This document shows positions 1 to 64,000 of a stretch of DNA of 64,000 nt, piece after piece. Location: the NCBI RefSeq assembly GCF_014522265.1, contig NZ_CP017024.1, positions 469,501 through 533,500 on the forward strand, written 5' to 3'. The stretch's first letter is position 1; every line of letters begins with the position of its first letter. A program made the translations under genes and the position numbers. This DNA is from Pseudomonas oryzihabitans (GTDB lineage: Bacteria; Pseudomonadota; Gammaproteobacteria; Pseudomonadales; Pseudomonadaceae). The notes under the pieces were generated by a model, which worked only from the letters and a program-made list of their open reading frames with translations, was not told where the DNA came from and ran no database searches.

Positions 1-298
1 GCCCTGGAACAGATCACGATTGAAGGCGCCGAGGCGACCCAGCGCCAGGCGGGTATCGGCCACCACCAGCTGGGGCAGCTGGACCTCGGGCACGGCCCGC
101 TCCACTAAGGCTGCCGCGGCACCCTGGGCGGCCACGTCGGCCAGATAGGCATGACCATCGAAGCGCGGCCCGCTCAGGGCGACGAAGAGCTGCCCGGCCA
201 CGGCCTTGCGACTGTCGGTGCCGACGCCGTCGAACAGGGCATCGGCACCCAGCAGATTGCCGGTCAGGGCCTCGGCCACTTCGGTGAGGGTGAAGGTT

Positions 299-306
<8 letters not shown>
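1..306 (-). CDS. murF: UDP-N-acetylmuramoyl-tripeptide--D-alanyl-D-alanine ligase, N-terminal part
   Basis: Seen: an ATG at 306 on the minus strand opens a frame that runs off the left edge, so only about 102 N-terminal residues are present. They begin MLRTFTLTEVAEAL and include GTDSRKAVAGQLFVAL, the N-terminal Mur-ligase uridine-binding pattern. The start overlaps the murE stop by 8 nt, implying translational coupling. Known: MurF adds D-Ala-D-Ala to the UDP-MurNAc-tripeptide in the cytoplasm, the last cytoplasmic peptide-adding step. It follows murE in the dcw cluster of gammaproteobacteria. The ATPase and C-terminal domains lie outside the window. Confidence 0.93.
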
Positions 307-3799
<3,493 letters not shown>

Positions 3800-3803
<4 letters not shown>

Positions 3804-4741
3804 TTCAGCTTCTCGGCAACGCGCATCACGGCGCTGCGGGCGCGGGGATTGGCGGCCAGTTCGGCTTCGCTGGCATAGGCCGGCTTGCCCAGCAGGCGCA
3901 GCGAGGGCTCGAAGACCGTGGCGCGGATCGGCAGGTCGCGCGGCAGCTGGTCGGCCTCGCCCTTGGCCAATCGGCGCATGAATTGTTTGACGATGCGGTC
4001 TTCCAGCGAGTGGAAGCTGATCACTACCAGCCGGCCACCCACGGCCAGTTGCTCGTAGGCCGCCTGCAGGCCCTGCTCCAGATCGCTCAGTTCGCGATTG
4101 ATGTAGATACGCAGCCCCTGGAAGGCACGGGTAGCAGGATGCTTGCCCTTTTCCCAGGCCGGATTGGCCTCGGTGAGCACCTTGGCCAGGTCGCCGGTAC
4201 GTTCGAAGGGCTGGACTTCACGACGCTGCACCACGGCGCGCGCCATGCGCTTGGCGAAACGCTCTTCGCCGAATTCCTTGAATACCTGGGCGATGTCGGC
4301 CTCGGGCGCCGTGGCGATCCAGGCGGCGGCACTCTGCCCCCGACTCGGATCCATGCGCATGTCCAGGGGGCCGTCCTGCATGAAGCTGAAACCGCGCTCG
4401 GGATCGTCGAGCTGGGGCGAGGACACGCCCAGATCCAGCAGCACGCCATCGACCTGGCCGGACCAGCCACGGCTGACGAGCTCATCACCCAGTTCGGCGA
4501 AGCTGCGCTGGACGATCTCGAAGCGGGGATCTTCCGCGGCCAGGGCCTGGCCGGCGGCGATCGCCTGGGGATCCTTGTCGAAGCCCAGCAGCCGCCCTTC
4601 TCCACCCAGCAGGCGCAGCACGGCCCGGCTGTGTCCGCCGCGGCCGAAGGTGCCGTCCAGATAACGGCCGGCAGGCTGGATGGCCAACGCCTGTACGGCC
4701 TCGTCCAGAAGAACGGAGACGTGGTGGAAGACTGGGTTCAT
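3800..4741 (-). CDS. rsmH: 16S rRNA (cytosine(1402)-N(4))-methyltransferase RsmH
   Basis: A 313-residue protein from the ATG at 4741, the length of the E. coli enzyme. A GTG at 4747 overlapping the mraZ stop would add two residues and cannot be excluded. The SAM-binding loop is [14 protein letters not shown] near the N-terminus, and the C-terminal [16 protein letters not shown] motif is typical of the MraW family. It N4-methylates C1402 in the ribosomal P site; the partner 2'-O-methyltransferase RsmI lies nearby at 5908-6759. It is the second gene of the mraZ-led operon. Confidence 0.95.
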
Positions 4742-4743
4742 GG

Positions 4744-5199
4744 TCACAGGATCAAATCGCGCATTTCATCCGGCATACCGCCGGGTTCCTTAATCGCCAG
4801 GAGATCCGCGTCGCACACGGCACTCCAGGCGTCCTCATCCCATAACTGGAACTTGTTGAGCTGACCGACCAGCATCACGCGCCGGTCCAGCTTGGCGTAT
4901 TCACGCAGGCGCGGCGGAACCAGGAAACGGCCACTGCCGTCGAGCTCCAGATCCACCGCATTGCCGATCAGCAAGCGCTGCAGGCGGCGAGTCTCCTCAC
5001 GCAGCGAGGGCAACTGCCGCAGCTTGCTTTCGATGATTTCCCATTCCGGGAGTGGATAGACGCAAAGGCAGGGGTCGACGGCATCGATCGTCACGATGAG
5101 CTGGCCGGCACAACGCTCCAACAGCTCGTCACGATACCGGCTCGGCATCGCGGCGCGCCCCTTGGCGTCGAGACTGATGGCGTTCGCTCCCCGGAACAA
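4744..5199 (-). CDS. mraZ: Transcriptional regulator MraZ (TTG start)
   Basis: From the TTG at 5199 the protein is 151 residues, the usual length, and begins [25 protein letters not shown] after the initiator. This is the first of two AbrB-like repeats; the second contains [20 protein letters not shown]. An AGAGGA sequence 8 nt upstream supports the TTG. An in-frame upstream ATG at 5271 would add 24 residues but lies inside the operator boxes, so it is rejected. Known: MraZ forms ring-shaped oligomers that bind phased repeats upstream of its own gene and repress the dcw operon. Confidence 0.93.
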
Positions 5200-5231
5200 T
5201 TTCGCGTCCTCTAATAGGCTGTCCTTGCCAT

Positions 5232-5271
5232 TAAATCCCACTTCGCCCCACTTCGTACCACCGGCCGCCAC
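5232..5271 (-). promoter_or_regulatory. MraZ operator: four GTGG direct repeats, 10-bp period
   Basis: On the minus strand GTGG occurs four times at exact 10-bp spacing (plus-strand CCAC at 5238, 5248, 5258 and 5268), lying 39-72 nt upstream of the TTG start of mraZ. Known MraZ boxes are short G-rich direct repeats, one per helical turn, upstream of mraZ. The distal repeat touches the -10 element, so bound MraZ would block transcription start. Confidence 0.8.
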
Positions 5272-5299
5272 TATATTGAGGAGGGCCGCTTTCAGTCAA
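5270..5299 (-). promoter_or_regulatory. Sigma-70-type promoter of the mraZ operon
   Basis: On the minus strand TTGACT (5294-5299) and TATAGT (5270-5275) are separated by 18 bp. They are close to consensus and lie directly upstream of the GTGG boxes. A start site near 5263 would give a leader of about 65 nt. No mapping data are available here; this is inferred from the sequence. Confidence 0.6.
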
Positions 5300-5405
5300 G
5301 GTAAGCGAGGGGGTAGCCAGGCCGCGTGGGACGGGGATTTCGAGCAAATTGCACGAGTTCACGGCCAGGACGAACGACATCGATTTCCGACAAACGGAAA
5401 TGAAG

Positions 5406-5428
5406 TCAATTGATTGGCTCAATTGATT
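5406..5428. repeat. Short AT-rich direct repeat between rnpB and mraZ
   Basis: TCAATTGATT occurs twice with a 13-bp period (5406-5415 and 5419-5428). TCAATTGA is itself palindromic, so the repeats are both direct and inverted. It lies in the 190-nt AT-richer gap between the 3' end of rnpB and the mraZ promoter. It could bind a regulator or be an UP-like element; nothing in the sequence settles this. The rest of the gap shows only a weak GGTCTCAGACC palindrome at 5450-5460. Confidence 0.35.
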
Positions 5429-5489
5429 AAAGTGATGTCTTAAGAAGAGGTCTCAGACCCCGGGCGCAGAGGCCAGGAGGGAGGGGTGC

Positions 5490-5843
5490 GAGAGCCGACC
5501 TGTAAGCCGGGTTCTGTCGAGGACAGTCATTCCTCTGGGACAACCATCGCTGATTGCCTCTAGCGACCTACCCGAATCCAGCGCGGGCCACGCCTATGGA
5601 TTCCTATTTGGTCTTGCTCCAGGTGGGGTTTACCTAGCCACGAACTGTTGCCAGCCGTGCGGTGCGCTCTTACCGCACCTTTTCACCCTTACCGGCGCTT
5701 GCGCGCTTAGGCGGTTATTTTCTGTGGCACTTTCCGTAGGCTCACGCCTCCCAGGCGTTACCTGGCACCTCGCCCTATGGAGCCCGGACTTTCCTCCCTC
5801 GCAACCCTTGCGGATCACGACAGCGACTGCCCGGTCGGCTCTC
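5490..5843 (-). ncRNA. rnpB: RNase P RNA component (type A)
   Basis: Read on the minus strand the region begins AGAGCCGACCGGGCAGTC and ends in CTTACAGGTCGGCTCT, which closes helix P1. Between them are the conserved GAGGAAAGTCCGGGCTCC block, the GGTAAGGGTGAAAAGGTG region and the AACCCGGCTTAC 3' segment, all close to the Pseudomonas RNase P RNA. Ends are estimated from the P1 pairing and may be off by a few bases. A TATACC hexamer about 10 nt upstream of the 5' end is a plausible -10. It matures tRNA 5' ends with RnpA. Position between rsmI and mraZ is usual for pseudomonads. Confidence 0.95.
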
Positions 5844-5907
5844 GCGGCGCAAGGGTATAGAGACTGGGGCGGATAACAAGGAAAGATGCCCACTAATTCA
5901 CCCTGAC

Positions 5908-6759
5908 TCAGCCCGGCTCGCCCTTGCGCTCCAGGGCCAGCTGATAGAGCTGGTTCTTGCGCGCGCCGGTGATCTGGGCGGCCAGAGCAGCGGCGCGCTT
6001 GATCGGCAGCTCGGCCAGCAGCAGATCGAGGATGCGCAGGGTCTCGGCATCGACCTCCGCGTCCTCCGGCGCCGCCCAGCCACCCACCAGCAGTACGCAC
6101 TCGCCGCGCTGCTGATCCAGATCCGCGCGGATCCAGGCCAACAGCTCGCCGGCGGGCAGGCCGCGCAGGGTCTCGAAGGTCTTGGTCAATTCGCGCCCGA
6201 GGACGATGTGTCGCTCAGGCCCGAAGGTGCTCACCATGTCGGCCACGCAATCCTCGATCCGATGGGGCGCCTCGTAGAAGATGAGTGTGCGCGGGTCTTC
6301 GCGCAGCGCCGCCAGGCGTCCCTGCCGGCCTACCGCCTTGGCCGGGAGGAAACCTTCGAAGCTGAAGCGATCCGAGGGCAGACCGGCCGCCGACAGCGCC
6401 GCGACCAGGGCGCAGGCGCCGGGAATCGGCGAGACCCGGACGCCCTGGGCGCGCGCCGCCCGCACCAGGTGAAAGCCCGGATCGGAAATCAGCGGCGTGC
6501 CCGCATCAGAGATCAGGGCGACGTCTTCCCCCGCCAGCAGCCGGCTGATGAAGCGGCCACCGGCATCGCGTTCGTTGTGATCGTGACAGGCCGCGAGCGG
6601 CGTCTCGATGCCGAAATGACGCAGCAGCCGCGCCGAATGACGGGTGTCTTCGGCGGCGATCAGGGCCACTTCGCGCAGGACCTTGAGCGCGCGGGCGGTG
6701 ATGTCGTCCAGGTTGCCGATGGGCGTGGCAACCACATAAAGAGTACCCGGCGAAATCAT
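5908..6759 (-). CDS. rsmI: 16S rRNA (cytidine(1402)-2'-O)-methyltransferase RsmI
   Basis: A 283-residue protein starting at the ATG at 6759 with TLYVVATPIGNLDDIT, the N-terminal SAM-dependent tetrapyrrole-methylase pattern. Also seen are AAEDTRHSARLL, LISDAGTPLISDPGF and RTLIFYEAPHRI. E. coli RsmI is 286 residues. An open frame extends far upstream but is antisense to lpoA and not coding. RsmI 2'-O-methylates C1402 of 16S rRNA, the nucleotide that RsmH N4-methylates. It is divergent from lpoA across about 120 nt, the arrangement found in E. coli (yraL/yraM). Confidence 0.95.
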   Translation of the reverse strand: MISPGTLYVVATPIGNLDDITARALKVLREVALIAAEDTRHSARLLRHFGIETPLAACHDHNERDAGGRFISRLLAGEDVALISDAGTPLISDPGFHLVRAARAQGVRVSPIPGACALVAALSAAGLPSDRFSFEGFLPAKAVGRQGRLAALREDPRTLIFYEAPHRIEDCVADMVSTFGPERHIVLGRELTKTFETLRGLPAGELLAWIRADLDQQRGECVLLVGGWAAPEDAEVDAETLRILDLLLAELPIKRAAALAAQITGARKNQLYQLALERKGEPG

Positions 6760-6882
6760 GATGAAACCTGACGGACTGGAAATAGCCCAACAGTGTACGC
6801 CGCTCTCGCCCTCGGCGTTCGCAGCGCTTGGGTGCTGTGAGACAATCGCCCCCTTTCCAGACTTTTGCTCAGGAACCACAGC

Positions 6883-10236
<3,354 letters not shown>

Positions 10237-10244
10237 TCCCTATT

Positions 10245-10294
10245 CGCCGCCCAATAAAAAGCCCCGCATCAACGGGGCTTTTTATTGGGCGGCG
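10245..10294. terminator. Bidirectional rho-independent terminator
   Basis: A perfect 22-bp inverted repeat (arms 10245-10266 and 10273-10294) with a 6-nt loop. The inner arm is GCCCCG flanked by A and T runs, so each strand ends its GC stem in a U tract. It lies between the convergent dolP and DUF2171 genes and would stop transcription from both sides. Confidence 0.92.
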
Positions 10295-10298
10295 TGCC

Positions 10299-10535
10299 TC
10301 AGGCAGCCTGCCACTCGCTTTCGGCCTCGTCACGGGTCTTGGACAGGCGTACCTGACTGCCATCCACCGACTGGACCCAGCTCAGCGGAATGTAGTGATG
10401 CTTGCCATCGGCATCCTGATCGCGCTTGGTCAGCTTGATGCGATCGGCGCCTTCCATATGGTCGACGGTGCCCACGTGCTGGCCGTCCGAACCGACAACT
10501 TCCGCATGCTCTTTGATCTGGGTTGCATCTACCAT
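10299..10535 (-). CDS. DUF2171 domain protein
   Basis: A 78-residue protein from the ATG at 10535 with a GGAGAA sequence upstream; an open frame continues upstream but has no better start. It begins VDATQIKEHAEVVGSDGQHV and contains VDHMEGADRIKLTKRDQ, the DUF2171 pattern, a PRC-barrel-like small domain found in stress-associated proteins. No signal peptide or membrane segment, so cytoplasmic. The function is unknown. It is divergent from the molybdopterin oxidoreductase, sharing a 148-nt intergenic region. Confidence 0.85.
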   Translation of the reverse strand: MVDATQIKEHAEVVGSDGQHVGTVDHMEGADRIKLTKRDQDADGKHHYIPLSWVQSVDGSQVRLSKTRDEAESEWQAA

Positions 10536-10683
10536 GGTGGTTCTCCGGCAGGTTAAGAAAAAGGAGGCGCCTCTCTGAGTGCCTGCAGGATAGGAGGCGC
10601 AAGACGTCGTCTGGGTTCGGCCCATGCCGACGAAAGGCCATCATGACGGTCAGAAGCCCGCGACCTGTGAAGAGGATCCATCG

Positions 10684-11337
10684 ATGAGCGACGAGCCGAG
10701 CAAGCTGACCCGTTCCAAGGAGCGCTGGGCCCAGGAGGGACGTTTCCTCACCGGCCAGGGTGCGCGTGCGGAAAGCGAGCGTCTGCCACCTGGCCAGCAC
10801 CGCGTCAGCAACTGGCCGGTCCTGGATCTGGGCATCCGCCCGGAGGTCAGCCGGGAGCGTTGGCAACTGGCGGTGACCGGCGCGGTCCGCAAGACGCTGC
10901 GCTGGAACTGGGAGACCTTCGCCGCGCGGGCGACTACCGAGACGGTCAGCGACATGCATTGCGTCACCACCTGGTCACGCTATGACAATCGCTGGATCGG
11001 TCTGCCGATAGCAGAATTGCTCGACGAGGTGCAGCCGCGGGACGAGGCGACCCATGTGCTCCTGCACAGCCATGACGGTTACATCACCAATCTGCCGCTG
11101 GCCGATTTCGCCGCGCCGGGCGCCATGCTGGTGCACAGCTGGGAAGGCCAGCCGCTGACGGCCGAGCACGGGGGGCCGGTACGGGCCCTGATCCCGCATC
11201 TCTATCTGTGGAAAAGCGCCAAGTGGCTCAGGCGCATCGACTTCCGGGTCGGCGACACGCCTGGCTTCTGGGAAATGCGCGGCTATCACGACCGCGGCGA
11301 TCCCTGGCAGGAGCAGCGCTATTCCGAGGACGCCTGA
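10684..11337 (+). CDS. Sulfite-oxidase-like molybdopterin-dependent oxidoreductase
   Basis: A 217-residue protein consisting of the oxidoreductase molybdopterin-binding fold. Visible: RVSNWPVLDLGIRPEV near the N-terminus, then SDMHCVTTWSRYDNRWIGLP around residue 95, whose Cys would ligate molybdenum, and HGGPVRALIPHLYLWKSAKWL. Unlike MsrP (YedY), no twin-arginine signal peptide is present, so it is predicted cytoplasmic, and no heme or ferredoxin partner gene is adjacent. The substrate is unknown. The start ATG is preceded by GAGGA. It is convergent with the 11345 gene across only 7 nt. Confidence 0.85.
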   Translation: MSDEPSKLTRSKERWAQEGRFLTGQGARAESERLPPGQHRVSNWPVLDLGIRPEVSRERWQLAVTGAVRKTLRWNWETFAARATTETVSDMHCVTTWSRYDNRWIGLPIAELLDEVQPRDEATHVLLHSHDGYITNLPLADFAAPGAMLVHSWEGQPLTAEHGGPVRALIPHLYLWKSAKWLRRIDFRVGDTPGFWEMRGYHDRGDPWQEQRYSEDA

Positions 11338-11344
11338 AGGCGCC

Positions 11345-11749
11345 TCAGTGCGCCGCCGGGGCCAGCTGCAGCTCTACCGGATCGCCGGGATTGAGGCTGC
11401 GGATACGGAATTCGTCGCGGCTGAGGCTGAGGATTTCCGTGGGATAGGTGATGCCTTCCTCGATCATGTTCAGGCCCTTCTCGGTGCGCGTCCAGCGGCC
11501 CAGGGAGGGCTGGCTGCTCGGCGACGCCATCACCAGGGTGCCGTCGCTTAGGAAGACGTAGAGCATCCCCGGCTCGATGCTGTTGCTGGTCTTGATCTGC
11601 CAGACCTTGTTGACGAAGCCTTCTTGGGCACTGCCCTGCTTGTCGCGCCCGCCCTGACCGTAGCCGATCAGTCCGGCCACGATACAGAGCGCACCTATCA
11701 CCAGCACCACCACGCGCCAGTAACGACGCGCCTTGTCTTGCAAACTCAT
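11345..11749 (-). CDS. Membrane-anchored hypothetical protein
   Basis: A 134-residue protein with one N-terminal hydrophobic segment (about residues 12-30, VVVLVIGALCIVAGLIGYG) and a mostly beta periplasmic domain containing MLYVFLSDGTLVMAS and LGRWTRTEKGLNMIEEGI. This resembles small lipocalin-like domains that compare a value against a condition, but I do not recognise the family. Its start overlaps the amidase stop by 4 nt, so the two are co-expressed. A role linked to the cell wall is only inferred. Confidence 0.75.
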   Translation of the reverse strand: MSLQDKARRYWRVVVLVIGALCIVAGLIGYGQGGRDKQGSAQEGFVNKVWQIKTSNSIEPGMLYVFLSDGTLVMASPSSQPSLGRWTRTEKGLNMIEEGITYPTEILSLSRDEFRIRSLNPGDPVELQLAPAAH

Positions 11750-12966
11750 GTCACTCCTTGGGTGTTCTTGAGGCTGGCCAGGTAGGTGCCCAGCGGGGGG
11801 CGCTCCTGGAAATAGCCATGCAGACCGGCAAAGATCGAATCGGCCAGCTGCTTCTGGTGGCGACTGTCGAGCAGGCGCCGGCAGTCGCGATCATTGGAAA
11901 TGAAGCCCGTCTCGACCAGGATCGAGGGGATATCCGGCGATTTGAGCACAGCGAAGCCCGCCTGCTCCACTCGTTTCTGGTGCAGGTTGGTGATGCTCGA
12001 CAATTGCCCCAGCACCTTGTGGCCCAGGTCCAGGCTCGACGAGATGGTGGCGTTCATCGACATGTCCAGCAGCACACCGGCGAGCATGGGATCGCGCCCC
12101 TTGAGAATCTCGTTGGCGCCGATCAGGTCGACGTTGTTCTCGCTGTCGGCCAGGAAGCGTGCCGTGGTGGAAGTCGCGCCACCCTCGGACAGGGCATAGA
12201 CCGAGGCGCCATAGGCGGTACGCCGCGGCGCGGCATCGGCATGCACCGAGACGAACATGTCGGCGTTGTAGCTGCGGGCGACCTCGACGCGCTTGCGCAG
12301 CGGCACGAAGAAGTCGTCGTTGCGCACCAGCTTGGCCTTGAAGCCCTTCTGCAGGTTGATGCGGCGCGCCAGATTCTGCGCCACGATCAGGGCGATGTCC
12401 TTTTCCCGATCGCCCCGGGCGCTCAGCGCACCCGGGTCCTTGCCGCCGTGACCGGCATCGACCACCACCATGATGTCGCGACCCGTGGCCAGGCCCTTGC
12501 CGCGCTTGACCTCCAGTGGCGGCTCGGCGTCGGCCGGCTTGCGGGCAGCCACCACCGGCGCTCCGGCGCGCTTGAGATCGAGCACCAGACGATTGGCCGC
12601 GCCTTCGCCCGGACCAAGGATGAAGCTTTCCACCTCTACCGGATGGGCCAGCTCCAGCACCACCCGGGTGTCCTGGGCGCCATAGTGAGCGCTGCGCACG
12701 GCGCGCACCGGCGATCCCTGCAGGGCGAGGTGATTGAGCACCGCGGGGGCCTGGGTATCGGCGAGATCGAGAATGATGCGATCCGGCGCGACCAGGGTGA
12801 AGGTCTTGTAGCGCACCGGTCCGGTGAGATCGAAGACCAGGCGGAGCTTCTCGGCATCCTGCCAGGCCCGGGCACCCTTGAGTTGCTGCCGGGCGGCAAA
12901 CGCCGGCAACCCGACGGGCAAGGTCATGCCAGCCAGGATCAGATTGAGCAGACGACGGCGATTCAT
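11746..12966 (-). CDS. N-acetylmuramoyl-L-alanine amidase (AMIN + Amidase_3)
   Basis: A 406-residue periplasmic amidase. The N-terminus MNRRRLLNLILAGMTLPVGL has a twin-arginine-like signal peptide. An AMIN domain follows (about residues 28-140, FTLVAPDRIILDLADTQ), which targets septal peptidoglycan, then an Amidase_3 catalytic domain (about 165-400). Zinc and catalytic residues are seen in VVDAGHGGKDPGA, FVSVHADAAP and ILVETGFISN. There is no LysM domain at the C-terminus, so it resembles AmiC/AmiA more than Pseudomonas AmiB. It cleaves the amide bond between MurNAc and the stem peptide during cell separation. Confidence 0.92.
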   Translation of the reverse strand: MNRRRLLNLILAGMTLPVGLPAFAARQQLKGARAWQDAEKLRLVFDLTGPVRYKTFTLVAPDRIILDLADTQAPAVLNHLALQGSPVRAVRSAHYGAQDTRVVLELAHPVEVESFILGPGEGAANRLVLDLKRAGAPVVAARKPADAEPPLEVKRGKGLATGRDIMVVVDAGHGGKDPGALSARGDREKDIALIVAQNLARRINLQKGFKAKLVRNDDFFVPLRKRVEVARSYNADMFVSVHADAAPRRTAYGASVYALSEGGATSTTARFLADSENNVDLIGANEILKGRDPMLAGVLLDMSMNATISSSLDLGHKVLGQLSSITNLHQKRVEQAGFAVLKSPDIPSILVETGFISNDRDCRRLLDSRHQKQLADSIFAGLHGYFQERPPLGTYLASLKNTQGVT

Positions 12967-13245
12967 GAGGTCCTCGCGAGAAACGAGAAACGGCTGGGAA
13001 GTTACAACATAACGCTAAAGATCGCTTGCCGCCTGGTCTCTGTCAACTGCCATTCGGACAAAATAATCCTTAGAAAACGGGGGCATAGCGTTCGTTTGCA
13101 GAATCAGCTTTAGATACAGTCACTTGCCGAGGCCAGCAGCCGGTCCGTCAAAGTGACAAACCGCGAGAAGTGCGACGGAGAGCGAATTTATCGGCGCCGC
13201 CATCGTCGAAGTGTCAGGCACTTCCGCCTTTGAAGGAATCACACC

Positions 13246-13584
13246 ATGAACAAGAAGATTGCTGTCGCGACCGCGCTGCTGGCTGGCACCGTGCTGGCGG
13301 GCTGCTCCTCGGTGAAGAACACCGCCGACTACACCGTGGGCCGTGTCGAATTTCGCGAGCAACCGCTGGTGAAGCAGGTGGACAAGGGCATGAGCAAGGC
13401 TGACGTGCTGCGCCTCGGTGGCACCCCGTCGAGCACCTATACCCGCAAATTCCGTCCCGGCACCTGCAACAACTATGTGCTCAACAAGGATGGCAAGGAG
13501 CAGGTCTATTCGATCGGCTTCGATAGCATGAACCGCGTCGACAGCAAGGACTTCGAGACCTGCGAAAGCGCCGATCGCGCCTGA
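13246..13584 (+). CDS. osmE: Osmotically inducible lipoprotein OsmE
   Basis: A 112-residue lipoprotein, the length of E. coli OsmE. It has an N-terminal signal peptide with lipobox VLAGC, then a SmpA/OmlA (BamE-like) domain: VKQVDKGMSKADVLRLGGTPS. GAAGGAA precedes the ATG. Known: OsmE is an osmotically and stationary-phase induced lipoprotein of unclear function. The 279-nt upstream gap holds no ORF; a short GAAGTG/CACTTC hairpin sits at about 13209-13225, and I could not pick a convincing promoter. Confidence 0.88.
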   Translation: MNKKIAVATALLAGTVLAGCSSVKNTADYTVGRVEFREQPLVKQVDKGMSKADVLRLGGTPSSTYTRKFRPGTCNNYVLNKDGKEQVYSIGFDSMNRVDSKDFETCESADRA

Positions 13585-13776
13585 GCCGGGAGCTGACCGG
13601 CCGGCCAGGCCGGGTGTCCTGAAGGACGCTGGCGGCGTCTGATGGACAGGATGGGCGAGCGGCAGCACCATGGGCCCTCGCCATTCCCGATCGCTGCGCC
13701 AACCTCCTGCACTGTGGATCGACGCAGGCGCGGCCAGCGCCGCCAGGTTCTACCCATCGTTCCAAGGAATTCAGGC

Positions 13777-14298
13777 ATGTCCAGACGTCACCTCATACTC
13801 ACAGCTGCGGTGCTTTCCCTGACTGGCTGCGGTGGCTATGACTACAGTTGCGATGCGGCCAAGACCGCCGAGCTGGTCCGTCAGCAATACGCCCAGACCA
13901 TCAACGAGATCTATGCGGACGACATCGCCGCCGGCCAGCCTGCGCTGGAAGCCGGCCAGGTGTCGCTGGTCGACATCAAGACCCAGGAAGAACCCTCGGA
14001 CAGCGGCGAAGCAGGCTTCTATACCTGCAACGCGACCGTCGAGGCCACCTGGCCCAAGGCCGCCCTCGAGCGCCTGGCTCCAGCTGCCGCCCAGCTGGCC
14101 AGTGTCGGCGCCATCCTCGAGAACGGCCACCTGCGCCATGCGCTGAGCTACGAGTCCTCGCTGGAAGGCAGCGACAAGCAGCGCGTCGACATCACCCTGC
14201 CCGAAGCCGTGGACCTGAGTCTCAAGACCCTGGCCGGCCAGGAGCCCATGGACGAATATCTGGAAGACGCCCCCGACGGCGAACAGGAAGCGCCCTAG
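13777..14298 (+). CDS. Hypothetical lipoprotein
   Basis: A 173-residue protein with a signal peptide and lipobox SLTGC (Cys near residue 18). Acidic stretches occur at the C-terminus (EYLEDAPDGEQE), and two further cysteines lie in the mature part (YSCDAAK and FYTCNATV) that could form a disulfide. AAGGAA precedes the ATG. I do not recognise the family. The stop codon TAG (14296-14298) directly abuts the palindromic repeat element at 14298-14470, which may act as its 3' end. Confidence 0.75.
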   Translation: MSRRHLILTAAVLSLTGCGGYDYSCDAAKTAELVRQQYAQTINEIYADDIAAGQPALEAGQVSLVDIKTQEEPSDSGEAGFYTCNATVEATWPKAALERLAPAAAQLASVGAILENGHLRHALSYESSLEGSDKQRVDITLPEAVDLSLKTLAGQEPMDEYLEDAPDGEQEAP

Positions 14299-14470
14299 GC
14301 CTTGCCTGAAAAGTGCCTGCGCTCGGTCATGCGGCGTTAAAAATCCGCTGGGTCGCCAGTCCGATCGGAATGCTCATTTACCCTTCGTGAAATCGAGCGC
14401 GAGTCCGATCCGCTTCCTCACGGATTTTTGCCTTGCCTGACCATCGCTCGGCGACTTTCAGGCAAGTCCT
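14298..14470. repeat. 173-bp near-palindromic repeat, copy A
   Basis: About 88 % identical by eye to 52109-52282 in the same orientation. Its ends are inverted repeats (CTTGCCTGAAAAGT against ACTTTCAGGCAAG). Internal stretches also mirror each other: GTTAAAAATCCG near the left and CGGATTTTTGCC near the right, GGTCA against TGACC, and a central TCCGATCGGA. The strand could fold back into one long imperfect hairpin. It begins at the stop codon of the preceding lipoprotein. TA flanks both ends, which would fit a TA target duplication, but two bases are weak evidence. No coding capacity. It may be a MITE or a structured RNA repeat. Confidence 0.8.
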
Positions 14471-14702
14471 ACCCCTTGGACGCCGGCCTGCTGTGCAGTG
14501 CTGGCGCCCGGGTGTATGATCCGAATTCCCCTCCGCCAGCATCCTCCGGCGGGTTCGTGAGCCCTGGCAGCCCCTGTGGAGATCCCGCATGGCGTGGCCG
14601 CCCTCCGGCCCGGCAACCGTCACTCCGCGTTTGCACCGTGCCTCGTCTGCGCTCACGATGACCAGAACCGTGATCTAGAAAGCCGCCTCGGAGAGACGCT
14701 TC
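14471..14702 (+). other. Leader region upstream of ilvD
   Basis: No gene here. A TATGAT hexamer at 14515-14520, with TGTGCA 17 bp upstream, is a candidate promoter (weak -35). Downstream are a CCGCC/GGCGG hairpin near 14532-14551 and an untranslated leader of about 175 nt. No Leu/Ile/Val-rich leader peptide or attenuator typical of ilv operons was found. Confidence 0.35.
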
Positions 14703-16538
14703 ATGCCTGACTATCGCTCGAAAACCTCCACCCAGGGCCGCAACATGGCCGGCGCCCGGGCGCTCTGGCGCGCCACCGGGATGAAGGACGAAGACTTCAA
14801 GAAGCCCATCATCGCCATCGCCAACTCCTTTACCCAGTTCGTGCCGGGCCATGTCCATCTCAAGGACCTCGGCCAGCTGGTCGCCCGGGAGATCGAGAAG
14901 GCTGGCGGCGTGGCCAAGGAATTCAACACCATCGCCGTGGACGACGGCATCGCCATGGGCCACGACGGCATGCTCTATTCGCTGCCGAGTCGCGAGATCA
15001 TCGCCGACGCCGTGGAATACATGGTCAATGCCCACTGCGCCGATGCCCTGGTGTGCATTTCCAACTGCGACAAGATCACCCCCGGCATGCTGATGGCCGC
15101 CCTGCGCCTGAACATCCCGGTGGTGTTCGTCTCCGGTGGCCCCATGGAAGCCGGCAAGACCAAGCTGGCCAGCCATGGCCTGGACCTGGTGGACGCCATG
15201 GTCATCGCCGCCGACAGCTCGGCCAGCGACGAGAAGGTCGCCGAATACGAACGCAGCGCCTGCCCCACCTGTGGCAGCTGCTCGGGCATGTTCACCGCCA
15301 ACTCCATGAACTGCCTGGTCGAGGCCCTCGGCCTGGCCCTGCCCGGCAACGGCTCGACCCTGGCCACCCACGCCGACCGCAAGGAGCTGTTCCTGCAGGC
15401 CGGCCGCACCATCGTCGAGCTGTGCCGTCGCTACTACCAGGAAAACGACGAGTCGGCGCTGCCGCGCAACATTGCCTGCCATGCGGCCTTCGAGAACGCC
15501 ATGACCCTGGACATCGCCATGGGCGGCTCGACCAACACCATCCTGCACCTGCTGGCCGCCGCCCAGGAGGCGGAGGTGGACTTCGATCTGCGCGACATCG
15601 ATGCCCTGTCGCGCAAGGTGCCGCAGCTGTGCAAGGTGGCGCCGAACATCCAGAAGTACCACATGGAAGACGTGCACCGCGCCGGGGGCATCTTCAGCAT
15701 CCTCGGCGAACTGGCCCGCGGCGGTCTCCTGCATGCCGATCTGCCCACCGTGCACAGCCGGACCCTGGGCGAAGCCATCGAGCGGTGGGACATCACCCTG
15801 ACCCAGGACGAGGCGGTGAAGACCTTCTTCCGTGCCGGTCCCGCCGGCATCCCGACCCAGGAAGCCTTCAGCCAGGCGACTCGCTATGACACCCTGGACG
15901 ACGACCGCGCCGAGGGCTGCATCCGCAGTGTCGCGCATGCCTATTCCCAGGAAGGCGGTCTGGCCGTGCTCTACGGCAACATCGCCCTGGACGGCTGCGT
16001 GGTGAAGACCGCCGGCGTGGATGAATCCATCCATGTGTTCGAGGGCAATGCCAAGGTCTTCGAAAGCCAGGACGCGGCGGTGCGCGGCATCCTCGCCGAC
16101 GAGGTCAAGGCCGGCGACATCGTCATCATCCGCTACGAAGGGCCCAAGGGCGGCCCGGGCATGCAGGAGATGCTCTACCCCACCAGCTACCTGAAGTCCA
16201 AGGGCCTGGGCAAGCAGTGCGCCCTGCTCACCGACGGTCGCTTCTCCGGCGGCACCTCGGGCCTGTCCATCGGCCATGCCTCGCCGGAAGCCGCGGCGGG
16301 CGGTGCCATCGGCCTGGTGCGGGATGGCGACAAGGTGCTGATCGACATTCCCCAGCGCAGCATCAACCTGCTGGTGAGTGACGAAGAGCTGTCCCACCGC
16401 CGCATCGAGCAGGACAAGCTGGGCTGGAAGCCGGCACAACCCCGTGCCCGCCGCGTGACCACCGCGCTCAAGGCCTACGCCCTGCTGGCCACCAGTGCCG
16501 ACAAGGGCGGCGTGCGCGACAAGGCCCTGCTGGGCTGA
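14703..16538 (+). CDS. ilvD: Dihydroxy-acid dehydratase
   Basis: A 611-residue enzyme, the standard IlvD length. It contains the iron-sulfur and active-site motifs [36 protein letters not shown] and the [14 protein letters not shown] region. It dehydrates 2,3-dihydroxy-isovalerate and -methylvalerate to the 2-oxo acids, the third common step of valine and isoleucine synthesis, in the cytoplasm. GAGAG precedes the ATG. It is monocistronic here, closed by the 16548-16577 hairpin. The related IlvD/Edd protein at 52281-54065 is a sugar-acid dehydratase and a paralogue. Confidence 0.97.
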
Positions 16539-16547
16539 TTCGCAGGT

Positions 16548-16577
16548 TCCGAGGGACGGCATCCGCCGTCCCTCGGA
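16548..16577 (+). terminator. Hairpin downstream of ilvD
   Basis: A perfect 12-bp inverted repeat TCCGAGGGACGG / CCGTCCCTCGGA with a 6-nt loop, 10 nt after the ilvD stop. No U tract follows, so it may act as an mRNA 3'-end stabiliser or a factor-assisted terminator. Confidence 0.6.
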
Positions 16578-16748
16578 CGCTCCGCCCCACCTTCCCGCCG
16601 GCTTTCTCCGCTCTATTTCGCCCTTCCGCTCGCGTCCTTTCCTCTGCGCTTCGCCTACCGCTCCTTCACCTGGAGCAGCGCTCGCCATGACCCCATTCCA
16701 GAGGGGTTCCACAGTTGCTTGGCTTGCTATTTTTGCAGAAGCACAGCC

Positions 16749-16764
16749 TGTGATTCAGCTCACA
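16749..16764. promoter_or_regulatory. CRP/Vfr-type binding site upstream of the sugar porin operon
   Basis: TGTGATTCAGCTCACA has perfect TGTGA-N6-TCACA half-sites, the CRP consensus, and also fits the Vfr consensus of P. aeruginosa. It lies about 200 bp upstream of the porin start, in a 422-nt gap with no gene. Which protein binds in this organism is not shown. Confidence 0.65.
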
Positions 16765-16822
16765 CCTCGCTGTAATCGACCCGCTAGGCCGTTGAGTGAT
16801 CAAAGGCTACCCTCCGTCTGCC

Positions 16823-16838
16823 GCTGAATTGATTCAGC
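16823..16838. promoter_or_regulatory. LacI-family-type palindromic operator
   Basis: GCTGAATTGATTCAGC has perfect 7-bp arms around a central TG and closely resembles LacI/GalR-family operators. It lies 123 bp upstream of the porin ATG, between the CRP-type site and the leader. No LacI-family gene is in the window, so the regulator would be encoded elsewhere. Nothing else gene-like is visible in 16578-16960. Confidence 0.5.
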
Positions 16839-16960
16839 GATAAGTTTGTAGTCAGGTTGGTTTCCAATGGTCACACCTATACCGATCTTCCGCTCGAGCA
16901 CGGCGGATCAGGTGCTGGCCAGGCACTGAGTTACACAACAACAATAAACAGGGAACATAA

Positions 16961-18205
16961 ATGAATAAGAAAAAGGCTATCCCCTTGGCCAGGGTTTCGG
17001 TCGCGTCCTTGATGAGCACCCTGCTCCTGATCCCCGCAGCACACGCCTTCGAAACCACCGGTTATTTCCGCGCCGGCCTGGGAGACTCCTCCGGTTCCAA
17101 TTCGATGCGCTGCTTCAAGCTGCAGGGCGCCCAGTCCAAGTATCGTCTGGGTAACGAATGCGAACAGTACGGTGAATTTGCCGCCAAGCAGGACTTCCTG
17201 ACCCTGGACGACGGCTCCGCCGTGGGCGTCTTCGGCATGGCCAGCCTCTACAACCAGTACGATCGCACGCCGACCTTCAATGGTGACAACGGTCAGATTC
17301 GCCTGCCCCAGGCCTATGCCTACTGGAACAATGTCGCTGCCCTCAACGGCGGTAACGTCTGGGCCGGTCGCCGCTACTACAAGCGGAACGACATCCACAT
17401 CTCCGACTTCTTCTACTGGAACCAGAGCGCCACCGGCGGCGGTATCGAGGACGTCAACATCGGCGGCCTGAAATACAGCGTGGCCTTCTCGCGCAAGGAC
17501 AACCAGAACCAGAAGGACTTCCAGAACCGCTTCGACTTCAACGTCGCCGGCTTCAACACCAATCCGAACGGCTCGCTGGAAATCGGCGTCAGCTACCTGG
17601 ACAAGCCCACCAACCAGCCCAATGCCAACAGCGGCATCGCGGTGACGCTGCAGCACAAGCAGGCCAACTTCATGGGCTGGGGTGGCGTGAACACCTTTGC
17701 CGTGCAGCGCGGCCAGGGCCCAGGCACCGCTCTGGGCAGCACCGGCGATCCGACCCTGAGCAGTTCGGACGTCTCCTACCGCGTGGTGGACTTCTTCGAC
17801 TGGCAGATCAGCCGCTACTGGGGTGGCCAGGTCGCCGCGGTCTACCAGAAGGACGAACGTCCCAATGGCAACGACCTGCGCTGGACCTCGCTGGGTGGCC
17901 GTCTGGTGTACGGCATCAGCGACCAGTTCAAGTTCTCCACCGAGCTGGGTCATGACCAGGTGCAGGCTCCCGGCGGCACCCGCAAGCTGACCAAGCTGAC
18001 CCTGGCACCGACCTGGTCGCCCAAGGGTCCGGAATTCAAGACCCGTCCCGAATTCCGTCTGTTCTACACCTACGCCGCCTGGAACCGGGCAGCCCAGCAG
18101 GCAGCCGATGATTTCGACGCCGGCTCCACGCTGTCGAGCACCGGCAACTTCGGCAACGATCTGCACGGCTCCAACATCGGCTTCCAAGTCGAGCAGTGGT
18201 GGTAA
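16961..18205 (+). CDS. LamB/maltoporin-type carbohydrate outer-membrane porin
   Basis: A 414-residue beta-barrel protein. The signal peptide ends in PAAHA, followed by FETTGYFRAGLGDSSGSN and MRCFKLQGAQSKYRLGNECEQYGE, a classic LamB-family start. YWAGR-like text (VWAGRRYYKRNDIHISDFFYW) corresponds to the maltoporin region after the first barrel third. It ends in an aromatic residue (FQVEQWW), as outer-membrane barrels do. AGGGAAC precedes the ATG. Encoded first in the sugar ABC operon, it probably admits the same sugar as the transporter. The conserved hairpin after it may set a high porin-to-transporter ratio. Confidence 0.88.
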   Translation: MNKKKAIPLARVSVASLMSTLLLIPAAHAFETTGYFRAGLGDSSGSNSMRCFKLQGAQSKYRLGNECEQYGEFAAKQDFLTLDDGSAVGVFGMASLYNQYDRTPTFNGDNGQIRLPQAYAYWNNVAALNGGNVWAGRRYYKRNDIHISDFFYWNQSATGGGIEDVNIGGLKYSVAFSRKDNQNQKDFQNRFDFNVAGFNTNPNGSLEIGVSYLDKPTNQPNANSGIAVTLQHKQANFMGWGGVNTFAVQRGQGPGTALGSTGDPTLSSSDVSYRVVDFFDWQISRYWGGQVAAVYQKDERPNGNDLRWTSLGGRLVYGISDQFKFSTELGHDQVQAPGGTRKLTKLTLAPTWSPKGPEFKTRPEFRLFYTYAAWNRAAQQAADDFDAGSTLSSTGNFGNDLHGSNIGFQVEQWW

Positions 18206-18214
18206 CAGCTCCAC

Positions 18215-18239
18215 CGCGACCGGCGTTCTGCCGGTCGCG
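18215..18239 (+). terminator. Intercistronic hairpin between porin and binding-protein genes
   Basis: A perfect 10-bp stem CGCGACCGGC / GCCGGTCGCG with a 5-nt loop, 10 nt after the porin stop. Only a short U-containing tail follows (GTTCCTGTCT), so it is more likely a partial terminator or an mRNA-protecting hairpin than a full stop. Confidence 0.55.
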
Positions 18240-18268
18240 TTCCTGTCTCCGAACCTGAGCGCACAACA

Positions 18269-19297
18269 ATGAAAAGAACCGTCTCCCTCGCGTCCTTCGC
18301 CGGTTGCCTGTTGGCTGCCGCCCTCGCCAGCGGCACCGCCCAGGCAGCCCCCGTTTCCGCCTGTCTCATCACCAAGACCGATACCAATCCCTTCTTCGTC
18401 AAGATGAAGGAAGGCGCCACCGCCAAGGCCAAGGAGCTGGGGGTGACGCTCAAGGCCTACGCCGGCAAGATCGACGGCGACAGCGAAAGCCAGGTGGCCG
18501 CCATCGAGACCTGCATCGCCGACGGCGCCAAGGGCATCCTCATCACCGCCTCGGACACCAAGGGCATCGTGCCCAACCTGCAGAAGGCGCGCGAAGCCGG
18601 CCTGCTGGTGATCGCCCTGGACACCCCGCTGGACCCGGTGAGCGCCGCCGACATGACCTTCGCCACGGACAACCTGCTGGCTGGCAAGCTGATCGGCCAG
18701 TGGGCGCGGGAAACCCTGGGTGACAAGGCCAAGGACGCCCGGGTGGCCTTTCTCGACCTGAACGCCTCCCAGCCCTCGGTGGACGTCCTGCGCGACCAGG
18801 GCTTCATGCTCGGCTTCGGCATCGATCCCAAGGACCAGAGCCGTATCGGCGACGAGACCGATCCGCGCATCGTCGGCCACGACGTGACCAACGGCAACGA
18901 AGAAGGCGGTCGCGCAGCGATGGAGAATCTGCTGCAGAAGGACCCGACCATCAACGTGGTGCACACCATCAACGAACCGGCCGCCGCGGGTGCCTACGAG
19001 GCGCTCAAGGCCGTGGGTCGCGAGAAGGACGTGCTGATCGTCTCCATCGACGGCGGCTGCCCGGGCGTGCACAACGTCGCCGACGGCGTCATCGGCGCCA
19101 CCTCCCAGCAGTACCCGCTGCAGATGGCGGCACTGGGCATCGAGGCGATCAAGACCTTTGCCGACACCGGCAAGAAGCCGACGCCCACCGAAGGCAAGAG
19201 CTTCGTCGACACCGGCGTGAAGCTGGTGACGGACAAGCCGGTCCCCGGCATCCAGTCCATCGACAGCAAGACCGCCCTGCAGAAATGCTGGGGCTGA
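18269..19297 (+). CDS. Periplasmic sugar-binding protein of an ABC transporter (FrcB-like)
   Basis: A 342-residue protein with a cleavable signal peptide (ending GTAQAAP) and a type-1 periplasmic-binding fold. The fold shows in [60 protein letters not shown] and [16 protein letters not shown]. The latter parts resemble the fructose-binding FrcB group of Rhizobium rather than ribose-binding RbsB. It delivers sugar to the permease encoded next. Second gene of the porin-ABC operon. Confidence 0.85.
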
Positions 19298-19403
19298 TGA
19301 CCTCTCGTCCAGGCTAGAGCAGATCAATCGCCCCGCCTGAGCGCCTGCCGCGCCGGCGCGGGCGATCGACTCTCGGCCGCTTTCCCGCTCTCAGGAGATT
19401 GCC

Positions 19404-20486
19404 ATGAGCGATCCGACCTCGCCCTCCCCGTCCGGCCAGCCCTTCGAACAGGTGCTCAAGCACAGTGCCACGGAGGTCGCCTCCTTCGCCCGTGACGAGC
19501 GCAGCCCGCTGGTCAAATTCCGTCACTTCCTGCATTCGCGCCCCTCGGCGGTCTCGTTGCTGGTGCTGCTGCTGTCGCTGTCCATCTTCGGTGCCCTGCT
19601 GGGCGGCAAATTCTTTTCCGCCTTCGCCCTCACCCTGATCCTGCAGCAGGTCGCCATCACCGGCATCGTCGGCGCGGCCCAGACCCTGGTAGTGATCACC
19701 GCCGGCATCGACCTCTCGGTGGGCGCCATCATGGTGCTGTCCTCGGTGGTCATGGGCCAGTTCACCTTCCGCTACGGCCTGCCGGTGGAGCTGTCGATCC
19801 TCTGCGGCCTGGCGGTGGGCACCCTGTGCGGCATGGCCAACGGCTGGCTGATCGCCCGCATCAAGCTGCCGCCCTTCATCGTCACCCTGGGCATGTGGCA
19901 GATCGTGCTCGCGGCCAACTTCCTCTATTCGCGCAACGAGACCATCCGCGCCCAGGAAATTGGCGCGACCGCGCCGCTGCTGCAGGTGTTCGGCGACAAT
20001 TTCCGCCTGGGGGGCGCGGTCTTCACCTATGGCGTGATCGCCCTGGTGGTGCTGGTCGCCCTGCTCTGGTACGTGCTCAACCACACCGCCTGGGGTCGGC
20101 ACCTCTATGCCGTGGGCGACGATCCCGAGGCCGCGGCGCTGGCCGGGGTCAACGTCCGCCGCATGCTGATCACCGTGTACGGGCTGTCGGGGCTCATCTG
20201 CGCCTTCGCCGGCTGGGTGCTGATCGGCCGCATCGGCTCGGTCTCGCCCACCGCTGGCCAATTCGCCAACATCGAGTCCATCACCGCCGTGGTGATCGGC
20301 GGCATCTCGCTGTTCGGCGGCCGCGGCTCCATCCTCGGCATGCTGTTCGGCGCCCTGATCGTCGGCGTCTTCGCCCTCGGCCTGCGGCTGCTGGGCACCG
20401 ATGTGCAATGGACCTATCTGCTGATCGGCACGCTCATCATCGCGGCCGTGGCTATCGACCAATGGATCAGAAAGGCGGCCAGCTGA
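19404..20486 (+). CDS. Sugar ABC transporter permease (FrcC-like)
   Basis: A 360-residue inner-membrane protein of the ribose/xylose/fructose permease family (BPD_transp_2). There is a longer hydrophilic N-terminus of about 50 residues, then about ten hydrophobic segments. LVVITAGIDLSVGAIMVLSSV and AVGDDPEAAALAGVNVRRMLITVYG (the EAA-like coupling loop) are characteristic. CAGGAG precedes the ATG. Its stop overlaps the ATPase start in TGATG, so the two are translationally coupled. Confidence 0.88.
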   Translation: MSDPTSPSPSGQPFEQVLKHSATEVASFARDERSPLVKFRHFLHSRPSAVSLLVLLLSLSIFGALLGGKFFSAFALTLILQQVAITGIVGAAQTLVVITAGIDLSVGAIMVLSSVVMGQFTFRYGLPVELSILCGLAVGTLCGMANGWLIARIKLPPFIVTLGMWQIVLAANFLYSRNETIRAQEIGATAPLLQVFGDNFRLGGAVFTYGVIALVVLVALLWYVLNHTAWGRHLYAVGDDPEAAALAGVNVRRMLITVYGLSGLICAFAGWVLIGRIGSVSPTAGQFANIESITAVVIGGISLFGGRGSILGMLFGALIVGVFALGLRLLGTDVQWTYLLIGTLIIAAVAIDQWIRKAAS

Positions 20487-21253
20487 TGACTACCGAACCC
20501 CTGCTCATGGCCCGTGGCCTGGTGAAGCGCTACGGCCGCGTCACCGCCCTCGACCATGCCGACTTCGACCTGCTGCCCGGCGAGATCCTCGCCGTGATCG
20601 GCGACAACGGCGCCGGCAAGTCCTCGCTGATCAAGGCCATCTCCGGTGCCCTGCGGCCCGATGAAGGCGAGATCCGCTTCGAGGGCCAGCCCGTGCAGTT
20701 CGCCTCGCCCATCGCGGCGCGGCGGGCCGGCATCGAGACGGTCTACCAGAATCTGGCACTGTCGCCGGCGCTGTCCATCGCCGACAACCTCTTCCTCGGT
20801 CGCGAATTGCGCAAGCCGGGACTGCTGGGCACCCTCTGCCGCACCCTGGACCGCAAGGAAATGGAGCGCATCGCCCGGGAAAAGCTCTCCGAACTGGGCT
20901 TGATGACCATCCAGAACATCAACCAGGCGGTGGAGACCCTGTCCGGTGGTCAGCGCCAGGGCGTGGCCGTGGCCCGGGCGGCCGCCTTTGGTTCCAAGGT
21001 GATCATCCTCGACGAACCCACGGCGGCGCTGGGGGTGAAGGAGTCGCGCAAGGTGCTGGAGCTGATCCTCGACGTGCGTGCCCGCGGCATCGCCATCGTG
21101 CTGATCTCCCACAACATGCCCCATGTGTTCGAGATCGCCGATCGCATCCACATCCATCGCCTGGGTCGCCGGCTGACGGTGATCGATCCGCGCCAGCACT
21201 CCATGGCCGACGCCGTGGCGCTGATGACCGGCGCCCAGACGGTGGCCGCCTAG
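20486..21253 (+). CDS. Sugar ABC transporter ATP-binding protein (FrcA-like)
   Basis: A 255-residue single ABC domain from the ATG at 20486; an open frame further upstream overlaps the permease and is not coding. Motifs: Walker A GDNGAGKSS, signature LSGGQRQ, Walker B VIILDEPTAAL, and switch His in LISHNM. Ribose and xylose systems usually use a fused double ATPase (RbsA, XylG, about 500 residues); a single-domain ATPase is typical of the FrcABC fructose type. No sugar kinase or isomerase follows, so the sugar identity is inferred. Confidence 0.9.
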   Translation: MTTEPLLMARGLVKRYGRVTALDHADFDLLPGEILAVIGDNGAGKSSLIKAISGALRPDEGEIRFEGQPVQFASPIAARRAGIETVYQNLALSPALSIADNLFLGRELRKPGLLGTLCRTLDRKEMERIAREKLSELGLMTIQNINQAVETLSGGQRQGVAVARAAAFGSKVIILDEPTAALGVKESRKVLELILDVRARGIAIVLISHNMPHVFEIADRIHIHRLGRRLTVIDPRQHSMADAVALMTGAQTVAA

Positions 21254-21357
21254 GCACAGGCCAGGCCCAGGGTTTCCCAGCCCACGGCTGAGCGGGAGAC
21301 CCGGGGCCTGCCTGATCGCCCATGATCCGGCCCGACAGGAAAAACCTGACTGGCCGC

Positions 21358-21385
21358 TCAAGTTATCTCCGGCAGGCACCGATAA
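21358..21385 (+). promoter_or_regulatory. Sigma-28 (FliA)-type promoter for the chemoreceptor
   Basis: TCAAG (21358-21362) and ACCGATAA (21378-21385) are separated by 15 bp. The FliA consensus is TAAAG-N15-GCCGATAA. It lies 34 bp upstream of the GTG start of the chemoreceptor, as expected for a flagellar-regulon gene. Confidence 0.6.
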
Positions 21386-21418
21386 AGTCTGACAAATAAC
21401 TGTCGGAGTTGCCTCGCC

Positions 21419-23305
21419 GTGCCTGCCTTGTCGTTGAAACAGAAACTCTCGCTGTCTGCCACCGCGGCCGTCCTGGTCGTGGGGGTGGGTCTGACCGCCA
21501 TCAACTTCTTCAATACCCGCACGGCGCTGGAAGCCTCCACGGTCGAGCAGCTGAAGACGGTCAGCTTCGTCTTCAACGGCGGGGTGCGCCAGTGGCTGGA
21601 CGGCAAGGCCGCGGCGCTGGGCGCCCTGGCCGCCGACACCCAGGAGGCGAACCTCCCGGCCGGGCTCAATCAAGTCAAGAACTCCGGCGGCTTCGACAAC
21701 GTCTTCTATGCCCGGCCTGATGGCAGCCAGGTCAATGCCAATGGCGTCCAGCTGCCGCCGGACAACAACGATCCGCGCAAGTGGCTGTGGTACCAGCAGG
21801 CGCAGCAGAATCCCGGCAAGGTGTTCTTTTCCATTCCCACCGTGGCGGCGGCAACCAAGCAGAATGTGCTGTCGCTGGGCTGGGCGCTGCAGTCGGCGGG
21901 CAAGACCACGGCGATCCTTGGCGCGGACGTCAGCATCAGCGACATCCTCGACCAGCTCAAGCGCGTGCAACTGCCGGGCGCCGGCAGCGCCGTGCTGGTC
22001 AACGGCCAGAACATCGTCCTGGGCCACGAGGACGCCGCCCTGCTGGCCAAGCCGATCACCGAGCTCTTTCCCCAGCTCGACGCGGACACCCTCCAGCGCC
22101 TGGCCCAGGCGCCCGGCGAGCGCCATGTCGACACCGTCGCCGGCCAGCGCCTCTATGCCGCGCCCATGAATCACAATGGCGAGACTCTGGTGATGATCGT
22201 CGACAGCGGCGTGCTCATGGCGCCGCTGCAACGCCAGCTGTGGATCAGCCTCGCCATCCTGGCCGTGGTGCTGGGTGGCTCGCTGCTGCTCATCAACCTG
22301 CTGTGCAGCTATCTGCTCCGGCCCCTGGGTGTGGTCTCGAGCGGCCTGCAGGTGATCGCCGAGGGCCAGGGCGATCTGACCCGCCGCATCGCCGTGCAGA
22401 GCACCGATGAGGTCGGCGGTCTGGCCGGCCACTTCAACCAGTTCGTGGCCAGCCTGCACGGCCTGATCGGTGGCGTGCGCCAGCATGCCCAGAGCGTCGA
22501 CGCCGAATCGCAGAAGGTCCTGCAGCGCAGCGCCGCGGCCACCCAGGAGCTGGGTCGCCTGCAGCAGGAGATCACCCTGGTGGCCACGGCCGTTACGGAA
22601 ATGGCGTCCGCCACCCAGGAGATCGCCCGCAATGCCGAGCAGACCGCCGAGGCCATCCGCCAGTCCTCCGACAGCACCGCCCAGGGCCTGACCCTGGTGC
22701 AGACCAGCAAGGAATCCATCAACAGCCTGGCGCGGGAAGTGGACGACGCCACCCGGGTCATTGGCGAACTGGACCATCACTCCCAGGCCATCGCCAAGGT
22801 GCTGGACAGCATCCAGAGCATCGCCGAGCAGACCAACCTGCTGGCGCTCAACGCGGCCATCGAAGCAGCCCGCGCCGGTGAGCACGGCCGGGGCTTTGCG
22901 GTGGTCGCCGACGAGGTGCGGACGCTGTCGCAGCGAACCCAGGCCTCGACCCGGGAGATCAACGAGACCATCGGCACCCTGCAGCAGATGACCCGCCAGG
23001 CGGTGCAGCGCATGGACAGCAGCATGGCCATCGCCGAGCGCAGCGTCGCCGACGTGGAACGCGCCTCCAGCGCCCTGGAAGAAATCGCCCAGAGTGCCGG
23101 CGTCATCTCCGAGATGTCCCTGCAGATCGCCACGGCAGCCGAGGAGCAGACCTCGGTCACCGAGGAGATCACCCGCAACGTCATCACCATCAAGGGCCTC
23201 GGCGACACCCTGGCCAGCGGCGCCGAGGATTCGGAACGCCAGTCGCGCTCCCTGCAGCATCACGCCGCCGACCTCAATCGCGACGTGGCCCGCTTCATCC
23301 TGTAA
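21419..23305 (+). CDS. Methyl-accepting chemotaxis protein with dCache sensor
   Basis: A 628-residue transmembrane receptor from the GTG at 21419, with GGAG upstream. Domains: first membrane segment (about residues 10-30), a periplasmic dCache-type sensor (about 35-270, including [12 protein letters not shown] and [15 protein letters not shown]), second membrane segment (about 277-300), HAMP ([25 protein letters not shown]), and the signalling domain with the hairpin tip [20 protein letters not shown]. It controls the CheA/CheW complex at the cell pole. The ligand is unknown. A sigma-28-type promoter lies just upstream. Confidence 0.94.
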
Positions 23306-23413
23306 CCCCTCAGGCGCAGCCGCCCCTCGGGCCGGCTGCGTCCCGGCCGAAGACCCTGCTCCACGGGGCGGGCATCCGGTAAGATCGGCGCTTTTTCCGC
23401 GACGACTCCGCCC

Positions 23414-24772
23414 ATGTCCCAGCCTTCCCGCTCCGAACTGCTCTATGGTCCCCAGGACCGACCGCGCCCGCTGATCGCCCTGCTCGCGGCCATCCAGCAC
23501 CTGCTGGCGATCATCGTGCCCATCGTCACCCCCGGTCTGCTGATCTGCCAGGCCCTGGGCGTCTCGCCGCGCGACACCAACCTGATCGTGTCCATGTCGC
23601 TGGTGATCTCCGGCATCGCCACCTTCGTCCAGTGTCGCCGCTTCGGGCCCTTCGGCGCCGGCTTGCTGATCGTCCAGGGCACCAGCTTCAACTTCGTCGG
23701 CCCGCTGATCGCCGGTGGCGCCCTGATGGTCAAGAATGGCACCCCGGTGGAAGCCGTGATGGCGGCCATCTTCGGTGTGGTCATGGCCGGTTCCTTCGTC
23801 GAGATGGGGGTGTCGCGGGTGCTGCCCTTCGTCAAGCGCCTCATCACCCCGCTGGTGACCGGCATCGTGGTGCTGATGATCGGCCTGACGCTGATCAAGG
23901 TCGGCCTGATCAGCATGGGCGGCGGCTTCGCGGCACTGGGCAATGGCACCTTCGCCAATGGCGAGAACCTGCTGCTGTCGGGCACCGTACTGGCCACCAT
24001 CGTGGTGCTCAATCGCCTTCCGTTGCGCGGTCTGCGCAGCAGCGCCATCGTCGTCGCCCTGCTGCTGGGCTACGCCCTCGCGGCCTGGCTGGGCCGGCTG
24101 AATTTCACCGGCATGCACGAGGCCGCCTGGGTGCAGATCCCCCTGCCGCTGCACTTCGGCCTGGGCTTTTCCTGGTCGCTGTTCGTGCCCCTGCTGGTGA
24201 TCTACCTGGTGACCTCGCTGGAGGCCATCGGCGACATCACCGCCACCAGCAAGGTCTCCCGCGAACCGGTGGAAGGTCCGCTGTGGATGCAGCGGATCAA
24301 GGGCGGGGTGCTGGTCAACGGCGCCAACTCGCTGCTGGCCGGGCTGTTCAACACCTTTCCCAGTTCGGTGTTCGCCCAGAACAACGGGGTGATCCAGCTG
24401 ACCGGCATCGCCAGTCGCCATGTCGGCCTGTGGATCGCCGCCATCCTGGTCCTGCTGGGGCTGTTCCCGGCGGTGGCCGGAGTGATCCAGGCAGTGCCCG
24501 AGCCGGTGCTCGGCGGCGCGGCCATGGTGATGTTCGGCGCGGTCGCCGCCTCGGGGATCAACATCCTCGCCAGTGTCGAGCTGGACCGACGCGCGCTGCT
24601 GATCATCGCCGTGTCCCTGGCGCTGGGCCTGGGCATTTCCCAGGTACCGGAATTTCTCGCCCATATGCCGGCCGGCCTGAGAGCGGTGCTGGAATCCGGC
24701 GTCGCCACCGGCGGCCTGTGCGCCCTGCTGATGAACTGGTTCCTGCCGGAAACGCCCAAGACCCCCGGCTAG
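23414..24772 (+). CDS. NCS2 nucleobase:cation symporter (xanthine/uracil permease family)
   Basis: A 452-residue inner-membrane protein with about 12-14 hydrophobic segments. The motif QNNGVIQLTGIASRHVG is the NCS2 signature region and resembles the xanthine permeases XanP/XanQ (QNNGVIQ) more than UraA. AAIQHLLAIIVPIVTPGLL and VTSLEAIGDITATS are also characteristic. It imports a purine or uracil with protons. It stands alone, about 110 nt after the chemoreceptor; no purine-catabolic genes adjoin. Confidence 0.87.
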   Translation: MSQPSRSELLYGPQDRPRPLIALLAAIQHLLAIIVPIVTPGLLICQALGVSPRDTNLIVSMSLVISGIATFVQCRRFGPFGAGLLIVQGTSFNFVGPLIAGGALMVKNGTPVEAVMAAIFGVVMAGSFVEMGVSRVLPFVKRLITPLVTGIVVLMIGLTLIKVGLISMGGGFAALGNGTFANGENLLLSGTVLATIVVLNRLPLRGLRSSAIVVALLLGYALAAWLGRLNFTGMHEAAWVQIPLPLHFGLGFSWSLFVPLLVIYLVTSLEAIGDITATSKVSREPVEGPLWMQRIKGGVLVNGANSLLAGLFNTFPSSVFAQNNGVIQLTGIASRHVGLWIAAILVLLGLFPAVAGVIQAVPEPVLGGAAMVMFGAVAASGINILASVELDRRALLIIAVSLALGLGISQVPEFLAHMPAGLRAVLESGVATGGLCALLMNWFLPETPKTPG

Positions 24773-24843
24773 ACGCCCTTTTTCATCCGCGGACTGAAGT
24801 TCCACGCGGGGGTGCCGATAGCCTGGGCAAGTCACCTGTGGAC

Positions 24844-24874
24844 TCGCCACGGTCGTCGTTTCGACCGTGGGCGA
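24844..24874. other. Hairpin in the gap before the 66-residue gene
   Basis: CCACGGTCG and CGACCGTGG (24847-24855 and 24862-24870) pair around a 6-nt loop and extend to TCGCC/GGCGA with one bulge. It ends about 20 nt before the start of the small gene and 72 nt after the permease stop. There is no U tract. It could be a leader structure or a weak terminator. Confidence 0.4.
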
Positions 24875-24893
24875 CCCACCCAGCAGAGCGCCC

Positions 24894-25094
24894 ATGATCA
24901 GCCCGGATGTTCCTGTCGTTAAGGTCCCGTTGCGCGAATATGCCGTCCTGGCGCGTGCCATGGGCGCCACCGTCTTTGCCCAGAACCTCGAAAAGCAGCC
25001 GGGCGAGCTGGTCGGCTGGCGCTTTCCCAAGGGCTGCTTCGTGCAGAAGGCGCATTTCCAGAGCCTGCTGGGCCGCCAGCCGGAGACCCTCTAG
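24894..25094 (+). CDS. Small hypothetical protein
   Basis: A 66-residue cytoplasmic protein starting at the ATG at 24894 (an ATG at 24867 would add 9 residues). It has mixed charge and no signal peptide or membrane segment. The text VPLREYAVLARAMGATVFAQ and VGWRFPKGCFVQKAHFQSLL suggests a small alpha/beta fold. Codon use fits the genome and the third codon positions are GC-rich, supporting coding. The family is not recognised. Its stop and that of DUF523 on the other strand share the CTAG at 25091-25094. Confidence 0.6.
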   Translation: MISPDVPVVKVPLREYAVLARAMGATVFAQNLEKQPGELVGWRFPKGCFVQKAHFQSLLGRQPETL

Positions 25095-25585
25095 GCGTTG
25101 CCTTCCAGCGCCGCGAGCAGGCGCTGCGCCTCTTGCAGTTCGGTCTCGTTGAAGACGGCGACGCCCGCGCGCTTCAGCGCCGCCGCCGTGACGCCCTCGC
25201 CCGCCACCCGGGTGCCGCTGAAGCTGCCGTCGTAGTTTTCCACATTGCCGCAGGACGGACTGCGCGCCTTGAGCACCGCCAGGCGGATGCCATGGCGCGC
25301 GATCAGTTCGAGCGCGGCCGCGGCCCCGGCGACGAAGGCCCGGGTCACGTCCTCTCCGCTATCGGTCACCACCGGCAGCCGACCGTCCAGCACTGCGCCA
25401 CCCTGGCCGCCGGGAATTTCCGCCGGCGGACGGGGCGTCGGCAGGCCACCGGCCACTTCCGGACAGAGCGGCACGATGCGGCCCTGGGCCTGCCAGACCG
25501 CCAGCAGGTCGAAGGGGCCGTGGGCACCGCCGTCATAGCGCACCCGATGCCCCAGCAGGCAGCGACTCACCAGTATCTTTTCCAT
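25091..25585 (-). CDS. DUF523 family protein
   Basis: A 164-residue protein. KILVSRCLLGHRVRYDGG at the N-terminus, PLCPEVAGGLPTPRPP and AVLKARSPSCGNVENYDGSFSG are the DUF523 hallmarks, with conserved cysteines at about 9, 41 and 112. A strong GGGAGG precedes the ATG. The biochemical function of the family is not established; the cysteine pattern hints at redox or metal chemistry. Its neighbours do not inform its role. Confidence 0.88.
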   Translation of the reverse strand: MEKILVSRCLLGHRVRYDGGAHGPFDLLAVWQAQGRIVPLCPEVAGGLPTPRPPAEIPGGQGGAVLDGRLPVVTDSGEDVTRAFVAGAAAALELIARHGIRLAVLKARSPSCGNVENYDGSFSGTRVAGEGVTAAALKRAGVAVFNETELQEAQRLLAALEGNA

Positions 25586-25616
25586 GCAGCCTCCCGGTCC
25601 GCCGCCAGTCTACGCC

Positions 25617-26249
25617 CTAGGCCTGCAGCGGATTGTCGCCACGCCGGCGGAACCAGCCGGTCAGCGACAGCCGCTCGCGGGTGGCCGGCAGCACCTCGTG
25701 GGGCAACTGGCCGGAGAGAAAGCACACCAGGCTGCCGCCCAGGGGCAGGACATCCTGCTGGCGCCGCTCGTCCAGATAGAGCCGCAGCTCGCCGCCCTGC
25801 TCCGGCAACCAGGCATCGTTGAGATAGAGCACCAGGGAGACCATGCGGCGGTCATCGTCGCGGAAGCGATCCAGGTGCCGTGCATAGAAGGCGCCGGGCG
25901 GATAGAGGGCGAAGTGGCTCTCGTAGTCTTCCAGCCCCAGGAACAGGCAGCGGTTGAAGGCCTCGCGCAGGGTGTCCATGAGTTGCAGATAACGCTGCAC
26001 GCCGGGATGGGCATCGTCCGGCTCCAGCCAGGCGATATGGTCGCCTCGTACCCCTTCGCGGATCAGCGGGCTTTCGCCACGACCGATGCCGGCGCGCTCC
26101 AGCTCACCGCGGGCGTGGCGCAACCGGCACTCGGCGGCCAGCTCGGCAGTGAGGTCCAGGGGCAGGAAGATGCTCTGCCGCGACCAGCCGTGCTCGGCGA
26201 GATCGTCGACGATACGTTGCAGCAGGGGATGCTCGGGGTGCAGAGCCAT
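25617..26249 (-). CDS. 2OG-Fe(II) oxygenase (prolyl 4-hydroxylase-like)
   Basis: A 210-residue protein from the ATG at 26249; no strong SD is seen and longer in-frame starts exist. The double-stranded beta-helix motifs are present: FYARHLDRF supplies the HxD iron ligands, QLPHEVLP the distal His, and RERLSLTGWFRR the 2-oxoglutarate-binding Arg. It resembles the P. aeruginosa prolyl hydroxylase PPHD, which acts on elongation factor Tu; this assignment is by resemblance from memory. It would be cytoplasmic and need Fe(II), O2 and 2-oxoglutarate. Confidence 0.82.
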   Translation of the reverse strand: MALHPEHPLLQRIVDDLAEHGWSRQSIFLPLDLTAELAAECRLRHARGELERAGIGRGESPLIREGVRGDHIAWLEPDDAHPGVQRYLQLMDTLREAFNRCLFLGLEDYESHFALYPPGAFYARHLDRFRDDDRRMVSLVLYLNDAWLPEQGGELRLYLDERRQQDVLPLGGSLVCFLSGQLPHEVLPATRERLSLTGWFRRRGDNPLQA

Positions 26250-26427
26250 CGCGGAAACCGTCAGAACCGGGCCAGGCCGGCGGGATGCCGAGTGTAAGAG
26301 AAGTCGGCCACGGCTGCGCGCCTGCCTTGACCAGGCGACGAATGCCCGGGATGAGCGCCTCGACAGCCAGCCTGGGGTTGCCGACAATGGCGGACTTTCC
26401 GGCTCTGCGCCGCTGCCCGAGGTGTCC

Positions 26428-27165
26428 ATGCGCGTTTTGTTCGCTTCCCTGCTTTTCGCCATCAGCCTGCCCGCCCTGGCCGACGATACGGTCAGTCTCT
26501 ATCAGGCCGCAGGTTGGCCCGAGCAGCGCGGACACTTCCGTGACGCCCTGCAGGCTGCCCAGCAGCGCTACCAGAACAGCCTGCCGCCGGCGCTCTACCA
26601 GAGCCTGGTGGACAACAGCAACAAGCGCTACACCGCCGCGGCCATCGATCAGCGCGCCCTGGCCGCCTTGCGCCAGAGCCTGCCGGCCGACGGCCCCGCC
26701 CTGCAGTTCTTCCAGTCGCCGGTGGGACGCAAGGTGGTCGCCGCGGAAATCGCCGCCACGCGCAGCGATCAACTGGCCAAGAACGCCAATGGTGTACCCC
26801 AGATGCAGGCCAGTTCGGCCCGGCGTGCCCAGGCCAAGCGCCTGGCCGCTGCCCTGCCCGTGCGCGAAGCCGGGGCCGAGGTCAGCGTGGCCCTGGCGGG
26901 CCTCGCCGCCGACAGCCTGAGTTCGATGCTGCCGGGCCTGCTGGGCCAGCAGCAATCCGGCGGCATGATCGAGCAGCAGCGCCAGCGATTCATCCAGCAG
27001 ATGAATGCCGGTGACCTGGAAAACACCCTGCTCTATGTCTATCGCCCCCTGAACGACAGCGAACTCGGCCAGTTCGCCGACTTCGCCAGTTCGCCCAATG
27101 GCAGCGCCTACTACCGCGCCGCCGTGGCGGCCCTGCGCGCCGGCCTGGGTGGCGGCGGCCAGTAA
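26428..27165 (+). CDS. DUF2059 domain periplasmic protein
   Basis: A 245-residue protein from the ATG at 26428 preceded by GAGG; an upstream open frame is antisense to the oxygenase and not coding. The signal peptide is MRVLFASLLFAISLPALA. The mature part is helical; LQFFQSPVGRKVVAAE and LGQFADFASSPNGSAYYRAAVAALR are DUF2059 features. Exported, function unknown. It is divergent from the 2OG oxygenase and convergent with the lipase gene, whose stop lies 6 nt downstream. Confidence 0.82.
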   Translation: MRVLFASLLFAISLPALADDTVSLYQAAGWPEQRGHFRDALQAAQQRYQNSLPPALYQSLVDNSNKRYTAAAIDQRALAALRQSLPADGPALQFFQSPVGRKVVAAEIAATRSDQLAKNANGVPQMQASSARRAQAKRLAAALPVREAGAEVSVALAGLAADSLSSMLPGLLGQQQSGGMIEQQRQRFIQQMNAGDLENTLLYVYRPLNDSELGQFADFASSPNGSAYYRAAVAALRAGLGGGGQ

Positions 27166-27171
27166 GGCGAC

Positions 27172-28110
27172 TCAGGCGAGACGCTCGTCCAGCCAGCGGA
27201 AATAGCGCTGGCGGAGGGCTTCGGTCTCGTTGACCAGATGGTGCCGCGCCTCCGGCAGGCGCAGCACCTCGGGTCGAGCGAACTTGGCCTCCAGCACCCC
27301 CAGGTTGTGCCGCCAGTCGACGGTGAAATCCTGCTCACCCTGGATCACCAGCAGGCTGCGGGTACTGGCCGGCGCCCGCTCCAGTTGCGGGATCCAGCGT
27401 GCCAGGGCGCCGACCCACTGCGCCGGCAACTCGCGTGGCTGCAGACCGTCCTGCTGCAGGAAGTCGAGAAAGGCCGGATCCCCGGAATTCACCGAGAAGC
27501 GTCGCGGCAAGGCGCGCACGAAGGGCTTCACCAGGCGATAGGTCCACAGCCCCTGACGCCAGGCGTGGGGTCTGACCAGGGGCGCCAACAGGATCGTCTC
27601 GCCCAGTTCGGGGGCGGGCTCACCGCGCAGCAGATAGTCCAGCAGGATGGCGCCGCCGGTGCTCTGGCCGAGCAGGTGCCAGGGCCGCGGCAGGTCCAGG
27701 CGCCGGGCCTCGGCGATCAGGGCCGTCAGAGCGGTCTGGTATTCGGCGAAGTCGTTGATGCTGGCGCGGGCACCACTCGACAGGCCATGCCCGGGCAGGT
27801 CGCAGGCCAGCACCGCCAACCGCCGTGACAGGGCCCAATCCACGACGTGGCCATAGAGGCCCATATGGTCGTAGTAGCCATGCAGCAGCAGCAGGCTGCC
27901 CCGCGGCTCGCGCGGCCACCAGCCCTGCACGGCGAGCTGGTAGCCGCCGGCGGCCAGCGCGCCCAGGGCCACGGTCACCTCCGGCCGCGCGCGGCTGTCC
28001 GCCAGGCGGTAATGGGCCCGATAGCCCTGGTGGTCGAGATCCGGCGGCAGGTCGCGCTGCAAGGGCACCAGGGCCTGGCGCAGGCGGTCTAGATCGAAGA
28101 GAGGCGTCAT
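27172..28110 (-). CDS. Alpha/beta hydrolase, monoacylglycerol lipase / lysophospholipase-like
   Basis: A 312-residue protein from the ATG at 28110. LLLLHGYYDHMGLYGHVVDW, the nucleophile elbow GQSTGG (Ser), GEQDFTVDW (acid) and EARHHLVNE (His) form the expected catalytic triad of the PldB/Hydrolase_4 group. No signal peptide, so probably cytoplasmic or peripherally membrane bound. It hydrolyses a lipid ester, substrate not defined by sequence. It is divergent from the MarR gene, and the shared intergenic region holds two MarR-type palindromes. Confidence 0.87.
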   Translation of the reverse strand: MTPLFDLDRLRQALVPLQRDLPPDLDHQGYRAHYRLADSRARPEVTVALGALAAGGYQLAVQGWWPREPRGSLLLLHGYYDHMGLYGHVVDWALSRRLAVLACDLPGHGLSSGARASINDFAEYQTALTALIAEARRLDLPRPWHLLGQSTGGAILLDYLLRGEPAPELGETILLAPLVRPHAWRQGLWTYRLVKPFVRALPRRFSVNSGDPAFLDFLQQDGLQPRELPAQWVGALARWIPQLERAPASTRSLLVIQGEQDFTVDWRHNLGVLEAKFARPEVLRLPEARHHLVNETEALRQRYFRWLDERLA

Positions 28111-28242
28111 GGCTCGGTTCAGCGTGAAGTGGCCGCCATGATCGGTGTCCAGGCGGCCGCAGGACAAGGGTTCGCCAACAGACTTTTCCAATTGTTTCAA
28201 AATGCGCAACTCTGCCCTGCGCAAAGATGTCTGAATATTTCG

Positions 28243-28254
28243 CTGCCTAGGCAG
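28243..28254. promoter_or_regulatory. MarR-type operator 1
   Basis: CTGCCTAGGCAG is a perfect 12-bp palindrome 39-50 bp upstream of the MarR start. It ends directly before a TATTCT hexamer (28255-28260) that could be the -10. The half-site TGCCT recurs in operator 2. Confidence 0.65.
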
Positions 28255-28272
28255 TATTCTGGATACGCTTGA

Positions 28273-28284
28273 TTGCCTGGGCAG
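28273..28284. promoter_or_regulatory. MarR-type operator 2
   Basis: TTGCCTGGGCAG is a near-palindrome that shares TGCCT(A/G)GGCAG with operator 1. Its centre is 30 bp away from it, about three helical turns. It lies 9-20 bp upstream of the MarR start, so binding would block initiation of the efflux operon. Confidence 0.6.
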
Positions 28285-28292
28285 ATACTGCA

Positions 28293-28763
28293 ATGTCACA
28301 TTTCGACCGTAGCAACTTTCCGCTGCGCAATTCCGTAGGCCACCTTATCCACCTGGCGAACCAGTACAAGGATCGCGTGCTGGACAGTCACCTGGCGCCC
28401 TACGACATCACCGCTGCCCAGTTCAAGGTGCTGCTGCTGCTCGCCCGCGACCAGACCGATACCCCGGCCGAGCTCAGTCGCTGCCTGTCCCTCGACAGCG
28501 GCGCCATGACCCGCATGCTCGATCGCCTGGAGGCCAAGGGCCTGTTGCGCCGCGTGCGCAGCCTCAGCGACCGCCGCCAGGTACGCCTGGAACTGACCGA
28601 ACAGGGTCAGGCCCTGAGCAGTGAACTCATGCAGATCGCCGTCGACGCGCTCAATGACCTGACCCACTGCCTGGACCGCCAGGAACTGGACGACCTCGAA
28701 CGCCTGCTGCGCCGCCTGCTCAGCCCCTCCGGCCTGCTGCCGGAGACCTCTGGAGACCTCTGA
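28293..28763 (+). CDS. MarR family transcriptional regulator of the efflux operon
   Basis: A 156-residue winged-helix protein from the ATG at 28293; an in-frame TTG 24 nt upstream falls within operator 2 and is unlikely. VGHLIHLANQYKDRVLDSHL, then the recognition region TPAELSRCLSLDSGAMTRMLDRLEAKGLLRR and the wing RSLSDRRQVRLELT are typical of MarR/EmrR. It is followed after 3 nt by the outer-membrane factor, so it is the first gene of a marR-OMF-emrA-emrB operon. It is likely an autorepressor released by the exported toxic compound. Confidence 0.92.
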   Translation: MSHFDRSNFPLRNSVGHLIHLANQYKDRVLDSHLAPYDITAAQFKVLLLLARDQTDTPAELSRCLSLDSGAMTRMLDRLEAKGLLRRVRSLSDRRQVRLELTEQGQALSSELMQIAVDALNDLTHCLDRQELDDLERLLRRLLSPSGLLPETSGDL

Positions 28764-28766
28764 CCC

Positions 28767-30221
28767 ATGACCTTTCGCCTGCCATTGACCGCCCTCTGCG
28801 CCGCCCTGCTGCTGGCCGGCTGCGTGTCGTCCGAAGGGCTGCACACCCAGGGGCGCGCCTTGGATCCGGCGACGCTCAAGGGCGAAGCCACCTTTGCCAG
28901 CGATCGCCTCTCCCCCGCCCAGTGGCCGAGCGCCGACTGGTGGACCCGGCTGGGCGATCCGCAACTCGACAGCCTGATTCGCGAGGCCCTGCGCGACAGC
29001 CCCTCGCTGCAGGAAGCCGATGCGCGCAGTCGCCAGGCCGATGCCGCGGTGCTCGCCGCCGATGCCGATCGCTATCCGCAGATCGACGCCAGCGGCGGCG
29101 TGACCCGCTCGCGCCTGGCACGGCCGGACGACCCCCTCGGCCAGGGCGACCGCTACAGCACCCTGCGCCAGTTCGATGTGAGCGGCAGCTACAGCTTCGA
29201 TCTCTGGGGCGGCCAGCGCGCCGCCTGGGAAGCCGCCCTCGGTCGTGCCCGCGCCGGCGAGGTGGATCGCCAGGCCGCGCGCCTGACCCTGGCGGCCAAC
29301 GTCAGCCGCGCCTACAACCAGCTCGGCCTGGCCTATGCCAGCCTGGACGTGGCCCAGCAGGACCTGGAACGCACCCGCGGCATGCTTGACCTGGCCCAGC
29401 GCCGGGTCGATGCCGGCCTCGACAGCGACTACCAGCTGCAGCAGACCCAGAGTCTGGAAGCCAGCTCCGCCTCGGCCCATACCGCCGCCGAACAGCAGGT
29501 GCGTACGGCGCAGATCCGTCTCGCCGTGCTGCTGGGCAAGGGCCCCGACCGCGGTGCCCAGCTCCCGCGGCCGAAGCTGATCGCTCCCGCTGCGGTGAAT
29601 CTGCCAGCGCAGCTGCCCGCCGAACTGGCCGGTCGCCGCCCGGACCTGATCGCCGCCCGCTGGCGCGTGGAGGCCGCGAGCAAGGACATCACCGCCAGCA
29701 AGACCAACTTCTATCCCAATCTCAACCTGACGGTGGCCGCCGGCAGCAAGGCCATCCTCGGCGATGCCCTGTTCGGCGGGCCGGCCCGCTTCTTCAACGT
29801 CGGCCCGGCGCTGTCGCTGCCGATCTTCGACGGTGGCCGCCGCCGCTCCGATCTCGCCAGCCGGGACGCCGACTACGACCTGGCCGTGGCCCAGTACAAC
29901 CAGACCCTGGTGCAGGCGCTGGGCGACATCGCCGACGCCATCACCCGCCAGCGCTCGCTGGACCAGCAGATCGTCGAGCAGCAACGGGCCCGCGACATCG
30001 CCAAGAGCTCCTTCGACATCGCCACCCAGCGCTATGGCGCCGGCATCGGCAACTACCTCGACGCCCTGACCGTCGAGCAGCAACTGCTGCAGGCGGAGCG
30101 CCAGCTGGCCAGCCTTCGGGCCGATCGCATCGACAGCGGCGTGCTGCTGATGCAGGCCCTGGGTGGCGGCTTCCAACCGTCCAATCTGCCGCCGGCACCC
30201 GCCGCCGCGGCCACACACTGA
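28767..30221 (+). CDS. Outer-membrane efflux lipoprotein (OprM/NodT-like)
   Basis: A 484-residue outer-membrane factor with signal peptide and lipobox LLLAGC (about Cys15). Two OEP repeats are visible. The first is around WWTRLGDPQLDSLIREALRDS to VAQQDLERTRGMLDLAQRRVDAG. The second contains AELAGRRPDLIAARWRVEAASKDI and ends in GAGIGNYLDALTVEQQLLQAER. It would form the trimeric channel for the EmrAB-type pump encoded immediately downstream, spanning periplasm and outer membrane. Confidence 0.92.
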   Translation: MTFRLPLTALCAALLLAGCVSSEGLHTQGRALDPATLKGEATFASDRLSPAQWPSADWWTRLGDPQLDSLIREALRDSPSLQEADARSRQADAAVLAADADRYPQIDASGGVTRSRLARPDDPLGQGDRYSTLRQFDVSGSYSFDLWGGQRAAWEAALGRARAGEVDRQAARLTLAANVSRAYNQLGLAYASLDVAQQDLERTRGMLDLAQRRVDAGLDSDYQLQQTQSLEASSASAHTAAEQQVRTAQIRLAVLLGKGPDRGAQLPRPKLIAPAAVNLPAQLPAELAGRRPDLIAARWRVEAASKDITASKTNFYPNLNLTVAAGSKAILGDALFGGPARFFNVGPALSLPIFDGGRRRSDLASRDADYDLAVAQYNQTLVQALGDIADAITRQRSLDQQIVEQQRARDIAKSSFDIATQRYGAGIGNYLDALTVEQQLLQAERQLASLRADRIDSGVLLMQALGGGFQPSNLPPAPAAAATH

Positions 30222-30237
30222 TACCGAGAGCCCGACC

Positions 30238-31449
30238 ATGGCCGATTCCGCCGCAACCCCCAATGACAATGCCCAGGAGCAGAAACCGCAGCGCTCCGGC
30301 AAACGCAAAGTCCTCCTGCTGCTCCTGCTGCTGGTGGTGATCCTGGCTGGCGTGGGCGTCTACTGCTACCACCTGTTCTATGGCCGCTTCCATGCCAGCA
30401 CCGACGACGCCTACGTCAACGGCAACCTGGTGCAGATCACGCCCCAGGTCGTCGGCACCGTGACTCGCATCGCTGTGGACGATGGCGACTTCGTTCGTCA
30501 GGGCCAGCCGCTGGTGGAATTCGATCCCAGCGACACCGCCGTGTCCCAGCAGAGCGCCGAGGCCAACCTGGCCAAAACCGTGCGCCAGGTGCGCGGCCTG
30601 TTCAGCAACGTCGACAGCTACAAGGCCCAGGTGGCCGCGCGGCGCGTCGAGGTCGAGCGCGCCCGTGCCGACTACGCCCGCCGCCAGCAACTGGCCAAGG
30701 GTGGCGCCATCTCCAAGGAAGAACTGGCCCATGCCCGGGACACCCTGGTGGCGGCGCAGAGCTCCATGACTTCCGCCCAGCAGCAACTGGACACCAACCA
30801 GGCGCTGGTGGACGACACCGAGATCGCCTCGCACCCGGACGTCAAGGCCGCCGCCGCCCAGCTGCGCCAGGCCTATCTGAACCATGCCCGCAGCACCCTG
30901 GTGGCGCCGGTCAGCGGCTATGTCGCCAAGCGCTCGGTGCAGGTCGGCAGCCGCGTGCAGCCCGGTGCGGCGCTGATGGCCGTGGTGCCCCTGGACCAGA
31001 TCTGGATCGACGCCAACTTCAAGGAAACCCAGCTTGCCGAGATGCGTATCGGCCAGCCGGTGGAAATCCATTCCGACCTCTATGGCGACGACGTGCGCTA
31101 TCGCGGCGTGGTGGAAAGCCTGGGCGTGGGTACCGGCAGCGCCTTCTCGCTGCTGCCGGCGCAGAACGCCACCGGCAACTGGATCAAGATCGTCCAGCGC
31201 CTGCCCGTGCGGATCCGCCTGGAAGGCGACAATCTGGACAAGCATCCGCTGCGCATCGGCCTGTCGACGGTGGTCGACGTCGACCTGCACGACCAGGACG
31301 GCGCCCGCCTGCCCACCACCACGCCGCAGCAGCCGCGCTACAGCACCGACGTCTACGACCATCAGCTGGCCGATGCCGATCAGCTGATCCAGCAGATCGT
31401 CCACAACAACGGTCCGGCGGCGCGCGCCGCGGGCGTCGCCAAGCGCTGA
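30238..31449 (+). CDS. HlyD/EmrA-type membrane fusion protein
   Basis: A 403-residue adaptor from the ATG at 30238 (GAGAG upstream). A basic N-terminus precedes one membrane segment (LLLLLLLVVILAGVGVYCY). Then come the biotinyl-lipoyl-like part (ASTDDAYVNGNLVQITPQVVGTVTRI), a coiled-coil hairpin, and the second lipoyl/beta-barrel part (STLVAPVSGYVAKRSVQVGSRV, LDQIWIDANFKETQLAEM). These features match EmrA. It links the MFS pump to the outer-membrane factor. Confidence 0.93.
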   Translation: MADSAATPNDNAQEQKPQRSGKRKVLLLLLLLVVILAGVGVYCYHLFYGRFHASTDDAYVNGNLVQITPQVVGTVTRIAVDDGDFVRQGQPLVEFDPSDTAVSQQSAEANLAKTVRQVRGLFSNVDSYKAQVAARRVEVERARADYARRQQLAKGGAISKEELAHARDTLVAAQSSMTSAQQQLDTNQALVDDTEIASHPDVKAAAAQLRQAYLNHARSTLVAPVSGYVAKRSVQVGSRVQPGAALMAVVPLDQIWIDANFKETQLAEMRIGQPVEIHSDLYGDDVRYRGVVESLGVGTGSAFSLLPAQNATGNWIKIVQRLPVRIRLEGDNLDKHPLRIGLSTVVDVDLHDQDGARLPTTTPQQPRYSTDVYDHQLADADQLIQQIVHNNGPAARAAGVAKR

Positions 31450-31504
31450 CAGCCAAGGAGGCTCCCTGGCGAGCCTCCCCGTCCACCCCTTCTGGTAATC
31501 CGTC

Positions 31505-33031
31505 ATGAGCGATAACGCCTTTCGCCCGGCGAGCCTGGTGCTCGCCACGGTGGGCCTGTCCCTGGCCACCTTCATGCAGGTGCTCGACACCACCATCGCC
31601 AACGTCGCCCTGACCACCATTTCCGGCAACCTCGGGGTGAGTTCGGAACAGGGCACCTGGGTCATCACCGCCTTTGCCGTGAGCAACGCCATCGCCCTCC
31701 CACTGACCGGCTGGATGGCGCGGCGCTTCGGCGAGGTCAAGCTGTTCATGGCCGCCGTGGTGCTCTTCGTCATCACCTCGTTCCTCTGCGGCATCGCCAC
31801 CTCCATGCCGGAACTGGTGATCTTCCGCGCCATGCAGGGCTTCGTCGCCGGCCCGCTCTATCCCATGGCCCAGACCCTGCTGCTGGCGATCTTTCCGGCG
31901 GCCAAACGCGGCATGGCCCTGGCGCTATTGGCCATGGTGACGGTGGTGGCGCCCATCATCGGCCCCATCGCCGGCGGCTGGATCACCGACAACTACAGCT
32001 GGCCGTGGATCTTCTTCATCAACATCCCCATCGGCATCTTCGCCACCCTGGTGGTCTGGAGCCAGCTGGGCAAGAAGCCGGAAAAGCTGGTGCACCAGCC
32101 CATCGACTATGTCGGGCTGATCCTCCTGGTGCTGGGCGTAGGCGTGTTGCAGGTGGTGCTGGACAAGGGCAACGACCTGGACTGGTTCGAATCCAACCTG
32201 ATCTGCCTGGGCGCGGCCTTTTCCGCCGTGGCCCTCACCGCCCTGGTGATCTGGGAGCTGACCGACAAGCATCCCATCGTCAACCTGCGGCTGTTCCGCT
32301 ATCGCAACTTCAGCTTCGGCACCCTGGCGCTGGTGCTGGGCTATTCGGGCTTCTTCGGCATCAACCTGCTGCTGCCCCAGTGGCTGCAGACCCAGCTCGG
32401 CTACACCCCGGTGTGGGCGGGTCTGGCCGCGGCGCCCATCGGCATCCTGCCGGTGATCCTCTCGCCGCTGGTGGGCAAGTTCGCGCACAAGACCGACCTG
32501 CGCCTGCTGGCCGGCGGCTCCTTCCTGGTGATAGGGGCGTCCTGCTTCATGCGCGCCACCTTCAACAACGAGGTGGACTATCGCCACATCGCCGAGGTAC
32601 AGACCTTCATGGGCCTGGGTGTGGCGCTGTTCTTCATGCCGACCACCAGCATCCTGCTGTCCAGCCTCAAGCCGTCGGAGCTGGCGGATGGTGGCGGTCT
32701 GGCGACCTTCCTGCGGGTGCTGGGCGGCAGCTTCGCCTCCTCCCTGACCACCTGGCTGTGGCAGCGCCGCGCCATCCATCACCATGCCCAGCTGACCGAG
32801 GACGTCACCGTCTACAGCCCGGCCACCCAGCATTACCTGGACGCCCTCGGCGGGCCGTCGCAGCAGGCCTATGCGCAGCTGGACAAGGTGGTGGAGAGCC
32901 AGGCCTACATGCTCTCCACGGTGGACTACTTCACCCTGCTCGGCTGGATCTTCATGGGCCTGTTCCTGATCATCTGGCTGGCCAAGCCGCCCTTCGCGGC
33001 CAAGCCGGGGGCCGGTGGCGGCGACCACTAG
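31505..33031 (+). CDS. EmrB-type MFS drug efflux pump (DHA2, 14 TM)
   Basis: A 508-residue inner-membrane transporter with about 14 hydrophobic segments. LDTTIANVALTTISGNLG (the DHA2 motif in TM1), GWMARRFGEVKLF (motif A) and IFPAAKRGMALALLAMVTVVAPIIGPIAGGWITD (TM5 antiporter motif C) are typical. It exports hydrophobic drugs, uncouplers or fatty acids using the proton gradient, with the adaptor and OMF encoded upstream. Last gene of the operon; its stop lies in the hairpin at 33030-33056. Confidence 0.94.
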   Translation: MSDNAFRPASLVLATVGLSLATFMQVLDTTIANVALTTISGNLGVSSEQGTWVITAFAVSNAIALPLTGWMARRFGEVKLFMAAVVLFVITSFLCGIATSMPELVIFRAMQGFVAGPLYPMAQTLLLAIFPAAKRGMALALLAMVTVVAPIIGPIAGGWITDNYSWPWIFFINIPIGIFATLVVWSQLGKKPEKLVHQPIDYVGLILLVLGVGVLQVVLDKGNDLDWFESNLICLGAAFSAVALTALVIWELTDKHPIVNLRLFRYRNFSFGTLALVLGYSGFFGINLLLPQWLQTQLGYTPVWAGLAAAPIGILPVILSPLVGKFAHKTDLRLLAGGSFLVIGASCFMRATFNNEVDYRHIAEVQTFMGLGVALFFMPTTSILLSSLKPSELADGGGLATFLRVLGGSFASSLTTWLWQRRAIHHHAQLTEDVTVYSPATQHYLDALGGPSQQAYAQLDKVVESQAYMLSTVDYFTLLGWIFMGLFLIIWLAKPPFAAKPGAGGGDH

Positions 33032-33056
33032 CCCGGCATTCAGGGAGTGCCGGGCT
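33030..33056. terminator. Bidirectional hairpin between emrB-like and cytochrome c genes
   Basis: AGCCCGGCA and TGCCGGGCT (33030-33038 and 33048-33056) pair around a 9-nt loop. One arm contains the last base of the emrB-like stop and the other lies inside the 3' end of the convergent cytochrome c gene. No U tract. Only 8 nt separate the two stops, so it probably serves both. Confidence 0.5.
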
Positions 33057-33414
33057 GGGTCTCCAGGTAGTCGGCGATGTCGCGCAGGTCCTCGGCGTCG
33101 CCGATGCCCCAGAATCTCATCTTGGTGCCCGGCACCTTCCGCTCGGGATCGCGCAGAAAGGCCGCCAGGGCCTCGCGATCCCAGGCGAAGCCGGCCTGGC
33201 GCATGGCGTCGGAATAGTTATAGCCGGCCAGGCTCCCGGCCTGGCGACCGAAGAGGTCGTTGAGCTGGGGGCCGAAACCGGACTGGGCGCCCGGTCCCAC
33301 CGAATGGCAGTTGTGGCAGCGGCGCAGGAAGAGATTGCGGCCATTGTCGGCATCGGCCCAGGCCAGTTCACCGCTGAGCAATGCCAGCACGGCCAGCCCA
33401 GCCAGGCCCTTCAT
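33040..33414 (-). CDS. Class I c-type cytochrome
   Basis: A 124-residue protein from the ATG at 33414, which overlaps the mutM stop by 3 nt (ATGA). The signal peptide is [20 protein letters not shown]. The heme motif CHNCH is near residue 34 and the axial Met lies in [10 protein letters not shown], as in cytochrome c2/c550 types ([14 protein letters not shown]). A periplasmic electron carrier; partner unknown. An upstream in-frame ATG exists but lies within mutM and would spoil the signal peptide. Confidence 0.88.
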
Positions 33415-34223
33415 CGCTGGCACTTCCGGCAATAGACGCTGGCGCGCTGGCCCAGGCGGATCTCCTGCAGGCCAGTCCCGCAGACCTTGCAGAATTCGCC
33501 CTTGCGCCCGTAGACGAACAGCTCCTGCTTGAAATAGCCCGGCGCCCCATCACCACCGATGAAGTCGCGCAGGGTGGTGCCGCCGCTTTCGATGGAGCGC
33601 GCCAGGACCTTCTTGATCTCGACGGCCAGGCGCTCGTAGCGCGCCCGGGAAACGCTGCCAGCGGCCCGGCGGGGATCGATGCCGGCGGCGAACAGCGCCT
33701 CGGCGGCGTAGATGTTGCCCACCCCCACCACCACGGCGTTGTCCATGATGAAGGGTTTGACCGCCATGCTGCGCCCGCGCGACAGCTCGAACAGCCGACC
33801 GCCGTCGAAGGCCTCGGTCAGCGGTTCGGGCCCCAGCTTGCTCAGCAGCACATGGGCATGGGGATCCTGGGTCCAGAGCAGCGCACCGAAGCGGCGCGGA
33901 TCGGTGTAGCGCAACGACAGCCCGGATTCCAGCTCGATGTCGACGTGCTCGTGCTTGGCCGGCGGCTGGTCGGCGGGCACCAGGCGCAGGCTGCCGGACA
34001 TGCCCAGGTGACCGATCAGGGTGCCGCTCTCGGCGCGGATCAGCAGGTACTTGGCCCGTCGCTCGACGGCCTCGATGCGCTGCCCGGAGAGGCGCACATC
34101 CAGGTCCTCGGGTACCGGCCAGCGCAGCCGGCCATCGCGGACGATGACCCGGCGCACGCGCTGACCGACGACATGGGGCTCGATGCCCCGGCGAGTGGTT
34201 TCGACTTCAGGTAGTTCGGGCAT
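33411..34223 (-). CDS. mutM: Formamidopyrimidine-DNA glycosylase (Fpg)
   Basis: A 270-residue enzyme, standard length. The N-terminal catalytic Pro-Glu follows the initiator ([19 protein letters not shown]). The helix-two-turn-helix region contains [20 protein letters not shown]. The C-terminal zinc finger has two CxxC pairs (CKVC and CRKC), with the expected final residues. It removes 8-oxoguanine and Fapy lesions and nicks the abasic site in base-excision repair. Confidence 0.97.
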
Positions 34224-34249
34224 GAGGATCCAGAAGGATTGCGGACGCC

Positions 34250-35137
34250 TTAGTAATTGATCCGACCGCTGCCCATTTCAAGGATGGTTTCCTTGAGCGA
34301 CTCGAAGTCGTATTCGGACAGGCCGACGTGATCCAGCACCCGCGGCGCGATGGCCTGCCACTCGTGATCCTCGTCCTGGCCACCCAGGGCGCGATAGCAG
34401 CGGCAGATGTGCTCGGCCATCTTCAGCAGCGCCAGCAGATTCTTGATCTGGATATCGGTGGACGAGTCCTCGTCGAAGACCGACTGGGCGTTGTGGTGAT
34501 TGGCGATGGCCTGGCCGACGTGTTCCGGCAGGCGCCAGGAGCGGGAGATGAAATAGCCCACCACGGCGTGATTGGTGCTGAAGATGCGGTTCTCCACGTC
34601 CACCACCCGCACCTGCTCGTTGACGCTGGCATAGGCCTCTTCCAGCACCGCCATGTAGTTGGGGAAGCGCTTGAGCATCAGCGGGATGCCGCAGTTGTGG
34701 AACAGACCCAGGGCATAGGCCTCGTCCGGGGTCGGATAGCCGGTCTTCTTGGCCAGGCTCAGGCAGGTCTCGGCGACGTCCTGGGCGGTGTCCCAGAAGC
34801 GGTTGAGGATGACGATGGTCTCGTCGGTGAGCTCGCCCTTGATCGACTGGGCGTTGATCAGGTTGATGACCGACTGGCTGCCCAGCAGATTGACCGCCCG
34901 CTGGATCGAGGTGATGCGATTGCTGAGACCGAAGTACGGCGAGTTCACCAGCTTGAGCAGGGCGCCCGAGAGCCCCGGGTCCTGGCCGATCAGGCGGGAG
35001 ATGACCTTGAGATCGGGGCTGGGCATGAGTTGTTCGAGTTGCAGATCCACCATGATCTGCGGCTGCGGCGGAATGCTGATGCCTTGCAGAGCCTGACGGA
35101 TCTGCTCCTCGGACAGCTGAGGGGACGCTTGGGACAT
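34250..35137 (-). CDS. HDOD domain protein
   Basis: A 295-residue protein. An HDOD domain spans about residues 22-220, with [52 protein letters not shown] and [18 protein letters not shown] is related to HD phosphohydrolases but lacks the full catalytic HD set, so it is probably a signalling scaffold, often linked to chemotaxis or cyclic-di-GMP networks. It is cytoplasmic, with no fused output domain. It stands alone between mutM and the divergent PfpI gene. Confidence 0.87.
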
Positions 35138-35294
35138 GGGGACTACTCTGCGATGGATGTCGCAAATCTACTCCGCACCGCTCGGCTATGCCATCGGGCG
35201 CGACGAAGGAACTTTAGAAGGGTAAAGCGAGACGGATTTAGGAGCGCTGGCAAAAGGCTAGCCCGACCGAATTCCAATCGAGGTATCCGCAACC

Positions 35295-35834
35295 ATGGCT
35301 ACATCCCTGAACGGCAAGAAAATCGCCATCCTGGTCACCGACGGCTTCGAGCAGGCCGAACTCACCGGCCCCAAGCAGGCCCTGGAACAGGCGGGCGCCC
35401 AGACCCACATCATCTCCGCCGAGAACGGTGAGGTGCGCGGCTGGGACGGCACCGAGCCGGCCGACAGCTTTCCGGTGGACCTCACCTTCGCCGCAGCCAA
35501 TGCCGGCGACTATGACGCCGTGCTGCTGCCCGGCGGCGTGGTCAACGCCGACACCATCCGCATCGACGAGCAGGCCCAGCAGCTGACCAAGCAGATCGCC
35601 GACGCCGGCAAGCCGGTCGCCGTCATCTGCCACGGTGCCTGGCTGCTGATCTCCGCCGGCCTCGTGCAGGGCAAGACCCTGACCAGTTGGCCCTCGCTGA
35701 CCGACGACCTCAGGAACGCTGGCGCCACCTGGCAGGACCAGGAAGTCATCGTCGACGGTCAACTGGTGAGCAGCCGCAAGCCAGACGACATTCCGGCCTT
35801 CAATCGCGAGTTCATCAAGCTGCTGGCAGGCTGA
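35295..35834 (+). CDS. DJ-1/PfpI family protein (YhbO/YajL-type)
   Basis: A 179-residue protein of the type-1 glutamine-amidotransferase-like superfamily. KKIAILVTDGFEQAEL supplies the conserved Glu (about 19), and VAVICHGAWLLISAGLVQGKTLTSWPSL the nucleophile Cys112 followed by His113. Members such as YhbO and PfpI have been described as proteases, glyoxalases or protein deglycases; activity here is not decided by sequence. It is usually stress-induced. A structured region and terminator follow the stop. Confidence 0.9.
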   Translation: MATSLNGKKIAILVTDGFEQAELTGPKQALEQAGAQTHIISAENGEVRGWDGTEPADSFPVDLTFAAANAGDYDAVLLPGGVVNADTIRIDEQAQQLTKQIADAGKPVAVICHGAWLLISAGLVQGKTLTSWPSLTDDLRNAGATWQDQEVIVDGQLVSSRKPDDIPAFNREFIKLLAG

Positions 35835-35840
35835 TTCATC

Positions 35841-35895
35841 AAGACTGGCACTTTGATCTCATAAGACTGAACTTATGGCAAAGTGCCAGAGTCTT
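35841..35895 (+). other. Long hairpin, candidate small RNA or 3'-UTR structure
   Basis: CTGGCACTTTG (35845-35855) pairs perfectly with CAAAGTGCCAG (35879-35889). AAGAC/GTCTT extends the base with a small bulge, and CATAAG/CTTATG (35860-35865 and 35872-35877) forms an apical stem with a 6-nt loop. It starts about 7 nt after the PfpI-family stop and is followed at 35920 by a true terminator. The two hairpins together make a compact ~110-nt structured unit with no ORF. Confidence 0.5.
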
Positions 35896-35919
35896 ATCGA
35901 GTGCCCCCAAAGCACTTTT

Positions 35920-35950
35920 AGCCCGCCCTGCCCGGCGGGCTTTCTTTTGC
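35920..35950 (+). terminator. Rho-independent terminator
   Basis: AGCCCGCC / GGCGGGCT (35920-35927 and 35934-35941) with a 6-nt loop is followed by TTTCTTTTG. It ends transcription from the PfpI-family gene or from the candidate RNA in 35841-35895. On the other strand it is preceded by an A-rich tract only, so it is mainly plus-strand. Confidence 0.85.
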
Positions 35951-36029
35951 CCAGCGTTTGGCTGGAGCCTTTTCAGAATCTTGCGAGCTAGAGCCAAACA
36001 AGGCTCGGGCGGCCCCGCAAAAACGCCTT

Positions 36030-36085
36030 AGGCAGCGGATCGGACCCGCGCTTGGTGTTTACACAGGGTAGACGACGGGGTCGGC
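36030..36085 (-). repeat. Possible diverged fragment of the 173-bp repeat family
   Basis: AGCGGATCGGACCCGCGCT at 36033-36051 is identical to the reverse complement of an internal part of copy B. The similarity continues loosely (GG-TTTAC, then a divergent stretch); the flanking AAAA and AGG also match. No terminal inverted repeats are recognisable. The gap 35956-36141 also has GTTTGGCT / AGCCAAAC as an inverted repeat. This may be a relic or a different, related element. Confidence 0.35.
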
Positions 36086-36141
36086 CTTCCAGAGTGTTTG
36101 CAATGCCGTCTGGCCGACACGCAGCCGATTATGAACAGGCT

Positions 36142-36732
36142 TCAGGCCTGGAAATCACCTTGCAGATCCACCAGATGGCGCTCGATGTCGGCCAGGCGCT
36201 GGCCCTGATCGCTCATGCCCAGCCAATCCAGCTTGAGGTGCGCCTCGAACGGCAGCAGATAGGCCAGCTGGCAGCCCAGGGCCTGGCGGTCGACAACCTC
36301 GCCGCCCATGTCCAGGCTGGCCACCATCGGATGCTGGGCCAGGGCCGCCAGCAGCGCCATCAGGTCGGCGTCGCCATCGCGTAGCGGCTGGGGATCGGTT
36401 TCCGGGAGCCACTCCACCTCACCCACCACCAGGTGATCGGGTTGCTCTTCCTGGCTCAGCAGGCGAAAGCGCCGTCCGCCTTCGATGCGGATACCCAGCA
36501 GGCCGTTGCTCTGCTGCTGCCAGTCGCGGATCAGCGCCTCGCAACCGTAGGCACCCAGGCGATTCGGCGCGCCACCGGTCTCGCGGCCTTCGAGGATGGT
36601 CACCACGCCAAAGCTGCTGCCCTGCTTGAGGCAGCGACCGAGCATGTCCAGATAGCGGGCTTCGAACAGCTGCAGATCAAGGCGGCAGCCGGGGAACAGG
36701 GTGGTATTGAGCGGAAACAGGGACAGCGTCAT
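36142..36732 (-). CDS. LON-substrate-binding-domain protein
   Basis: A 196-residue protein from the ATG at 36732 (GGAGG 5 nt upstream) that consists of the LON N-terminal domain alone. Diagnostic text: LSLFPLNTTLFPGCRLDLQLFEARYLDMLGRCL and FGVVTILEGRE. The AAA+ and protease parts of Lon are absent. It is cytoplasmic, function unknown. In pseudomonads it sits in the same block as parC and parE, as here. Confidence 0.88.
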   Translation of the reverse strand: MTLSLFPLNTTLFPGCRLDLQLFEARYLDMLGRCLKQGSSFGVVTILEGRETGGAPNRLGAYGCEALIRDWQQQSNGLLGIRIEGGRRFRLLSQEEQPDHLVVGEVEWLPETDPQPLRDGDADLMALLAALAQHPMVASLDMGGEVVDRQALGCQLAYLLPFEAHLKLDWLGMSDQGQRLADIERHLVDLQGDFQA

Positions 36733-36820
36733 GAAACCTCCGGGGCTTGAGGGTCCTGCTGGATAGAGCATCGAGCGCCGCCGAAGGCTCCCGCGCGGCG
36801 ACGCGCGGGGCCTGGTCGGG

Positions 36821-37528
36821 TCAGAAGCGATAGACCTCGGCGCCGGTGCGGATGGGCACCACGGCCGGCAGCGTTGGCCGAGCCTGGGCCTCTTCGACAA
36901 GTTTCTTCGGCTCCTTGCGCGCCATCTCGGTCTCGCGGCGGCCGCGCTGGGCGACCTTGGTGAGATCTGTGGCCAGCCGCACCGACAGTTGTTGCAGCAA
37001 TTCGCCCTGGGCCCGCACCTGGGCCGCGCGATCGCCCGCGTGCCGGGTCTGCAGGTGGATCACCTCGGTATCCAGCAGCCGGCCCTGGCCGTCGCGCAAC
37101 TGCCAGCTGGCATCGAGGGTGGCAGGCGCCTGGTCACCGGCATCGAGCCGGGTCACCACCAGCTCCACCCGGTACTGCGGATCGAAGCCTGCGGGTTGCT
37201 CCCCCACCACCACCCGACCGCTATTAAGGCGGCCGGCGAGTTGGCGCTGCAGCAATTGACGCACGTTGGCGTCCAGCGGTCCGGCCCAGTGGTCGCGGGT
37301 GGTCTTGAGACTGCCGTCGGCCTGGCGCTCCAGCAGCACGTCGCGCTGCAGGTAGTCGGCCAGTTGCAGGCTTTCGATCCACACCGAAAGGCCGCGCTCA
37401 CTGCTCGCCGGCGCACGCGCATTGCCGCCATCGAGCTGGTAGTAGTGGCTGGGGCCGAGGCTGGCACAGCCACCCAGGCCGGCCAGCAGGCCAACGAGCG
37501 CCAGCCTGACAAGACACATCCGTTTCAT
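36821..37528 (-). CDS. PqiC-family / ABC-type transport auxiliary lipoprotein
   Basis: A 235-residue lipoprotein with lipobox GLGGC (about Cys21). It has the PqiC/YmbA pattern: SHYYQLDGG, GLSVWIESLQLADYLQRDVLLER and FDPQYRVELVVTRLDA. The C-terminal 40 residues are basic and low in complexity. Known relatives act with MCE-domain complexes in envelope lipid transport, but no PqiA/PqiB partner is adjacent. It lies between parC and the LON gene on the minus strand. Confidence 0.82.
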   Translation of the reverse strand: MKRMCLVRLALVGLLAGLGGCASLGPSHYYQLDGGNARAPASSERGLSVWIESLQLADYLQRDVLLERQADGSLKTTRDHWAGPLDANVRQLLQRQLAGRLNSGRVVVGEQPAGFDPQYRVELVVTRLDAGDQAPATLDASWQLRDGQGRLLDTEVIHLQTRHAGDRAAQVRAQGELLQQLSVRLATDLTKVAQRGRRETEMARKEPKKLVEEAQARPTLPAVVPIRTGAEVYRF

Positions 37529-37613
37529 CGAGGCTCTCTCTCGACGGGCAGCGAGGCCCGGCGAGTCCTGGTCGAAAAAATCCGGGCTATGCTAGCGGCT
37601 GACCGCGGGCGGC

Positions 37614-39866
37614 TCAAGTTTCCACCTGCAGCGAGTCCACCCGCTGGAAGCCCCGTGGCAGCTTGTTGCCCCGCCGGCCGCGCTCGGCACGATAGTGCTC
37701 CAGGTCGCTGCCCTTGAGGGTATAGGGGCGTTTGCCGGCCTGCAGCGTGAGGGAAGCGCCGGCCGGCACCACGGCCAGATCGACCACGTATTCCTCGCGC
37801 TTGGCGACCCGTTCGCCGGGAATGGAGATCAGCTTGTTGCCCTTGCCCTTGGCCAGCTGCGGCAGCTCGGTGATGGCGAACACCAGCAGCCGTCCCTCGT
37901 TGGTGACCACCGCGAGGGAGGTGTCTTCCAGGGAGGCGACCGGCTTGGGCGGCAGCACCTTGGCCCCATTGGGCAGACTGATCAGCGCCTTGCCGGCCTT
38001 GTTCTTGGCCTGCAGGTCCTCGCCCCTGACCACGAAGCCGTAGCCGGCGTCCGAGGCCAGGACATAGAGGCTGCTGTCGTCCGGCAGCAGCAGACACTCG
38101 AAGCTGGCGCCCGGCGGCGGCGTCAGGCGTCCGGTCAGGGGTTCGCCCTGGCCACGCGCCGACGGCAGTGAATGGGCGGCGACGGAATAGCTGCGGCCGC
38201 TGGAATCGATGAAGACGGCGAACTGATTGGAGCGGCCCTGGGCCGCTGCCTTGAAGCCGTCGCCGGCCTTGTAGGACAGCCCGGTAGGATCGACGTCATG
38301 GCCCTTGGCCTGACGCACCCAGCCCTTCTCGGAAAGCACCACGGTCACCGGCTCGGTCGGCATGAGCTCGGTTTCGGACAGCGCCTTGGCCTCGGCCCGG
38401 GCGACGATGGGCGAGCGGCGGGCGTCGCCATAGGTCTCGGCATCCTTGATCAGTTCGTCACGGACCAGGTTGCGCAGCTTCTTGTCACTGCCCAGCAGGG
38501 TCTGCAGGCGCTTCTGCTCCTTGAGCAGTTCGGCCTGCTCGCCGCGGATCTTCATCTCTTCCAGGCGCGCCAGCTGGCGCAGGCGGGTCTCGAGGATGTA
38601 GTCGGCCTGGTCCTCGGAGAGTTCGAAGCGGGCCATCAGCGCCTGCCGGGGATGCTCTTCGGTGCGGATGATGTGGATGACTTCATCCAGATTGAGGAAG
38701 GCGACCAGCAGGCCATCCAGCAGATGCAGGCGACGCTCGACCTTGTCCAGACGGAACTGCAGGCGGCGGCGCACTGTGCCGATGCGGTAGATCAGCCACT
38801 CCTGGAGGATCTGCCGGAGGTCCTTGACCTGGGGCTTGCCGTCCAGGCCGATGACGTTGAGGTTGACCCGGTAGCTGGACTCCAGATCGGTGGTGGCGAA
38901 CAGGTGCTGCATCAGTTCGTCGGCATCGATGCGGTTGGAGCGCGGCACGATGACGATGCGGGTCGGATTCTCGTGGTCCGACTCGTCGCGCAGGTCGGCC
39001 ACCATGGGCAGCTTCTTGGCCTGCATCTGGGCGGCGATCTGCTCCAGCACCTTGGAACCTGAGACCTGGTGCGGCAGCGCGGTGATGACCACGTCGCCGT
39101 CTTCGCGGCGGTAGACGGCGCGCATGCGCACCGAACCGCGACCAGTCTCGTAGATTTTGCGCAGATCGGCGCGGGGCGTGATGATCTCGGCTTCGGTGGG
39201 GAAGTCCGGGCCCGGCACGTGTTCGAGCAGTTCGGGAATCCCGGCGATGGGATCGTCCAGCAGGCGTATGCAGGCGGCCGCCACCTCGCGCAGGTTGTGC
39301 GGCGGGATGTCGGTGGCCATGCCCACGGCGATGCCGGTGGTGCCATTGAGCAGCAGGTTGGGCAGCCGCGCCGGCAGCACCGCCGGCTCGTTCAGGGTAC
39401 CGTCGAAGTTGGGCACCCAGTCCACGGTGCCCTGCCCCAGTTCGTTGAGCAGCACCTCGGAATAGCGCGACAGGCGTGCCTCGGTGTAGCGCATGGCGGC
39501 GAAGGACTTGGGATCGTCCGGCGCACCCCAGTTGCCCTGGCCATCCACCAGCGGATAGCGATAGGAGAACGGCTGCGCCATGAGCACCATGGCTTCGTAG
39601 CAGGCCGAGTCGCCATGGGGGTGGTACTTACCAAGCACGTCACCCACGGTACGGGCGGATTTCTTGTGCTTGGCGTCGGCATCCAGCCCCAGTTCGCTCA
39701 TGGCGTAGATGATGCGGCGCTGGACCGGCTTGAGGCCGTCGCCGATGTGCGGCAGGGCGCGATCCATGATGACGTACATGGAGTAGTCCAGATACGCCTT
39801 CTCGGTGAAGTCGGCCATCGATCGGCGTTCGACGCCATCCAGGCTCAGGTCGAGGGGTGCACTCAT
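37614..39866 (-). CDS. parC: DNA topoisomerase IV subunit A
   Basis: A 750-residue enzyme. The active-site Tyr is in [13 protein letters not shown] (about Tyr127). The quinolone-resistance region [14 protein letters not shown] has Ser87 and Glu91, the wild-type residues of P. aeruginosa, so no common parC resistance mutation is seen. The C-terminal beta-pinwheel domain begins around [23 protein letters not shown]. It decatenates daughter chromosomes with ParE. parE lies upstream on the same strand with REP DNA between them. Confidence 0.97.
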
Positions 39867-39904
39867 GGGGGTCCTTTGGTGTTACGTCGTTGATCGGGGG
39901 CCCG

Positions 39905-39990
39905 GTCCATTGCGGTCATGGACCGCTCCTACAGGTGCTCGATACACCTGTAGGAGCGGTCGCTGCGGCGAACCGCCATGGCCGCGATAG
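39905..39990. repeat. REP doublet (Pseudomonas type) between parE and parC
   Basis: Arms 39921-39937 and 39945-39961 (GACCGCTCCTACAGGTG and its complement) form a perfect 17-bp stem with a 7-nt loop. Flanks carry CATTGCGGTCATGG and CGCCATGGCCGCGATA, the common Pseudomonas REP sequence GCGGCCATGG...CTCCTACAG. It may attenuate or stabilise the parE-parC transcript. Confidence 0.85.
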
Positions 39991-40005
39991 GCGCAGCCAA
40001 CATAT

Positions 40006-41904
40006 TTAGAGCAGCACTTCGGCGCGATCGCCCTTGGATTCCAGCCAGCTCTTGCGGTCGCCGGATCTCTTCTTGGCCAGCAGCATGTCCATCATCTCGA
40101 GGGTGGCGGGCACGTCGTCGAGGGTCAGCTGCACCAGGCGCCGGGTATTGGGGTCCATGGTGGTTTCGCGCAGCTGCAGCGGATTCATCTCGCCCAGGCC
40201 CTTGAAGCGGGTCACCTGGGGCTTGCCGCGCTTCTTCTCCGCCGCCAGGCGATCGAGGATGCCATCCCGCTCGGCGGGATCGAGTGCATAGTGCACCTCC
40301 TTGCCGAGGTCGATGCGGTACAGCGGCGGCATGGCCACATAGACGTGGCCGGCATCCACCAGCGGCCGGAAGTGCTGCACGAACAGCGCGCACAGCAAGG
40401 TGGCGATGTGCAGGCCGTCGGAATCGGCGTCGGCGAGGATGCAGATCTTGCCGTATCTGAGGCCGCTCAGGTCGGCGCTGCCCGGGTCGATACCGATGGC
40501 CACGGCGATGTCGTGCACCTCCTGGCTGCCCAGCACCTCGCTGCCATCCACTTCCCAGGTATTCAGGATCTTGCCGCGCAGCGGCATGATGGCCTGGAAT
40601 TCCTTGCTGCGCGCCTGCTTGGCGCTGCCGCCCGCAGAGTCGCCCTCCACCAGGAACAGCTCGGAACGCATCGGATCCTGACCGGCGCAATCGGCCAGCT
40701 TGCCGGGCAGCGCCGGGCCCTGGGTGATCTTCTTGCGCTCGACCTTCTTGCCCGCCTTGAGGCGGCGACCGGCGTTGTTGATGGCCAGTTCGGCGATCTG
40801 CTGGCCCAGCTCGGGATGGGCGTTGAGCCAGAGGCTGAAGGCGTCCTTGACCACACCGGCGACGAAGGCCGCGGCCTCGCGGGAGGACAGGCGCTCCTTG
40901 GTCTGGCCGGAGAATTGCGGCTCCTGCATCTTCATCGAAAGGACGAAGGCGATGCGCTCCCAGACATCTTCCGGGGCCAGCTTGAGGCCGCGCGGCAGGA
41001 GGTTGCGGAATTCGCAGAATTCGCGAATGGCGTCCAGCAGGCCCTGGCGCAGGCCGTTCACATGGGTGCCGCCCTGGGCGGTGGGAATCAGGTTGACGTA
41101 ACTTTCCTGCACCGACTCGCCGCCTTCGGGCAGCCAGAACAGCGCCCAGTCCACCGCTTCCCGGGCCGAGGCCAGGGTGCCGTGGAAGGGTGCCTCGGGC
41201 AGCCGCAGGGCGTCGCCCACGGTGTCGATCAGATAGGATCTCAGCCCGTCTTCGTAATGCCATTCGCTGCGCTCGCCACTGGCTTCGTCGAGGAAGCTCA
41301 CCGCCAGGCCCGGGCAGAGCACCGCCTTGGCCTTGAGCACGTGCTTCAGGCGGCTGATGGAAAACTTGGGCGCATCGAAGTACTTGGGGTCCGGCCAGAA
41401 GTGCACGCTGGTGCCGGTATTGCGCTTGCCAACGCTGCCGACCACGGCCAGTTCGCTGGCCTTGAAGCCATCGGCGAAGGCCATGCCGTATTCGTTGCCC
41501 TCGCGCTTGACGCGCACCTCGACCCGGGTCGACAGGGCGTTCACTACCGAGATGCCCACGCCGTGCAGACCGCCGGAGAACTGGTAGTTCTTGTTGGAGA
41601 ACTTGCCACCGGCGTGCAGCTTGGTAAGGATCAGCTCGACGCCGGAGACGCCCTCTTCCGGATGGATGTCCACCGGCATGCCGCGGCCGTCATCGATGAC
41701 TTCGAGGGAGTTGTCGGCGTGCAGGATCACCTGCACCTGGCGCGCATGACCGGCCAGGGCCTCGTCCACGCTGTTGTCGATGACTTCCTGGGCCAGGTGG
41801 TTGGGCCGCGAGGTGTCGGTGTACATGCCAGGGCGCTTGCGCACCGGATCGAGTCCGGAGAGGACTTCGATGGCGTCGGCGTTATAGGCGTTCTGCGTGG
41901 CCAT
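40006..41904 (-). CDS. parE: DNA topoisomerase IV subunit B
   Basis: A 632-residue enzyme from the ATG at 41904; upstream open frame belongs to the esterase locus. The GHKL ATPase motifs are seen in QEVIDNSVDEALAGHA, VIDDGRGMPVDIH and SGGLHGVGISVVNALS. The TOPRIM segment is in SELFLVEGDSAGGSAKQARS and ILADADSDGLHIATLL. It supplies ATP hydrolysis to ParC for decatenation. GAGAC precedes the start. It begins a minus-strand run that leads through REP DNA into parC. Confidence 0.97.
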   Translation of the reverse strand: MATQNAYNADAIEVLSGLDPVRKRPGMYTDTSRPNHLAQEVIDNSVDEALAGHARQVQVILHADNSLEVIDDGRGMPVDIHPEEGVSGVELILTKLHAGGKFSNKNYQFSGGLHGVGISVVNALSTRVEVRVKREGNEYGMAFADGFKASELAVVGSVGKRNTGTSVHFWPDPKYFDAPKFSISRLKHVLKAKAVLCPGLAVSFLDEASGERSEWHYEDGLRSYLIDTVGDALRLPEAPFHGTLASAREAVDWALFWLPEGGESVQESYVNLIPTAQGGTHVNGLRQGLLDAIREFCEFRNLLPRGLKLAPEDVWERIAFVLSMKMQEPQFSGQTKERLSSREAAAFVAGVVKDAFSLWLNAHPELGQQIAELAINNAGRRLKAGKKVERKKITQGPALPGKLADCAGQDPMRSELFLVEGDSAGGSAKQARSKEFQAIMPLRGKILNTWEVDGSEVLGSQEVHDIAVAIGIDPGSADLSGLRYGKICILADADSDGLHIATLLCALFVQHFRPLVDAGHVYVAMPPLYRIDLGKEVHYALDPAERDGILDRLAAEKKRGKPQVTRFKGLGEMNPLQLRETTMDPNTRRLVQLTLDDVPATLEMMDMLLAKKRSGDRKSWLESKGDRAEVLL

Positions 41905-41911
41905 GGGGTCT

Positions 41912-42520
41912 CTATTCGAAGGTGTTGAAATCCAGCTCGCGCCAGAGCGCCGGGTCGAAGCCGGCCAGCTCCAGCAGCAGCGGCAGCTGGCGATGGAAGC
42001 CCTGGAAGCCGTGGTCGCCACCCTGCTCGATGCGCAGGGTACAGCCGCCGTAGTAACGTTCGGCGTCGCGGTAGTCGAGGGTCTCGTCGCCGGTCTGCAG
42101 CCAGACGTGGAAACGCTCGGGATCCGCCGGCGCCGCGACTTCCAGCGCACGCATGGCCTCGACGTGGGTCTCGGTAAGGGTCCAGCTCTCGCCAGTATGG
42201 TGATTGCGCTGGGGGCCCAGGTAGTGCTCCATGAAGCGCCAGGGCCGGACCGCCGGATTGATCAGTACGGCCTTGAGCCCATGGCGCTCGGCCAGGACGG
42301 TGGCATAGTAGCCGCCCAGGGAGCTGCCGACCAGCAAGGGGGCGTCCAGCTCGGCCAGCTCGCGCTCCAGCAAAGCGAAGGCAGCGTCGGCATCATTGGG
42401 CAGCGCCGGCGCGCGCAGGCGGTCCGCCAGGCCGAGGCGGGTCATGCAGGCAGTGAGCTGCCGCGCCTTCAGGGACGCGGGTGAGCTGTTGAAACCATGG
42501 ATATAGAGGATCGACGGCAT
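41912..42520 (-). CDS. YqiA family esterase
   Basis: A 202-residue alpha/beta hydrolase from the ATG at 42520 with AGGAG upstream. PSILYIHGFNSSPASLKAR opens the fold; GSSLGGYYA contains the nucleophile Ser, and QGGDHGFQGF the catalytic His. YqiA in E. coli is the gene preceding parE, the same arrangement, 7 nt apart here. It hydrolyses short-chain esters; physiological substrate unknown. Confidence 0.9.
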   Translation of the reverse strand: MPSILYIHGFNSSPASLKARQLTACMTRLGLADRLRAPALPNDADAAFALLERELAELDAPLLVGSSLGGYYATVLAERHGLKAVLINPAVRPWRFMEHYLGPQRNHHTGESWTLTETHVEAMRALEVAAPADPERFHVWLQTGDETLDYRDAERYYGGCTLRIEQGGDHGFQGFHRQLPLLLELAGFDPALWRELDFNTFE

Positions 42521-42622
42521 CGGGCCGCTCCTACTGGATAAAAAAACAGGTAAAGAGTAACCCGTTTCGACCCTCGCGACCAAGACAGCCGACCGGCGTC
42601 AGCCCGGGCAGCCCTAGTAGCC

Positions 42623-43429
42623 CTAGTAGCCCGCGGCGCTGTGATCCACGGTGAAGGCATGCTGTTGCAGACGCGAGACACCGGTCTCCAGATTGCCGTC
42701 GGGCAACAGGCGCAACCAGCGATAGCCCGGGGCCTGATCGCCCGCCTTGAAGTCCTGGCTGCCCGGCTCGAATTGCAGGCCGGTGGACGGCGAGGCCAGC
42801 AGGCGCACGCCGTTGCGCAGCTGATCGAACTCCTGGTGGATGTGCCCCCAGAGCACCACCTTGACCTGGGGATGGCGATCCAGCACGGCAAACAGCTCGT
42901 CCGCCCGGTGCAGGCCCAGGGGCTCCATCCAGCCACACCCCACGGGTACCGGATGATGGTGCAGGCAGATCAGTGCCGGACGCTCGGGCGCGGCACTCAG
43001 GGCCTCGTCCAGGGTCACCAGCTGCGCCTGCTCCAGCTCGCCGAAGACGCAGCCGCGCACGGTGCTGTCGAGCAGAATCAAGCGCCAGGCGCCCAGGTCG
43101 GTGACGGTTTCCAGGAAATCGCGATTGCCACAGGCCTTGGCCATGGGCACGTTCTCGTCGTGGTTGCCAGCCAGCCAGCGCATGGGCGCATCGAGCGGTT
43201 CGGTCAGCTCGCAGAAGCGTTGATAGGACGCCACGGAGCCGTCCTGGGAGAGATCACCGCTGGCCAGCAGCAGATCGATGCGTGGCTGCTCCCGGACCAC
43301 CTGGGCCACCACCTGCTGCAGGCTGGCTGCCGTATCGATACCCAACAACCGACCATTGGCGCGCGCAAACAGATGGCTATCGGTCAATTGGACGACGAGG
43401 GGAGCGTTGACACTATCCGGCAAACTCAC
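42623..43429 (-). CDS. cpdA: 3',5'-cyclic-AMP phosphodiesterase CpdA
   Basis: A 268-residue metallophosphatase from the GTG at 43429, chosen because AGGAGG lies 5 nt upstream; the ATG at 43447 would add 6 residues without a good SD. Binuclear-metal motifs: VQLTDSHLF, ASGDLSQDG, GNHDENVP, CLHHHPVP and GHIHQE. It lowers cAMP and so tunes CRP/Vfr activity, relevant to the CRP-type site at 16749. A 16-bp palindrome (43480-43495) lies upstream. The stop is followed by a 9-bp tandem duplicate that repeats GGCTACTAG. Confidence 0.92.
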   Translation of the reverse strand: MSLPDSVNAPLVVQLTDSHLFARANGRLLGIDTAASLQQVVAQVVREQPRIDLLLASGDLSQDGSVASYQRFCELTEPLDAPMRWLAGNHDENVPMAKACGNRDFLETVTDLGAWRLILLDSTVRGCVFGELEQAQLVTLDEALSAAPERPALICLHHHPVPVGCGWMEPLGLHRADELFAVLDRHPQVKVVLWGHIHQEFDQLRNGVRLLASPSTGLQFEPGSQDFKAGDQAPGYRWLRLLPDGNLETGVSRLQQHAFTVDHSAAGY

Positions 43430-43479
43430 CAAAGCCTCCTGGGGCATAAGGGGACAACGAGCGCAGGCAGGGTGCAGAA

Positions 43480-43495
43480 AAGTTCCCGGGAACTT
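43480..43495. promoter_or_regulatory. Perfect 16-bp palindrome upstream of cpdA
   Basis: AAGTTCCCGGGAACTT is a perfect palindrome 51-66 bp upstream of the cpdA GTG, in a 140-nt gap shared with the DUF1249 gene. It has no loop, so a protein-binding site is more likely than a hairpin. I do not recognise the factor. Confidence 0.45.
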
Positions 43496-43569
43496 GCGTG
43501 CATGCTTCACATTTTCGCAGCTTGCACCGTGCGAGGGAAGCTACGGCTGTCAGCGTTGCGCTCCAATGC

Positions 43570-44025
43570 TCATCGCTGCAGGATAGGTTCAGCTTCGTGG
43601 CCACAGGCCAGGCAGTGACTCAGCCACTCACCGAGAAACAGATTCAGCTGACTCTTTTCGTCAGGCTGATACATGGCCCGATTGGGGTAGGGATAGCGCC
43701 CGAGCAGGTGCCGGGAGGCCCCGGCCGACACCACTTCCGCCATCCGCGCATCGTGATAGACGCGCACTTCCAGTTCGGGCACCGGCAACCAGGGCAGCCC
43801 CAGTTCCTGACGCACCCGCAAGACCGTCGTATAGGGACAGGCCTCGGTGACTTCCAAGGCGAGCACGCCCAGTGGGCGCTCGCCTTGCGACAACATGACG
43901 CGGCGCGACACCACGGCTTCGCGCATCTTGGGCAGAAGCCGCATCAGCCGCACGTAGTTGGCCTCGCACGTGGCCTGCAGGCCCGGCAGGTCAACTCGAT
44001 AGCGATCTCGCAGTTTCAGCCCCAT
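43570..44025 (-). CDS. DUF1249 family protein
   Basis: A 151-residue cytoplasmic protein from the ATG at 44025, which overlaps the nudF stop by 10 nt. LKLRDRYRVDLPGLQATCEANYVRLMRLLPKM and PELEVRVYHDARMAEVVSAG are DUF1249 hallmarks; the C-terminus has CLACGHEAE. Function unknown, but it sits downstream of nudF in pseudomonads and E. coli (yqiB next to nudF), suggesting a linked role. Confidence 0.88.
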   Translation of the reverse strand: MGLKLRDRYRVDLPGLQATCEANYVRLMRLLPKMREAVVSRRVMLSQGERPLGVLALEVTEACPYTTVLRVRQELGLPWLPVPELEVRVYHDARMAEVVSAGASRHLLGRYPYPNRAMYQPDEKSQLNLFLGEWLSHCLACGHEAEPILQR

Positions 44026-44636
44026 AACCCCCGTACCTCGGCGCGATTGAGCGCCAACCATTGCAGGGCGATGATAGCCGCTGCGTTATTGATTCGACCG
44101 TCGCGAACCCCGGCCAGTGCCTCGTCCAGCGACCAGACATGGACGCGAATGTCCTCGCCCTCCTCTTCCAGGCCATGGACGCCACCGGCATCCGCGGTGC
44201 TGCAGCGACCCAGGTAGAGATAGACCTGTTCGTCGCTGCCGCCGGGCGAGGGGAAGTAGGTGGAGATGGGCCAGAGCGATTGCAAGGTCAGCCCGGCTTC
44301 TTCCTCGGCTTCCCGATGAGCGACCGCCTCGACGGCCTCGCCCTGCTTGTCCACCAAGCCTGCCACCGGCTCAAGCAGCCAGGGATGAGCGGTCTTTTCC
44401 ATGACGCCGACGCGAAACTGCTCGATCAGCACCACCTCGTCGCGCGCGGCGTCGTAGGGCAGCACGCAGACGGCATCGGGACGCACGAAGACCTCGCGTT
44501 CCAGTTCCGGCCCCAGGGCCCCGGAGAACTGGCGGTGGCGCAGCCGGAAGCGGGCCATGCGGTAGAAGCCCTGGAAGCAGATCTCGCGGCTCAGGATTTC
44601 AACGGCGGGCGCCTGGGATTCGTTGGCTTCGGTCAT
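44016..44636 (-). CDS. nudF: ADP-ribose diphosphatase (Nudix hydrolase)
   Basis: A 206-residue Nudix enzyme. The Nudix box is GLVDKQGEAVEAVAHREA followed by EEEAGL, complete with its metal-binding glutamates. Upstream VLIEQFRVGVMEKTAHPWLLEPVAG is typical of NudF (AspP), which cleaves ADP-ribose to AMP and ribose-5-phosphate. The neighbours DUF1249 and cpdA follow on the same strand, the E. coli nudF-yqiB-cpdA-yqiA-parE order. Confidence 0.93.
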   Translation of the reverse strand: MTEANESQAPAVEILSREICFQGFYRMARFRLRHRQFSGALGPELEREVFVRPDAVCVLPYDAARDEVVLIEQFRVGVMEKTAHPWLLEPVAGLVDKQGEAVEAVAHREAEEEAGLTLQSLWPISTYFPSPGGSDEQVYLYLGRCSTADAGGVHGLEEEGEDIRVHVWSLDEALAGVRDGRINNAAAIIALQWLALNRAEVRGLWG

Positions 44637-44821
44637 GGGCGCTCCAGCGCTGAATGAAGGTGATCAGCTCATCCTAGCGTGCCCCCGCGCTCGTGCAGCC
44701 CCTGGCGCGCCAAGTCGCGAAAGGGACAACAAGCCGGGAAACCTCCGGCCACCCCTGGCAAACTTATGGAGCCAGACGGGTTCGAAAGCCGTCGTTCTCT
44801 GTTTCCATGACAAGGAATCCC

Positions 44822-45571
44822 ATGCCTATCCGCCCGCTCCTCCTGCTCGCCGGCCTGCTGCTCGGTGGTTGCCAAAGCGTCTTCGGCCCCAACCTGGACA
44901 AACCCCTCACGCCTCGCCACCAGGCCTGGGAGCACCGCCCCGCCGGCTGCCAGGGCGAAGACTGCCCGCTGATCAACATCGACTACGTGGAATTCGGCGA
45001 CCCGGCGCTGGACGCCCTGGTGCAGCGGCACCTGCTGGGCCTGGCCCGCGCCGAGCCGGGTGCGCCCATCCCGGCTTCGCTGGAGAGCTACGAGCGGGAC
45101 TTCCTCGCCAAGGCGCAGCCACGCTGGAGCAGCTATCTGCAGGCCAAGGTGCGTGAACAGCATGACGGCCTGGTGATCATCGAGTTCTCCAGCTACCTGG
45201 CCAATGGCGGTGCCCATGGTCTGGCCGGCCGTGACTTCGTCACCTGGGATCGCCATCTCGACCGGCAGATCACCCTGGGCGACATGCTGGTGCCGGGGCA
45301 GGAAGCCGAGTTCTGGCGGCTGGCGCAGCTGTCGCGCGAGGCCTGGATGGTCAGCAACAACGTCGGCGATGCCGACTTCCGCCAGCAGTGGCCCTTCCTC
45401 AAGACCAACAACGTGGCCCTGGACTTCGGCGCCCTGACGCTTAAGTACGACATCGGCAGCATCGCCCCCTACGCCATGGGCCATCCGGAGCTGAAGATCC
45501 CTTATCCCAAGCTCAATGGCATCCTCAAGGGCGAGTATTTCCCGGGGCGGGGCAAGGCGCGGCAGCCGTAG
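44822..45571 (+). CDS. DUF3298/DUF4163 domain lipoprotein (RsiV-like)
   Basis: A 249-residue lipoprotein from the ATG at 44822 (AAGGAA upstream); lipobox LLLGGC. EFSSYLANGGAHGLAGRDFVTWD and DRQITLGDMLVPGQEAEFW are the DUF3298 pattern, seen in RsiV and other exported proteins. Two cysteines (GCQGEDC) lie near residue 45. Function unknown. It is divergent from nudF across 185 nt. Confidence 0.85.
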   Translation: MPIRPLLLLAGLLLGGCQSVFGPNLDKPLTPRHQAWEHRPAGCQGEDCPLINIDYVEFGDPALDALVQRHLLGLARAEPGAPIPASLESYERDFLAKAQPRWSSYLQAKVREQHDGLVIIEFSSYLANGGAHGLAGRDFVTWDRHLDRQITLGDMLVPGQEAEFWRLAQLSREAWMVSNNVGDADFRQQWPFLKTNNVALDFGALTLKYDIGSIAPYAMGHPELKIPYPKLNGILKGEYFPGRGKARQP

Positions 45572-45610
45572 GACCTGGTCAACCGAAATCATCTGCTGCA
45601 AGCGGGTTTG

Positions 45611-45688
45611 ATCGCGGCCATGGGCCGCTCCTACAGCGGACTCAATCTTCTGTAGGAGCGGCCGCATCACCGGATCCATGGCCGCGAT
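45611..45688. repeat. REP doublet with GC-rich tail
   Basis: ATCGCGGCCATG and CATGGCCGCGAT (45611-45622 and 45677-45688) flank GGCCGCTCCTACAG and its complement (45623-45636, 45650-45663), the standard Pseudomonas REP pair. It is followed by CCCTCCCCCGCACGCGGGAGAGGG, another common Pseudomonas hairpin, around 45704-45726. Confidence 0.85.
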
Positions 45689-45735
45689 ACCCCCACCCCA
45701 ACCCTCCCCCGCACGCGGGAGAGGGGGCAGTTAGG

Positions 45736-45767
45736 CGTAGGTTGGGTTGAGCGCAGCGAAGCCCAAC
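45736..45767. repeat. GTTGGGCTTCGCTGCGCTCA-type repeat, copy 1
   Basis: CGTAGGTTGGGTTGAGCGCAGCGAAGCCCAAC class repeat, widespread in gammaproteobacterial intergenic DNA. It lies just before the stop of the CytX-like gene, in inverted orientation to copy 2 at 47101-47133, so the pair brackets that gene. Confidence 0.75.
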
Positions 45768-45777
45768 AGGCCGGCCC

Positions 45778-47040
45778 CTAAACCCGCTTCAATCCGAGCA
45801 GCGCCTGCGCGGCGCCAGCCACCACGATGGCTGGCAGGGTCGCGCCCCAGGCGGGGAGCAGGGTCGGCAGCAGGTGGTAGACGGCCACGCCCAGGGCCCA
45901 GGCGATCAGGGATTCCAGGCGCAACGCCCGTACCCGCTGCGGAGCCTTGCGGCGGCGCAGCAGGAAGTGATCCACCAGCACCACGCCGAACAGCGGGGCG
46001 AACACCGAGCCGATCAGCAGCAGGAAGTGTTCGTACTGGGCCAGGGGCACCAGCAGCGCCAGCAGGGTGCAGAGGATGCCGATAGCCAGGGTCAGCTGCC
46101 AGATCTTCACCTGGGCCAGGAAACCCGTCGCCACCGCCGCCGAGTGATAGGCGGCAAAGGCGTTTTCCGATTCGTCCAGCAGGATCAGCAGCAGCGGCAG
46201 GCCCAGGCCGGCCACGGCCAGGGCGCGCAGCAGGGCGTCGGCTTCACCGCCGCTGGCGAAAGCCAGGGTGTAGGCGAAGCCCAGGCCCATCAGCCAGAGG
46301 TTGCCACAGAAATAGCCCAGCATGACGCCGCGCCCGGCGCTACGCCCGGTGCGGGCGAAGCGGGTGTAGTCGGCGATCACCGGTAGCCACGACAGCGGCA
46401 TGGCCACCACCAGGTCGAAGCCCAGGGCCTGGGTCAGGGAGCCGTCGCCCGAACGCTGCCAGAGCGCGGCCAAGTCGGCGCGCAGGAAGAGGTCCAGGGT
46501 CAGCCAGGTGCAGGCCCCGAGCAGCAGCCAGATGCCCCAGCGGCTGAGGAAACGGCGCACGAAGGTCAGCGGACCGGCCACCGCCAGGGCCGTGGCCAGG
46601 GCGCCGAAGACCAGGGTCCAGAGCACCGGCGAGGCCCAGCTCTGCAGGCCCCAGCTGCCCAGCAGCACACTGGCAGCCTCGCGCATCACCACCAGTTCGA
46701 AGGCGCCCCAGCCGATCAGCTGGGTGATGTTGAGCACCGCCGGCAACAGCGCGCCGCGCTGGCCGAGGCTCTGGCCCAGGGCGCTCATGCCGGCCAGGCC
46801 GGTATCGCTGCCCACCAGGCCGGCGGCCGCCAGCAGCAGCACCCCGACCCCGGTGCCGAGCACCAGCACCAGCAGGCCATCGGCCAGGCCGAGGCCGGGT
46901 GCCAGCAACGCGCCGGCCTGGGCCACCATGAGACCGATGCCCAGGGAGAACCAGAGGGTGAAGAGATCGCGCCCGCCAAGGATGCGGCGGTCCGCCGGAA
47001 CGGGGATGGTGGGGGTATAGAGGCCGGGGGCCTGGGCCAT
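45778..47040 (-). CDS. cytX: Putative hydroxymethylpyrimidine transporter CytX (NCS1 family)
   Basis: A 420-residue inner-membrane protein from the ATG at 47040, with about 12 hydrophobic segments. The NCS1 start RRILGGRDLFTLWFSLGIGLMV and VAMPLSWLPVIADYTRFAR fit CytX, a thiamine-precursor permease often under TPP control. It lies 97 nt downstream of thiC on the same strand and so could be co-transcribed under the TPP riboswitch. It is bracketed by inverted GTTGGGCTTCG repeats, a sign that the gene may have been inserted between the DUF3298 gene and thiC. Confidence 0.82.
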   Translation of the reverse strand: MAQAPGLYTPTIPVPADRRILGGRDLFTLWFSLGIGLMVAQAGALLAPGLGLADGLLVLVLGTGVGVLLLAAAGLVGSDTGLAGMSALGQSLGQRGALLPAVLNITQLIGWGAFELVVMREAASVLLGSWGLQSWASPVLWTLVFGALATALAVAGPLTFVRRFLSRWGIWLLLGACTWLTLDLFLRADLAALWQRSGDGSLTQALGFDLVVAMPLSWLPVIADYTRFARTGRSAGRGVMLGYFCGNLWLMGLGFAYTLAFASGGEADALLRALAVAGLGLPLLLILLDESENAFAAYHSAAVATGFLAQVKIWQLTLAIGILCTLLALLVPLAQYEHFLLLIGSVFAPLFGVVLVDHFLLRRRKAPQRVRALRLESLIAWALGVAVYHLLPTLLPAWGATLPAIVVAGAAQALLGLKRV

Positions 47041-47100
47041 GATGGGTCTCGTGAGCAAGGGGTTGAGGACGCCCGACGTCGTGGGGTGACGCCGGGCATT

Positions 47101-47133
47101 GTTGGGCTTCGCTGCGCTCAGCGCCAACCTACG
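47101..47133. repeat. GTTGGGCTTCGCTGCGCTCA-type repeat, copy 2
   Basis: GTTGGGCTTCGCTGCGCTCA followed by GCGCCAACCTACG, between thiC and cytX. It is in inverted orientation to 45736-45767 and of the same family as the pair at 59290-59362. Confidence 0.75.
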
Positions 47134-47137
47134 GTCG

Positions 47138-49014
<1,877 letters not shown>

Positions 49015-49130
49015 CGAGGCTCTCCTGGTGGGCGCGTTGCCGAGGGAAGAACCTGGACGAAGGGTGGGCACGCAGGAAGAGGCAAGCCCGGACGGATGGC
49101 GACCACGGATGGAGACGGCGGACGCCCTCT

Positions 49131-49236
49131 TGTTCCCTACGCAGGTTGACGCACCGCCATGCGGCGCGCCTAGCCTGATCAGGTTCAACGGGATCCGGGA
49201 CTACCCGATCTCAGCGCCTCGTAGCGCACCCCGACA
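49131..49236 (-). promoter_or_regulatory. TPP riboswitch (THI element) upstream of thiC
   Basis: Read on the minus strand, the region has GGGGTGC near its 5' end, the core CGCTGAGATCGGG, the conserved GAACCTGATCAGGCTAG, and TGCGTAGGGAACA at the 3' end. These are the P2, J and P4/P5 consensus segments of the thiamin-pyrophosphate riboswitch. It starts near 49236 and leaves about 115 nt before the thiC ATG. It would lower thiC (and probably cytX) expression when TPP is plentiful. Confidence 0.95.
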
Positions 49237-49352
49237 AGAACGTGGCCAGTGTAAACCCAGAGCGGCAGAAACTTCGACCGCTATTTCCTCTCCTATGGCG
49301 GATTCGGACGAAGCCACTACACTGGCGCGGTCCCTCAAGGAAGGCTCCAAGA

Positions 49353-50849
49353 ATGCGAAGATTCCTGCTGCTCGCGGCGCTCTGCAGCACGGCCGGGCTG
49401 GCCCAGGCCCAGGTCGCCGGCAATGGCCTGCTCGACGTCTACCGCGAAGCGCTGGACAACAATGCCGACCTCGCCGCCGAACGCGCCGGGCTTGGCGCCC
49501 AGCGCGAGGCGGTGCCCCAGGCGCGCGCCGGCCTGCTGCCGCAGATCGGGCTCGGTGCCCAGTTCAACGACACCCATACCAGCCTGCAGCTCAAGGACAA
49601 TCCGGCGCTGGGCGTCCAGGGTGGCCGCTACAGCAGCGATCGCAGCAGCCAGCTGATCCAGGCGACCCTCAGCCAGCCACTGTTCCGCGCCGATCGCTGG
49701 TTCCAGCTCAAGGCGGCCAAGGCCGCCACCGAGCAGGCCGAGCTGCAGTTTTCCGCCGCCCAGCAGCAGCTCATCCTGCAGACCGCCGAGGGCTATTTCA
49801 GCGCCCTGCGCGCCCAGGACGCCCTGGCCACTGCTCGCGCCGAGGAAAAGGCGCTGTACCGTCAGCTGGACCAGTCCCGCGAGCGTTACAAGGTCGGCCT
49901 GACCGACGACACCGACGTGCTCCAGGCCCAGGCCAGCTTCGACAACGCCCAGGCCAACCGCTCCCAGAGCGAGCAGCAGGTGGCCGACGCCTTCCAGGCC
50001 CTGACCCGGCTGACCGATCGCGACTATGGCAGCATCGCCGGTATCCGCCACGACCTGCCGATCCTGCCGCCACAACCCAACGATGCCCGCCAGTGGGTGG
50101 ACACCGCCATGCGCCAGAATCTGCAATTGCTGGCTGCCGGCCAGGGTGTCAATGCGGCCCAGGAAACCCTGCGCCAGCGTCGCGCCGGGCACCTGCCGAC
50201 GGTGGATGCGGTGGCGCGCTACAGCCACAGCGACAACGATGCGGTGAATCTGCCCAACGCCGAGCAGCTGTCCCTGTTCGGCAGCCCGGTCAACAGCCGC
50301 AGCATCGGTATCCAGGTCGAGGTGCCGCTGTACAGCGGCGGCGCCACCAGCTCCCAGGCGCGTCAGGCCTACCAGCAGCTGGACCGCAGTGAGCAGCAGC
50401 AGGAAAGCCTGCGCCGCCAGGTGGTGCAGAACACCCGCAACGCCCATCGGGCGATCAACACCGACATCGAGCAGGTGCGCGCCCGACGGCTGTCCATCGC
50501 CTCCAGCCAGCGCGCCCTGAGAGCCACTGAGATCGCCTACCAGGTGGGCAGCCGTACCATCGTCGACGTGCTCGACGCCCAGCGGCTGCTGTACAACGCC
50601 GTGCGCCAGTACAACGACGCCCGCTACAACTACATCCTGGACACTCTGAGACTCAAGCAGGCGGCCGGCACCCTGGCGCCCAACGACCTGCTGGCCCTGT
50701 CCGGCTATCTCGATCCCCACTACGACCCGGATCGCGACTTCCTGCCGCCGGACCTGGCCAAGACCCGCGCCGACGTCCTGCCGGCACGTTCCGCTCAGGG
50801 CTTGAGCAGTCCGTCGAGCCCGGAGAGCAGGCGCTCCAGCGCGCCCTGA
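49353..50849 (+). CDS. tolC: TolC-family outer-membrane efflux protein
   Basis: A 498-residue protein from the ATG at 49353 (AAGGAAGG upstream). The signal peptide is MRRFLLLAALCSTAGLAQAQ. Two OEP domains are visible, with LDVYREALDNNADLAAERA at the start and QLYNA-like VVDVLDAQRLLYNAVRQYNDARYNYILDTLRLKQAAG at the end of the second. It forms the exit channel for type I secretion and tripartite pumps. The last 55 nt overlap waaA tail to tail, giving an extra-long C-terminus (LPARSAQGLSSPSSPE). Confidence 0.93.
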   Translation: MRRFLLLAALCSTAGLAQAQVAGNGLLDVYREALDNNADLAAERAGLGAQREAVPQARAGLLPQIGLGAQFNDTHTSLQLKDNPALGVQGGRYSSDRSSQLIQATLSQPLFRADRWFQLKAAKAATEQAELQFSAAQQQLILQTAEGYFSALRAQDALATARAEEKALYRQLDQSRERYKVGLTDDTDVLQAQASFDNAQANRSQSEQQVADAFQALTRLTDRDYGSIAGIRHDLPILPPQPNDARQWVDTAMRQNLQLLAAGQGVNAAQETLRQRRAGHLPTVDAVARYSHSDNDAVNLPNAEQLSLFGSPVNSRSIGIQVEVPLYSGGATSSQARQAYQQLDRSEQQQESLRRQVVQNTRNAHRAINTDIEQVRARRLSIASSQRALRATEIAYQVGSRTIVDVLDAQRLLYNAVRQYNDARYNYILDTLRLKQAAGTLAPNDLLALSGYLDPHYDPDRDFLPPDLAKTRADVLPARSAQGLSSPSSPESRRSSAP

Positions 50850-52060
50850 TTGGCGGCCAATACCGCCAGGCCCGCCTGACGACGCCGAGCGGCTTCCGCC
50901 GGTTCGGCCCAGAGCCGGGCCACGGCGGCAGCGATGGCCGAGGCTTCCGCTACTGTTTCCAAAGCGCCGGCGTCGCGCAACTGGGCGACGATGTCGAGGA
51001 AGTTGAATACGTGCGGTCCGCTGAGCACCGGCACGCCGAGAGCGGCCGGCTCGAGCGGGTTGTGCCCGCCGCGCTCGATCAGGCTGCCACCGACGAAGGC
51101 GACGTCGGCCAGGGCGTAGAGAAACAGCAGCTCGCCCATGGTGTCGCCCAGCAGGACCTGGGTCTGCGGTTGCACCGCCTCCCCCGTCGAGCGCTGGATC
51201 ACGCTGAAGCCTTCACCCCGCACCTCGCCCAGCACCTCGGGAAAGCGTTCGGGATGACGCGGCACCAGGATCAGCAGGGCATCGGGACGGGTGGCCAGCA
51301 GTTGGCGCTGGGCCTGGAGCAGGATCTCGTCTTCACCGGCATGGGTGCTGGCGGCGATCCACACCGGGCGACGGCCCCAGCCCTGGCGCAGCGCAGCCGC
51401 GCGCGCCGGCAGCTCGGGGTCGATGCGCAGGTCGAACTTGATGGAGCCGGTCACCGTGACCCGCTCGGCACGGGCACCGAGGGCGCGGAAGCGCTCGGCT
51501 TCCACCGGCGTCTGCACCGCCAGCCAGGCCAGCTCCGCCAGCATCGGCGCGGTCACCCCGCCCAGCTTGCCGTAGCCCCGGGCGGAGCGCTCGGACAGCC
51601 GGCCATTGGCCAGGGCGATGGGAATGTCGCGGCGCGCCGTCTGGTGAATGAGGTTGGGCCAGAGTTCGGTTTCCATCACCACCCCCAGGCTGGGCCGCAG
51701 GCGATCGAGGAAGCGTCCGGCCAGCCCCGGCAGGTCGTAGGGCAGATAACAGTGGTGGACGTCGCTGCCGAACAGGGCGCGAATGCGCTCCGAGCCGGTG
51801 GGCGTCATGCAGGTCACGGTGATCGGCAGCTGCGGATGGCGCTGGCGCAGCGCACGGATCACCGGCGCGGCGGCAATGCTCTCCCCCACCGACACCGCAT
51901 GCACCCAGATGCCGCCGGGCGGCACCTCTGGCAAGCCCAGCGCCAGGCGCTCGCCGATGCGTTGCCGATAGGCGGGAGCCTTGCGCCCGCGCCAGAGCAG
52001 GCGCAGCAGGATGAAGGGCAAGGCCAGGGTGAAGATCAGGCTATAGAGGGTACGGTTCAT
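50795..52060 (-). CDS. waaA: 3-deoxy-D-manno-octulosonic acid transferase
   Basis: A 421-residue enzyme from the ATG at 52060; in-frame upstream codons lack support. N-terminal membrane anchor NRTLYSLIFTLALPFILLRLLW, then GIWVHAVSVGESIAAAPVIRALR (the Kdo-transferase N-domain), VMETELWPNL, and the C-terminal GT-B domain GGSLIERGGHNPLEPAALGVPVLSGP. It adds Kdo to lipid A on the inner face of the inner membrane, an essential step. Its end overlaps the tolC 3' end by 55 nt on the other strand. Confidence 0.95.
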   Translation of the reverse strand: MNRTLYSLIFTLALPFILLRLLWRGRKAPAYRQRIGERLALGLPEVPPGGIWVHAVSVGESIAAAPVIRALRQRHPQLPITVTCMTPTGSERIRALFGSDVHHCYLPYDLPGLAGRFLDRLRPSLGVVMETELWPNLIHQTARRDIPIALANGRLSERSARGYGKLGGVTAPMLAELAWLAVQTPVEAERFRALGARAERVTVTGSIKFDLRIDPELPARAAALRQGWGRRPVWIAASTHAGEDEILLQAQRQLLATRPDALLILVPRHPERFPEVLGEVRGEGFSVIQRSTGEAVQPQTQVLLGDTMGELLFLYALADVAFVGGSLIERGGHNPLEPAALGVPVLSGPHVFNFLDIVAQLRDAGALETVAEASAIAAAVARLWAEPAEAARRRQAGLAVLAANQGALERLLSGLDGLLKP

Positions 52061-52108
52061 GGCGGCAGAGCTTAATGAAGCTATGCCGCCAGTGCGAGCC
52101 CGTTCCAA

Positions 52109-52282
52109 GGCTTTGTCTGAAAAGTGCCTGCACTCGGTCAGGCGGCGTTAAAAATCCGCTGGATCGCCAGCCCGGCCGGAATGCTCATTTACCACTCGTA
52201 AACCCGAGCGCGGGTCCGATCCGCTCCCTCACGGACTTTTGCCTTGCCTGACCTTCGCTCGGCGACTTTTCAGACAAGCCTT
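52109..52282. repeat. 173-bp near-palindromic repeat, copy B
   Basis: The second copy of the element at 14298-14470, same plus-strand orientation, about 88 % identical by eye. Terminal inverted repeats: GCTTTGTCTGAAAAGT on the left and ACTTTTCAGACAAGC on the right. The right end overlaps the stop codon (TTA on plus, 52281-52283) of the minus-strand dehydratase, and the left end is 48 nt from the waaA start. As in copy A, one end meets the stop codon of a gene. No ORF. Confidence 0.8.
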
Positions 52283-54065
52283 AATGCGAGTGCCGCGGCA
52301 CCCCGCCTTCGCGGGCGATCACCTTGAGGTGCAGGGTGGCCGGTTCCAGGCAGCCGCCGGTGGAAAGCTGGCCCACCAGTTGCCGATAGAGCTCCTGCCA
52401 GGGGGTCTGGGCCGGCGGCAGGTTGGGCGTCCATTCAGCACGACGGCGCTCCAGTTCGGCATCATCCAGCAGCACATCGACGCTGCGGGCATTGAGGTCC
52501 ACACGCAAACGGTCGTTGGTCTTGAGCAGTGCCAGGCCACCGCCCACCGCCGCTTCCGGCGACATGTTGAGGATCGATGGACTGGCCGAGGTACCGCTCT
52601 GGCGACCGTCGCCCAGGCACGGCAGGGAGTCGATGCCCTTCTTGATCAGCGCCGCCGGCGGGGCCATGTTGACCACCTCGGCGCTGCCCGGATAACCCAC
52701 CGGCCCGGCGCCGCGGATCACCAGGATGCAGCGCTCGTCGATGTCCAGGGCCGGGTCGTCGATGCGCGCGTGATAGTCCTCCGGACCCTCGAAGACGATG
52801 GCTCGCGCCTCGAAGCTGTTTTCCTTGCCCGGTTCCGCCAGATAGGTCTGGCGAAAGGCCTCGCCCACCACCGACATCTTCATGATGGCACTGTCGAAGA
52901 AATTGCCGCTGAGCACGATGAAGCCGGCGCGGTGCTTGAGCGGCGCTTCGTAGGGCTGGATCACGGCGGGATCTGTGCTGGCCGCACCTTCGGCGATGGC
53001 ACCGATGGTGCGCCCGGATACCGTCATACAGTCGCCGTGCAGGCGTCCCGCCTTGAGCAGTTCGTGGAGCACCGCCGGCACCCCGCCGGCGCGGTGGAAG
53101 CCCTCGCCCAGGTACTTGCCGGCCGGCATGCAGTTGGCCAGCAGCGGGATGTCCTCGCCCAGGCGCTGCCAGTCGTCCAGCGACAGTTCCACGCCCATGT
53201 GGCGGGCGATGGCGATCAGGTGCGGCGGGCAGTTGCTGGAAGCACCCAGGGCCGAAGCCACCACGATGGCGTTCTCGAAGGCCTCGCGGGTCATGATCTG
53301 CGAGGGGCGGACGTCGTCCAGCACCAGCTGGCAGATGCGCTTGCCGGTGGCATAGGCCATCTGGCCGCGCTCGCGATAGGGCGCGGGGATGCTGGCACAG
53401 CCGGGCAGCGACATGCCCAGGGTCTCGGCCAGGGCATTCATCGACAGGGCCGTGCCCATGGTGTTGCAGTGGCCCACCGAGGGCGAGGCGGCGGTGGTCA
53501 GGGCCATGAAGCCCTCGTAGTCGATCTCGCCGGTCGCCAGCAGGTTGCGCGCGTGCCAGAGCACCGTGCCGGAGCCGATCAGCTCGCCCTTGAAATGCCC
53601 GTCCAGCATGGGCCCACCGGACAGCACGATGGCTGGCAGGTCGGTGGTGGCCGCGGCCATCAGGCAGGCTGGGGTGGTCTTGTCGCAGCCGGTGGTGAGC
53701 ACCACGCCGTCCAGGGGAAAGCCGTGGAGGATCTCCACCAGGCAGAGATAGGCCAGGTTGCGATCCAGGGCCGCGGTGGGGCGGCGACTCTGCTCGGCGA
53801 TGGGGTGCACCGGGAACTCCATGGGGATGCCGCCCGCGTCGCGGATACCGGCCTTGACCCGCTGGGCCAGCTCCAGGTGATGACGATTGCAGGGGGTGAG
53901 GTCGCTGCCAGTCTGGGCGATGCCGATGATGGGGCGACCGGACTGGAGTTCGTCGCGGGTCAGGCCGTAGTTCATGTAGCGCTCGACATAGAGCGCGGTC
54001 ATGTCGGCGTGGACAGGATCATCGAACCATTGCTGGCTGCGCAGCGGGCGTTTGGCGGAAGTCAT
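52281..54065 (-). CDS. IlvD/Edd family sugar-acid dehydratase (xylonate/arabonate type)
   Basis: A 594-residue Fe-S dehydratase. MTALYVERYMNYGLTRDEL, TTGCDKTTPACLMAA, SPSVGHCNTMGTA and GDGRQSGTSASPSILN place it in the pentonate/hexonate-dehydratase branch (L-arabonate, D-xylonate), distinct from IlvD at 14703. It would dehydrate an aldonic acid to a 2-keto-3-deoxy acid. The gene 32 nt upstream encodes an FAH-family protein that could carry out the next step (XylX-like). The substrate is inferred, not shown. Confidence 0.85.
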   Translation of the reverse strand: MTSAKRPLRSQQWFDDPVHADMTALYVERYMNYGLTRDELQSGRPIIGIAQTGSDLTPCNRHHLELAQRVKAGIRDAGGIPMEFPVHPIAEQSRRPTAALDRNLAYLCLVEILHGFPLDGVVLTTGCDKTTPACLMAAATTDLPAIVLSGGPMLDGHFKGELIGSGTVLWHARNLLATGEIDYEGFMALTTAASPSVGHCNTMGTALSMNALAETLGMSLPGCASIPAPYRERGQMAYATGKRICQLVLDDVRPSQIMTREAFENAIVVASALGASSNCPPHLIAIARHMGVELSLDDWQRLGEDIPLLANCMPAGKYLGEGFHRAGGVPAVLHELLKAGRLHGDCMTVSGRTIGAIAEGAASTDPAVIQPYEAPLKHRAGFIVLSGNFFDSAIMKMSVVGEAFRQTYLAEPGKENSFEARAIVFEGPEDYHARIDDPALDIDERCILVIRGAGPVGYPGSAEVVNMAPPAALIKKGIDSLPCLGDGRQSGTSASPSILNMSPEAAVGGGLALLKTNDRLRVDLNARSVDVLLDDAELERRRAEWTPNLPPAQTPWQELYRQLVGQLSTGGCLEPATLHLKVIAREGGVPRHSH

Positions 54066-54097
54066 GATGGTCTCTAGTTGTTATTAGGAAAGAGCGC

Positions 54098-55279
54098 TTA
54101 GCGGCCCAGCAGGCCGCGGGCGGCCAGGTTGTGCATCAGGGCACCGAGGCCGAAGCGCCAGGCTGGGGCCTGGTCGCTGGTGGTCACCCTATTGTGCAGG
54201 GTTCCCAGCAGCGGGCTGGCAATGCTCACCACGTCACCCACCTTGTGGGTGAAGCCGCCGCCCGGGGCGTCACGGTCCTGGGTCGGGGCGAACAGGGTGC
54301 CGAGAAACAGCAGGAAGCCGTCGGGATACTGGTGGTTGGCATTGAGGGTCTGGGCGGCGAGGTCCGCGGGATCACGACTGATTTGCGCCATGGAGCTGCT
54401 GCCATTGAGGTGAAAGCCGTCTTCGCCCTGGACTTCCAGGGTCACCACGCACTGGCGGACCTGGTCGAGATCGAAGGTCTCGTCGAACAGGCGGATGAAG
54501 GGCCCCAGGGCGCAGGAGGCGTTGTTGTCCTTGGCCTTGCTCAGCAGCAGGGCGCTGCGGCCCTCAATGTCGCGCAGGTTGACGTCATTGCCCAGGGTGG
54601 CGCCATGCAGGCGGCCGCGGCTGTCCGCCACCAGCACCACCTCGGGCTCGGGATTGTTCCACTGGGACACGGGGTGGATGCCGATGGCGCTGCCGCTGCC
54701 GACCGCGGCCAGCACCGGCGCCTTGGTGAAGATCTCGGCGTCCGGGCCAATGCCCACCTCCAGGTACTGCGACCACATGCCCTTCTCGATCAGCAGCGCC
54801 TTGAGCGCCTGGGCGCGCGGACTGCCCGGCTCCAGGCCCTGCAGGTCCGCGCCGATCACCGCCTGCACCTGCTCGCGGATGGCCACGGCGCGCCCGGCAT
54901 CGCCGCCGGCCTGCTCTTCGATTACCCGTTCCAGCATGCTGGCGGCAAAGGTCACCCCGGCGGCCTTGATCACCTGCAGGTCGGCCGGCGGCAGCAGGTG
55001 CAGGCGGCCCGGATCGGCCTGCTCGCCGCTGTTGGCCAGCAGTTCCTCCAGGCTGCCGAGGTAGCGCCCGGGGGTATCGCGCAGGGTCTGCAGGGGCGCC
55101 TCTTCCTCGAACAGGGCGCTCAGCGTGGCGAAGCGTGCCGAGACATCGAAGACACCGTCTTCGCGCAGCACCACGGGCGAGGGACCGGCCAGCGGACCGG
55201 GCACCCAGGCACGACCGACCAGGGTGCCGGCCAGGCCATCGGTGGGAAGGGTGTTGCCAGGCGAGAGACGAAGGGACAT
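54098..55279 (-). CDS. FAH-family protein, likely 2-keto-3-deoxy-sugar-acid dehydratase
   Basis: A 393-residue protein of the fumarylacetoacetate-hydrolase superfamily. Metal-ligand and core text: VIKAAGVTFAASMLERVIEEQ, KAPVLAAVGSGSAIGIHP, PEPEVVLVADSRGRLHGATLGNDVNLRDIEG and KDNNASCALGPFI. The closest family pattern is XylX/KdaD, which converts 2-keto-3-deoxy-pentonate to 2-oxoglutarate semialdehyde. It precedes the aldonate dehydratase on the minus strand and is divergent from the LysR gene. The semialdehyde dehydrogenase expected to complete the route is not in the window. Confidence 0.82.
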   Translation of the reverse strand: MSLRLSPGNTLPTDGLAGTLVGRAWVPGPLAGPSPVVLREDGVFDVSARFATLSALFEEEAPLQTLRDTPGRYLGSLEELLANSGEQADPGRLHLLPPADLQVIKAAGVTFAASMLERVIEEQAGGDAGRAVAIREQVQAVIGADLQGLEPGSPRAQALKALLIEKGMWSQYLEVGIGPDAEIFTKAPVLAAVGSGSAIGIHPVSQWNNPEPEVVLVADSRGRLHGATLGNDVNLRDIEGRSALLLSKAKDNNASCALGPFIRLFDETFDLDQVRQCVVTLEVQGEDGFHLNGSSSMAQISRDPADLAAQTLNANHQYPDGFLLFLGTLFAPTQDRDAPGGGFTHKVGDVVSIASPLLGTLHNRVTTSDQAPAWRFGLGALMHNLAARGLLGR

Positions 55280-55353
55280 GGGCAGGACTCCAGGGCTGAT
55301 GGGTCCACGCTAGGCAGCCGGACTGATAAACTCAAATGGGCTTATTTCATCAT

Positions 55354-55374
55354 TCGATAACCTGTACTTATCGC
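55354..55374. promoter_or_regulatory. LysR operator 1 of the sugar-acid locus
   Basis: TCGATAAC-N5-CTTATCGC, an imperfect copy of the palindrome at 56341-56361, lies between the divergent FAH gene and the LysR gene, 14 nt upstream of the LysR GTG. It fits autoregulation and control of the FAH-dehydratase operon. A weaker ATAA-N12-TTAT pair at 55326-55345 lies next to it. Confidence 0.6.
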
Positions 55375-55387
55375 CCGGGAGGTATGC

Positions 55388-56335
55388 GTGTCCGAGCCGT
55401 CGTTCAGCCAGATCAGCCACTGGCTCAAGTTCCGCCACCTGCTGCTGATCGACACCCTGGGGCGCACCCGCAACATGCACCTGGCGGCGCAGCAGATGAA
55501 CCTCAGCCAGCCGGCCATCAGCAAGATGCTCAAGGAGCTCGAGCACCTGCTCGGCTTCGCCCTGTTCGAGCGCCAGCCGCGCAGCATGCCGCCCACGGCG
55601 CTGGGCGAGCACGTGCTGCGCTATGCCCGGGTGGCGCTGAACGATGCCCGCGACTTCGCCGAGCAGATCGACAGCCTGAGACGCGGCGGCCACGGCCAGC
55701 TCAAGGTCGGTGGCATCTTCGCCGCCACGGCGGTGGCGCTGCCGCAGGCCATCGTCGCGATCAAGCAGCGCTGGCCGCTGCTGGCCATCGAGGTGGTGGA
55801 GCAGACCAGCGATCACCTGATGGAGATGCTCGACGACAAGCTGCTGCACCTGGCGGTGGCGCGCTTCACCGACGAAGCCCAGGCCCAGCGCTTCGACTTC
55901 CAGCCCCTGGCGCCGGAGCCCTTCCGCTTCGTGGTCAACGCCGATCACCCCCTGGTGGGCAGCGGGCCCGTGGGCCTCGACCAGGTGCTGGCCTGGCCCT
56001 GGATCCTCTATCCCAAGGGCACGCCCATCCGCGGGCGCATGGAGCGGGCCTTCGCCGCCGCCGGCCTGCCGGTGCCGAGCAACACCATCGACACCATCTC
56101 CATGCAGACCTTTCTCCAGGTGCTGCGCGCCGGCCCCATGATCGGCATGCTGCCGGAGGCCATGGTCGAGCCCTATCTCGCCAGCGGCGCGCTCAGTGCC
56201 CTGGAGCTGCCACTGCACCTGCCGGCGCAGGACTACGGCATCCTCACCCGCAAGGGCGAACCCCTCGGCGAAGCGGCCCGGGAATTCGCCGCCATCCTGC
56301 TGAGCCATGCCGGTCGCGAGGAGTCCGCAGCCTAG
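55388..56335 (+). CDS. LysR family regulator (GbpR-like)
   Basis: A 315-residue protein from the GTG at 55388, with GGAGG 5 nt upstream. The helix-turn-helix region is TLGRTRNMHLAAQQMNLSQPAISKMLKELEHLLGFALFER. The effector domain contains GHGQLKVGGIFAATAVALPQA and PWILYPKGTPIRGRMERAF. It resembles GbpR-type regulators of sugar uptake and catabolism. Divergent from the FAH-dehydratase operon, it is followed by the MFS permease, and the same palindrome is found on both sides. Confidence 0.9.
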   Translation: MSEPSFSQISHWLKFRHLLLIDTLGRTRNMHLAAQQMNLSQPAISKMLKELEHLLGFALFERQPRSMPPTALGEHVLRYARVALNDARDFAEQIDSLRRGGHGQLKVGGIFAATAVALPQAIVAIKQRWPLLAIEVVEQTSDHLMEMLDDKLLHLAVARFTDEAQAQRFDFQPLAPEPFRFVVNADHPLVGSGPVGLDQVLAWPWILYPKGTPIRGRMERAFAAAGLPVPSNTIDTISMQTFLQVLRAGPMIGMLPEAMVEPYLASGALSALELPLHLPAQDYGILTRKGEPLGEAAREFAAILLSHAGREESAA

Positions 56336-56340
56336 ACAGC

Positions 56341-56361
56341 TCGATAACGCGCCGTTATCGA
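56341..56361. promoter_or_regulatory. LysR operator 2 of the sugar-acid locus
   Basis: TCGATAAC-N5-GTTATCGA, a perfect palindrome 141-161 bp upstream of the MFS start and just after the LysR stop. The same half-site TCGATAAC occurs in operator 1, so the LysR protein probably controls the permease too. Confidence 0.7.
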
Positions 56362-56501
56362 ATGATCTGCAAATGCCATTGGGAAAGAATCGCTCCCGCT
56401 TCTAGAGTGGCCTGGCGATTCAGACGGCCACCCCGCATCCCCGGCCGCCTTCGACCTCTTCAATAACAACAACGGGCCCCAAGGCCCCGAAGGTCATTCC
56501 C

Positions 56502-57866
56502 ATGTTCGAGACCACCGCTGCCCAGGGCGCCGCTGGCGACGCCTTCGAAGAACGCACCTATCGCAAGGTGGTGCTACGCATCCTGCCGATCCTGCTGCTG
56601 TGCTACATCGCCGCCTACCTGGACCGGGTCAACGTCGGCTTCGCCAAGCTGGACATGCTCGACGACCTGGGCTTCAGCAACACCGTCTATGCCCTTGGCG
56701 CCAGCATGTTCTTCTGGGGCTACTTTCTTTTCGAGGTCCCCAGCAACCTGCTGCTGCATCGCTACGGCGCGCGCTTCTGGATCGCCCGCATCATGCTGAC
56801 CTGGGCGATCATCTCCATGGCGGTGGCCTTCACCCAGCCGCTGGCGCAATTCTTCGGCCTGCAGTCGAGCACCCTCTTCTATGTGCTGCGCTTCCTGCTG
56901 GGCGTCTGCGAGGCGGGCTTCTTTCCCGGCGTGGTGCTCTATCTCAACTACTGGTTCCCGACCCAGCGCCAGAGTCGGGTGATGTCCGGTTTCCTGGTTG
57001 CCCTGCCCTTCAGCCTGAGCTTTGGCGGCGTGCTTTCCGGCTGGCTGATGAGCAGCCTGCACGACTGGCACGGCCTGGCCGGCTGGCAGTGGATGCTGCT
57101 GGTGGAAGGGGTGCCCTCGATCATCATGGCGGTGGTAGTGTTCTGCTGCCTGAGCGACAACATCGACAAGGCGCCCTGGCTGGACGCCCGGGAAAAGGCC
57201 CTGCTCAAGCGCAACCTGGACCAGCACAACGCCGGCAAGGCTTCACGGCTGAGCGAGGTCTTTCTCAATCCGCGGGTCTGGCTGCTGGTGTTCATCCTGC
57301 TGACCTTCAACACCGGCTTCTATGGCCTGGCCTTCTGGATGCCCTCGATCATCAAGAACGCCGGGGTCAGTGGCAGCCTGCAGATCGGTCTGCTCACCGC
57401 CATCCCCTACAGCGTCGCCCTGGTGGTCATGCTGCTCAACGCCCGCCACTCGGCACGCACCGGCGAGCAGCGCATGCACGCGGCGGTGCCGGCCTTCGTC
57501 GGCGCCCTGGGCCTGGTGCTGAGCGCCTGGTTCATCCACAACATCGTGCTGTCGATCTTCTTCCTCACCGTGGCCGCCTCGGGCCTGCTGGCGCTGATGC
57601 CGATCTTCTGGTCGCTGCCCGGCACCCTGCTTTCCGGCGTCGCCGCGGCGGCGGGTATCGGCATGATCAACGCCATCGGCAACCTCTCCGGCTTCACCGG
57701 CTCGATGATCACCGCGACCATGGAAACCCTCACCGGCGACATCAACAACGGCACCTATGTGCTCGGCGCCTGCCTGTTCGTCAGCGGCCTGCTGATCCTG
57801 GCGATCCCGGCCTCGATGCTGCAGCGCACGCCGACCGCCGTGCCGCTGGACCTCAAGCCCGCCTAG
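56502..57866 (+). CDS. MFS permease (ACS family), likely sugar-acid importer
   Basis: A 454-residue, about 12-TM transporter. Motifs: DRVNVGFAKLDMLDDLGFSNTVYALG (TM1-2 of the anion:cation symporter group), FEVPSNLLLHRYGARFWIARI (motif A-like) and GVCEAGFFPGVVLYLNYWFP. This group imports organic anions and aldonates (galactonate and glucarate permeases). Its place after the LysR gene and operator 2 suggests it brings in the acid used by the dehydratase. It ends in CTAG shared with the convergent MFS gene. Confidence 0.87.
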   Translation: MFETTAAQGAAGDAFEERTYRKVVLRILPILLLCYIAAYLDRVNVGFAKLDMLDDLGFSNTVYALGASMFFWGYFLFEVPSNLLLHRYGARFWIARIMLTWAIISMAVAFTQPLAQFFGLQSSTLFYVLRFLLGVCEAGFFPGVVLYLNYWFPTQRQSRVMSGFLVALPFSLSFGGVLSGWLMSSLHDWHGLAGWQWMLLVEGVPSIIMAVVVFCCLSDNIDKAPWLDAREKALLKRNLDQHNAGKASRLSEVFLNPRVWLLVFILLTFNTGFYGLAFWMPSIIKNAGVSGSLQIGLLTAIPYSVALVVMLLNARHSARTGEQRMHAAVPAFVGALGLVLSAWFIHNIVLSIFFLTVAASGLLALMPIFWSLPGTLLSGVAAAAGIGMINAIGNLSGFTGSMITATMETLTGDINNGTYVLGACLFVSGLLILAIPASMLQRTPTAVPLDLKPA

Positions 57867-59149
57867 CCCGCCTCGGGCACGGCCGAGCGCCCGGCACCCG
57901 CGGCGCTCGGCCGGCCGATCCACAGCGCCATCAGCGCCGCCAGCAGACCGGTCAGGCCGGCCAGCACCAGGGCCTCCTGGTAGGAGCCGAAGTGCTCGCG
58001 CAGGGCACCGGCGAGAAAGGCCGCGCAGGCGGCGCCCAGCATGTGCCCGCAGAACACCCAGCCGAACACCACCGGCGCGCTCCGTTCACCAAAGCTCTGG
58101 TTGGTCAGCTTGACCGTGGGCGGCACGGTGGCGATCCAGTCCAGCCCGTAGAAGATGCCGAACAGCAGCAGTTGCTCGGGGGCGAAGCCGGAGAACGGCA
58201 GGTAGATCAGCGAGAGGCCCCGCAGGCTGTAGTAGACGAACAGCAGCCGGCGCGGATCGTATCTGTCGGTCAGCCAGCCGGAGGCGGTGGTGCCCACCAG
58301 GTCGAAGATGCCCATCAGCGCAAGGATGCCGGCGGCCTGCACCTGGGACAGCCCGTGGTCGTGGCCCATGGCGATGAAGTGGGTGCCGATCAGGCCATTG
58401 GTGGTGAAGCCGCAGACGAAGAAGGTCAGGAACAGCAGCCAGAAATCGCGCCGCCGACTGGCCATGGCCAGGGTGCCGAGGGTCACGCGAAACAGATTGC
58501 CCGGTGCGGAGGCCGCTGGCGCCTGGTAGTCCGCCGGGGCGCCATGGGGCCGCAGGCCGACGTCCGCCGGCCGCTCGGGCAGCAGCCAGGCCACCAGCGG
58601 AATCAGGGCGGCGCTGGCCACGGCCACGGTCAGCAACACGGTCTGCCAGCCTTCCTGACTGGCGAGATGGGCCAGCAGCGGCAGGAACACCAGGTTGCCG
58701 GTGGCGGTGCTGGCCGCCAGCAGGCCCATCATCAGTCCCCGGCGGGCGACGAACCAGCGATTGACGATGGCGGCCCCCAGTACCATGGCCACGCAACCGG
58801 TACCCAGGCCGCTGAGCACGCCCCAGGTGGCGACCAGGTGCCAAGGTTCGCGCATCAGGGTGCTCAGGGCGGTGGCCAGGCTGATCAGGGTCAGGCCGCC
58901 GAGCAGGGTCCGGCGGATGCCCAGGGTCTGCATCAGGGCGGCGGCGAAGGGCCCGACCAGGCCATAGAGAAAGATGCCGATGGCGGCGGAAAGCGAGACC
59001 GTCTCGCGACTCCAGCCAAAGGTCTCCTGCAGCGGCAGCAGCAATACGCCTGGGGTGGACCTCACCCCGGCCGAGACCAGCAGGGCGAGAAAGATCAGCG
59101 CCAGGACGACGAAGACATAGCGCTGGCCGAGGGCGGGAGGTGGGGTCAT
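57863..59149 (-). CDS. MFS transporter
   Basis: A 428-residue protein with about 12 hydrophobic segments, from the ATG at 59149; an in-frame GTG 12 nt upstream is possible. FGWSRETVSLSAAIGIFLYGLVGPFAAALM, RRGLMMGLLAASTATGNLVFLPLLA and DLVGTTASGWLTDRYDPRRLLFVYY suggest the OFA/monocarboxylate-like branch. Substrate unknown. Tail-to-tail with the sugar-acid permease, sharing the CTAG of both stop codons. Confidence 0.85.
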   Translation of the reverse strand: MTPPPALGQRYVFVVLALIFLALLVSAGVRSTPGVLLLPLQETFGWSRETVSLSAAIGIFLYGLVGPFAAALMQTLGIRRTLLGGLTLISLATALSTLMREPWHLVATWGVLSGLGTGCVAMVLGAAIVNRWFVARRGLMMGLLAASTATGNLVFLPLLAHLASQEGWQTVLLTVAVASAALIPLVAWLLPERPADVGLRPHGAPADYQAPAASAPGNLFRVTLGTLAMASRRRDFWLLFLTFFVCGFTTNGLIGTHFIAMGHDHGLSQVQAAGILALMGIFDLVGTTASGWLTDRYDPRRLLFVYYSLRGLSLIYLPFSGFAPEQLLLFGIFYGLDWIATVPPTVKLTNQSFGERSAPVVFGWVFCGHMLGAACAAFLAGALREHFGSYQEALVLAGLTGLLAALMALWIGRPSAAGAGRSAVPEAG

Positions 59150-59289
59150 GGCGATCGTCACGGGCGGGGAAGGGATGAGTCGAGTATTGCAGTCCTGGCG
59201 ACCTGGCGCTGGTCAAGCTGCCCCACGGATCTGGCCAGAATGGGACTTTCCTTGGCATGGGCCGTGGGCCAGTGTTGAAGATTCGTCTT

Positions 59290-59362
59290 GTTGGGCTTCG
59301 CTGCGCTCAACCCAACCTACGCAGAGCGCCGTAGGTTGGCGCTGAGCGCAGCGAAGCCCAAC
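59290..59362. repeat. Paired GTTGGGCTTCG repeats, inverted
   Basis: GTTGGGCTTCGCTGCGCTCA (59290-59309) with its tail, and its inverted copy at 59330-59362 (TGAGCGCAGCGAAGCCCAAC), form a potential 30-bp stem with a short loop. It lies between the MFS and LysR genes and belongs to the same family as 45736 and 47101. Confidence 0.75.
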
Positions 59363-59370
59363 ACATTCAT

Positions 59371-60255
59371 TCAACCAATCGCTCGCAGCTCCTCCGCCAG
59401 TCGCTGCGCCAGCCAGCGCGCGGCCGGCCCCGGCGCGGCGTTGCGGCGCCAGGCCAGCTCCACCACCAGGGCCGGCGGCACCCAGTCGCAATCCAGCTCG
59501 GCTAGCAGGCCCTGGTAGGAGGGATAGCGCGCCACGTGCCGCGGCAGCCACCCCCAGCCCAGGCCGCGCATCAGCAGTTCGGCGAGCAGATAGAAGCTGT
59601 CGGCGCGCCAGACCTGGGGGGCGATCTGCTCGCCGCCGGGATAGGGATGCTCCAGCGGCGCGATCAGCAGCTGGCGATGGCGGGCCAGTTCGCGTCGCCC
59701 TACCCCACGCTGGCGGGCCAGGGGATGCTGGGCGCCACAGGCGGTGACCTGGGCGACATCGCCCAGCGCCTGGCGCTCCAGGGCCTCGGGCATGTGCTCA
59801 TGGCGAAACAGCAGGCCAAGGTCGGCCTGATCGGTCAGCAGCTTGCGCGCCACATCGCCCTGGGCGCCGCTGGTGAGCTGGACTTCCAGATGCGGGAAGG
59901 CCGCCGCCAGGGCGTCCAGGGCATCGAGTACCGGCTGGTAGGGCATGGCCTCGTCCAGTGCCAGGCGCAACAGCGGTTCCTGTCCGGCACAGAGCGCCTG
60001 GGCGCGGCTGTCCAGCCGCTGGCACTGACGCAGCACCTCACGCGCCTCCTCCAGCAGCGCCAGACCAGCCGCGGTGATGACTGGCGTGCGGCCGTTGCTG
60101 CGCGTGAACAGCACGACGCCCAGGTCAGCCTCCAGCAGGGCGATGGCGGCGCTCACCGCCGATTGCGCCCGCCCCAGACGCCGCGCCATGGCCGAGAAAC
60201 TCGCCCCCTCGGCGATGCCGACGAAGATCTCCAGTTGCTCCAGATTCCACTGCAC
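59371..60255 (-). CDS. LysR family regulator
   Basis: A 294-residue protein from the GTG at 60255, chosen because AGGAG lies about 7 nt upstream; a longer in-frame start at 60291 would begin inside the inverted repeat. The DNA-binding region is LEQLEIFVGIAEGASFSAMARRLGRAQSAVSAAIALLEADLGVVLF. It has the LysR effector domain. Divergent from the SMR gene, with GATAGGT-N10-ACCTATC between them, so it probably regulates both. Confidence 0.87.
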   Translation of the reverse strand: MQWNLEQLEIFVGIAEGASFSAMARRLGRAQSAVSAAIALLEADLGVVLFTRSNGRTPVITAAGLALLEEAREVLRQCQRLDSRAQALCAGQEPLLRLALDEAMPYQPVLDALDALAAAFPHLEVQLTSGAQGDVARKLLTDQADLGLLFRHEHMPEALERQALGDVAQVTACGAQHPLARQRGVGRRELARHRQLLIAPLEHPYPGGEQIAPQVWRADSFYLLAELLMRGLGWGWLPRHVARYPSYQGLLAELDCDWVPPALVVELAWRRNAAPGPAARWLAQRLAEELRAIG

Positions 60256-60272
60256 AACCCATCTCCTCAACA

Positions 60273-60296
60273 GATAGGTATCAACTTTCACCTATC
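60273..60296. promoter_or_regulatory. Inverted repeat between LysR and SMR genes
   Basis: GATAGGT-N10-ACCTATC (7-bp perfect arms, 60273-60279 and 60290-60296) is within the size range of LysR sites. It lies 44 bp upstream of the SMR start and 18 bp upstream of the LysR start, a layout typical of a LysR protein acting on a divergent pair. Confidence 0.6.
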
Positions 60297-60339
60297 GTCC
60301 GAAAAGGCACAATGGGGCCCTTCGACAGAAGGAATCATC

Positions 60340-60672
60340 ATGAGCGGATACATCTACCTGGCCATTGCCATCGCCGCCGAAGTCGTCGCCACCACCTCCA
60401 TGAAGGCCATCAGTGGCTTCAGCAAGCCACTGCCACTGATTCTGGTCATCACAGGCTACGGCCTGGCCTTCTGGATGCTGACCCTGGTGGTGCGCAGCAT
60501 CCCCGTGGGCGTCGCCTACGCCATCTGGGCCGGGCTGGGCATCGTGCTGGTCAGCATCGCCGCGGCGGTGCTCTACGATCAGAAGCTGGACCTGCCGGCC
60601 ATGCTGGGCATGGGGCTGATCGTCGCCGGGGTGGTGGTGATCCAGCTGTTTTCCGGCAGTACCGGGCATTGA
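60340..60672 (+). CDS. SMR family multidrug/quaternary-ammonium exporter
   Basis: A 110-residue, four-TM protein from the ATG at 60340 with GAAGGA upstream. SGYIYLAIAIAAEVVATTSMKA has the essential Glu14 of EmrE in TM1, and PVGVAYAIWAGLGIVLV is the conserved TM3 motif. Same length as EmrE. It exports quaternary ammonium compounds or guanidinium by proton exchange; Gdx-type specificity cannot be excluded. It is divergent from the LysR regulator. Confidence 0.92.
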   Translation: MSGYIYLAIAIAAEVVATTSMKAISGFSKPLPLILVITGYGLAFWMLTLVVRSIPVGVAYAIWAGLGIVLVSIAAAVLYDQKLDLPAMLGMGLIVAGVVVIQLFSGSTGH

Positions 60673-60734
60673 GACCAGCGGCGGCGAGGAGCGTGTAAAA
60701 TCACTCCTTTGCCGATCATCCGAGCAGGCCGTTC

Positions 60735-61910
60735 ATGTCCCAACCCTGGTCCACCGATATCCTCATCGTCGGCGGCGGCGTCGCCGGCCTCTGGCTCAAC
60801 GCCCGTCTCAGACGCGCCGGCTACGCCACCGTGCTGGTGGAGACCGGCGCCCTGGGCGGCGGCCAGAGCGGCAAGTCCCAGGGCATCATCCATGGCGGCA
60901 CCAAATATGCCCTGACCGGGATGCTCACCGGGGCCTCCGAGGCCATCGCCGACATGCCGCGGCGCTGGCGCGAAAGCCTGGCCGGCAGCGGCGAGCTGGA
61001 TCTTTCCGGTGTACGCCTGCTCTCCGAGGCCCACTACCTATGGTCGCCGGGCAGCCTGGCCGGCAACCTCACCAGCTTCTTCGCCAGCAAGGCGGTGCGC
61101 GGCCGGGTGGATGCGGTCAAGGGCGACGAACTGCCGCCAGCCCTGCGCGACCGCGCCTTCAAGGGCAAGGTCTATCGCCTGGCCGAGCTGGTGCTGGACG
61201 TACCCAGCCTGGTCGCACGCCTGGCAGAACTGGCCGGCGACAGCCTGCTGGCCGGGCATGACCTCCAGCCCCTGCGCGAAGACGGCGAGCTGACCGGTCT
61301 GGTGGTGGACGGCCAGGCCATCCGCGCCCGCCGCCTCGTGCTCACCGCCGGCGCCGGCATGGCCGATCTGCTCCAGGCGCTCCGTCTGGAACAACCGGCC
61401 ATGCAGCGCCGCCCGCTGCACATGGTGGTGGTCAAGGGCCCCATGCTCAAACCCCTCTATGCGCACTGTCTGGGTGGCGGCCCCAAGCCGCGGGTGACCA
61501 TCACCAGCCACCCCACCGCCGACGGCCAGTGGCTGTGGTACCTGGGCGGCGACCTGGCCGAGGCCGAGGGCGTGGCCCGTGAGCCAGCGGCGCAGATCGC
61601 CACGGCACGCGAGGAACTGCAGCGCCTGCTGCCCTGGATCGACTTCGACGGCGCCCGCTGGGCAACCTTGCGCGTGGATCGCGCCGAGCCGGCGCAATCC
61701 GGACTGGTGCGTCCGGACAACGCCTTTCTCGCCGAGGAAGGGCGCCTGCTGGTGGGCTGGCCGACCAAGCTGGCGCTGTCGCCGGACCTGGCCGACCGGG
61801 TCCTGGCCAATCTCGACCGCGACGGCATCGCGCCAGGACAGCACCCCGCCCTGCCCGCCCATCCGCAACCGCCGGTGGCCGCGCCCTTCTGGGAGGAGCT
61901 GCTGCCATGA
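60735..61910 (+). CDS. FAD-dependent oxidoreductase (DAO/DadA-like)
   Basis: A 391-residue protein. The dinucleotide-binding motif ILIVGGGVAGLWLNARL is at the N-terminus, and GKSQGIIHGGTKYALTGM is a substrate-side motif of the DAO superfamily. GAGCAGG precedes the ATG. The substrate is unknown. The ATG of the downstream aldo/keto reductase overlaps its stop (ATGA), so the two are co-translated. Confidence 0.85.
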   Translation: MSQPWSTDILIVGGGVAGLWLNARLRRAGYATVLVETGALGGGQSGKSQGIIHGGTKYALTGMLTGASEAIADMPRRWRESLAGSGELDLSGVRLLSEAHYLWSPGSLAGNLTSFFASKAVRGRVDAVKGDELPPALRDRAFKGKVYRLAELVLDVPSLVARLAELAGDSLLAGHDLQPLREDGELTGLVVDGQAIRARRLVLTAGAGMADLLQALRLEQPAMQRRPLHMVVVKGPMLKPLYAHCLGGGPKPRVTITSHPTADGQWLWYLGGDLAEAEGVAREPAAQIATAREELQRLLPWIDFDGARWATLRVDRAEPAQSGLVRPDNAFLAEEGRLLVGWPTKLALSPDLADRVLANLDRDGIAPGQHPALPAHPQPPVAAPFWEELLP

Positions 61911-62722
61911 GCCTGCGCACCCTGCATGGTCTGCAGCGTCCGCTGGGCAGCACCGGTCTCGAGATTTCCCCACTGGGCCTGGGCACGGTCAAGTTCGGCC
62001 GCGACCAGGGCGTGAAGTACCCCAACGGTTTCACCATCCCCGACGACCGCAGCGCCGCCGATCTGCTCAGCCTGGCCCGCGAGCTGGGCATCAACCTGCT
62101 GGACACCGCGCCCGCCTACGGCCGCAGCGAAGAACGCCTGGGTCCACTGCTGCGTGGCCAGCGCCAGCACTGGGTGATCGCCAGCAAGGTCGGCGAGGAA
62201 TTCACCGATGGCCTGTCCAGCTTCGACTTCAGCGCGGCCCATACCCGCCGCTCGGTGGAACGCAGCCTGCGCCGGCTGGAGACCGACTGGCTGGACCTGG
62301 TGCTGGTGCATTCCGATGGCAACGACCTGGCCATCCTCCAGGACAGCGGCTGCTACGAGACCCTGGCCGAGCTCAAGCGCGAAGGCCTGATCCGCGCCTT
62401 CGGCTTTTCCGGCAAGACCGTCGCGGGCGGTCTCAAGGCGCTGGAGACCGGCGATTGCGCCATGGTCACCTTCAACCTCAACGAAGACGCCGAGATCCCG
62501 GTGATCCGAGCCGCCGCCGCCCAGGGCAAGGGCATCCTGATCAAGAAGGCCCTGGCCAGCGGCCACGCGGTGCTCGGTACCGGCCAGGATCCGGTGCGCG
62601 CGAGCTTCGCCCGGGTATTCGGCGAGCCCGGGGTGAACGGTGCGATAGTCGGCACTATCGATCCCCTGCACCTGTCACATAATGTCCGTACCCTGGCCGA
62701 AGTGATCTCCGCTCGGCCCTGA
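61907..62722 (+). CDS. Aldo/keto reductase
   Basis: A 271-residue (alpha/beta)8-barrel protein. Catalytic tetrad candidates: Asp in LLDTAPAYGRSEERLG (also Tyr), Lys in VIASKVGEEF and His in LVLVHSDGND. The fold starts LGLGTVKFGRDQGVKYPNGFTIPDD. It lacks the N-terminal beta-hairpin common in AKRs, as the shorter tas-like group does. Likely NADPH-dependent. It overlaps the FAD oxidoreductase, so both may act on the same intermediate; the pathway is not known. Confidence 0.87.
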   Translation: MSLRTLHGLQRPLGSTGLEISPLGLGTVKFGRDQGVKYPNGFTIPDDRSAADLLSLARELGINLLDTAPAYGRSEERLGPLLRGQRQHWVIASKVGEEFTDGLSSFDFSAAHTRRSVERSLRRLETDWLDLVLVHSDGNDLAILQDSGCYETLAELKREGLIRAFGFSGKTVAGGLKALETGDCAMVTFNLNEDAEIPVIRAAAAQGKGILIKKALASGHAVLGTGQDPVRASFARVFGEPGVNGAIVGTIDPLHLSHNVRTLAEVISARP

Positions 62723-62820
62723 TCCAGAGCGTTTCGCTGAACCCTTGCCTTCGTCCGCTGGACGTCCTGCCCGGTCGCCCGGGACGGCGCGTCCGCGGCA
62801 CACTACAACAGGAGTCGGCC

Positions 62821-63717
62821 ATGCCCCAGCTCATCGCCCGCCACAATCCCAAGGCGTTCAAGACCCTGCCCCTTTCGGTCGAGGCCAATCATGACGGCCT
62901 CACCTACCAGGCGCTCGGCCAACCGCTGAATTTCAGCGAGATGCTGGAGCGGCGCAAGCCGATCGAGATCGAGGATGCCCAGCACTTCAGTGCGAAGCTC
63001 GCCAACCTGGGTGTCTCGGTGCGCCTGACGCTGAACTGGCAGGGCCAGGACCACTGGCTGCTGGTGCGCCAGCGCCGGCCCGACCGGGGCGACGTGGTGC
63101 TCAAGCTGATCTCCGGTTACATCCCGACCCACGAACTGGCCCTGCCGCTGCTCACCGCCGTGCAGGAGGTGGCCGAGGAGTGCCTGATCGAAACGCCGCG
63201 CGGCTGGCTGGCCGGACGCTTCGCCGACACCTGGCTGCCGACACCTTATGCCCCGGCCCTGCCCTACCGCGAGGACGTGGCCTTTCGCCTGACCCCGCGC
63301 TCGGGCGCGGCGCGGCCGGTGCGCTGCGGCAGCCTGGCGCTGCTGGAGCGCCCCCGCGCCTATGTGCACACCCCCACCGCCTCGCTGCAACTGGTCTATG
63401 ACCTGCTGCTGGAACTGCCCAAGGAATGCAAGGCGCCGAGTCTGTTCCACGTCGACGAGAAGATCGAGAACGGCCAGTTGCTGGCGCGCCTGGCGCGCCA
63501 GCGCCCGGACCTCTATCTGGTCGCCTTGGACGACGGCAAGCCCACCGGCGAGCTCTACACCCTGTCCGCCGGCCAGCGCCTGCCGGTGTCGACCCGCGGT
63601 CTCTGGCTGTCGGAAAGCTTCGCCCGCCAGGACGGCTGGCTGGTCCACGACAGCCGGGTGCGCTGGCGTGACTGGCTGGAGCGCATGGCGCCCCAGAGCG
63701 CCCTGCAGCGGGCCTAG
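62821..63717 (+). CDS. Hypothetical protein with a degenerate Nudix-like motif
   Basis: A 298-residue protein, AGGAG before the ATG, no signal peptide or membrane segment. Around residues 99-126 the text GYIPTHELALPLLTAVQEVAEE resembles the Nudix box G-x5-E-x7-REUxEExGU, with QEVAEE in place of REUxEE, two extra residues between the first Glu and the box, and no Gly after EE. It could be a divergent or inactive Nudix protein. The C-terminal half (residues 150-290) has no motif I recognise. It is about 98 nt after the aldo/keto reductase. Confidence 0.65.
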   Translation: MPQLIARHNPKAFKTLPLSVEANHDGLTYQALGQPLNFSEMLERRKPIEIEDAQHFSAKLANLGVSVRLTLNWQGQDHWLLVRQRRPDRGDVVLKLISGYIPTHELALPLLTAVQEVAEECLIETPRGWLAGRFADTWLPTPYAPALPYREDVAFRLTPRSGAARPVRCGSLALLERPRAYVHTPTASLQLVYDLLLELPKECKAPSLFHVDEKIENGQLLARLARQRPDLYLVALDDGKPTGELYTLSAGQRLPVSTRGLWLSESFARQDGWLVHDSRVRWRDWLERMAPQSALQRA

Positions 63718-63813
63718 GTGAGCGGGGGCTAGCCGTTTCGCCTCTACCTGGAAATGCCAGGCAAGACCGGCCATTCCCGTCGCAGCCACGGGAGTGGCCT
63801 GTTCGAATCCGGC

Positions 63814-64000
63814 TTATAGCTCGCCTGTCAGGAATTGGGCCCTGCCCTGACCAAAGCTCCAATCCTCATCGCCATTCACCACGATCGAAACCATCACGTC
63901 GTTTGCCTCGATGCCACACCGTGCGTGCAGTTCATGACAGACCTTTGCGTAAAAGCGGGTCTTGACCGCCTGGTCTCGAGGCCGACTCGTAATACTGATC
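63814..64000 (-). CDS. Tautomerase-family protein, C-terminal part
   Basis: The reading frame enters from the right edge and ends at TAA (63814-63816), giving about 61 residues. They are ISITSRPRDQAVKTRFYAKV, then CHELHARCGIEANDVMVSIV and the end SFGQGRAQFLTGEL. The end and the helix-strand text fit small tautomerases of the 4-oxalocrotonate tautomerase superfamily. The start, and the Pro1 base of the family, lie outside. It is convergent with the Nudix-like gene across 97 nt with nothing else visible. Confidence 0.7.
   Translation of the reverse strand, partial: ISITSRPRDQAVKTRFYAKVCHELHARCGIEANDVMVSIVVNGDEDWSFGQGRAQFLTGEL

Follow-up and report, generated by a model that had tools for sequence, protein, structure and literature searches.

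ERIC repeats (IRU, RU-1) are widely used for typing, and a paper of 2011 is said to describe their divergence among Gammaproteobacteria genomes. REP/REPIN sequences and integron attC sites are palindromic and, like the family described below, form folded single strands; to our knowledge, TA duplications and IS5-like ends are absent from both. The termini of ERIC elements are TA according to a 2007 review (PMC2229807), which also notes that a likeness to the ends of insertion sequences (ISs) had not been found, or not been sought, for bacterial repeats with the exception of RUP. MITEPsy1 of P. syringae is 100 nt long and has a reported 4-nt duplication; its ends are similar to those of the IS5-family element ISPsy2, its target is CTAG or YTAA, and its transposition was seen by the authors, as stated in PMC3189936. 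A further relative, sX9 (Rfam RF02228), is a 76-nt sequence from Xanthomonas that Rfam lists as an sRNA.

The window analysed here, a stretch of 64,000 nt from Pseudomonas oryzihabitans (contig NZ_CP017024.1), carries two copies, A and B, of a repeat that resembles ERIC in size, TA termini and terminal repeats. The folded core is also alike (GGAG-n-UAC, loop, GUA-n-UGA, on the same strand, with AAGGC before it and ACGC after it in most cases), but the outer arms differ. Compared by description only, MITEPsy1 and the present family are both MITEs with IS5-family-like ends, and differ in length and duplication. Among the titles and abstract openings listed in searches of the open-access PMC literature, none described the present family with IS5 ends, and a search of the same literature with core sequence words gave papers that, among the matches listed, look unrelated. 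The interpretation that best fits the data below, and which is probably correct, is that A and B belong to a MITE superfamily with a conserved folded core and swapped ends, moved in trans by IS5-family transposases, and that both are stranded in this genome. A wider, probably ERIC-related family whose ends match IS5 elements would make the question of its mobiliser directly testable.

Copies in the window and their family

Copies A (14298-14470) and B (52109-52282) are 88.5-88.8 % identical, in agreement with the figure of about 88 % given in a preliminary description. Each is an imperfect palindrome with terminal inverted repeats and mirrored internal blocks, as had been claimed from the sequence, and each folds better than 200/200 dinucleotide shuffles (z -4.85 and -6.16). 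The stop codons said to abut both copies were also found, the left TA of copy A lying within the TAG of a plus-strand gene and the right end of copy B forming the TAA of a minus-strand gene (Table 1). The left TA of copy B is altered, and now reads A or CA. A fragment near 36033, suggested earlier to be an older copy, is the third, decayed copy of the window.

Table 1. Features of the window related to the repeat copies (R1, R2: covariance models)
Feature	Position	Strand	Score or remark
Copy A	14298..14469 (TA-based boundary)	- (modelled strand; contains ...GTAAATGAGCATTCCG...)	R1 164.4 bits, R2 111.1 bits
Left TA of copy A	14296..14297		TA of the TAG that ends gene 13642-14298; sequence read
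Right TA of copy A	14470..14471		Sequence read
Copy B	about 52108..52281 (TA-based boundary)	-	R1 174.7 bits, R2 119.8 bits
Right TA of copy B	52282..52283		Lies in the TAA that ends gene 52281-54065 (-)
Third copy, older and decayed, type 3	35962..36144	+	R1 26.1 bits, R2 35.2 bits
Gene with stop codon abutting copy A	13642..14298	+	218 aa
Dihydroxy-acid dehydratase gene, downstream of copy A	14703..16538	+	NF009103, 1173.9 bits
Dihydroxy-acid dehydratase-family gene, stop abuts copy B	52281..54065	-	NF009560, 1075.1 bits
Kdo transferase gene, neighbour of copy B on its other side	50795..52060	-	NF004388, 602.2 bits

The product of the gene ending at copy A had no Pfam or NCBIfam match at E<=0.001. 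Dihydroxy-acid dehydratase-family genes (14703-16538 and 52281-54065) flank both A and B, which is probably a coincidence. At Rfam gathering scores the window contains only an RNase P RNA (5487-5842, minus strand) and a TPP riboswitch (49117-49243, minus strand). The segment 10244-10296 was considered as a fourth copy and rejected: its R1 match is weak (22.3 bits), R2 does not match it, and the sequence is that of an ordinary hairpin, long and near-perfect with A and T tracts, and a probable terminator. A phage home for copy B was looked for and gave no phage match. Four IMG/VR viral contigs contain the core pattern.

A search of the complete genome rules out both a chance likeness and a family of two copies only. 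There were 43 blastn matches to the repeat, and the covariance model R1, made from 14 aligned copies, gave 91 matches of 51-230 nt at E<=0.01 in the 5.05-Mb genome; for this count 150 of 2708 first-look candidates were scored, and the lowest-ranked match has a borderline 24.5 bits. The 91 matches miss at least one element (L067:20-181). Ninety of the genome's own matches were fetched with their flanks, the weakest being dropped. Two of the loci (L116 and L118, from position 1501; 51 and 52 nt) consist of the terminal stem alone, as if the interior had been lost between repeated CCGAGCG motifs. A module of about 62 nt sits at the same place in several copies (L082, L084 and L138 4549-4780), and may be another repeat family.

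By R1, the family is present in 118/148 genomes of the Pseudomonadaceae (17 of 19 genera) and in 99/369 genomes of the class, and by the broader model R2 in 99/398 genomes of the phylum; the strict filters used for these large sets make the counts underestimates. Copy number across 13 genomes of the genus ranges from 1 to 136, the maximum being that of G010.

Fold, covariation and related repeats

Read on the modelled strand (minus for A and B), the element begins with a terminal arm of ~18 nt, followed by a second stem region, AAGGC and a short variable stem. The core hairpin, AGGAAGCGGAGTTTAC-5 nt-GTAAATGAGCATTCCGA, comes next; it is followed by the other half of the variable stem, AACGC and the pairing halves of the arms. 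Internal blocks of 16, 16, 14 and ~62 nt are optional.

Absence of compensatory changes in the stems had been named as a result that would speak against a structured family, and the opposite was found. Across 65 distinct sequences aligned from the whole class, both sides have changed in 49/53 pairs, 94.4 % of cells are paired compared with 70.5 % in shuffles, and the covariation score is 0.658, against 0.201 when shuffled and <=0.097 with the partner slid; these counts are tilted in favour of the structure, to which the alignment had been fitted. RNAalifold, run on an initial MAFFT alignment of 25 copies, gave both-sided changes in only 9/32 pairs, a low count due to misalignment of arms from different subfamilies. 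Arm pairing can also be scored independently of any model. On average 14.6 of 18 positions are Watson-Crick paired within a copy, as opposed to 10.1/18 with the arms of other copies, and the difference persists within subfamilies (15.3 vs 12.6, and 14.4 vs 12.2); copies <130 nt were dropped from the arm and context tests, and arms with <11 pairs from the arm pairing. The arms are therefore specific to each copy, and covary.

Such very strong covariation would be expected if the family were made up of structured RNAs or 3'-end terminators, with selection for a folded transcript explaining the copies and movement being incidental, a reading that we consider unlikely but not negligible. It gains from the kinds of mispair found in the terminal arms, where on one strand G-T exceeds A-C by 94 to 47 (83 copies, with the register set by Watson-Crick pairs only), and in structure-fitted alignments by 63 to 14, 195 to 72 and 168 to 44 (pair columns <60 % Watson-Crick left out). 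However, the sign is opposite in a whole-arm alignment that includes the internal loops (G-T 202, A-C 250; 76 copies). Resident copies at orthologous sites, moreover, change without clear compensation: at the site near 36000, 9 of 26 differences break pairs, this being the most divergent of five site pairs compared, as the other four have 2-8 differences. A terminator-like pattern (a GC stem followed by a T-run) matches once in each copy, the shuffle means being 0.2 and 0.3.

The self-complementarity of copy-specific arms, within subfamilies included, could also arise at the DNA level. Template switching at quasi-palindromes would correct the hairpins and keep the arms complementary; the element would then be an ordinary IS5 MITE whose covariation arises as a by-product of mutation. 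This appears rather doubtful, since copies from across the class retain asymmetric internal loops that such correction would have removed, and since a symmetric DNA correction does not predict a strand-specific G-T excess (with which the whole-arm alignment disagrees).

The core looks related to that of ERIC. As far as can be told, R2 was built without enterobacterial sequences, and in 7/7 ERIC loci its best match is the ERIC element, on the same strand (two of these loci represent the same position in two strains of E. coli). Scores range from 32.6 to 11.0 bits, with rough E values of 5e-6 to 0.23, and the best other match has 7.2 bits; the E. coli elements, at 11.0-12.8 bits, are weak matches taken alone, and R1 has no match on two E. 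coli ERIC loci. Going by the order of motifs and the TA ends in common, descent of the family and of ERIC (a 127-bp element) from one ancestor is likely.

One subfamily overlaps the annotated sRNA family sX9, which again favours an RNA. On the strand opposite to the modelled one, sX9 matches one half of the type-4 subfamily with up to 91.9 bits; it spans half an element. Its cut-off is reached nowhere in the window, copies A and B included; genome-wide, seven of 14 matches are above the cut-off, and all seven lie inside copies of the family. Some sX9 annotations thus probably mark mobile elements and not sRNA genes. ERIC, sX9 and the present family may even belong to a single ancient superfamily of non-autonomous elements in Gammaproteobacteria and beyond, with the core under single-strand selection and the ends repeatedly exchanged, so that IS5-family transposases are parasitised in turn, a proposal that we rate at just under an even chance. 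If it were true, the missing mobiliser of ERIC would be an IS5-family enzyme.

Stop codons, target site and movement

Stop codons coincide with the edge in 59/87 copies (61/87 with a wider edge), and in only 0-3/87 when the edge is displaced by 30-200 nt; gene calls for these counts were crude (ORF length and GC3), and the figure of 59 leaves out read-through calls. Elements with paired ends numbered 210, of which 62 have TA on both sides, and in 50 of these 62 the context is YTAR; the end scoring preferred TA. The background in the window is 61 YTAR among 779 TA contexts. About 19 of 58 YTAR sites in the window fall at a gene-like stop, so that target choice and harmlessness explain much of the placement.

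The placement is also biased in orientation. Among the genome's own copies, 38 have a stop only at the 3' edge and 10 only at the 5' edge (p 6e-5), and 78 elements from other genomes, some of the same genus, gave 26 at the 3' edge and 7 at the 5' edge after antisense duplicates were dropped. Smaller sets have the same sign and are non-significant (11 vs 4 for types 1/2 alone; 7 vs 1 for 33 elements of the family and class, own copies left out). With crude gene calls and related copies, the p values are only guides. The preliminary description had offered a family of structured RNAs or terminators as one of two readings; it is supported in part, as the stems covary very strongly and most copies lie at stop codons with a bias in orientation, while a function as RNA or terminator is only putative. 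The abutting gene is mostly at the 3' edge of the element, and its mRNA would carry the complement of the G-T-tolerant strand; this complement is the sX9 strand. That the genes mostly read the opposite strand argues against a selected transcript; single-stranded DNA, or selection within the mobile lineage rather than in mRNA, are possibilities.

The family has moved. Four copies in one genome (G031) are identical over 145 nt, occupy four places, and are each flanked by TA in a YTAR context, which shows recent movement, and would require a mobility step under the RNA reading as well. Of three G010 copies that were fetched, two have the same sequence. The closest full-length pair among 85 copies compared in the P. 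oryzihabitans genome has 95.8 % identity.

Comparison with empty relatives had been proposed as a way of finding a TA duplication, and the duplication was seen, although at a minority of sites. When 231 located elements were compared with all loci, 20 entries had an empty or nearly empty counterpart, representing 11 distinct sites. A clean change from TA to TA-element-TA is present at two of these (L068/L144 and L032/L123), and at two more one of the TAs is altered (the own copy at 25615, where the right TA is now CA, and copy B). The remaining seven, copy A included, have no clean duplication. At the site of copy A, eight of nine aligned orthologous loci are empty and the ninth (G010) has a truncated remnant; at the position of the left TA the nine relatives read TGA or TAG, the empty ones mostly TGA. 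The site of copy B is empty in G002, G005 and G006, reading gatcc-TA-atgcg in G006; in G007 it holds another copy, inverted relative to B, and in G011 a copy of another subfamily. The 35962-36144 copy has filled counterparts in G005, G006 and G011, and is absent from G002 and G007.

These features allow a mechanism to be proposed. An element of ~130-230 nt, with optional internal modules and carrying no transposase, would be moved by an IS5-family transposase encoded elsewhere, which would bind terminal arms that match the terminal repeats of its IS. Insertion at YTAR with duplication of TA is suggested by the terminal matches, the target context and the empty sites. In this genome YTAR is frequently found within the stop codon of a gene, and an element whose first base is G or A restores that codon as TAG or TAA, so that insertion does little harm. 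The YTAR target, together with the first base of the element rebuilding the stop, is a possible reason why such repeats abut stop codons. The interior is a folded core conserved across the class, with arms differing by lineage.

Terminal arms and IS5-family insertion sequences

The genus contains 41 matches to the IS5-type N-terminal family PF13340, and 25 of these loci were fetched. TA-flanked inverted ends like the arms of types 1/2 were found at six (L330, L331, L334, L336, L341 and L348). Compared with all arms, the six IS ends agree at 17, 17, 16, 15, 14 and 14 of 17 positions, whereas 299/300 control 17-mers agree at <=13/17, the remaining one starting at copy A's own TA. At the other 19 of the 25 loci an arm-like pair of ends was not found, and five of these, all from G010, have a matching left end. 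The left end of the G010 IS is 89.7 % identical to positions 1-29 of a G010 element. G010 has 20 PF13340 matches beside its 136 copies.

Matches were also found for other kinds of arm. For type 3, the arm agrees at 18/18 positions with one end of an IS5 element of 848 bp carried by a plasmid of Xanthomonas hortorum, a match that consists of a single BLAST row with E=4, backed by the inverted partner in the locus. A class-level arm agrees at 26/26 positions with one end of an element of 1406 bp carried by a plasmid of Rhizobium gallicum; a Microvirga relative of that element has a protein scoring 281.5 bits with IS5_4 (NCBIfam cut-off 140), and below the cut-off for IS1182. Pfam and NCBIfam gave IS5-type matches for seven scanned proteins, some of them under the NCBIfam whole-protein cut-off because they are split. 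Overall, three kinds of arm match three kinds of IS over the terminal 17-26 nt.

IS5-family ISs of the DUF4096 and IS5_4 types are thus like the family in these terminal nucleotides and in their TA-flanked ends, and unlike it in carrying transposase genes. When one element was aligned to nine IS loci, E<0.01 was reached by positions 1-29 and 127-144 only; this element has only its ends in common with the ISs, and its interior is not IS sequence. By the features that sequence can test, the element is a real, mobile and structured repeat and a MITE: it is short, multicopy and without a transposase gene, has terminal inverted repeats in common with autonomous ISs, and has a TA target-site duplication. 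Of the two readings offered in the preliminary description, a MITE with an IS-encoded transposase elsewhere is thus supported by copy number, by the TA duplication and by ends identical to IS5-family terminal repeats.

The match of the arms to IS5-family ends points to an IS5-family transposase as mobiliser, a different one for each kind of arm, and the element seems to survive by adopting ends that suit the resident transposase. Mobilisation in trans, the exchange of ends and a function of the core are what we infer from these comparisons. What is unusual is a core conserved across the class carrying ends that match different IS5-family elements in different lineages; for a transposon parasite, such a core with changing ends would be an unusual route of persistence.

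A transposase with matching ends, which the preliminary description had thought worth looking for, was found in sister species and on plasmids, and not in the genome itself, where there are zero matches to PF13340, PF01609 and PF13358, three DDE families that include the IS5 type, and one match to a Y1 transposase. Without a match to the three DDE families the genome's own copies look stranded and are probably immobile today, and A and B seem to be relics of a past active period.

Presence of an IS does not predict copy number. Three genomes without matches to PF13340, PF01609, PF13358 and Y1 (G002, G008 and G011) have 74, 50 and 81 copies, yet the low-copy genomes G001, G003 and G004 (15, 4 and 1 copies) carry 11, 5 and 2 IS5-type matches. 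Copy number thus does not follow the present ISs, and loss of an IS after a period of activity would explain high numbers without one. The same three genomes could instead point to a mobiliser other than IS5, such as IS630, Y1/RAYT or a route based on RNA or single-stranded DNA, the arm match then being convergence on similar repeats. IS630 is likewise compatible with a TA duplication. This alternative is quite improbable in view of identities of 17/17, 18/18 and 26/26 at exact ends with a TA-type target. IS630 matches occur in only 4/13 genomes of the genus, and the one IS630 element read, on a P. syringae plasmid beside an arm match, has different ends (11/17), the arm there belonging to a neighbouring IS5-type fragment. 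Dependence on Y1/RAYT was rejected as well. Of five genomes of the genus without a Y1 match, G003 has four copies and the other four have 50-105 (74 in G002, 50 in G008, 105 in G009 and 81 in G011), and absence of Y1 from several high-copy genomes also sets the family apart from REP/REPIN.

Not every IS5 element in the genus has arm-like ends. One such element (L337, from G004) has other ends, which agree with the arms at 11/17 positions. These ends equal those printed for ISPsy19 in PMC3189936.
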